A stretch of DNA of 30,881 bases, from IMG/VR virus record IMGVR_UViG_3300006802_000333, positions 1-30,881 of that record. One strand, written 5' to 3'. Positions 1 to 30,881 of the stretch are shown here, piece after piece (the first letter of the stretch is position 1; each line of letters begins with the position of its first letter). The DNA is from a virus. Under the pieces are notes generated by a model. That model saw only the letters and a program-made list of their open reading frames with translations, made no database searches and was not told the DNA's origin. Both the position numbers and the translations under genes were made by a program.

Positions 1-35
1 AGACCTAATTGTTCTAACAAGGGGATGTATGTCAT
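1..35 (-). CDS. 5' fragment of the first leftward gene (copy of the gene ending at 30548)
   Basis: Reading leftward from the ATG at 33-35 gives MTYIPLLEQLGL and runs off the left edge, matching residues 3 onward of the 93-residue protein at 30548-30829. Here the start context differs: a two-codon ATG-ACA-TGA overlaps the real ATG, whereas the right copy has an in-frame upstream ATG-TTT. It is the same gene seen twice across the join, not a second gene. Confidence 0.8.
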   Translation of the reverse strand, partial: MTYIPLLEQLG

Positions 36-92
36 GTCATTACTTATCTGATGTATTTCACAGTGACGCTAAAATGCCTTGATCTGACGTTA
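1..92. repeat. Left copy of terminal near-identical direct repeat
   Basis: These 92 bases match 30789-30881 except at one spot: after the shared first 35 bases this copy reads GT where the right copy reads AAA, a difference of one length unit plus substitutions. The simplest reading is that the contig overlaps itself because the genome is circular or circularly permuted. A true direct terminal repeat would normally be identical after replication, so the mismatch suggests strain variation or an assembly error at the join. Confidence 0.9.
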
Positions 93-98
93 TCTGAC
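82..98. promoter_or_regulatory. Pair of ATCTGAC direct repeats, one helical turn apart
   Basis: ATCTGAC occurs at 82-88 and again at 92-98, a repeat distance of 10 bases, with a related ATCTGAT at 46-52. They sit in the leader of the long leftward transcription unit, upstream of its first gene. Same-face direct repeats are a common layout for cooperative protein binding (operator or iteron). No function is shown; this is pattern only. Confidence 0.3.
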
Positions 99-125
99 AA
101 GCGTTTTGTGAAAAAGTGGCTCACT

Positions 126-131
126 ATTATA
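126..131 (-). promoter_or_regulatory. Candidate -10 box for the long leftward operon
   Basis: On the minus strand this hexamer reads TATAAT, a perfect -10 consensus, about 90 bases upstream of the first leftward start codon. There is no good -35 at the right distance; instead a long T-rich run (the complement of the purine tract) lies upstream and might act like an UP element. An alternative is TTGTCA on the minus strand near 96-101 as a -35, but its -10 partner is weak. No other clear promoter for the structural genes was seen. Confidence 0.3.
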
Positions 132-175
132 AAGAAAAAGAAAAAGAAAAAGAAAACCAAAAAGAAAAAGAAAAA
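131..175. repeat. Polypurine tract of AAAAAG-type hexamers
   Basis: The plus strand is all A and G over 131-156 and 159-175, interrupted only by CC at 157-158, with G recurring every six bases. Low complexity explains the spurious Lys/Glu-rich and Phe-rich reading frames through this stretch. Such tracts can bend DNA, form triplexes or mark an origin; nothing here decides between these. Confidence 0.7.
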
Positions 176-191
176 TCGGACATGTCCGATT
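174..191. promoter_or_regulatory. 18-bp perfect palindrome, operator-like
   Basis: AATCGGACATGTCCGATT is a perfect palindrome directly after the polypurine tract, in the gap between the divergent transcription units. A dimeric regulator is the usual reader of such a site. The first leftward gene encodes a small protein with a LuxR/sigma4-like C-terminal helix-turn-helix, so it is a possible partner, but nothing links them except position. It could also act as a cruciform or hairpin. Confidence 0.45.
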
Positions 192-360
192 GGATGCCTA
201 TCGGCCACTTCATCGCTCAGGCATGCCTTCGCCGTCACCGGCGTCACTTCGTGACATATTTGCCGTTGACAAGCAACGGCTACTCGCTACGCTCGCCGAA
301 AACATCGTAGCCCAGCTCCGCTGAGCCGCCAGAGCAGTGCGTAGCACTTGGTAAATCATG
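192..360. other. GC-rich, hairpin-dense non-coding block (possible origin or packaging region)
   Basis: This block is clearly richer in GC than the rest of the genome and encodes no convincing protein. It holds a chain of short inverted repeats: AGGCATGCCT (219-228), GTCAC-ttc-GTGAC (243-255), GCCGTTG-acaag-CAACGGC (262-280), GCTC-cgct-GAGC (315-326) and AGTGC-gta-GCACT (336-348). Clustered hairpins next to AT-only DNA between divergent operons resemble a phage replication origin or a terminase recognition site. That function is inferred from layout only. Confidence 0.4.
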
Positions 361-430
361 GATTCGAAAAAATTTTTTTGACGCCTGGCCGGATCAAGAA
401 AAAAATATTTTTTTTAAAATAAGATAAGTA
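361..430. other. AT-rich segment with A/T palindromes upstream of the rightward promoter
   Basis: A-run/T-run palindromes occur at 367-378 (six A then six T) and 399-414 (seven A, TA, seven T). The segment separates the GC-rich block from the rightward promoter. It could be an easily melted unwinding element or an UP-like element for the promoter. No gene is seen in it. Confidence 0.35.
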
Positions 431-433
431 TAT

Positions 434-462
434 TTGACACACTATGTTTTATAGTGTATCAT
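434..462 (+). promoter_or_regulatory. Consensus sigma70-type promoter for the rightward two-gene unit
   Basis: TTGACA at 434-439 and TATCAT at 457-462 are separated by exactly 17 bases, giving a perfect -35 and a 5-of-6 -10. Transcription would begin near 469 and reach the start codon at 524 after a leader of about 55 bases, with the Shine-Dalgarno AAAGGAG at 512-518. This is the best promoter in the window. Confidence 0.75.
439..457. promoter_or_regulatory. Operator-like inverted repeat filling the promoter spacer
   Basis: ACACTAT at 439-445 and ATAGTGT at 451-457 are perfect 7-bp arms around GTTTT. The repeat spans the spacer and touches both promoter hexamers, so a bound protein would block RNA polymerase. 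Its core half-sites ACTAT/ATAGT recur in opposite order in the palindrome at 3758-3775. The regulator is unknown. Confidence 0.55.
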
Positions 463-523
463 GGAAATATGGCGTTGGCAAATAAATGAGCGATTTTAAT
501 TAAAAATTTATAAAGGAGACAAT

Positions 524-1069
524 ATGTCTATCATAAAAGAAAATATTAGTGCTTCATTACAGCACCTTCATAATAACGATGTAAAATTTATCAGAATAAG
601 TCAATATGATCTAGGATACAGTGGTGACATCCTTAGATTAAATGTTAGTCTTAAATTTGTAGAAAACAGTATCTACACTAAACTACATAACCACACTGGC
701 TTTTTTAACTTAGTGTTCAGGCCTACACAAAATCTCAGAGTATTAACCAATCCATGTCAAGGTCCAGATTGGTCAGGTTATACTGACATGAGAGAATGGT
801 GTCAAAATGAAAAAAGCCAGCCAGAAACAGTTAGTGTTTATGCTGCCAAAGGCAGAATTGTAAATGCCAAAGGTAATCGCAGAACACCTAAATTAGCATA
901 CTACACTACCCTGGGTTTAAGTTATCAATTATGGGGCAAAGATCAGGAAGTATGTCCTTGGGTAAATGTTCAGATTGGTGACTTTAAAATAGACATGGAA
1001 ATGCGTGAAACAGTTAACACAAATAAAATGTTTAGATTTTTTGGTCAGGAAGAAATATATCATGTATAA
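524..1069 (+). CDS. Hypothetical protein, 181 aa, first gene of the rightward unit
   Basis: I do not recognise this protein. The start at 524 is well supported: AAAGGAG five bases upstream, and a consensus promoter with an operator-like repeat before that. It is a soluble-looking, mixed alpha/beta-type sequence without a signal peptide or membrane segment, with three cysteines (in NPCQG, EWCQN and EVCPW contexts) and several aromatic clusters. It is one of only two rightward genes, set apart from the virion genes and divergent to them, which suggests an early, host-directed or regulatory role. That is inference from position. Its stop overlaps the start of the next gene (ATGTATAA), so the two are probably translationally coupled. 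Confidence 0.8.
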   Translation: MSIIKENISASLQHLHNNDVKFIRISQYDLGYSGDILRLNVSLKFVENSIYTKLHNHTGFFNLVFRPTQNLRVLTNPCQGPDWSGYTDMREWCQNEKSQPETVSVYAAKGRIVNAKGNRRTPKLAYYTTLGLSYQLWGKDQEVCPWVNVQIGDFKIDMEMRETVNTNKMFRFFGQEEIYHV

Positions 1070-1214
1070 ATCACATCTGGGCCACAAAATTGAGGGTAAA
1101 AAATGTAAATCTGGACCACACAGTTATGTTTGGAGTTGTGTGACTTGTAATACTTGGCTAAAATGGGGCAAACAACCACCTAAATTTAAGGTTGACAAAT
1201 CTCAGAAGTCATAG
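1062..1214 (+). CDS. Small CxxC putative zinc-binding protein, 50 aa
   Basis: I place the start at the ATG at 1062, which overlaps the stop of the 181-aa gene and has AGGA at 1047-1050; an in-frame ATG at 1005 would lie deep inside the upstream gene. The protein carries Cys15, a His at 20, then Cys26-x2-Cys29 followed by NTWLKWGK. Short phage proteins with a 'GPH...C-x2-C...(I/L)KW' pattern are familiar as tiny putative zinc ribbons of unknown role, and this fits that type. The tail is Lys-rich. Metal binding is predicted, not shown. Two terminators follow directly. Confidence 0.65.
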   Translation: MYKSHLGHKIEGKKCKSGPHSYVWSCVTCNTWLKWGKQPPKFKVDKSQKS

Positions 1215-1242
1215 TATTATAATTGGATTAATAATTAAAAAT

Positions 1243-1271
1243 AATCACACTCTCAGTCATGTGATTTTTTT
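1243..1271 (+). terminator. First of two tandem intrinsic terminators
   Basis: AATCACA at 1243-1249 pairs with TGTGATT at 1260-1266 around a 10-base loop, followed by a T-run to 1271. It lies about 30 bases after the stop of the 50-aa gene. The stem is AT-leaning and so weaker than the next one. Confidence 0.65.
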
Positions 1272-1296
1272 GGGAGCTAAAATGCTCCCTTTTTTT
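1272..1296 (+). terminator. Second, strong intrinsic terminator of the rightward unit
   Basis: GGGAGC at 1272-1277 pairs with GCTCCC at 1284-1289 across a 6-base loop and is followed by seven T. Two terminators back to back imply that readthrough from the rightward promoter into the convergent structural operon is kept low. Confidence 0.85.
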
Positions 1297-1328
1297 GGGG
1301 TAAATTTGTGATATTGGATAAATATTAA

Positions 1329-1441
1329 TGTCAGGAACGCCATGCCTGACTACGGTCCGCAATGGACCCAGTCAATTACTCTTGTAATTGGCGCTGTTAG
1401 ACTAGTCGATGGATATTACTCCTATTATTGACATTGACTGG
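1329..1441. other. Highly structured intergenic segment (candidate non-coding RNA or regulatory element)
   Basis: The segment contains GTCAGG/CCTGAC (1330-1350), GGTCC/GGACC (1354-1368) and CAATTAC-tctt-GTAATTG (1373-1390). A long-range 9-bp match CCAGTCAAT (1368-1376) / ATTGACTGG (1433-1441) shares bases with the third hairpin, so the two pairings exclude each other. The loop of the first hairpin (CGCCA, 1338-1342) can also pair with TGGCG at 1389-1393, a potential pseudoknot. This lies between the convergent ends of both transcription units. The rest of 1297-1465 holds nothing else that I can name. Confidence 0.35.
1342..1431 (+). CDS. Possible 29-aa small protein
   Basis: An ATG at 1342 with AGGA at 1332-1335 opens a 29-codon frame, starting MPDYGPQWTQ and ending LVDGYYSYY. 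The middle (SITLVIGAVRLV) is hydrophobic enough for one short membrane-leaning helix. No clear promoter precedes it, and two terminators lie just upstream, so expression is uncertain. The same bases form several hairpins, and the minus strand holds a 10-codon frame with AGGAG before its ATG (1440s to about 1403). The region may be an RNA or a regulatory element rather than a gene. No family is recognised. Confidence 0.3.
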   Translation: MPDYGPQWTQSITLVIGAVRLVDGYYSYY

Positions 1442-1465
1442 CTCCTATTATAAATTAGAAATCAT

Positions 1466-2200
1466 TCATGAAACACCCCCCTCTTCGGAGGGGGTTTTCA
1501 TGTCTAAACAAAGATGGCTACCAGCTCTGACCAAAACTTTATGATTGTAACTCATGTTATCATAAAGTTTATCATCTGTTAACCTACAATGTATATCAGG
1601 TGGTGCGTATTGCCCCACAGCAATGGGATGGTATGATCTCCAGTTTACCACAATAAAATAACCTGAAAAATTTTGTGTTATGTTTTGCCATTCTGGATCA
1701 AAATGTTCTGCTAGGATATGTTCCAGACTTTCTACCATTAATATGGTGTCAAACTCATTATAATCCAACATAGCATCTTGTAGAGTGTTGTTAATAATTT
1801 TGTAGGGTTCAATATCTTGATTAGGAAACAATTTATTTTTGGTGTATTTCAGAAGATCTTTAAAGTCTCTGCCTGGATCTATGGTTGTGACCTTGTAGCC
1901 CAACTTTGTTAACAACAGGGTAACTTCTCCTCTGCCAGCACCTATCTCTAGAATATGACCAGGGTCTCTGACACGATTAGCTATCAAAAATTCTAATTGT
2001 TCTGATATGTTGCCACCAATCCACATTTCGTTTTTACTTACTTTGGGCCAACGTTCTGTTATTTTTTCATAGGGTATGTCTAGCATGTAGCAAATACCTG
2101 CCAGGGCATCTCCATATTTTATACAACCATGTTCCAGATGTTTGTGACCATCATAGGTCATCAACACATCACTACTGTAATTGTTATAATAATCTACCAT
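1466..2200 (-). CDS. Class I SAM-dependent methyltransferase, 244 aa
   Basis: Residues 83-91 read ILEIGAGRG, the glycine-rich SAM-binding motif I of Rossmann-fold methyltransferases, and TTIDPG at 105-110 supplies the acidic residue at the end of strand 2 that contacts the SAM ribose. A hydrophobic strand with TILMVESLEH follows at about 150, where motif IV is expected. The first 80 residues are a family-specific extension. The substrate cannot be told. The gene overlaps the end of the upstream glycosyltransferase by seven bases, so the pair probably acts in one pathway, for instance building or capping a glycan on host or virion. It is the last gene of the leftward operon; the terminator lies in its 3' end. 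Confidence 0.8.
   Translation of the reverse strand: MVDYYNNYSSDVLMTYDGHKHLEHGCIKYGDALAGICYMLDIPYEKITERWPKVSKNEMWIGGNISEQLEFLIANRVRDPGHILEIGAGRGEVTLLLTKLGYKVTTIDPGRDFKDLLKYTKNKLFPNQDIEPYKIINNTLQDAMLDYNEFDTILMVESLEHILAEHFDPEWQNITQNFSGYFIVVNWRSYHPIAVGQYAPPDIHCRLTDDKLYDNMSYNHKVLVRAGSHLCLDMKTPSEEGGVS
1467..1502. terminator. Bidirectional terminator with UUCG-type loop ending the leftward operon
   Basis: CCCCCTC (1477-1483) and GAGGGGG (1488-1494) form a strong stem closed on a TTCG tetraloop. An outer stem CATGAAA (1467-1473) / TTTCATG (1496-1502) extends it across a small internal loop. It can work on both strands. It lies inside the last codons of the leftward methyltransferase gene, whose C-terminus is encoded by the stem. 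Confidence 0.8.
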
Positions 2201-2886
2201 GTTAGTTTCCTTAGTTTGTGAGCATCTCGTTGTCGTTGTGCTTGGGTATTATGATATATTTTTTCATCTAGCTTATACAGATTACCACGTGATTGTGTTC
2301 TGTTGCGGTCATAGGTGTCGTCTCTGACGTCAGGATATTTGCTAAAATGTCTGTGTAGAGCTTTTATGTGTGGTATATACAAACATCTGTCCAAACGTTT
2401 GCCTATGTCATATATCCAGGTATCATTGTAACCAAAATTAAACACACCAGGCGCAAAATAGCCCAGGGTCTGATACCATGTTCTGCTTATTATGGGAAAC
2501 GCACAATGACGTTCCTGATTTATGCCATCATCCATCCATGCCACATATATTTCATCTTGAAATTGTTCCAATTGTGTTTGTAACAGTGTATCCCAGGCCA
2601 ACGTCTGATACTCTTGATCGTCATTGCCCATGATCATAACATCACCTGTGCTTTGACTTGCTATGATATTCCAAGATTTGCTAATGCTTTGGCTAGGACC
2701 AAAAACAATTTTTATACCACGATAATATTGTAGTTCATTATAACGTTCTAGGCTAGGATCGTCAAAATCCACATACACCATGATCTCTACATATTCAGGA
2801 TACTGTGCGCGATCTAGAATACTATCTACATGCGTAATTAATCTGTCAGGCCTATTGCGACTAGGCGTCAGTATGCTATATTTCAT
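2194..2886 (-). CDS. GT-A type (family 2-like) glycosyltransferase, 230 aa
   Basis: The N-terminus (YSILTPSRNRPDRL) is the first beta strand and nucleotide-contact loop of GT2-like enzymes. VYVDFDDPS at 37-45 and MGNDDQEY at 86-93 give the acidic clusters typical of the nucleotide-sugar and metal site, the second standing for the DxD motif. It is shorter than many GT2 proteins, at about one catalytic domain, with no membrane segment. The start overlaps the stop of the preceding 130-aa gene by four bases (ATGA). Donor and acceptor are unknown. With the adjacent methyltransferase it forms a small sugar-modification cassette, probably acting late. Confidence 0.8.
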   Translation of the reverse strand: MKYSILTPSRNRPDRLITHVDSILDRAQYPEYVEIMVYVDFDDPSLERYNELQYYRGIKIVFGPSQSISKSWNIIASQSTGDVMIMGNDDQEYQTLAWDTLLQTQLEQFQDEIYVAWMDDGINQERHCAFPIISRTWYQTLGYFAPGVFNFGYNDTWIYDIGKRLDRCLYIPHIKALHRHFSKYPDVRDDTYDRNRTQSRGNLYKLDEKIYHNTQAQRQRDAHKLRKLTW

Positions 2887-3275
2887 GATGTGAAATAATC
2901 TGTGAGATCTATGACCTTGTGTGTGCCATTTAACATAGGATCAATGTCTGACTTCCATAATTCATACACCAAGTCACAAAAGTCCTGAGTAGCTATCTGA
3001 CCCTCATAGGTTATTTTGCTGTCAGCATTTAGAATCCATGGTTTGCCCCTAGCTGTTTTAAAATCGCCACTGATACAAATAGTAACACCAGGTTGCCACC
3101 AATTAAGTATTTCGCCCCATTGGTTGCTGTTATAGTTTTCTTGACTCACATAGGTAATGTAGGTGTAGCCATTGTCATTGTCCCACAATCTCAGAGTATA
3201 GTAAAGCTCTTCGTTTTTGTTTGACCATGCCTTTTCTATCTCATAAATCCATAAACGTTGAGTAGAAATCTTCAT
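2883..3275 (-). CDS. Hypothetical protein, 130 aa, beta-rich
   Basis: No family is recognised with confidence. The sequence alternates strands and polar loops (YYTLRLWDND, YTYITYVSQ, VTICISGDFK), is rich in Trp and Tyr and ends in a short helix-like tail. The stretch with GVTICISGDFK and WILNADSKI would fit an OB-fold or other small beta barrel, but this is only an impression. Translation is well supported: GGAGGT six bases before the ATG, which overlaps the stop of the upstream gene (TAATG), so the two genes are coupled. It belongs to the four-gene block behind the promoter at 3763-3791. Confidence 0.7.
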   Translation of the reverse strand: MKISTQRLWIYEIEKAWSNKNEELYYTLRLWDNDNGYTYITYVSQENYNSNQWGEILNWWQPGVTICISGDFKTARGKPWILNADSKITYEGQIATQDFCDLVYELWKSDIDPMLNGTHKVIDLTDYFTS

Positions 3276-3736
3276 TATAAACCTCCATACAATTTAACAT
3301 AATTTTTTTCACCTGTGGGATCTATGGATTCCAAAAAAGGCAACCACTTAGCACGTTCTGTTTGATAATCAGGATGTCTGGGATGTAACCAAAATTTAAA
3401 CATATAACGACCATATTTTTCTTCGTCATAATTTACATCACCAAACAACCAATTTTTGTGTGGAACATGAAAAGGATCGTTAAACTGACGGAACCTGCTG
3501 TATATAGCAGTGGGTTTGAGACCTGTGATCTCTACTAACTCGCTACAAGCTCTGCCTGTGGCTAGTTCAAACTTATTGGGTTGTTGTTTGCGTTGAAAGG
3601 GTGTGCCATATAGCTGAACTCTCATGTGTAAGGCCGTGCGACTTACATCTTCCTGTTGTGCTAACATTTTTGTGTCTATGCCCCACTTTTTAAAAAATTT
3701 AGTGGGTTTGACCAGATTGTATTTTCGTTTTGTCAT
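3275..3736 (-). CDS. Putative DNA-binding protein with two tandem HTH-like repeats, 153 aa
   Basis: Two stretches of about 36 residues align with each other: residues 11-48 (FFKKWGIDTKMLAQQ..VSRTALHMR..YGTPF) and about 54-90 (FELATGRACSELVEITGL..TAIYSRF..FNDPF). Each has the pattern of a helix-turn-helix with a turn Gly or Val and ends in a shared PF. Internal duplication of an HTH suggests recognition of a repeated or long DNA site. The C-terminal third (about 95-153) is rich in aromatics and has no recognised motif. It is the first gene after a promoter overlapped by a palindrome, so autoregulation is plausible but unproven. Shine-Dalgarno AGGAG precedes the ATG by seven bases. Confidence 0.65.
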   Translation of the reverse strand: MTKRKYNLVKPTKFFKKWGIDTKMLAQQEDVSRTALHMRVQLYGTPFQRKQQPNKFELATGRACSELVEITGLKPTAIYSRFRQFNDPFHVPHKNWLFGDVNYDEEKYGRYMFKFWLHPRHPDYQTERAKWLPFLESIDPTGEKNYVKLYGGL

Positions 3737-3757
3737 GATTTGCTCCTATTAACAATT

Positions 3758-3775
3758 AATATAGTTTACTATATT
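3758..3775. promoter_or_regulatory. Operator-like palindrome over the -10 of the internal promoter
   Basis: AATATAGT and ACTATATT are perfect 8-bp arms around a 2-base centre, exactly covering the -10 box at 3763-3768. A bound repressor would stop transcription of the HTH gene and its followers. The half-sites ATAGT/ACTAT also occur, in the reverse order, in the repeat at 439-457. Confidence 0.55.
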
Positions 3776-3791
3776 TATGTTAATTTGTCAA
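3763..3791 (-). promoter_or_regulatory. Internal sigma70-type promoter for the last four leftward genes
   Basis: On the minus strand TTGACA (3791-3786) and TAAACT (3768-3763) lie 17 bases apart, a perfect -35 and a 4-of-6 -10. Transcription would start near 3756 and the first start codon is at 3736. The 76-base gap between the holin-like gene and the HTH gene is one of the largest in the operon and is taken up by this promoter. Confidence 0.6.
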
Positions 3792-3812
3792 ATTCATGTA
3801 AATATCGGTGAT

Positions 3813-4073
3813 TTATGGTATGTTACTAATTAATATTGGGATCAACACACTAAAAATAATGGTTCCCACAATCCACCAGGTATTGGTGTCCATCTTATTG
3901 CTAAGATCTTTTATGCTCTGACGGTTTTCTCTGACGTCATGTTGTAGATCGTCTAATCTTTTGTGGACCATGGGCAGTTCTATCTCTCGGACTATATCAA
4001 CTTGTGATTTTACACTATGTATAACATCTGGTTCTGACATTTGTATTCTTTTTTGTGAACTCGGCGCACTCAT
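3813..4073 (-). CDS. Holin-like / XhlA-type membrane protein, 86 aa
   Basis: An amphipathic, coiled-coil-prone helix (residues about 15-62, with KSQVDIVREIELPMVHKRLDDLQHDV heptad-like spacing in part) is followed by a single membrane segment at about 66-84 (WWIVGTIIFSVLIPILI) ending at the C-terminus. This is the layout of the XhlA (haemolysin) family found in phage lysis cassettes: an N-terminal helix and one C-terminal anchor. It is the only clear membrane protein in the window. Its ATG overlaps the stop of the preceding gene (ATGA). No endolysin lies next to it, so the lysis role is inferred from architecture alone. Confidence 0.6.
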   Translation of the reverse strand: MSAPSSQKRIQMSEPDVIHSVKSQVDIVREIELPMVHKRLDDLQHDVRENRQSIKDLSNKMDTNTWWIVGTIIFSVLIPILISNIP

Positions 4074-4306
4074 GATATCTTCCTGATGATGTCACTAAGT
4101 TCAAAATCAAACTCTGTGTAACCTGTGATGCCTGACATAAGATCGTCAGCAAATTTACCAAAGCCGTAGGTGTTGTCTGTGAATTCACACAATATGATGT
4201 CTGATATTACAACTGAGTCATCTGTGAGCATAATATTATCCATGACCTGCTGTCTAGCTGTTTCAGCTTCAGTAAGTTCTGTAAATTTTATCCAGGTATG
4301 ACTCAT
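4070..4306 (-). CDS. Small acidic hypothetical protein, 78 aa
   Basis: I do not recognise a family. The protein is acidic (many Asp and Glu, about 8 basic residues), has no membrane segment and contains a Gly/Phe-rich middle (NTYGFGKFADD). AGGAG lies six bases before the ATG and within ten bases of the stop of the lectin-like gene. Its stop overlaps the start of the holin-like gene, so it may be coupled to lysis or be a late accessory protein. Confidence 0.65.
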   Translation of the reverse strand: MSHTWIKFTELTEAETARQQVMDNIMLTDDSVVISDIILCEFTDNTYGFGKFADDLMSGITGYTEFDFELSDIIRKIS

Positions 4307-4314
4307 ACATGCTC

Positions 4315-5160
4315 CTATACAGTTGGTGCGGCGTTTTTATATGGATGGCTAGCAGGCAATTTAGCCGTTAAAGCATATTTCCATGCCAAATATCCTTCTA
4401 ATTTTTCTGCGTCTGACGTGCTAAACAATGTATTGTTAAGTATAAGGTCTCCCAAACTACCTTGTGTGCCATATTGTGTGGCTGGTGTTACCATGGTTGT
4501 GCCCAGGGCAAACGCACCAAAAGTAAATCTATCCCAAGCAGGCTGAGTAACGTCAAATCCATAGTTGCTATACTCTGTGCCATTAATTCTGATATAACCT
4601 GTGCCCTGATTGTTTAACGCATATATGATCATTACCCAATCAGCACCAATATCATCTTGTGCGCCACCATTGGTATCGAATAATAAAGTAGAACTAGGAT
4701 GTCTGTATCTGCTAAACATATCACCAGTTGTGCTAACATCAGTATACAACCAATAGTTGTTGTTAGCTGTGCTGTTTAAAACAGTTACCCTGCGCAGGTT
4801 GGTATAACCTGTGTCTACCTTATACAAGTATGCTAATGTAAACGTTCTGTTAGAATCAAATGTGCCAGGCAAATTAGCATTATCCATTCTGCTATCGTCC
4901 CATCTTACAGTAGTGAGACCATTAATTGTAGCACCTGCTGTGGTTGGATAATTTACTATGTTGTTGCCTATGTAAGCACTAAGACCATAGGTGTTATCAG
5001 CTTTGCTATCCCAGGCTGTGATATCACTGCCTGTGAGTGTCATGTTAGCAGTGTCTTGACTGTCCCACCAACCTTTTAGGCCAGATATATCAGCAGGCGT
5101 CCACAACGCCGGAGCGGCCTGGGCCTGTGAAAACAGTCCTTGTCTAGCACTAAATGGCAT
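4315..5160 (-). CDS. Tail fibre or virion protein with LamG/concanavalin A-like fold, 281 aa
   Basis: The body matches the pattern of LamG-like jelly-roll proteins common in marine phages: a leading 'ISGLKGWWDSQD' with 'ITAWDSKADNT', inner strands with Trp and Tyr, then a closing 'LGDLILNN..FSTSDAEKLEGYLAWKYAL' and 'LPASHPYKNAAP'. That last phrase is highly characteristic. Such domains bind sugars or act as fibre tips. The protein is about one domain long with a short N-terminus that may dock on the virion. It follows the collagen-like fibre gene and two mini-genes. The carbohydrate ligand is unknown. Confidence 0.75.
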   Translation of the reverse strand: MPFSARQGLFSQAQAAPALWTPADISGLKGWWDSQDTANMTLTGSDITAWDSKADNTYGLSAYIGNNIVNYPTTAGATINGLTTVRWDDSRMDNANLPGTFDSNRTFTLAYLYKVDTGYTNLRRVTVLNSTANNNYWLYTDVSTTGDMFSRYRHPSSTLLFDTNGGAQDDIGADWVMIIYALNNQGTGYIRINGTEYSNYGFDVTQPAWDRFTFGAFALGTTMVTPATQYGTQGSLGDLILNNTLFSTSDAEKLEGYLAWKYALTAKLPASHPYKNAAPTV

Positions 5161-5162
5161 AG

Positions 5163-5294
5163 TTATTTTTTCCTGGGTTTTTTGCCATAGCCACTAGCAT
5201 AAGCGGCCTTGGCAACTTGTTCTGCTTGTTTACGAGTGGCGAAGGGCCCTTTAGACCCCCATTTGTAACCACCTTTTACTTTACGAATAGGCAT
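5163..5294 (-). CDS. 43-aa basic small phage protein (MPIRKVKGGYKWG type)
   Basis: The frame from the ATG at 5294 encodes MPIRKVKGGYKWGSKGPF followed by TRKQAEQVAKAAYASGYGKK and a basic tail. Very similar 40-70 residue proteins (kGGYkWGskG ... A..QA.AiyAsG) occur in many phage genomes, usually near structural or packaging genes, with no proven function. It is strongly basic, so nucleic-acid binding is possible. The ATG overlaps the stop of the 17-aa frame upstream (TAATG), and its own stop lies two bases before the lectin gene ATG. Confidence 0.8.
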   Translation of the reverse strand: MPIRKVKGGYKWGSKGPFATRKQAEQVAKAAYASGYGKKPRKK

Positions 5295-5347
5295 TAACGA
5301 CCTCTTTTAACTTTTTTGCCTTTGGGGTAATAATTACATTGACTCAT
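5294..5347 (-). CDS. 17-aa mini-gene upstream of the 43-aa gene
   Basis: A strong Shine-Dalgarno (AAAGGAG) precedes the ATG at 5347, and the frame reads MSQCNYYPKGKKVKRGR before a stop that overlaps the next ATG. The site quality and coupling argue that it is translated, either as a tiny basic peptide or as a leader that loads ribosomes onto the 43-aa gene. It is too short to assign to a family. Confidence 0.55.
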   Translation of the reverse strand: MSQCNYYPKGKKVKRGR

Positions 5348-5358
5348 GTTATTCTCCT

Positions 5359-8300
5359 TTATTTGTAATCAGCAGTTAAACTTGCCAATATGTTTGTGCC
5401 ATCGCTTACATAGCTAATGACGTCTACATTACCACCACCTGTGCTAAGGGTAGCTGTGCCACCTGGGAACACCAAGTTTGTGGTAGCAAAAGTTCTGTTA
5501 CCAGTTCCATCTTGTGTAAGCACCACAATACCACTGTCACCTGCGGAAATATTACCAATGTTAAATTCTGTGATATTTCCATTTAATGTAATGGTGTGTA
5601 TGCTACCTAAATTTTGATCTACACTTACGTTACCACTAGTGCTACCCACAGCATTCACAGTTTCTGAAAACTGCTTCATGGTCATGTCAGTGTTCAATAC
5701 ATTTGAACTAGTTAAACTTACGGGCTCAGGTGACCATTGTAAATCAGCATTAGCATCCAATACCAATATGTCATTCTGACTGCCCTGAGTTTTGGGGAAA
5801 CTATAACTTACATTGGCATCATCAATACCAATATGGAATTTATCGTCTATGTAGAAAATGGTAGCATTAGCATTATTGTATGAAAAAAGTGCTTCACGAC
5901 TTTGACCGTTCTGAAGAGTGGGTGAATTTGTCTGAAATGCTAATACACTTGTGGCAGTATTACTGGTAAAACTTACATTATTACCACCCAGAAGTTCTAC
6001 GGCAGTTGTATATTCTTGCCAATCATCACGATAATATGTGGTAGTTGAGCTTAATACTGGTGAAAGTTGTATACCATAATTTTCTGAAGGGAAACTTACA
6101 TTACCAAAGTCAGGGAAATTAATTGTTCCACCTGTATAAGTGCTAAAGAACAATGAGCCCTGATTTATTTGTGCGTTTGCCTGACTTACCCTTGCTGGAA
6201 CAGAAATATTACCACCATATCTGGTAAATCTATACCTAGCAGGATTATCCACATAGGTATCACTGTAGTGATCTATAAACAAACTAGCAGTAGTTTCTGA
6301 TTTTACTTGAACAGCACTATCTGCACTTTTGAATACTACATCACCTGCTTGAAAATCACTAACAATTAAACCTGTGAGATAATTCATATTGCCTGAGTAA
6401 GCACCTACTCTGGCATTGCTAAAATATAAATTACCATTCTCTGGAACAATGCTAGTGTCTAATACTGCTGATACAGCCCGATTACTAGCATTTCCTAAGA
6501 ATATGTTACCTTCATCCAAGTTAGGTGTGGCGTTTGTTCTGCTGGCACCTGCAACGTTGATTGTGTTTGCGTCTGTGACTGTGGCTACTTTTTGAACTAG
6601 GTTGCCTTCACCTTCTGGTTGTGATTCTGTGAATGTGCCTGAGCCATCTACATACAGTTGTGCACCTACTGTGAAGCCATGTGAACTAAAGTTCATCTTA
6701 CCACTGATAACTACTTCGCCTACATCATTTATACCAATTTGATTTTTTACAACACCAAAGCCTGGCATTAGACTTGCGTTTGAACTATCTGCTAACACAG
6801 CATCTGGTGTGCTACCATGGTTACCACCATTCAGTGCTACGATATCACCTTTGTTCAATATACTGCCTGATGCGTTGTATATCTCAGACTGAACAGCACC
6901 ATTGATATCACCTATGAATATGCCTTCTCCACCAGCATCATTGCCTGCAATGATATAACCACCAGTTATGTTACCATCACCTGTGAATGTGCCACCAACA
7001 AAAGTATTAGCAGTTATACCATCCACAATAATACTGTTTGTTGTTGTATTTCCATTTGTTGTTACACTATCAAGTGTGGCATTATCAGCACCACTGCTAC
7101 CAGTAAATCCAGTTGCGCCCTGACTACCAGTGTAACCTATGGGTCCCTGAGCACCTTGTGATCCAGTGTATCCTGTTGGTCCTTGTGCTCCAGTGCTTCC
7201 TGTATAACCAGTGTCACCTTTGTCACCAGTCCTGGCAAATGTTACAATCATATCTGTTTGGTTAGTAAAGTTTGTTACACTACCGCTTACATAAGCAATA
7301 TCAACGTCAAAATAACTTGTTTGTTCAGTAAGGCTACTAATGGTATACAACACAAAATTTGCGGCATTTGCCTGTTCTGATAATCTTACATGACCTTTTA
7401 TAGTAGATGTAGAATCATCAATAGTTCTTAAGAAACTCTGAATATCTGTGCCATTTTGATCTGTATCATCAATATACATAACATCAGCGATAGCAACATT
7501 AGCGTTGTTAACTTTTACTATACCTGTGGTAGGTGGACCAGCTGTTCCTGTGCTGGTGCTCCAAACATATTCAAATGTAGCACCACCAAATCCACCTTCC
7601 TGACCTTGAGAACCAGTAAAGCCTGTGGCACCTTGTGAGCCGGTAAAACCTGTAACACCAACACTACCAGTATAACCTATAGCACCTTGGCTACCAGTAT
7701 AACCTGTTACACCTTGCGCACCTTGGCTACCAGTATAACCTGTTACACCTTGCGCACCTTGTGAACCTGTGAAGCCAGTAGCACCTTGTGAACCAGTAAA
7801 ACCAACACTACCAGTGTAACCTATAGTGCCCACTGATGCATCTACCCAATTCGCACCAGTCCATACTTGTAAAGTGTTAATAAGTGGTGTATTATCAAAC
7901 CATAGTGTGCCTTGATCCGCACCAAAACCCACAGTGGGTGCTGTGGTTCCAAATACTGCTCTGGCTCTGCCACCTGCTTCTTCCCACACACCACTCACAT
8001 ACACATACAATATTTCATCTGTGGTGTTAAACCATAACCAACCCTCAGCAGGATCAGTAGGTGCTGTGGTTCCTACATCAATACCAATTTGTTCTGTGGG
8101 ATAATCAAACACTTTCATTTGTGCTAGATATTGATTACCAGTCCATGTAACACTAAGCATGGCCTTTTGACCCACCGTCTCAGGAATGAATATGCTATCA
8201 TCTACCCAAAACCAGTTTGAATAATTACCTGATGTGGTATCTATTCGGCCTGGTGTTGTGGCTTGTGTAAACACTATGTCTACAATTTGTCCCACTGCTA

Positions 8301-8661
8301 TATTTGATAGTGTGATGCCAGTTATGTTTCCTGTGATGTTAATGGGAAACACATCATAATTTGCTACATCTAAATCAAGATTGCCTGTGAGATCACCTGC
8401 GTATACAGGTGTGAGCGCAGGATCCATAACACTGCGTCCTCTAACAACACTGCTACGATCAAGCCAAGAGATTATGCCTCCAACTTTGTCATAGTAAATT
8501 GGATCTAAAGCATTAATAGCATTTCTGATAGCAGTGTTACCAACAGCAGTGCTGGCTTTAACTTCTATGGTTACAGGTGTAGAAGTTACGCTAACAGCTG
8601 AATTTGCTTCCGAAACACTTACGTTTGATTGTGTGCCTTCAACTTCAATAATGGCGGCCAT
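5359..8661 (-). CDS. Large collagen-like tail fibre protein, 1100 aa
   Basis: Domains in order: an N-terminal virion-attachment region (1-190); two short LWFN beads (about 205-229 with GWLWFNTTDEILYVY, and 252-276 with TLWFDNT..LQVWTGANW); a first collagen-like block of G-x-y triplets with GYTGSQGAQG units (278-357); a globular insert (360-475); a second collagen-like block (479-525); then a long fibre body. The body includes a domain around 600-720 (ILNKGDIVALNG, VGAQLYVDGSG, GNIFLGNASNRAV), and a C-terminal strand-rich domain ends in TNILASLTADYK. Collagen-like trimeric stalks with such beads are known in marine phage fibres. The start is fixed by AGGAG before ATGGCC. It probably makes the long side or terminal fibre for host recognition. 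Confidence 0.85.
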   Translation of the reverse strand: MAAIIEVEGTQSNVSVSEANSAVSVTSTPVTIEVKASTAVGNTAIRNAINALDPIYYDKVGGIISWLDRSSVVRGRSVMDPALTPVYAGDLTGNLDLDVANYDVFPINITGNITGITLSNIAVGQIVDIVFTQATTPGRIDTTSGNYSNWFWVDDSIFIPETVGQKAMLSVTWTGNQYLAQMKVFDYPTEQIGIDVGTTAPTDPAEGWLWFNTTDEILYVYVSGVWEEAGGRARAVFGTTAPTVGFGADQGTLWFDNTPLINTLQVWTGANWVDASVGTIGYTGSVGFTGSQGATGFTGSQGAQGVTGYTGSQGAQGVTGYTGSQGAIGYTGSVGVTGFTGSQGATGFTGSQGQEGGFGGATFEYVWSTSTGTAGPPTTGIVKVNNANVAIADVMYIDDTDQNGTDIQSFLRTIDDSTSTIKGHVRLSEQANAANFVLYTISSLTEQTSYFDVDIAYVSGSVTNFTNQTDMIVTFARTGDKGDTGYTGSTGAQGPTGYTGSQGAQGPIGYTGSQGATGFTGSSGADNATLDSVTTNGNTTTNSIIVDGITANTFVGGTFTGDGNITGGYIIAGNDAGGEGIFIGDINGAVQSEIYNASGSILNKGDIVALNGGNHGSTPDAVLADSSNASLMPGFGVVKNQIGINDVGEVVISGKMNFSSHGFTVGAQLYVDGSGTFTESQPEGEGNLVQKVATVTDANTINVAGASRTNATPNLDEGNIFLGNASNRAVSAVLDTSIVPENGNLYFSNARVGAYSGNMNYLTGLIVSDFQAGDVVFKSADSAVQVKSETTASLFIDHYSDTYVDNPARYRFTRYGGNISVPARVSQANAQINQGSLFFSTYTGGTINFPDFGNVSFPSENYGIQLSPVLSSTTTYYRDDWQEYTTAVELLGGNNVSFTSNTATSVLAFQTNSPTLQNGQSREALFSYNNANATIFYIDDKFHIGIDDANVSYSFPKTQGSQNDILVLDANADLQWSPEPVSLTSSNVLNTDMTMKQFSETVNAVGSTSGNVSVDQNLGSIHTITLNGNITEFNIGNISAGDSGIVVLTQDGTGNRTFATTNLVFPGGTATLSTGGGNVDVISYVSDGTNILASLTADYK
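7087..7227 (-). repeat. Collagen-like repeat block 2 (Gly-x-y)
   Basis: This encodes residues 479-525 of the fibre protein, with GYTGSQGAQG-type units; the DNA repeats accordingly, with variants of a GYTGSQGA-coding unit. It is expected to form a triple-helical stalk segment. Because units are similar at DNA level, length variation by recombination is likely. Confidence 0.8.
7591..7830 (-). repeat. Collagen-like repeat block 1 (Gly-x-y)
   Basis: This encodes residues 278-357, about 26 G-x-y triplets arranged as larger units such as GFTGSQGAQGVT and GYTGSQGAQGVT. Near-identical DNA copies occur side by side around 7690-7760. Short repeats of this sort can mislead assemblers, so the exact copy number is uncertain. 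Confidence 0.8.
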
Positions 8662-8672
8662 GTGTTTCTCCT

Positions 8673-9452
8673 TTAGCTAGCATTTGTGATAGTTATTGTG
8701 GTAGTGCCTGTGCCCCCATTACCAAGAACAGTGTCTGGTATTACAATAGTATCAGTGTTGCGATATCCACTACCAGGATTAGCAATGCTAACTTCTGGAT
8801 CAGTGCCTAAGGTTTCCCATTTCAGGTTAAGTTGTAAGCCAACACCATTGGCGCCTGGTTGGCTACCATTGTCAGTGTAACTATACACAACATCTAATGT
8901 AGCATCATCCAATCCAGGAGCATAGCTTCGTGTAAAGCCGACCACAGCACCAGTGCCGTAAGGAATGTAACTAGCATCCAAGCTAGGATCTCCAGGAGTG
9001 CTGTCACCTGGCAAATAACGTTCTATGATTGCCCAACGGTGGCTATCTGTGTCAGTAGCACTGCCGTTAGGTGAGTTCCAGGTAAAACTTGCCACTGTCA
9101 TGACAACATTTTCTCTGGCGTTGGGAAAAATAGCTCCGGTATAACGATCTGCTTTGATTCTATAATCTACACTACCATTCAACACATCAGTTATTGTGGT
9201 AGGAGTAGGATCTGTATAACTTGGCCAGTAGCCCAGAACATTTGTTTCTGTAAAATTGGGCAAACCTGTGACACGATCATAAGTTACGCTGTCCAACAGC
9301 AAACTCTGATAGGTGCTACCAAATGTCCAGGACGTAATATCCTGAGCAAAATTATAGCTATAAACTTTTGTGGTGCTGGGGAACATTTCGATAACTTTAA
9401 CGTTATCTGCTCCACCCAGAAATTGACTAAAACTGAGCAGTCTACCTGACAT
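8673..9452 (-). CDS. Virion fibre/tail-associated protein, 259 aa
   Basis: This is a beta-rich protein with a middle rich in Trp, Tyr and Thr and a C-terminal motif IANPGSGYRNTDTIVIP followed by LGNGGTGTTTITI. The 'PGSGY..GD.I.IP...LGG' pattern recurs in phage fibre proteins, where it forms small beta modules. It has no membrane segment or enzyme motif. AGGAG precedes the ATG by eight bases. It lies between the two largest tail proteins and is probably part of the same adhesion apparatus. The exact role is unknown. Confidence 0.7.
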   Translation of the reverse strand: MSGRLLSFSQFLGGADNVKVIEMFPSTTKVYSYNFAQDITSWTFGSTYQSLLLDSVTYDRVTGLPNFTETNVLGYWPSYTDPTPTTITDVLNGSVDYRIKADRYTGAIFPNARENVVMTVASFTWNSPNGSATDTDSHRWAIIERYLPGDSTPGDPSLDASYIPYGTGAVVGFTRSYAPGLDDATLDVVYSYTDNGSQPGANGVGLQLNLKWETLGTDPEVSIANPGSGYRNTDTIVIPDTVLGNGGTGTTTITITNAS

Positions 9453-9538
9453 ATTTTTCTCCTGAAGGATACGAGCTAACCAATGAGTTGATTAGCAAGC
9501 TAGTATTACTATTTATTTGATTTTTAAGATTCAGCATT
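9453..9538. other. 86-base gap with an imperfect hairpin before the 259-aa gene
   Basis: In this otherwise gap-free operon an 86-base spacer separates the 1860-aa gene from the next. It holds an inverted repeat, GCTAA...TTAGC with inner CAA/TTG and one mismatch (about 9477-9498), without a T-run. It may be a processing or regulatory hairpin. No promoter was recognised. Confidence 0.3.
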
Positions 9539-12500
9539 TTAATAGGTGCCTCCTGTGTAGATAGCGTTTGTGGGCCATCCATAGGGCTCCTGACTCCAGG
9601 GATAGTTTGTGATATATCTGCTATCACCCACTGGTCTAGCACTGGTAAAATGCGTGTTGATGTCACTCACACCTTGTGGTGATTCTGTGTAGCCCACCAT
9701 CCAGGTTGGCCATTTACTACTAGTAAATCCTGTTGCGCCAGTGGCAAAATTTTCAGGCGTATGTTTGTAACCATGCCACAAACTAGTTTGCGATGCTGGT
9801 TCTATGGGATTCCATGCGGTATTAACACCCAGGGCATAGGTATCCTGATACAACACATCCATGTCTGACTTTGGTGGATCACTGAACTTGGTGGGTGTGC
9901 CAAAATCTATGGTTCCATTGCTGTCACCAAAACTATTGTAAGCATGACCATTCTCCAACAAATAATCAGCATATTCTGGAAAGTAAATATTGGCCGCTTC
10001 ATATCCTGGTGTCCAAGCATAGGGCACCCAAGAGTAAATTAAGTTTTGATCGCCTGAAAAATTACTAGTTCTGAAACTTTGTGTTATGTCATACCACTTT
10101 GTAGCAGTAATCACAGTGCCAGCACTCACACTAGTAGGATCTGAGCTTGGGTTTTCTATGATGCCCCAATCAAACCAAAAGTTATCATGCTTGACTAACC
10201 ATCTGTTGGGATCTGTTTGGCTCTGATATATTCTACCTGGGCCAGCAACCGCGGTATAATTTACAGTAGTGCCAGGTATGGGTGAACTACCTTCTGTAAA
10301 CAACATTTCTGCGCCTGGCACAACTCTAAATATTTCATATGTGGGTGAATTTTGTGTGCCACATGTATAATTAGCACCTGTGACAGGTGGATTATAATAA
10401 TTGCTTACTAATTGTATTTCATATTCGGATATCTTAAAGCCTACAACATTGCTATAATAGTAAGGATATAAACTAGGTATGTAATCACTGCGTGATTCTA
10501 AATAATTTGGTGGAAAATCTGCTACATTGTGTCTAAAATCACAATATGTTTCCAATCCAGCAAGAGCATAGCTAGAAATAATGTCCTGATTGGGTGATAT
10601 CAAGAACCTACCATCCGCAGAATTAGTTATATAGGCATTGATTTCATTACGCCTGTTAAAACTAGCATATGGTTTTGCTTGTCCACTACCAAACCATGCG
10701 TCATAACTCCAGTTCATGTTTTGATCTTCAGTAAACGCACCACTGGGAGGTGTCCAACGTGTTCTGTAACCACTAAGATCTTGTGTAAAGTTAGTGGCAC
10801 CTGAGAACATTTCAGCCAGGTTGTCCAACTCTACTCTACATCTACCACGCTGATAACTCTGATTGCCCCACATACTATAATATGCGGCAGTTGCGCTTCT
10901 GAGTTGCCAGTTATAGTTGCTAGTGTCCTTAGGTCTGCCATCCTGAGTAAAATTATGCCAGTTTGGTCTGGGACAATAATCTGTGATAATTCTGATAGCA
11001 CCAGTAGGCGCCCAAGCTAAATCTGTTAAACCAGTGCTGCTTTGATAGTTTACATATTCGGGTTCAGTAGGATCTGATTGTGCTCTGATTCTAGCACTGG
11101 TATCTGTGAGGTTACCCACAGGTGCTCTGTTATAACCTAAGTCAGTGGACTTGAGTGCTGTGTCATAATACACAGGTTTTACACCATAGCTATCTGTGGC
11201 ACTACCTGTCTGAACTGCTGGCAATGTGTTTGCGGCTTCTCTGGCCACTAAATCTGCTCTCACAGTAATGTTTGCCCAACCACTCCAATCCTTGTCAAGA
11301 CCAGTTGCTTGATAATTACAACCATTTGAGTTGCTAACATTAAACCAGAACCATTTCCAACCACTGCCAAGTGTGCCATTAAAATTTGTGTCCTTGAACA
11401 TGCGTTGCGCAAAAATGCTGTGATAGTAGACATTTTCCAAAGCATGATCTACACGGTTTTGGCATTCAAAGTCTATGGTTTTGCCTGACGTCCAAGCAGT
11501 AGTATCCTGGAACACACCCTGATAAAAACCTTTGCCCCAAACAGGTTTGCGTATGGTTATGTCAGAGTTTATGCCACTGCCTCTGAATGTGTCGACCATG
11601 TCAGTAGCCATAATGGTAGGCACACTACTGCCACCATTGTTATAACTGTCAGCCTCCCAGAATGTTCTCCACCAAACATGGTGATAACTTAGGCGTCCAT
11701 ATAACGCCAAGTCCAGACGCTTTTTCTCTGGATTGTGTTGATATAATGTTCTGTCCCAGTTGTCCACACTTAGGTTAAACTCTGACATCAGGTCCAGATT
11801 GTCTGGCAATGATGCTAGATCATAATACACAGGATCTGGATAATACCAATCAATGTTGCTGTTAAAATTGCTACACAAAGCAAACGTGCCCAACCTCACA
11901 CTGCTAACAGGATCACTGGTAGGTGCGGCTGTGGTTGTCCAGTCTGAAATGTCTGCGGCAAAGTTGCTACAACCAGCAAACCACCAAGGCATCAATACAT
12001 CACGATATGTGTATACACCTTTTATGTAGGTAGGTTTAGGTTGTGGCAATGTCCAGTTGCTCATGGTTGTGGGTGTGCCAGCACAACCTGTAAACACATG
12101 GTGACACTTAGCATAAGGTCTGTTTTCGTTGTGCGTGGTGTCAGCATTGTAATAGCTAAAGTTATAATCTGTGGTCCTGGGTCTGGTGTCCACACTGGTG
12201 TCATAACTGCTTAGGTCGACATTGCTAAAGTTTGTGGGGAATTGTGACTTGTAGAACATACAGCTAATGTTGCTGGAGTTTGTAAAGTCCCAGTTTGTTA
12301 TGTTGGTAGGCACATTTGTGGTGTAGGCAAACTCATAACTACAATCTGTGTTGGCCTGATACATGGGCTGGTTGTAACTACTCACAAATGTGTTACTACC
12401 TGAGCTAAACATAAATGCTTGGCTAAAGTTTGTGTTCTCACTCTGGTCACAGTGAGTTAATTGCGTTGAACTACTGGTATCTGACAAGCCCGCATACCTG

Positions 12501-15121
12501 TAAGTTTGTTCCAGGCTAGATATTTTGTGCGCAGTGTTTGATAAGTTAATAGCACTAATGTTACTGCCTTGGTGTGTTCTTATACAACTTGTGGTATCAC
12601 TGAGTGCTAACAAATTATCCAGGAATGGACTTACGTTACTGCTATCTGGCATCAAGCTAAATGTGCCATCCAACACCATCTCTGTGGTATTAGCTCTCAC
12701 AGTCCAGGTATCTGTTATAACATTGCCAGGGAAGTTTGTGGTTGACCTAAACGCATCTGTCATGATTGACTTGCTTTGGTCTGCGGTCATGTTGTTCCAA
12801 CCAAATATCAAATTGGCTGGCAAGTCATCTGGCAATCTACCACAAGCACTAAACGCACCTTGTGCCAAACCTTCACACACATCAAACAAACCATCCCAGT
12901 CATTGTTGTTGCCCAACATCACAATGTTTGCCATGTTGTTATACAAATTGCTAAGGGTCACAGTGTTAAAGGTCATGTGATTGTTGATGTCAGATGTTAT
13001 GTCACTGGTTGTGATGTTCACATCACTGTTTGCTTCATGGTCAATATATTCCCATGAATTTGTATCATGTGTGACATTAACAGCATACTGGTTTATACGC
13101 AGGTCTCTGAATCCCAATGCTTGTGTGGTGCCATAAATCACCACAGGTATGTCTGAATTAATTGCTGTCAACTTAGGCGCACTACCTTCACTGCCTAAAA
13201 TAGTAGTGACATAGGTTTTGTTATTCTTAAACACTCTGATGTTAGTATCGCCTTGTGTGGTCAATCTTAACTGACTGCCAGTTTGTAAATCTAACACAAA
13301 ATAGTAGGGACTATGTGGCCTAACAGTTGCTCCCCACCAGGGCTTCTCAAATTCTGTCCAATCACTAGTAGTGTTAAGGTCAAAGTTACTGGGTTTGCTA
13401 GGTATACCACTAACATCCCATGTGCTGATGTTTTGATCGAATATGCTAGCATCTCTGAACATGCCAATCATGTTTGTTACATCACTAACATCCCACTGAG
13501 ACATGGGTGAGTTATAAACACTAGCACCTCTGAACATTTCCTGCATGTTTGTGACATTTCTGGTGTCCCACATACTAATGTCCTGGTTAAACACACTACA
13601 ATTGCTAAACATACCATCCATGGCTGTTACATTTTGTGTATTCCAATTGTTCAAGGGTGCGTTAAAATTACTACAGCCAGCAAATGTGTTACTAAACGTT
13701 GTGGCATTGTCTGTTGCCCAGGTGTTTACAATGTTAGCACTGTCAGTAAAATCAGTGGCGTTCATGAATGTCTCATAAAAACTACCCAAGTCCTGGAATG
13801 GAGGCAATTCAAAGTCGCCTGTGACATCTTTAAACAATCTGTAACCCACAGCACTACCCACAAACACATCATCAAAGCTAGAAATATAGGTCATGCCAAT
13901 GGTGTTAGCAAACTGTGGATTGTATAAGATTCCTGCCACAGGATCATTCCATGCTGGCCAGCCATTGGTAGCCAACCAAGCATCTATGGTGGGATTGCTA
14001 ACAAATCCTTCGCCTGGGCCCAACACAGTGTATCTGCCAGTTTGGTTAATAGTAGTAGAGCTACGTCCTGCGCCAGTGTGTTCCAGATAATAAGGCATGC
14101 CATCGGGCGCCATGATCCAACAATCTGTGCTATCACCATAACTTACTTCCAGAGTGTCTGTTACATCTATGAACACTGTGTTTTCGTAATCCTGGTTGGG
14201 ATCTAACGCACAACTACCTGGTTGTAACTCCATGACAATCTCTTGCGTAGTGATTGGAACGTTTGTGGGTATTTCATACCAGGGTGGTGAGCTTGTGCCT
14301 GGAGGAAATTCAGTGTTAGGTTTGTTGTAAAGATGAACTATGGGTGACTTACACAACAATTCATCTGTGCCTTCAGCATACACATACAAGGCCATTTCTC
14401 TGTCAATAGCAGTATGACTAAAACGCATTTGCCAACGGCTTCTCACAACAAATCTACATTTGTCATTGGCACTCTTTAAATTTTTAGGTATATAATTGAC
14501 CTGGACATTAGTGTTGTCTGAATATTCACCTATGGTCTCCCAATCATATGTATTAATGACATCACCATTGGGCAATATAGTGCTACTAATTAGATCAGTA
14601 TAGGTTTTTACTCTCACAGGCTTGATGCCACTGTCAACAAAATAATTGCTGTCATAGGTTTCTTCTATCCATACCATGCCATAGTAAGGATTGTCAGGCT
14701 CTGTTTGTCCTATCTCAAAATGACTGTCACCTGGTTGTTTAAATTCGTTCACAGGGAACCAAGTAGTTTGCGCAACAAACTGACTGCCTATGTTGCCCTT
14801 TAAGATACAATACACATTGGCAACACCCTGGTCTGTGAGATATGTTTTGTCAATGTCCACACTAAACCATAATGTATTTTCATGGTTAACAATGCCTTCC
14901 ATGTTGTTTGTGGGTTGTAACAGTGGATTATTCTCAGTGCTAGATCTGATACTTTGTCCGCTATGCCAGGTGCCATGCCTAACCAACGATTTTTCTGCTA
15001 GCCCACTATCTCTGGCACTCAATTTAGTCGCATTGGTAACACTACAACTAGCATACTTTCCTGGTGCTAATTCAGTAGGACAATTTGATCCTTCAGGTGT
15101 ATAATCAATATATCTGGCCAT
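9539..15121 (-). CDS. Giant tail protein with BspA-like (DUF285) repeats, 1860 aa
   Basis: At 5.6 kb this is the largest gene. Residues 1-440 are a tail-attachment or globular region. Residues about 447-585 hold clear BspA-like (DUF285) repeats with the pattern 'MF..CS.FNQDIS.WDTRNVTNM..MFRGAS', four units in a row. More degenerate copies are scattered on to about 1480 (for example WWFAGCSNFAADISDW, MVDTFRGSG, MFSGATNFTQDLSGY). The C-terminal 350 residues look like an Ig- or beta-type end. DUF285 repeats form a leucine-rich-repeat-like solenoid best known from surface proteins of bacteria and protists that bind host molecules. A phage tail using one would be a receptor-binding protein. It is rich in Asn, Thr, Tyr and Trp, with few Lys. 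GAGGG lies eight bases before the start. Confidence 0.85.
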   Translation of the reverse strand: MARYIDYTPEGSNCPTELAPGKYASCSVTNATKLSARDSGLAEKSLVRHGTWHSGQSIRSSTENNPLLQPTNNMEGIVNHENTLWFSVDIDKTYLTDQGVANVYCILKGNIGSQFVAQTTWFPVNEFKQPGDSHFEIGQTEPDNPYYGMVWIEETYDSNYFVDSGIKPVRVKTYTDLISSTILPNGDVINTYDWETIGEYSDNTNVQVNYIPKNLKSANDKCRFVVRSRWQMRFSHTAIDREMALYVYAEGTDELLCKSPIVHLYNKPNTEFPPGTSSPPWYEIPTNVPITTQEIVMELQPGSCALDPNQDYENTVFIDVTDTLEVSYGDSTDCWIMAPDGMPYYLEHTGAGRSSTTINQTGRYTVLGPGEGFVSNPTIDAWLATNGWPAWNDPVAGILYNPQFANTIGMTYISSFDDVFVGSAVGYRLFKDVTGDFELPPFQDLGSFYETFMNATDFTDSANIVNTWATDNATTFSNTFAGCSNFNAPLNNWNTQNVTAMDGMFSNCSVFNQDISMWDTRNVTNMQEMFRGASVYNSPMSQWDVSDVTNMIGMFRDASIFDQNISTWDVSGIPSKPSNFDLNTTSDWTEFEKPWWGATVRPHSPYYFVLDLQTGSQLRLTTQGDTNIRVFKNNKTYVTTILGSEGSAPKLTAINSDIPVVIYGTTQALGFRDLRINQYAVNVTHDTNSWEYIDHEANSDVNITTSDITSDINNHMTFNTVTLSNLYNNMANIVMLGNNNDWDGLFDVCEGLAQGAFSACGRLPDDLPANLIFGWNNMTADQSKSIMTDAFRSTTNFPGNVITDTWTVRANTTEMVLDGTFSLMPDSSNVSPFLDNLLALSDTTSCIRTHQGSNISAINLSNTAHKISSLEQTYRYAGLSDTSSSTQLTHCDQSENTNFSQAFMFSSGSNTFVSSYNQPMYQANTDCSYEFAYTTNVPTNITNWDFTNSSNISCMFYKSQFPTNFSNVDLSSYDTSVDTRPRTTDYNFSYYNADTTHNENRPYAKCHHVFTGCAGTPTTMSNWTLPQPKPTYIKGVYTYRDVLMPWWFAGCSNFAADISDWTTTAAPTSDPVSSVRLGTFALCSNFNSNIDWYYPDPVYYDLASLPDNLDLMSEFNLSVDNWDRTLYQHNPEKKRLDLALYGRLSYHHVWWRTFWEADSYNNGGSSVPTIMATDMVDTFRGSGINSDITIRKPVWGKGFYQGVFQDTTAWTSGKTIDFECQNRVDHALENVYYHSIFAQRMFKDTNFNGTLGSGWKWFWFNVSNSNGCNYQATGLDKDWSGWANITVRADLVAREAANTLPAVQTGSATDSYGVKPVYYDTALKSTDLGYNRAPVGNLTDTSARIRAQSDPTEPEYVNYQSSTGLTDLAWAPTGAIRIITDYCPRPNWHNFTQDGRPKDTSNYNWQLRSATAAYYSMWGNQSYQRGRCRVELDNLAEMFSGATNFTQDLSGYRTRWTPPSGAFTEDQNMNWSYDAWFGSGQAKPYASFNRRNEINAYITNSADGRFLISPNQDIISSYALAGLETYCDFRHNVADFPPNYLESRSDYIPSLYPYYYSNVVGFKISEYEIQLVSNYYNPPVTGANYTCGTQNSPTYEIFRVVPGAEMLFTEGSSPIPGTTVNYTAVAGPGRIYQSQTDPNRWLVKHDNFWFDWGIIENPSSDPTSVSAGTVITATKWYDITQSFRTSNFSGDQNLIYSWVPYAWTPGYEAANIYFPEYADYLLENGHAYNSFGDSNGTIDFGTPTKFSDPPKSDMDVLYQDTYALGVNTAWNPIEPASQTSLWHGYKHTPENFATGATGFTSSKWPTWMVGYTESPQGVSDINTHFTSARPVGDSRYITNYPWSQEPYGWPTNAIYTGGTY
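13367..13783 (-). repeat. Core block of BspA-like (DUF285) protein repeats
   Basis: This is the coding stretch for residues 447-585 of the 1860-aa protein. Units of about 24 residues recur with conserved F-N-x-x-(I/L)-S/N-x-W-(D/N)-(T/V) and V-T-N/A-M-x-x-M-F. Copies are diverged at DNA level, so this is an old protein repeat, not a recent tandem duplication. Confidence 0.85.
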
Positions 15122-17968
15122 TTATTCTACCCTCATGCGGCTGTTATTTCTAATCTGGTATTTAAGGTTAGTAAGTTCACAAGTTCCTGACTGTGACGGC
15201 AATGTGGGATGATCCCAAGTTAAGTTAGCACGATAACGCAAACGCATGTTACACTTGCCAGGGAACAGACCTAGGTCGTCCCAGATATCCAATGCCACAT
15301 GTTCAGCAAAATTTTGATCTGTATCTGTGGGAATATCTATGCCTTGCCAACGTTTCATTACATTAAACAATCTGGTTTGTTTTACAAACCTGTCTGGATA
15401 ACTTTCTGTGCTACCTGTGGGAAAACTTACTCTATTGGTATCGTATTCTATCTCACACTCACATCTGACTTCCACATAGCTATCAGAGCTAAGTGTATAA
15501 TCTGCGCCAGGGCTTGCTACATTAGCAGTGCCCAACACACCCAAGTAATAATTATCTGATGCTAACTGCGCAACGTCATACAGATATTGTGTAGTGGCAC
15601 CTGCTGTGCTAGTAACAGTGGTATTTGCTACACTTTGTTCTATGTAGGTGTCACCTGTGCCACTAACAGTAACCATGGCATTGCCTGTTATGTCCCAGGT
15701 ATCCATGGGATGTGAAATTGTAAACACATTGGTTTCGTTGTTGGGATAGCTCTGGCTATAAAAATAGTTGATGTCAAAACTATAATTGCTAGGCTGTGAT
15801 GTTGTGCCACTCTGACCAAGTTTGCTGGTCTTTAACACAAAATATCTGGTGTTGCCAGTGTAGTCAGGATCACCATCCAAGGGCGATGTAAATGTATATA
15901 CATGTCCACCATAACTGGGCGACCAATAGTCATTGCCAACTCTGGCAACAACCTTCATGAAGTCCATGGCTTCACCTGTGCCTTCCACAGCAAACGCAAT
16001 AAATTCTTCTCCTGCCGCAAAACTAGGATAACCATAGTTTATGGGCATGTTTAATTTTGGTTGATTAAGGCTTGCTGTTATGCTACTGGGTGTAACATCT
16101 GTGTTAGCATTAGTAGCATAGTTGTAATCATAGATGTCAATGGTGCCTGCCGCCGCATTGTCAAACACAATAGCTTGAACAACACGAATATAAATTGGTG
16201 CTGTAATAAATATGTTGGTATCAGTGCCTTCATATGGGTCATCACTGTAACTTTGTGGCTGGAATGGCTTGTCACTGTATTTTTTACACTGATAACTGTA
16301 AAATAATGCGCCATCTGAGCCGATTTGCTCTGTGATCTTGATAATTCTGGCTACTTGTGTGTCCAATCCTTGTGCTTCATCAGTGATTGTTACATAATCA
16401 CCTACTTTGGTGTCACGAGTAGAGTAATCTGCGTCAAATTCTATCACAGTATCTTCACGATTCTCATACAAACTTATGTTTGCCATGACCTGTGCTCTGG
16501 CACGGCCATTGATCATGGGAAAATTATAGGTTGCACCATTCTCTGGCTCATTGGCTTGCCTGTCACCAGCACTGACTTCCATTCTGACACTGTTTGTTTC
16601 TGACAACAACCTGCGATCTGGATAGTTTACTTGCGCATAGGTAGGCAAACTAAAGAAGTCACCTGATGTAATGTTTATCCTGCCCATGATGTTGTCTGAT
16701 GTAAACTTAAATAAATTTTCTATGTCTGAAAACCTTTGTCCACGTTGTTTGATAATCCTAAACAATTGTTCTTCATGGTCCCAGTGTAGTTGTGCTAGGC
16801 CTGCTTGTGTGATGCGTTTTATGTTATCGCCCACTGGCAAACTACTGTTAATGGCATTGTTAATGGCCATCCAACGTGCTGTTGTTAGTGTGCCCGATGA
16901 ATTGTCTGGATCCTGATATTTCCAATCACCAGGATTGCCTCCATATGCTGTGCCATTAAACACATCTAAATCACAGTTGCTACGCCACTCACTAAAACTG
17001 TTGGTGTCAATAAAAGTATTTGCTATGCCCAGACCGTATCTGGTGTCAGTCAAATATTCTTCCAACACCAAAGCAGGATTGTTTTTGCGTTCACGAGTAT
17101 ACAAGTTTTCTGGTGGCAAATAGTTGGAAAAATTATCCAATCCAAAACGCCATTCACCCAGACCAGAGATATCTAGATCTGGATCACTAGTTACTTCCAC
17201 ACACGCAAACACCATGCCTTGTAAACTGGTGTTGGCAGGTATTGTGGCAAACTGATCTGCGTTTTGTGAGTTGCCAGGAAATACTTGGTTGCTACCATCT
17301 GTGTGGCCCACATACACAGCAACTCTGAAGTTATTGTTGATAGGTTCATAGGCACTGGTATTGCTACGATATATTTCAGGATCTGCTAGGCCAGTCACAA
17401 CACCATTGCTACCAAACAAACAAAGTTGGCCATTATAATAAATGGCAGGATCATAACTGCCATACCAACAGTCATTGTCTGCGGTGGGTGTTAACTCTGT
17501 GGCAGTGATACAAAAGCCAGGCTCTACTGTGCCCACAATCACACCAAATTGGTCTTCAAAGAATCTGGTGTCCTTGAGTGAGTTCAATACACTTGCGCTG
17601 TTTGTGTTTACAGTGCTCCACACTTCATCGATGTGAGTATGACTAAGCGCAATGATATCACTGTGGATGGCATTGCCATCGGGCGCAGTGCCCACACGAG
17701 TTTTGTCAATAACCACACCACCTGTTACGCATCTGCCAACCACTCTGGGCAACCTGTTTAAAGTGTTGGGCTCAATTTGTTTTAGATCTTCCTGTCCTGA
17801 TATTTCACCTTCCCCAGCACCAGTAATGGTAAAAATATTGGCAGGTGTTGCGCCACGTCCAGTAGTAATGATACTCTGGTTAGTTCTGTTTATGCTGTCA
17901 CGATTTTCTACACTTACTCGTTGTGCGTTTGACTGCGCACTACGAAAAACATCAAACAAACTGGCCAT
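15122..17968 (-). CDS. Tail-tip / central hub protein, J-like, 948 aa
   Basis: The position, after tape measure and two smaller tip proteins and before the fibre genes, is that of the lambda J class. Internal evidence is the phrase NPALVLEEYLTDTRYGLGI followed by DTNSFSEW (about residue 290-325), which is typical of tip-attachment proteins, then a beta-rich region with IGDYVTITDEAQGL-type hub motifs at about 525. The N-terminus is Gly/Thr-rich and the C-terminal half is a chain of beta domains. The ATG overlaps the stop of the 180-aa gene (TAATG), with GGAGGT upstream. It should seed tail assembly and contact the cell envelope. Confidence 0.75.
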   Translation of the reverse strand: MASLFDVFRSAQSNAQRVSVENRDSINRTNQSIITTGRGATPANIFTITGAGEGEISGQEDLKQIEPNTLNRLPRVVGRCVTGGVVIDKTRVGTAPDGNAIHSDIIALSHTHIDEVWSTVNTNSASVLNSLKDTRFFEDQFGVIVGTVEPGFCITATELTPTADNDCWYGSYDPAIYYNGQLCLFGSNGVVTGLADPEIYRSNTSAYEPINNNFRVAVYVGHTDGSNQVFPGNSQNADQFATIPANTSLQGMVFACVEVTSDPDLDISGLGEWRFGLDNFSNYLPPENLYTRERKNNPALVLEEYLTDTRYGLGIANTFIDTNSFSEWRSNCDLDVFNGTAYGGNPGDWKYQDPDNSSGTLTTARWMAINNAINSSLPVGDNIKRITQAGLAQLHWDHEEQLFRIIKQRGQRFSDIENLFKFTSDNIMGRINITSGDFFSLPTYAQVNYPDRRLLSETNSVRMEVSAGDRQANEPENGATYNFPMINGRARAQVMANISLYENREDTVIEFDADYSTRDTKVGDYVTITDEAQGLDTQVARIIKITEQIGSDGALFYSYQCKKYSDKPFQPQSYSDDPYEGTDTNIFITAPIYIRVVQAIVFDNAAAGTIDIYDYNYATNANTDVTPSSITASLNQPKLNMPINYGYPSFAAGEEFIAFAVEGTGEAMDFMKVVARVGNDYWSPSYGGHVYTFTSPLDGDPDYTGNTRYFVLKTSKLGQSGTTSQPSNYSFDINYFYSQSYPNNETNVFTISHPMDTWDITGNAMVTVSGTGDTYIEQSVANTTVTSTAGATTQYLYDVAQLASDNYYLGVLGTANVASPGADYTLSSDSYVEVRCECEIEYDTNRVSFPTGSTESYPDRFVKQTRLFNVMKRWQGIDIPTDTDQNFAEHVALDIWDDLGLFPGKCNMRLRYRANLTWDHPTLPSQSGTCELTNLKYQIRNNSRMRVE

Positions 17969-18510
17969 TATATACCTCCAAAACTACTGCTTACTTTGTC
18001 GAAGGCGCCATCCCCAGTAAAATATCTGCGGCGGTCTGCTCCGTTGGTTATCTCTCCTCTAAACTGTGCGTAATAAAAATCCTGTATGCTCTGAGCACTC
18101 ATTACCAAACTTAAGGTTGTTTGTCCTAGCAAACTTTCATATTCTTCCACAATAGCAAATGTGTTTATGATGCCTCTGAATGCTATCCATTGTTGTGCTA
18201 GGCTAGCATCACTAGTGGGTCCATCATCCACCAATCTGTGAACAATAACTTCGCCGCCTCTGATGGGAGAAGTTTGCGCAATCTGATTGTAGTTGGCATC
18301 ACGACTTATACCGCTAACACTGATAGTCATTTCTGTTTGCGATGTTGATACCTGTGACGTCACAGGTGATATACTTAACATACTGCCCAGGGCCATATAT
18401 TGATTACTGTTATAGGTCTCTGGTCTCCAACTATCACTCAGGTAATAAGTTGTGTCATCCAGAGTAAGATCCACTAACGTATGGTATGTTAAATTAGCAA
18501 CATTTGGCAT
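17968..18510 (-). CDS. Tail-tip associated protein, 180 aa
   Basis: Between the 224-aa protein and the J-like hub, this corresponds by position to lambda L/K-type or DUF2163/DUF1833-type tip proteins. The N-terminal half (YHTLVDLTLDDTTYYLSDSW, TISVSGI) is a beta-barrel-like stretch, compatible with a hub or adaptor fold. Both ends overlap neighbours by one base through TAATG, so expression is coupled. The family call is from context with weak sequence support. Confidence 0.6.
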   Translation of the reverse strand: MPNVANLTYHTLVDLTLDDTTYYLSDSWRPETYNSNQYMALGSMLSISPVTSQVSTSQTEMTISVSGISRDANYNQIAQTSPIRGGEVIVHRLVDDGPTSDASLAQQWIAFRGIINTFAIVEEYESLLGQTTLSLVMSAQSIQDFYYAQFRGEITNGADRRRYFTGDGAFDKVSSSFGGI

Positions 18511-19184
18511 TATTCAATAACCTCTTGTAACACATACACACTAGTGCTGTTAAACAATTGATCGCCCACAATGCTATGGTCAGGTTTGCTAACCATTTGA
18601 ACTCTGAATCTAACATTAGTGCCATAACTTATGCTTTGACCTATGAATGTAGCAGTGTTGGGATAATCATGGGGTATAAAGTTTCTGTGGACTAATACAC
18701 TGACATTACCTGAACTAACTGGCACTGGCACATCGTTCACCACAGTATAGGTATAGGGATAACCCTGAGTTTTGCCTGGCTGAATGAAGTCACCTTTTTT
18801 AAGCAAGTAACCACCTGAGCCACTACCACTGGTAACGTTAATTGTAATAGTATCTGAATAATTGTTTACATTTGTCAGAGTTGCTGTATTCATGATGTTA
18901 GCATAATCACCCTGATATTCAGTGATATAACTTAGGTTGGTATTGGTATCGCCAATATCTACATCTTCAGTATAACGTCTGTCCAGATAATCCAGGGTCT
19001 CTACCATGCCACGTGAGTTTGTGTAACGTTGTCCTGGATTATAGGTTACGTTAAAACGCCAGGGTCTGGAAAAGTTTACACTACTGCTAACCAATCTACC
19101 ACTGCGAGTAACTTGCTGACTGGTCATAGCAGGTCTGCTAATTGTTATGTTTGTGCTACCATCAATTATGTTTTGTATACTCAT
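18510..19184 (-). CDS. Distal tail (Dit-like) protein, 224 aa
   Basis: This is the first gene after the tape measure, the usual place of the distal tail protein. The sequence is beta-rich throughout, without coiled coil or membrane segment, and contains a Gly/Ser-rich loop (SGSGSGGYLLKKGD) and strands such as RFRVQMVSK. AAGGTG precedes the ATG. No decisive Dit motif can be read by eye; an alternative is another minor tail protein. Confidence 0.6.
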   Translation of the reverse strand: MSIQNIIDGSTNITISRPAMTSQQVTRSGRLVSSSVNFSRPWRFNVTYNPGQRYTNSRGMVETLDYLDRRYTEDVDIGDTNTNLSYITEYQGDYANIMNTATLTNVNNYSDTITINVTSGSGSGGYLLKKGDFIQPGKTQGYPYTYTVVNDVPVPVSSGNVSVLVHRNFIPHDYPNTATFIGQSISYGTNVRFRVQMVSKPDHSIVGDQLFNSTSVYVLQEVIE

Positions 19185-19193
19185 AGTTTCACC

Positions 19194-21266
19194 TTAAATT
19201 GGTTGTAATCTGGCGCCTGCTCTGGTAACATTGTAAATGAAGCCAGGATCTCTGGCAATCATGTCTCTGAAACTTTGTGCGTCAGTTGCGTTAATGTTGT
19301 AAACAACTTGTGTGCTACCTCCTGAGTTAGCACCTTCCATGATTTGTTGTGTTTCCAGTCTGCCAATAACTCTGGCAGGACCAGTAACAATCTCTGGGCC
19401 TTTCTCACCCACAATACCAAATTTGCCTTGTGGAATCATACCACCTGAGTCAAAGAATCCACTAAAGATATTGCTAATACCACCGCTAAGGAAGCCTAAC
19501 ACAGCCTCAAATATTTTTTGTGCCAACAAACGCTTGAGCTGTTTGATCATGTCGTCAATCAGGTCACTAAAACTACCTTTACCAGTCTCAACAAAGTCTA
19601 CAAATGCGGCTTTCATGCCATCCATGGCAGTTTTGTTTAGATCCTCCATGGTAGAGTTTATAGCTTCATACAAACTTATTTGTGTATCAGCATTTTCCTT
19701 GGCTTTGGCATCTTCAGCCTGCATGGCAGCCATGGCTGTTTCATGACGTTGTTTGACCAGGTTAATTTGTTCGTCAGTGAGTGCGTTTAATTCTTCTGTT
19801 AGCCTGTTACGCTCTTCATCTGTAACAAGCATGTCTGCGATAGCTTTAAGTGCGTCCTGGCGTTTGTATTCCAGGTCCATGAGCTGTTCTTTGAGTTCGG
19901 CTTCTTCTTCTGTGAGGCCAATAACTGCTTGTGCTATCTCTATTTCACGTTCAAGTGCTTCATTCTTTGCGGCTACATTTTCTACTATTTCTTCACCACG
20001 TTCCAGTGCTCGCTTGTGAATATCTTCCAGCATTTTATCGGATTCAGCCATGAGCTCATTGGTGCGCTCCATGGCTTCCTGCTTTTGCTCTTCGGTCATT
20101 ACTATGACTTCTGATACTCGCTGTGCTGTTACAACTATTTCTTCTAGCTGTTCTAGCTGTGCTGGATTTGCTTGTGTTTCCTGTAGACTTGTTGTTGCGG
20201 CTTCAACATTTTGAATTGCTATGACCTGATCATCATATAATTCGTTCATGGCCAACAATGCCGCACTGGCGCCAGCAATACCTGCGCCAACTTTGATCAA
20301 ACCAATACCAGTAACACCTTGTAAAATTGTTGCGGCTGTTGCGGCGGCTTTGACTGCGTTTGTGAATGTAACAATGGCATTTACCACAGCAATGATCTGT
20401 CCCACTGCGGCTGCCGCAAACGCACCTGCCATGGCGGCTACTAGTATGTCAAAGTTTTCTATGACTATTTTTAATGCGCCACCTAAAACTTCGCCAATTG
20501 TTCTGGCAACTTCGATTATTTGTTCTTTGTTTTGGGCAAATGCTTCTGTGACACCACTTAGTGCCTCCATGAATGCTTCGCCAAATGCTTCACCAACTGC
20601 TACTTGTATCTGGAACAAAGCATCTGAAAACATGCTGAGCTGTCCAGTCATGGTGTTTACAGCGTCAGCGTTGGCTTGTGTTACTTTCTCGAAACTAGCA
20701 GTAAAAAGTTCTTGTGTTTGTTCAGCAGTGTATTCAACACCTTCCTGGAATCCTAAAAATGCCTTTACACCTCTGTCTCTGAAAGTATCAGCACTGGCAA
20801 TACCTGCGCTAAGTGCTCGCTGAACGTTTGATGCGGCATCCTGGAAGCTCATGCCAAACGCATTGGCAATACCTGATGTAAATTCTATGGCATTGCCCAG
20901 GCCACCCATTTGCTCTTCTACCAGAGCTAAACTTGGCACACCAGCTTGTATGTCTGCCAAACTTACTGGTAATTTTGCGGCACTCTCAGTAACAATGTCC
21001 AAGGCCTGAGCGGCAAGTTCAGCATCACCATACAATGTTTTAAGTGTGATGCCAAGATCTTCTACGCTTCTTGCGGCGTTTACAGCACTAACAAGTCCAG
21101 CACTAGCACCAACTAAAGCAGTTAAGCCTGCGGCTACACCTGCGATGCTAGTCTTGGATTTTTCAGCACTACGGCCTACACTGTCAAGACCCTGATCAAC
21201 TTGTTTGATGCCACGATTAAAATTACTGGTATCTAGTTCTAATGCTACTGTAATCGACTTGGCCAT
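19194..21266 (-). CDS. Tape measure protein, 690 aa
   Basis: The N-terminal 250 residues (VALELDTSNFNRGIKQVDQGL, then an Ala/Gly-rich helical stretch) follow the usual start of siphophage tape measures. Hydrophobic helices lie at about 262-340, then long coiled coils rich in Glu, Gln and Lys (380-560). The C-terminus has the hallmark GGMIPQGKFGIVGEKGPEIVTGPARV. At about 0.15 nm per residue the length predicts a tail near 100 nm. AGGAG lies seven bases before the ATG, inside the end of the preceding gene. Confidence 0.9.
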   Translation of the reverse strand: MAKSITVALELDTSNFNRGIKQVDQGLDSVGRSAEKSKTSIAGVAAGLTALVGASAGLVSAVNAARSVEDLGITLKTLYGDAELAAQALDIVTESAAKLPVSLADIQAGVPSLALVEEQMGGLGNAIEFTSGIANAFGMSFQDAASNVQRALSAGIASADTFRDRGVKAFLGFQEGVEYTAEQTQELFTASFEKVTQANADAVNTMTGQLSMFSDALFQIQVAVGEAFGEAFMEALSGVTEAFAQNKEQIIEVARTIGEVLGGALKIVIENFDILVAAMAGAFAAAAVGQIIAVVNAIVTFTNAVKAAATAATILQGVTGIGLIKVGAGIAGASAALLAMNELYDDQVIAIQNVEAATTSLQETQANPAQLEQLEEIVVTAQRVSEVIVMTEEQKQEAMERTNELMAESDKMLEDIHKRALERGEEIVENVAAKNEALEREIEIAQAVIGLTEEEAELKEQLMDLEYKRQDALKAIADMLVTDEERNRLTEELNALTDEQINLVKQRHETAMAAMQAEDAKAKENADTQISLYEAINSTMEDLNKTAMDGMKAAFVDFVETGKGSFSDLIDDMIKQLKRLLAQKIFEAVLGFLSGGISNIFSGFFDSGGMIPQGKFGIVGEKGPEIVTGPARVIGRLETQQIMEGANSGGSTQVVYNINATDAQSFRDMIARDPGFIYNVTRAGARLQPI

Positions 21267-21545
21267 TTAAAATCTCCTTAGTTTTTCCGAGATCAATCTG
21301 TCCACATAATCTATGGTAGGATCGACCATGCCGTCAGGAGCTTGTCTGCTCCAACCATCATCCAATCTGCCAGCATAGGCATAATCAGCTTTGATGGTCT
21401 CTTTCCTTAATCTGGTATTACGTCTAGCATTGCCTGACCTCACAGGTGTTTCACCCACAAAGAATGTGTATGCCTTTTCTGGCACACCGTCAATGATCTT
21501 TTCTAAACCATTAATTAACTTCTTCTTGTCTTTGGTCATGCTCAT
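21267..21545 (-). CDS. Small gp10-like tail completion protein, 92 aa
   Basis: The middle reads TPVRSGNARRNTRL and ADYAYAGRLDDGWSRQAPDGM, a pattern shared by HK97 gp10-like minor structural proteins, which often sit near the connectors; here the gene is between the chaperones and the tape measure. It is basic and soluble. A second ATG two codons downstream (21539) is also possible. The stop touches the tape-measure ATG, and the start overlaps the end of the chaperone frame by 35 bases. Confidence 0.7.
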   Translation of the reverse strand: MSMTKDKKKLINGLEKIIDGVPEKAYTFFVGETPVRSGNARRNTRLRKETIKADYAYAGRLDDGWSRQAPDGMVDPTIDYVDRLISEKLRRF

Positions 21546-22088
21546 GCTTTGCTCTCTTTTGTTTTATTGTCTCAGCTAGAGCTTTGGTATCATAGCCTGC
21601 TAAGGGATCTTTTTGTCTATCATGCTGTAGTTTTCTGTAACTAGTGCTGATGTCAAATACCCATAAATCAAAGGTCGAGGCTCTGGCTAATACCTCACCA
21701 GGCAACAATCCATATCTTTCAGCTAGGCTGTCCAATATAAGCGCACGGCTAACATCAGGATCATTTTCTGATATTTCGTGCTTTAAAACTTTCCCAAGTT
21801 GCTGACTACACGGTTAATGGCCAAGCTCATTACATAGCCTGGTAATACATCACCATCACCTATGAGTTCGTTGCCAGATTCATCCAGGATCATGGTTTTA
21901 CAAAATTCTATCAGGGCCGGCATATTTTCAGTGTTTACTTCTTTGCCTACCAGGCCTAAATATTTTTCCATGGGTTGTCTGTCCCAGGTATAGAATTCCA
22001 GTGACTCGCCGTATTGCTCGACAATCTGTTCTTCGTCTAGGGTAATTTTAATTAATCGGGGTTTTGCCGCTATGTCTGAAAGTTTCAT
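21511..22088 (-). CDS. Tail assembly chaperone, frameshifted long form (lambda GT analogue), about 192 aa
   Basis: A -1 shift at 21789-21795 joins residues 1-100 of the short form to a 92-residue extension read from 21789 to the stop at 21511. The extension is open right from the slip point (VLKHEISEND...) and has the look of a T-type domain: LDSLAERYGLLPGEVL, then STFDLWVFDISTSY and a charged helix. The separate frame has no good start of its own (only a TTG at 21735 without Shine-Dalgarno), which supports production by frameshifting. In lambda the long form binds the tape measure and recruits tail-tube subunits. Confidence 0.8.
21783..22088 (-). CDS. Tail assembly chaperone, short form (lambda G analogue), 101 aa
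   Basis: Located between the major tail protein and the tape measure, where siphophages keep their tail chaperones. It is small, soluble and acidic, with a typical FYTWDRQPMEKYLGL stretch near 31-45. Its last codons form a slippery site (21789-21795), so a fraction of ribosomes should shift to -1 and make the long form. GGAG lies nine bases before the ATG. Only the short form ends with Phe101 at 21783. Confidence 0.8.
   Translation of the reverse strand: MKLSDIAAKPRLIKITLDEEQIVEQYGESLEFYTWDRQPMEKYLGLVGKEVNTENMPALIEFCKTMILDESGNELIGDGDVLPGYVMSLAINRVVSNLGKF
21789..21795 (-). promoter_or_regulatory. Programmed -1 frameshift slippery site GGGAAAG
   Basis: Read in the chaperone frame the heptamer is G GGA AAG, the X XXY YYZ pattern and the same sequence used at the lambda G/T junction. 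The short frame ends two codons later, and the -1 frame is open for 92 residues. A weak 5-bp stem (ATCAG/CTGAT) lies about 16 bases downstream; its role is doubtful. Confidence 0.85.
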
Positions 22089-22091
22089 CTA

Positions 22092-22274
22092 TCAATCTCC
22101 ATCTTGATTTTTGATCGAGTGTATGCCACTAAGGCAAAAACTCAATCTACTACTAACTTTATCTGAGTCCTTTTGTAAGCAACTCAGTTCATTCTTGGCT
22201 TTCGCTATCTCCTGCTCCAGAATCTTGATCTTCTGGTCCAGGCTCAACGTCGACCACAGTTGATTTTGCTTCAT
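22092..22274 (-). CDS. Small coiled-coil protein, 60 aa
   Basis: LDQKIKILEQEIAKAKNELSCLQKDSDKVSSRL (in part, residues 12-44) is a heptad-patterned coiled coil. AAGG lies about nine bases before the ATG. The frame overlaps the end of the 76-aa gene by 86 bases and stops three bases before the chaperone start, so it fills the gap tightly. Spacing favours a real gene, but overlapping frames make it less sure than its neighbours. No family is recognised. Confidence 0.45.
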   Translation of the reverse strand: MKQNQLWSTLSLDQKIKILEQEIAKAKNELSCLQKDSDKVSSRLSFCLSGIHSIKNQDGD

Positions 22275-22419
22275 CTTGGTCTACCTTAATATCTTTTTGT
22301 GAGATACCACAGTATCGTAACGCACGTTCCCAGGTAAACTGTTTGCCACCTATGTTAAATGTCTCAGGTGGATTATTCTGGTGTGCTAATACAAATTTTT
22401 TAACTCTGTTTACACTCAT
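22189..22419 (-). CDS. Small hypothetical protein after the major tail protein, 76 aa
   Basis: The N-terminal half (VKKFVLAHQNNPPETFNIGGKQFTW..ALRYCGISQKDI) looks folded and basic; the C-terminal half is acidic and unstructured (EPGPEDQDSGAGDSESQE). The Shine-Dalgarno is weak, and the gene starts just after the GC hairpins that follow the tail protein. Position fits a tail accessory or chaperone partner. No family is recognised. Confidence 0.55.
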   Translation of the reverse strand: MSVNRVKKFVLAHQNNPPETFNIGGKQFTWERALRYCGISQKDIKVDQDEAKSTVVDVEPGPEDQDSGAGDSESQE

Positions 22420-22440
22420 AATCTTATCTCTATTTAGTTA

Positions 22441-22478
22441 GGGGGGATAAACCCCCCCACCGTTAGGGATGCGTCCCT
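22441..22478 (-). terminator. Two GC hairpins after the major tail protein (attenuator or mRNA stabiliser)
   Basis: GGGGGG-ataaa-CCCCCC (22441-22457) and AGGGA-tgcg-TCCCT (22465-22478) lie at and just after the stop of the major tail gene. There is no T-run on the minus strand, so full termination is unlikely. Partial attenuation or protection of the abundant upstream capsid and tail message is a fair guess. Confidence 0.45.
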
Positions 22479-23014
22479 TGATTGTAGTTTCCTGCTACTT
22501 CTATGGTAATGGGCGATACCCAAACTGGGGCATCTGGATTGGTGGTTGGAGCGAGTCCGCTCAGGTAACCAATGCCTTCCACATAGTCGTCGCCTGTTTC
22601 ACTACCTGCCCAGTATAATCTGAAGCATACCAGATACTTTTCGTTGGTGGTCTTGAAAATACCATCACGTTGAACTGTGTCAACTGTGGCACTAGCATTA
22701 CCAAAGAAGCTATCTGGATCAACAACCAGGTTCATACCCAGGCTGTTTGTGCTTGAGGTAGTAATTACATACTCACTCAGGCTGTCCAATTGCTTCCAAC
22801 GGAAAAGACCAGGCGTAGCGTTAACAGTGATCTCCTGAAGTGCTGGAACCAGCATGGCACCACCAGCAATCTCACTACCTGCGGCACCAAGTTGTGATAC
22901 AACAAGGTTACCCGCACCAAATGGTGAGTCGATTTGCTGAGGAGTGGCATCTGGAGCACTTTGGACCCAAAGTTCTACAAAGTTTTCAAAGGCGCCTGTG
23001 TTAATATAAGCCAT
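22463..23014 (-). CDS. Major tail tube protein, 183 aa
   Basis: A beta-rich protein of the right size directly downstream of the head-tail joining genes and upstream of the chaperones. It begins MAYINTGAFENFVELWVQSAP and carries strands such as GLFRWKQLDSLSEYVITT and YLVCFRLYWAGSE. A strong Shine-Dalgarno (AAAGGAG) and the GC hairpins behind it fit high expression. There is only one tube-type gene and no sheath gene, hence a siphovirus tail. Assigned mainly by order; sequence similarity to a named family was not read. Confidence 0.7.
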   Translation of the reverse strand: MAYINTGAFENFVELWVQSAPDATPQQIDSPFGAGNLVVSQLGAAGSEIAGGAMLVPALQEITVNATPGLFRWKQLDSLSEYVITTSSTNSLGMNLVVDPDSFFGNASATVDTVQRDGIFKTTNEKYLVCFRLYWAGSETGDDYVEGIGYLSGLAPTTNPDAPVWVSPITIEVAGNYNQGTHP

Positions 23015-23026
23015 TGCTTGTCTCCT

Positions 23027-23431
23027 TTAGACGTTATATAGTTTGGTAAACGTATATGTAAAAGTATACACATTGACGTCACCCGTTATTTCTGTTTGGA
23101 CTTCACATAAGTTTTTAATGTTGCCTGTAATACTGTCTTTGGCTGAAATCAAACTCTCAACCATGCTGTCGGTATCACTTGGCTCGTTTTTGGCATCCAC
23201 AGCAACATAGGCTTCCACAACCGTATCACGCTGATATATGTCACAATCATGAGAAATGGTCAGGATCATGTCTGTGACATCAGTTTGATCTTGGTCAATG
23301 TAGATGTTCTTCTTGTTTTTTACATACAAGGGAACATCACCTGATTGCCAGGGTAGCTCTGTGCTGACACGAAAACTCGTGCCAGCAACTTTGGTGGTGA
23401 TATCACTGAGTAAATCTGTTCGATAACTCAT
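23027..23431 (-). CDS. Tail terminator / completion protein, 134 aa
   Basis: This lies between the connector and the tube protein, the usual slot for tail terminators (lambda U, gp17 type). The protein is alpha/beta with a closing beta run (VYTFTYTFTKLYNV) and about 134 residues, the normal size for that role. Its ATG overlaps the connector stop (ATGA). The assignment is by context. Confidence 0.6.
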   Translation of the reverse strand: MSYRTDLLSDITTKVAGTSFRVSTELPWQSGDVPLYVKNKKNIYIDQDQTDVTDMILTISHDCDIYQRDTVVEAYVAVDAKNEPSDTDSMVESLISAKDSITGNIKNLCEVQTEITGDVNVYTFTYTFTKLYNV

Positions 23432-23985
23432 CTAGCATACACCACACTTCTACGAGCTCGGCTACGTCTGTGACTCTGAGGCCTGATAAGTTTTTCTGAT
23501 GATTCCACTGTTCCGTCACCATCAGCGTCATACCAGTCCCACATGCTAGTCAATTCTGTGAATAAGTCGTTAAACTTAATTTCATAGTATTTCATTTTCT
23601 GTAATTCTGGTGACTCTGGATTACCGAAATCGGCAATCTTGGGTAACAAAAACTCCTTGAACACATAATATACACACATGTCGGTAAAATCCTGTTTGCG
23701 TGATAAAATTCTGTTGGGATTAATTGCTGGAATCTCCATCTCATCATATGTTTGCCCAGTATTGAGCAAATATTGCCTCCATGACTCAGAACTGCGGATC
23801 TTTTGGTTGATTCTATCTGTGGACTTGATGCTCAGGTCGTCCAGATACTCATCCAAAGTTTGTGGATTTCCAGGAGCATTGTCGAACAATATCTCATTGG
23901 CTTCGAAAAGCCTCTGATCCGCATCCTGGATATCCTCAAAATCCGCATAACCAACTACATTGTTATTAACAATAATAAAGGCCAC
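23428..23985 (-). CDS. Head-tail connector/adaptor protein with EF-hand-like loop, 185 aa
   Basis: First gene after the major capsid protein, mostly helical in its first 150 residues, as expected for head-tail adaptors. Residues 153-164 read DADGDGTVESSE, a complete EF-hand-type calcium loop (acidic at 1, 3, 5, Gly at 6, hydrophobic at 8, Glu at 12). The C-terminus is Arg-rich (HRRSRARRS), suited to DNA contact. The start is GTG at 23985 with AAGGA seven bases upstream; no ATG is better placed. Confidence 0.7.
   Translation of the reverse strand: MAFIIVNNNVVGYADFEDIQDADQRLFEANEILFDNAPGNPQTLDEYLDDLSIKSTDRINQKIRSSESWRQYLLNTGQTYDEMEIPAINPNRILSRKQDFTDMCVYYVFKEFLLPKIADFGNPESPELQKMKYYEIKFNDLFTELTSMWDWYDADGDGTVESSEKLIRPQSHRRSRARRSVVYAR
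23494..23529 (-). other. EF-hand-type calcium-binding loop in the connector
   Basis: Codons 153-164 of the connector encode Asp-Ala-Asp-Gly-Asp-Gly-Thr-Val-Glu-Ser-Ser-Glu, which meets the ligand pattern of an EF-hand loop at every position. It stands alone, between a Trp-rich helix (MWDWY) and a short helix, so it is an EF-hand-like single motif. Calcium dependence is predicted only. Confidence 0.6.
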
Positions 23986-23995
23986 TATAAGTTCC

Positions 23996-24952
23996 TTATG
24001 CTGTTGCCAATCCTGTTGGCAGGTTATTGCTTCTGTAGAAGCGGCAGCCTACTGCCTGTCCAATCAGTCCGTCTAACAGAGCACCATTACCAATAACACT
24101 CAGGTCACCGATGTTGCCAGTGGAAGCGTTAACGCTGTTAAGCTGTGTGGCAAGGTGATATTCCTGAGCTGGTGTTACACACGCAATGAAGAAACCTGAT
24201 GCGTCAGTTGGCGCATTGGCAGTTCTTAAGTTTGTAACAGCCTGGCTGATGTCGTCAAGGTTACAACGGATGTTAGCTGTGGCTTCATTAACAACGCTAC
24301 TTGATACTACACCGTTGATAAAGCCTGGACGAACCTGGACAAAACCATTACGGACAGTAGCAACCATGTCATGACGATCACGATCTACGTCGTTGAACAT
24401 CTTGAGGGTTGGTTCACGCTTCATGGCATAACCCATGGCTTCTGGTGACATTACTACAGCAACGTCAGCAGTAGTTAATGCACCAGCGGCTGGGCCTACT
24501 TTAGTTACGGTTACGTTAGCGATGTCAGTCAGAGCAGTTTCTGCATTTGTGAGTGCTACTCTGAAACCAGCGATGTCAGTTGCTTGCGCAATAGCACGGC
24601 TAAGTTGAGTTGTTACAGCAGTGCGAACAGTAGCAATACCACCATCTTCTAGTGACTCTTCTGTTACAAATGAGCCAGCGCCACGCTTTTTAACTGTGAT
24701 GCTTGCTGAACTTGTAGTAAAGTTTGATACACTGGAATTAGCGATAACCGGGGTGCCTTCTGCTACGGTAGCGCCTGCGCTATAGGCATCATGCGTTGGG
24801 ATACGAACTGTATCACCAGCAGTGCCTGAAATGTTATAAGAATTAAGGATCAATGCTTGGTTGGGAAGCAATACCATGTTGTCATAGAATGGGATCAGGT
24901 CCGCAACTACGTCAGCATAAAGATCATTAATAGCTGTTGAGTTAGTTGTCAT
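23996..24952 (-). CDS. Major capsid protein, 318 aa
   Basis: Follows the scaffold gene with a TAATG overlap, and AGGAG sits in the scaffold's last codons, so coat and scaffold are translationally coupled. The sequence has the mix expected of HK97-fold coats: an N-terminal helix (DLYADVVADLIPFYDNMVLLP), a beta stretch (GDTVRIPTHD, SASITVKKRGAGSFVTEESLEDGG), a spine-type helix and a later domain with VVMSPEAMGYAMKREPTLKMFNDVDRDRHDMVATVRNG in part. GC is slightly higher than neighbours, fitting high expression. Confidence 0.85.
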   Translation of the reverse strand: MTTNSTAINDLYADVVADLIPFYDNMVLLPNQALILNSYNISGTAGDTVRIPTHDAYSAGATVAEGTPVIANSSVSNFTTSSASITVKKRGAGSFVTEESLEDGGIATVRTAVTTQLSRAIAQATDIAGFRVALTNAETALTDIANVTVTKVGPAAGALTTADVAVVMSPEAMGYAMKREPTLKMFNDVDRDRHDMVATVRNGFVQVRPGFINGVVSSSVVNEATANIRCNLDDISQAVTNLRTANAPTDASGFFIACVTPAQEYHLATQLNSVNASTGNIGDLSVIGNGALLDGLIGQAVGCRFYRSNNLPTGLATA

Positions 24953-25848
24953 TATCTTCTCCTAGCTTGTTTAGGGTTGTTTACAACGCCTGACACACTT
25001 AACATACCTTTGCCAGTATCTCTGGCACTATTGTGCGTCATTTGTTGCTTAATCATGTTATCAGTGATCTCAGATCTACTGAGGCTTCTATTTGAATTTC
25101 TAATCGCAACATAAGCATTTCTATACTCAGGATCATTGGCTATACGAGCTTCGTCTAGACTTTTGATCTTTTCAGTAGTTGCTATGCCACGATCAGCAGA
25201 CTCCCCTGATATGCCAGTTTTTGCTTGTGGCAAACCCAATTGACGGGCAATAAGGCTTACAGCACTCTGATAATCAGGACGTTCTCCTGAATCATCTAAC
25301 ATTAACTGGTCACCATTTCGAATAGCAAACGTATCTCCTTCCAACTCAAACATGTTGCGTGACTTCATCAAGTCAATCACAGCATTTTGCTGATCTGGAT
25401 TCCATGAGGTAGGCATACTAGATTTAAGTTGGCTAATATGATCTCCCATGACCATTTGAGTTTTAAGGCTTGTGAGCTCTGCCTGTAGTTCTTCCACAGT
25501 TTGCTCACGCTTTTTAACAGTCTCTCTGAGTGATTCCACACTAAGATTGTTGTCTGGTGTGGATTCTTGTAGTGTTTGGATGACATTCTTAACTTGGTTA
25601 AAGTCATCTACTCCAAAATCCCTCAATAAGTTTTGTTCTAATTCACGTTTAGCATTGGCCGCAATACGATTTGTGTCGTCTCTGGAATAAACTCTTACTC
25701 CATCCACAAAAAGTTTACCATCACGGTTTTCTACTCTGGGGGTGACTTCATCAGATTTTGCTTCAGCAGATGGTGCTGATGTTTCCTGCTCTGTAACAGG
25801 GTCAACGTTAACGCCCGCGACTGGCTCTTCCATGACTTCGGTGGTCAT
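24952..25848 (-). CDS. Capsid scaffolding protein, 298 aa
   Basis: Very acidic N-terminus (about 1-45), then helical, coiled-coil-rich middle (about 65-135: ESLRETVKKREQTVEELQAEL), and a basic C-terminus (NNPKQARRR). This layout plus the place between portal and coat identifies a scaffold; basic C-terminal tails are what binds coat in P22-type scaffolds. AGGAG precedes the start. No protease motif is visible, so any scaffold removal would not need a phage protease encoded here. Confidence 0.75.
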   Translation of the reverse strand: MTTEVMEEPVAGVNVDPVTEQETSAPSAEAKSDEVTPRVENRDGKLFVDGVRVYSRDDTNRIAANAKRELEQNLLRDFGVDDFNQVKNVIQTLQESTPDNNLSVESLRETVKKREQTVEELQAELTSLKTQMVMGDHISQLKSSMPTSWNPDQQNAVIDLMKSRNMFELEGDTFAIRNGDQLMLDDSGERPDYQSAVSLIARQLGLPQAKTGISGESADRGIATTEKIKSLDEARIANDPEYRNAYVAIRNSNRSLSRSEITDNMIKQQMTHNSARDTGKGMLSVSGVVNNPKQARRR

Positions 25849-25896
25849 TTTACTTCTCCTGGGTTATTCGACTGGAGTGGTGTCGTAATTTTCAAT

Positions 25897-27384
25897 TTAT
25901 ACTCCTGAGTCAGTGCTAGTAGACAACAACAACTCTGACATTCTGAGCTGTAGGTTTTCTGTTAACACTGGATCTGGTTGTTGTCCTGTGATCGCCGTGA
26001 GTTTGGCTTGTAGATCCAGGATTTTTGTTAGTTCAGCAATCTCATGCTCCAGGGCACGTTTGTTAAACTGACGATTATAGCTGATGCGGAAATCATCTGG
26101 CATGGGTGCGTTCAGCCAGTCCATGGTAATTTCCCACATGTGGTATTCTGCGTTTTCCATGTTGGTTGCTTTGCGTCTGATCAACGCCGCAAGTTTGTCA
26201 TCATATACTTCAATTTGCTCACCTGATCTACTGGACCTTACTAAATCTTCTGACCTCAACATGGCTAATTGTGTGAGCTTGTCAACTTTGTTATCGATCA
26301 AATCACGGATTTCTGTGATGGCATCCAACTCTGGGCTCACAAACTCATAGGTAAATGTTTGCTCACCTGTCAAACTGGTTGGCACTCTGACAATACTGCC
26401 AGGCTCGGCGCCTATCTCACCATTGTTGAGTTGATCTGTGCTTTCATCAATAATTAGTGTAGGATGACTGCTATAGGTGATAGCACTGTATATTTCTGCT
26501 AAGTCACCATACACACTGCGTTGTATTTGTGAACAATCTGCTATGGGTGTGGTGCCCACATTGTTGTAAACCTTAAGGCTTTGGTAACAGGTTACCAGTG
26601 GCACATATCCTAACTCATTGACTTCTGGTATCATCCATACACCGTCACTAAGTTGATAATAACCTTCTACATCTTCTGGTTCCCATTCCTCATCACCACC
26701 ATACCAAACAGTAGCAATGGTGTCACTATCCATGTAACGATACATGGTGTATTCTTCACACTCATCCAACTTAACTACAGCACGATCTAAGCGTAGGTTA
26801 CCATCACGATCGTAACTATATTCCCAATTAGTGAGGTCAAGCGGGCTATGTATTTTCCAACGCACTTCTGAATTGAACAGATATACTCCAACATGGCATA
26901 CTCCATAGATTGATGTGTATTGATCTACCTGACTCATGAACTCTGATATGTTGGTGCCTTCACCATCCACATTCATTACAAAGTCATTGTATTGATCAGT
27001 GTCAGGCAAACGCCTTTGAGGAGGATTTCTGAATAGCATGGCGTTGTATTCTGACACAATCAATTTAACATAATTATAGAGGGGGACATTGGCCAACTTC
27101 TCACCATAGAAAGTGCCTGACGTGCTATCTGTAGCTGTCAGGGTATCTCGTTGTGATTTGGGACGTTCTACACGAGCTCGCTGATTGAGCACATAAGCAC
27201 CATCACTATCAAGTGTATAGGTGTTTATGGTTTCTGATGGTGTTTGCGTATCGCTTGAATATTGTCTGAGATACTGTCCATTACGGAATTCAGTGCCTCC
27301 CAGATAACTTCGGTATTGAAGATTCCAATCGTCGTAATAACGATCATAGAGTTGGTGTGTGCCAACAATAAAGTTGCTATCCAT
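25897..27384 (-). CDS. Portal protein, 495 aa
   Basis: It begins with YDRYYDDWNLQYRSYLGG and has a long region around 95-140 (LYNYVKLIVSEYNAMLFRNPP) and a later helical block (SPELDAITEIRDLIDNKVDKLTQLAMLRSEDLVRS-type, about 350-385). This is the layout of DUF4055-type portal proteins of siphophages. Length and place between terminase and scaffold agree. GAGGG lies six bases before the ATG. The 12-subunit portal would form the DNA channel and dock TerL and the connector. Confidence 0.8.
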   Translation of the reverse strand: MDSNFIVGTHQLYDRYYDDWNLQYRSYLGGTEFRNGQYLRQYSSDTQTPSETINTYTLDSDGAYVLNQRARVERPKSQRDTLTATDSTSGTFYGEKLANVPLYNYVKLIVSEYNAMLFRNPPQRRLPDTDQYNDFVMNVDGEGTNISEFMSQVDQYTSIYGVCHVGVYLFNSEVRWKIHSPLDLTNWEYSYDRDGNLRLDRAVVKLDECEEYTMYRYMDSDTIATVWYGGDEEWEPEDVEGYYQLSDGVWMIPEVNELGYVPLVTCYQSLKVYNNVGTTPIADCSQIQRSVYGDLAEIYSAITYSSHPTLIIDESTDQLNNGEIGAEPGSIVRVPTSLTGEQTFTYEFVSPELDAITEIRDLIDNKVDKLTQLAMLRSEDLVRSSRSGEQIEVYDDKLAALIRRKATNMENAEYHMWEITMDWLNAPMPDDFRISYNRQFNKRALEHEIAELTKILDLQAKLTAITGQQPDPVLTENLQLRMSELLLSTSTDSGV

Positions 27385-27445
27385 TCCTGACCCTCTGACT
27401 AGTATGATATTTATCCTGAAGTTGTGTTTTATAATTATTCATGGC

Positions 27446-28222
27446 TTATTCTGGCTTGATAAGCCACCATCCTGGGTGTCTGTTTTCCAGATCACAGGGT
27501 ATATCTGAAAATTCAAACACATGTAGTTCTAAGTTATGTTTTTTAGCAAATTGATCCAAAGTTTTCCAAGTAAAGGGCCAATGTTCATAAAAATTATAGC
27601 CAGCCATGACGCCACCAGGTTTTACTTTGGGCCACCATGCTGAAATAATTTCACTTAGGGGCTCTGTCAAATCTTGACTTTCTGAAATGTATATGATATC
27701 AAAATAGTTGATATCAAAACTTTGACTAGCAGGCACAATCAGTGACTTTTCATATACAGTGGGTGTATCTGCCAACAATTGTAATGCCCAATCCTGTGCT
27801 ACATCTGAGTGCCAGGGATCCACACAATACCATTCTGAAATTTCATAATTTTCAAACAAATGTTTTGTAAATGTTGGCTCTGTGGCGCCCAGCTGTATGC
27901 CTGTGGGAGGTTGTTTACAAAGTGTAACAATATCCCACAAATAAAACCAGTCAGGGTTGATGTTTATGAGCTCCAAAAAATCTCTGGGCATTGTAAACTG
28001 GCGTCTATTAGTTAAACGATCTATCAAACAACCTTGATTAGTCTGTTGTGGTTCATAGGTCATGTCATAGTAATGTTTGAGTTTACTGCCTTCCAACAAA
28101 CTAATGGCTTTCATTGGATCTGGTAAATCATTCCAAGCCTGCCTGATCTTTTTTACCAAATACTCAGTAGGTCCCATGTCCAACCTGTGAGCATATGGAT
28201 CAGATACGCAGACTGATGTCAT
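27446..28222 (-). CDS. Degenerate Methyltransf_24-like protein, 258 aa
   Basis: The C-terminal domain follows the SAM-methyltransferase plan: GIQLGA (108-113) at motif I, YCVDPW (132-137) for strand 2, FDIIYISESQ (174-183) where family members have a 'DfvyIDasH' motif, and PGGVMAGYNF (202-211) at the closing motif. Motif I lacks the second Gly pair, and the Asp and His of the usual IDASH are replaced, so catalysis is doubtful. Residues 1-100 are an extension. It sits between small genes and portal, an odd place for an enzyme, and could be an accessory modifying enzyme or a structural remnant. Confidence 0.65.
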   Translation of the reverse strand: MTSVCVSDPYAHRLDMGPTEYLVKKIRQAWNDLPDPMKAISLLEGSKLKHYYDMTYEPQQTNQGCLIDRLTNRRQFTMPRDFLELININPDWFYLWDIVTLCKQPPTGIQLGATEPTFTKHLFENYEISEWYCVDPWHSDVAQDWALQLLADTPTVYEKSLIVPASQSFDINYFDIIYISESQDLTEPLSEIISAWWPKVKPGGVMAGYNFYEHWPFTWKTLDQFAKKHNLELHVFEFSDIPCDLENRHPGWWLIKPE

Positions 28223-28361
28223 TTTCTACTTCTGGAGGTAAGATCTTTTTACAGTAATCCAATAAATTACGATTGTGCTTTCCAGGTGAAAACTTTTTGT
28301 CTCGACGCTTTAATTTTTTGTTGTGTCGCTTTTGTGCGAGCTTAGATTTGTTCATTGCCAT
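28200..28361 (-). CDS. 53-aa basic small protein in the packaging region
   Basis: The frame from the ATG at 28361 encodes MAMNKSKLAQKRHNKKLKRRDKK and a tail ending SLRI. AAGGA lies seven bases upstream, and the start is three bases after the stop of the 75-aa gene. Its end overlaps the start of the next gene by 23 bases. The first 25 residues are almost half Lys/Arg, so nucleic-acid binding is likely. No family is recognised. Confidence 0.65.
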   Translation of the reverse strand: MAMNKSKLAQKRHNKKLKRRDKKFSPGKHNRNLLDYCKKILPPEVENDISLRI

Positions 28362-28364
28362 GTT

Positions 28365-28592
28365 TTAATCCTTTTTTCCAAATATTCTGTCCCAATTGTC
28401 GGCGTAAGCCTGATGATTTGTGGGTCGTTGTGTGCTTCCTTTGCCACCATGAGAACTACCATAGTTTTTCTTTGATGTGTTAAAACCTTCTGTATGATCT
28501 CTGGCTTTTTTAAGCACAGGATTTTCGTTAATGGTTTTTTCATTTTTTACCCATTGTTTTGTGCCCTTGTCTGGGGTCCGACCTTGGAACAT
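28365..28592 (-). CDS. Small hypothetical protein, 75 aa (FGKK-ending)
   Basis: GGAG at good distance precedes the ATG at 28592. The sequence is polar and basic, rich in Lys, Asn and Gly, probably disordered, and ends in AYADNWDRIFGKKD. Similar 'N(Y/W)D.IFGKK' endings occur in small phage proteins near packaging genes. It overlaps the end of the preceding gene by 53 bases. The role is unknown. Confidence 0.6.
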   Translation of the reverse strand: MFQGRTPDKGTKQWVKNEKTINENPVLKKARDHTEGFNTSKKNYGSSHGGKGSTQRPTNHQAYADNWDRIFGKKD

Positions 28593-28776
28593 AATCTGTC
28601 TCCGCTATTTTCTCAAAATATTTTACATACAGCCTACAATACTTTCGTTGTTCTGGCGTCATGTTGTCATTATGGGTCAGATGATGTTTGTAGGTCACAT
28701 AATATTCCTGTGCCTTGGTAACATCCACCCACAAAGTTTTGCCGTCGGGTGAAGGTATGATCATCTTGGTGGCCAT
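28540..28776 (-). CDS. Small hypothetical protein after TerL, 78 aa
   Basis: I start it at ATG 28776 (MATKMIIPSPDGKTLWVDV), 19 bases after the TerL stop, since longer versions would lie inside TerL; the Shine-Dalgarno is weak. The protein has a strand-type start (KTLWVDVTKAQEYYVTYKHH) and a helical, basic C-terminus (QRKYCRLYVKYFEKIAET). No family is recognised. It may be a packaging or head accessory protein. Confidence 0.55.
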   Translation of the reverse strand: MATKMIIPSPDGKTLWVDVTKAQEYYVTYKHHLTHNDNMTPEQRKYCRLYVKYFEKIAETDYVPRSDPRQGHKTMGKK

Positions 28777-28795
28777 GTTACTACTTATCTTTTTT

Positions 28796-30025
28796 TTATA
28801 AACTTCTGACATTAGTTCGGCTGTAGCGTTTTGTGGGCATGCCAGGGCGTGTATAGGGGAACATACCTTCTGAAACATATCTCAAACAATCTGCCATGTG
28901 GTCATGTATGTTGTCCTTGAGTGGTATGCGTGTGCCTTCTTTGTAGACATATTTCAAGATACTGTTGCGTAAATGTTTACATTTTGGATCTATAAACAAT
29001 CTGTTTTGTTTGAACAAACTGTTAACAGTAACCAAAGTTTCATTCACTGGTGGATTGACCTTTCTGCTCACAACTTTAAAGCCACGTTTTTCTAATATCA
29101 TGTGATCACTAACGCCCATGCTATTGGTATTAGTTCTGCTTCCAGTGGCATCTGGAAACACAGTCATTTGTCTGTGCTGACCATAACGATTGATTATCTC
29201 TTGTGCTAGTTCATCTGTGTTAGAGCCCAAGATGTTTACTTCGTCTATGATGTGTAAAACATCTGATTGCTTGACGCCTATCACAGCAGTTATGGGAGAG
29301 TTGTTGAAGTCACAACCTATAAACAATGGAGTGCGTTGTTCTAACTGACTGTTATTCCAGGGCTTGAGATGTATCTGATCATCATAGGCATAAAATATCA
29401 CACCTGAGTAATCCACAAACTGTGCCAGATATTCCTGATTAAATGTGCGCTCATCTAGGTCTCTCTTAGCCGCTTCTATTTCAGAGTCTGACACATTGCC
29501 ACCTGACAAGGTTGTAAACTGATATGACTGCCAATCATCCAAAACCTGTGCTTGTGTGTATAAGTCATATATCCAGTTTCTGCCTTTGGGGCTTGTAATA
29601 AACATGGCATGACCCAGGGTGTCTGATAGTGTGGGACGCAATACCTGATACCATGCTTCGGGTGCCATGTCAGCACATTCATCCATGACAATAAAATTAT
29701 ACTTGCCACCTCTGAGTGCGTCATAGTTGTCGGTAGATCTGATTGATATTTCTGATTGATTGATCAATGTAATTTTTAATTCAGACTCATTGATCTTTTT
29801 TACCCAACGTTTGTCAATCAATTGGTCTTTGAGCTCTTGCCACATAATAGTTTTGGCCTGTCTGTATGTGGGCGCAACATACAAACATCGTTGTCTGGGC
29901 TGAACACTAAACTTTGCTAGCTCATTTAAACTAAGCCATGACTTGCCCCAGCGTCTGCCAGCGGCTATTACCCTGAATCTGGTGGGATCATCTGAGACTT
30001 TTTGTTGGAGGTCAGTTAATATCAT
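28796..30025 (-). CDS. terL: Terminase large subunit, 409 aa
   Basis: ATPase: Walker A-type AAGRRWGKSW at 21-30, Walker B IVMDE at 112-116, coupling motif ITSPKGRNW at 143-151. Nuclease (RNase H fold): Asp239 in GCDFN, Asp292 in VFPDATG (or Glu262), and Asp375/Asp379 in HDHMADCLRY. This is a full headful- or cos-type packaging motor. The C-terminal RYSRTNVRSL is a usual basic tail. No Shine-Dalgarno precedes the ATG at 30025; its expression may depend on the GC-rich stretch and short frame just upstream. Confidence 0.95.
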   Translation of the reverse strand: MILTDLQQKVSDDPTRFRVIAAGRRWGKSWLSLNELAKFSVQPRQRCLYVAPTYRQAKTIMWQELKDQLIDKRWVKKINESELKITLINQSEISIRSTDNYDALRGGKYNFIVMDECADMAPEAWYQVLRPTLSDTLGHAMFITSPKGRNWIYDLYTQAQVLDDWQSYQFTTLSGGNVSDSEIEAAKRDLDERTFNQEYLAQFVDYSGVIFYAYDDQIHLKPWNNSQLEQRTPLFIGCDFNNSPITAVIGVKQSDVLHIIDEVNILGSNTDELAQEIINRYGQHRQMTVFPDATGSRTNTNSMGVSDHMILEKRGFKVVSRKVNPPVNETLVTVNSLFKQNRLFIDPKCKHLRNSILKYVYKEGTRIPLKDNIHDHMADCLRYVSEGMFPYTRPGMPTKRYSRTNVRSL

Positions 30026-30092
30026 ATTAGGTCGGGCCGCGGGACATGATGTCAGGCGTCATCTCCCAACGCCGGCTCCGTCTTATGCCCTG
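30026..30092 (-). other. GC-rich spacer between TerS and TerL with an in-frame 21-codon extension
   Basis: This 67-base gap is markedly GC-rich for this genome. In the TerS frame the codons after its TAA stay open for 21 residues (QGIRRSRRWEMTPDIMSRGP and one more) to a TAA one base before the TerL ATG. It may be a remnant of a longer TerS, a small coupled peptide (ATG at 30062 or 30047), or a DNA site such as a packaging signal. Nothing decides this. Confidence 0.45.
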
Positions 30093-30497
30093 TTAATCCT
30101 GAAGTTCAGCCTCTGGAGGTTGGCTAGGGACTGTGTTATTCCAGGGCAAAGGTTCAAGATCTTGTGAACCTACTGGGTTGTCTGACATACCCAGGAAGTT
30201 TTTGCTTAAAAATATTAACAATGCCGCATTGCCATTCACAGCATGATTAAGCATACTGCGTCTGAGTGTTTGTTTCATAGCTTCTCGACCTTTGATTAGT
30301 TCACGCTGAAAATGGTATCTGAGTGTGTTTGAATCCACACCAAACCAATCAGCAATCTCTGAATCCTTACATCCGATTGCGGCTAATTTTTCTACTTCTG
30401 GGGGTTGAATAGGTATTTTATTACGGCCTACCAAAACAGCTTCTACTTCTATGTTAACGGTTTTTCTGGGGCCTGATTTTTGTTGTTTTTGTGCCAT
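30093..30497 (-). CDS. terS: Terminase small subunit, 134 aa
   Basis: Directly upstream of TerL. After a basic start, VEKLAAIGCKDSEIADWFGVDSNTLRYHF is an HTH in the usual place, followed by the helical oligomerisation region (ALLIFLSKNFLGMSD), a phrase typical of TerS proteins of this type. I prefer the ATG at 30497, which has AGGA at eight bases, over a GTG at 30518 that would add seven residues. It should choose the DNA to package and regulate TerL. Confidence 0.8.
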   Translation of the reverse strand: MAQKQQKSGPRKTVNIEVEAVLVGRNKIPIQPPEVEKLAAIGCKDSEIADWFGVDSNTLRYHFQRELIKGREAMKQTLRRSMLNHAVNGNAALLIFLSKNFLGMSDNPVGSQDLEPLPWNNTVPSQPPEAELQD

Positions 30498-30547
30498 GGT
30501 CAGTTTCCTGTATATCACGTTTATTCGCTGTGTGAGCGTATGGGTAT

Positions 30548-30829
30548 TTATTTAATTCGTTTTATCCTGAGCTTTTTTACTACATTTTCTACTATGATCC
30601 ATCTGGGATAGCATGTATTCTTTAGGGTTTTTATATCACTATACACAAAATGTTCCAATACACGTTGTTGCCTGGGTGTGAGTGGTTCTTCGGTGTAAAT
30701 TATTTCTTTCAGATGTGGAGATCTCTGTCGCAAATTTGCTTGTTTTTCAAATTTCCTCATGGCCTTGATCTGTAAGTCAGTGAGATCCAGACCTAATTGT
30801 TCTAACAAGGGGATGTATGTCATAAACAT
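30548..30829 (-). CDS. Small protein with LuxR/sigma4-like HTH, 93 aa, first gene of the leftward operon
   Basis: The N-terminal half is helical and charged (IKAMRKFEKQANLRQR). The C-terminal half begins LTPRQQRVLEHF and ends IVENVVKKLRI, positions that match the first helix and the recognition-helix end of GerE/LuxR or sigma region 4 folds; the middle is degenerate. No sensor domain is present. Start choice is open: ATG 30829 (MFMTY) or 30823 (MTY), and only the second is in the left copy of the repeat. There is no clear Shine-Dalgarno. It could autoregulate the operon or modify host transcription. Confidence 0.55.
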   Translation of the reverse strand: MFMTYIPLLEQLGLDLTDLQIKAMRKFEKQANLRQRSPHLKEIIYTEEPLTPRQQRVLEHFVYSDIKTLKNTCYPRWIIVENVVKKLRIKRIK

Positions 30830-30881
30830 TACTTATCTGATGTATTTCACAGTGACGCTAAAATGCCTTGATCTGACGTTA
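30789..30881. repeat. Right copy of terminal near-identical direct repeat
   Basis: These 93 bases match 1-92 with the single variation described there (AAA against GT after base 35 of the repeat). The start of the first leftward gene lies inside, so the control region 36-523 connects directly to it when the ends are joined. Confidence 0.9.

Follow-up and report, generated by a model that had tools for sequence, protein, structure and literature searches.

The 30,881 bp stretch of DNA analysed here, called the window throughout, comes from an uncultured tailed phage and encodes what is almost certainly a pair of tail chaperones whose expression relies on programmed -1 ribosomal frameshifting in the manner of lambda G/GT, with the shifting itself inferred from the sequence. 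The late genes of the window lie on the minus strand, and the pair lies with them. The first member, a putative G-like tail assembly chaperone recognized by its ORF, profile and predicted fold, is a short zero-frame ORF of 101 aa at positions 22088–21783 (minus strand). The 3′ end of this ORF reads AAC TTG GGA AAG TTT TAA, with the stop codon TAA at 21783. The slippery heptamer G GGA AAG (21795–21789, minus), assigned by phase, uniqueness and conservation, is placed in the X XXY YYZ phase that a tandem -1 slip needs, and one sense codon (TTT) separates it from the TAA. Beyond the slip, the -1 frame continues as GTT TTA AAG CAC and remains open to a TAA at 21511, giving a T-like extension of 92 codons plus stop (21789–21511, minus) that is identified by its reading frame, by dN/dS and by membership of the conserved family A4. 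The extension would be translated only as the C-terminal part of a fusion, whose predicted junction peptide is GKVLK. Upstream, a TAA closes the -1 frame just nine codons ahead of the junction. Within the window, the -1 frame contains no ATG or GTG ahead of or inside the T domain, and its only candidate starts are late TTG codons, the earliest of which is codon 19 past the junction, at 21735. An initial annotation made from the raw sequence had given the same ORF coordinates, heptamer phase, 92-residue -1 frame and GKVLK junction without naming the minus strand, and had described the -1 frame as lacking a good start of its own; re-reading the sequence agreed on each of these points.

The heptamer and the open frame were compared with chance expectation. 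GGGAAAG occurs once in the window when both strands are counted, and the probability of NNG-GGA-AAG given the residues Leu-Gly-Lys was 0.027 by codon usage. Among 4,453 -1-frame runs in the other genes of the window, none reaches 92 codons, and the median run is 5.

Relatives were collected from IMG/VR by a profile search with the first protein of the pair, which returned 69 related loci, and by a search with the T domain, which returned nine loci, five of them on contigs absent from the first-protein search. G-domain profile matches were present in all relatives collected. Loci less than 70% identical to one another were taken as 26 representatives. All 26 carry a heptamer of this kind at the same codon: GGGAAAG in 21, GGGAAAA in two, GGGAAAC in one and GGGGAAG in two, the last of which should be less slippery than the others. 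The loss of the heptamer among relatives, proposed earlier as the outcome that would count against frameshifting, was thus not observed. Glycine at the heptamer is encoded by GGA in 24 of the 26 representatives, compared with 31 of 251 (12%) at the other glycine positions of these genes (binomial p = 4e-20, a value that is too small because shared ancestry is ignored). Most of the distant relatives end the zero frame directly after the heptamer (GGA AAG TAA); in the window and its three closest relatives an additional codon precedes the stop. Outside IMG/VR, neither three family members used as tblastn queries nor a blastn comparison of the window's own region matched any of 50,697 phage records from isolates. 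No relative was confirmed in 84,980 bacterial and archaeal genomes, using a seed method that may miss distant ones. In Pelagibacter phages with a similar terminase and tape measure protein, an equivalent pair was not traced.

Selection on the -1 frame was examined across the join, as the initial annotation had advised. Pairwise dN/dS between the window and three relatives was 0.11–0.20 in the -1 frame, and values in the zero-frame gene were similar. Constraint extends to the opening 18 codons, which lie ahead of any start codon in the window (pS 0.58–0.65, pN 0.05–0.22). This substitution pattern marks the -1 frame as coding for a conserved protein, with purifying selection acting from the first codons onward, and selection on codons beyond the reach of any start is the strongest evidence here for the fusion. 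It bears directly on the alternative in which the -1 frame holds a gene of its own, started internally, for example at the TTG at 21735, and the heptamer is incidental. A TTG-started ORF of 74 aa does exist at 21735–21511, and PHROG 6541, a family of 69 residues with no assigned function, starts roughly 20 residues inside the T domain, which looks as though annotators had picked an internal start. Such a gene would, however, leave the selection on the 18 preceding codons unaccounted for, and it would not explain why the heptamer is retained across 26 diverged representatives. Furthermore, the positions of TTG codons in the -1 frame vary between relatives, and two of these (L003 and L004) lack ATG, GTG and TTG until about codon 43, already inside the conserved domain. 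We consider a separately started gene very improbable.

A single gene split by a sequencing error or by an inactivating frameshift mutation can present the same picture of one protein broken across two frames, and one remote relative, L073 (IMGVR_UViG_3300012347_000100), does hold both domains in a single frame. Against this, the break falls at the same codon in all other relatives, which come from independent metagenomes, and it recurs in L002, a second contig from this virus. Sequencing error and pseudogene formation were ruled out by this conserved break, and the probability left to a split gene is negligible. L073 is the only relative without a slippery heptamer. It has a G gene at 1–369 and a neighbouring in-frame G-T ORF at 336–923 that matches both domain profiles (E = 8.9e-16 and 4.2e-17). 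The arrangement is read as a duplication of G in place of frameshifting, and the in-frame G-T gene independently suggests a need for the fusion. L073 offers a naturally occurring substitute for frameshifting that is convenient for testing. The two frames could, finally, be joined by slippage during transcription instead of translation. Polymerase slippage requires longer homopolymer runs than the GGG and AAA present at this site, and the element that is conserved is a tandem-codon slip motif; a transcriptional join is extremely unlikely, even though bacterial polymerases do slip on repeated bases (reviewed in PMC5009743).

Under programmed ribosomal frameshifting, the majority of ribosomes would complete the short protein and terminate at the TAA at 21783. 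On the remainder, the glycyl- and lysyl-tRNAs positioned on G GGA AAG would slip back one base, re-pair with GGG AAA and read 92 more codons to produce a G-T fusion. The G:GT ratio in lambda is about 30:1, and by analogy this minority would amount to a few percent. Many copies of the short protein would then coat the tape measure protein, the T domain of the few fusion copies would recruit the major tail protein, and both forms would leave the finished tail. We infer the chaperone function, the frameshift rate and the binding partners of the pair from this analogy.

The lambda G and GT proteins are the reference for this arrangement (Levin 1993; Xu 2004, 2013, 2014, as cited in PMC5009743); the short part binds the tape measure protein and T recruits the major tail protein, with both sequence and role described (PMC5009743). 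In lambda and in the window the heptamer is the same, G GGA AAG, and lies close to where the short ORF ends; they also share the -1 direction of the shift, a T frame without a start, and the location of the pair between the major tail and tape measure protein genes. Sequence similarity to lambda is undetectable, and the window differs further in a Neck1-like gene that separates the pair from the tape measure gene and in possibly structured RNA past the slip site. The initial annotation had stated that sequence, phase and position all match lambda; the match in heptamer sequence and phase held, and the lambda gene order is not reproduced exactly, given the intervening Neck1-like gene. The same heptamer, GGGAAAG, is found in the Lactococcus lactis phage TP901-1, where it lies at the 3′ end of gpG, serves as the -1 frameshift site giving gpGT and has been targeted by mutation (PMC4493119).

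The proteins themselves were characterized by sequence and by predicted structure. No known chaperone family in Pfam matched any of 32 members of the first-protein family, and the PHROG matches of the pair are families of unknown function. A PDB profile search with the short protein gave chance-level matches only. The short protein, modelled with a pLDDT of 83, had the HK97 tail assembly chaperone (2ob9) as its closest solved structure, with a weak Z of 5.7, followed by 5ir0 (Z 5.3) and Bacillus subtilis YqbN (3klu; Z 5.2); the next rows scored 2.1. The predicted fold is similar to those of 2ob9 and 3klu at approximately 10% identity, a modest match that is supportive rather than decisive. Foldseek alone gave E = 0.19 for the short protein, and among its best matches to predicted structures of viral proteins is one that bears the name tail assembly chaperone (E = 2e-8). 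The T domain was predicted to be helical with a mean pLDDT of 86, and a convincing fold match for its model was not found. Since homology to lambda G or T is undetectable, the name tail chaperone is drawn from position, fold and frameshift architecture.

The surrounding genes are those of a tail assembly region. Downstream of the pair are a Neck1/tail-completion-like gene of 92 aa (21545–21267, minus; PHROG 169 "tail completion or Neck1", E = 7.5e-8) and a tape measure protein gene of 690 aa (21266–19194, minus; Pfam PF09718 Tape_meas_lam_C, E = 1.5e-10; PHROG 24, E = 4.6e-14). Upstream, a 183-aa protein (23014–22463, minus) had no Pfam or PHROG match and is, by position and size, the probable major tail protein, so that the pair sits between this gene and the tape measure gene. 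Gene order in the relatives is MTP-like, small ORF, G, T, Neck1-like and tape measure. A gene of about 90–125 aa separates T from the tape measure gene in 25 of the 26 representatives, and in the other (L063) the contig ends. As in the window, the Neck1/tail-completion PHROG match was clear in five of six relatives tested; the sixth was weak. Two small ORFs upstream of G (22092–22274 and 22189–22419, minus), read in different frames, share 86 nt, and this overlap is kept in L003–L005, three close but diverged relatives. Distant relatives too have a similar-sized ORF directly upstream of G.

RNA folding was predicted on both sides of the heptamer. A candidate stimulator RNA lies directly downstream of the slip site (21785–21700, minus), where the predicted folding of the window gave a z of -2.64 relative to shuffles. 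Across the 26 representatives, 70-nt windows after the heptamer had a mean z of -1.57 compared with -0.39 for background (Mann-Whitney p = 1.3e-5, with shared ancestry ignored). A common downstream fold was not shared among the four closest relatives. The downstream structure is a possible frameshift stimulator. Separately, a strong hairpin was located at 22436–22463 (minus), just after the probable major tail protein gene. Its counterpart in relatives lies approximately 480–700 nt upstream of the heptamer, where the folding z averages -3.2 at one offset, and in several relatives the hairpin is accompanied by a T-run and resembles an intrinsic terminator. This hairpin may lower expression of the chaperones and tape measure protein relative to the tail protein.

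The architecture is a textbook one and the kind of frameshift is already known (Xu, Hendrix and Duda 2004). Its proteins here are new and diverged, and with them the known tail-chaperone frameshifts gain a diverse family that is uncultured to date. A more specific reading, put forward only tentatively and judged somewhat doubtful, is that of an uncultured chaperone lineage, absent from the isolate phages searched here, that combines a Neck1-like gene in the assembly unit, an RNA-tuned shift, and at least one branch in which G duplication and G-T fusion took the place of frameshifting. An annotation that overlooks the shift would lose or shorten the T domain, and PHROG 6541 looks like such a truncation. 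The case also illustrates how comparing relatives can settle a guess made from the raw sequence.

Two further observations were made in the same genomes. An extra G-like gene of approximately 97 aa is present between T and the Neck1-like gene in six relatives (L034, L035 and L039–L042). In the tail-fibre region of the window, positions 9539–15121 (minus) encode a 1,860-aa protein with recurring F.GCSNFN..L..WNTQNVT.M..MF motifs, and the sequence of these repeats is suggestive of BspA-like surface-protein repeats.
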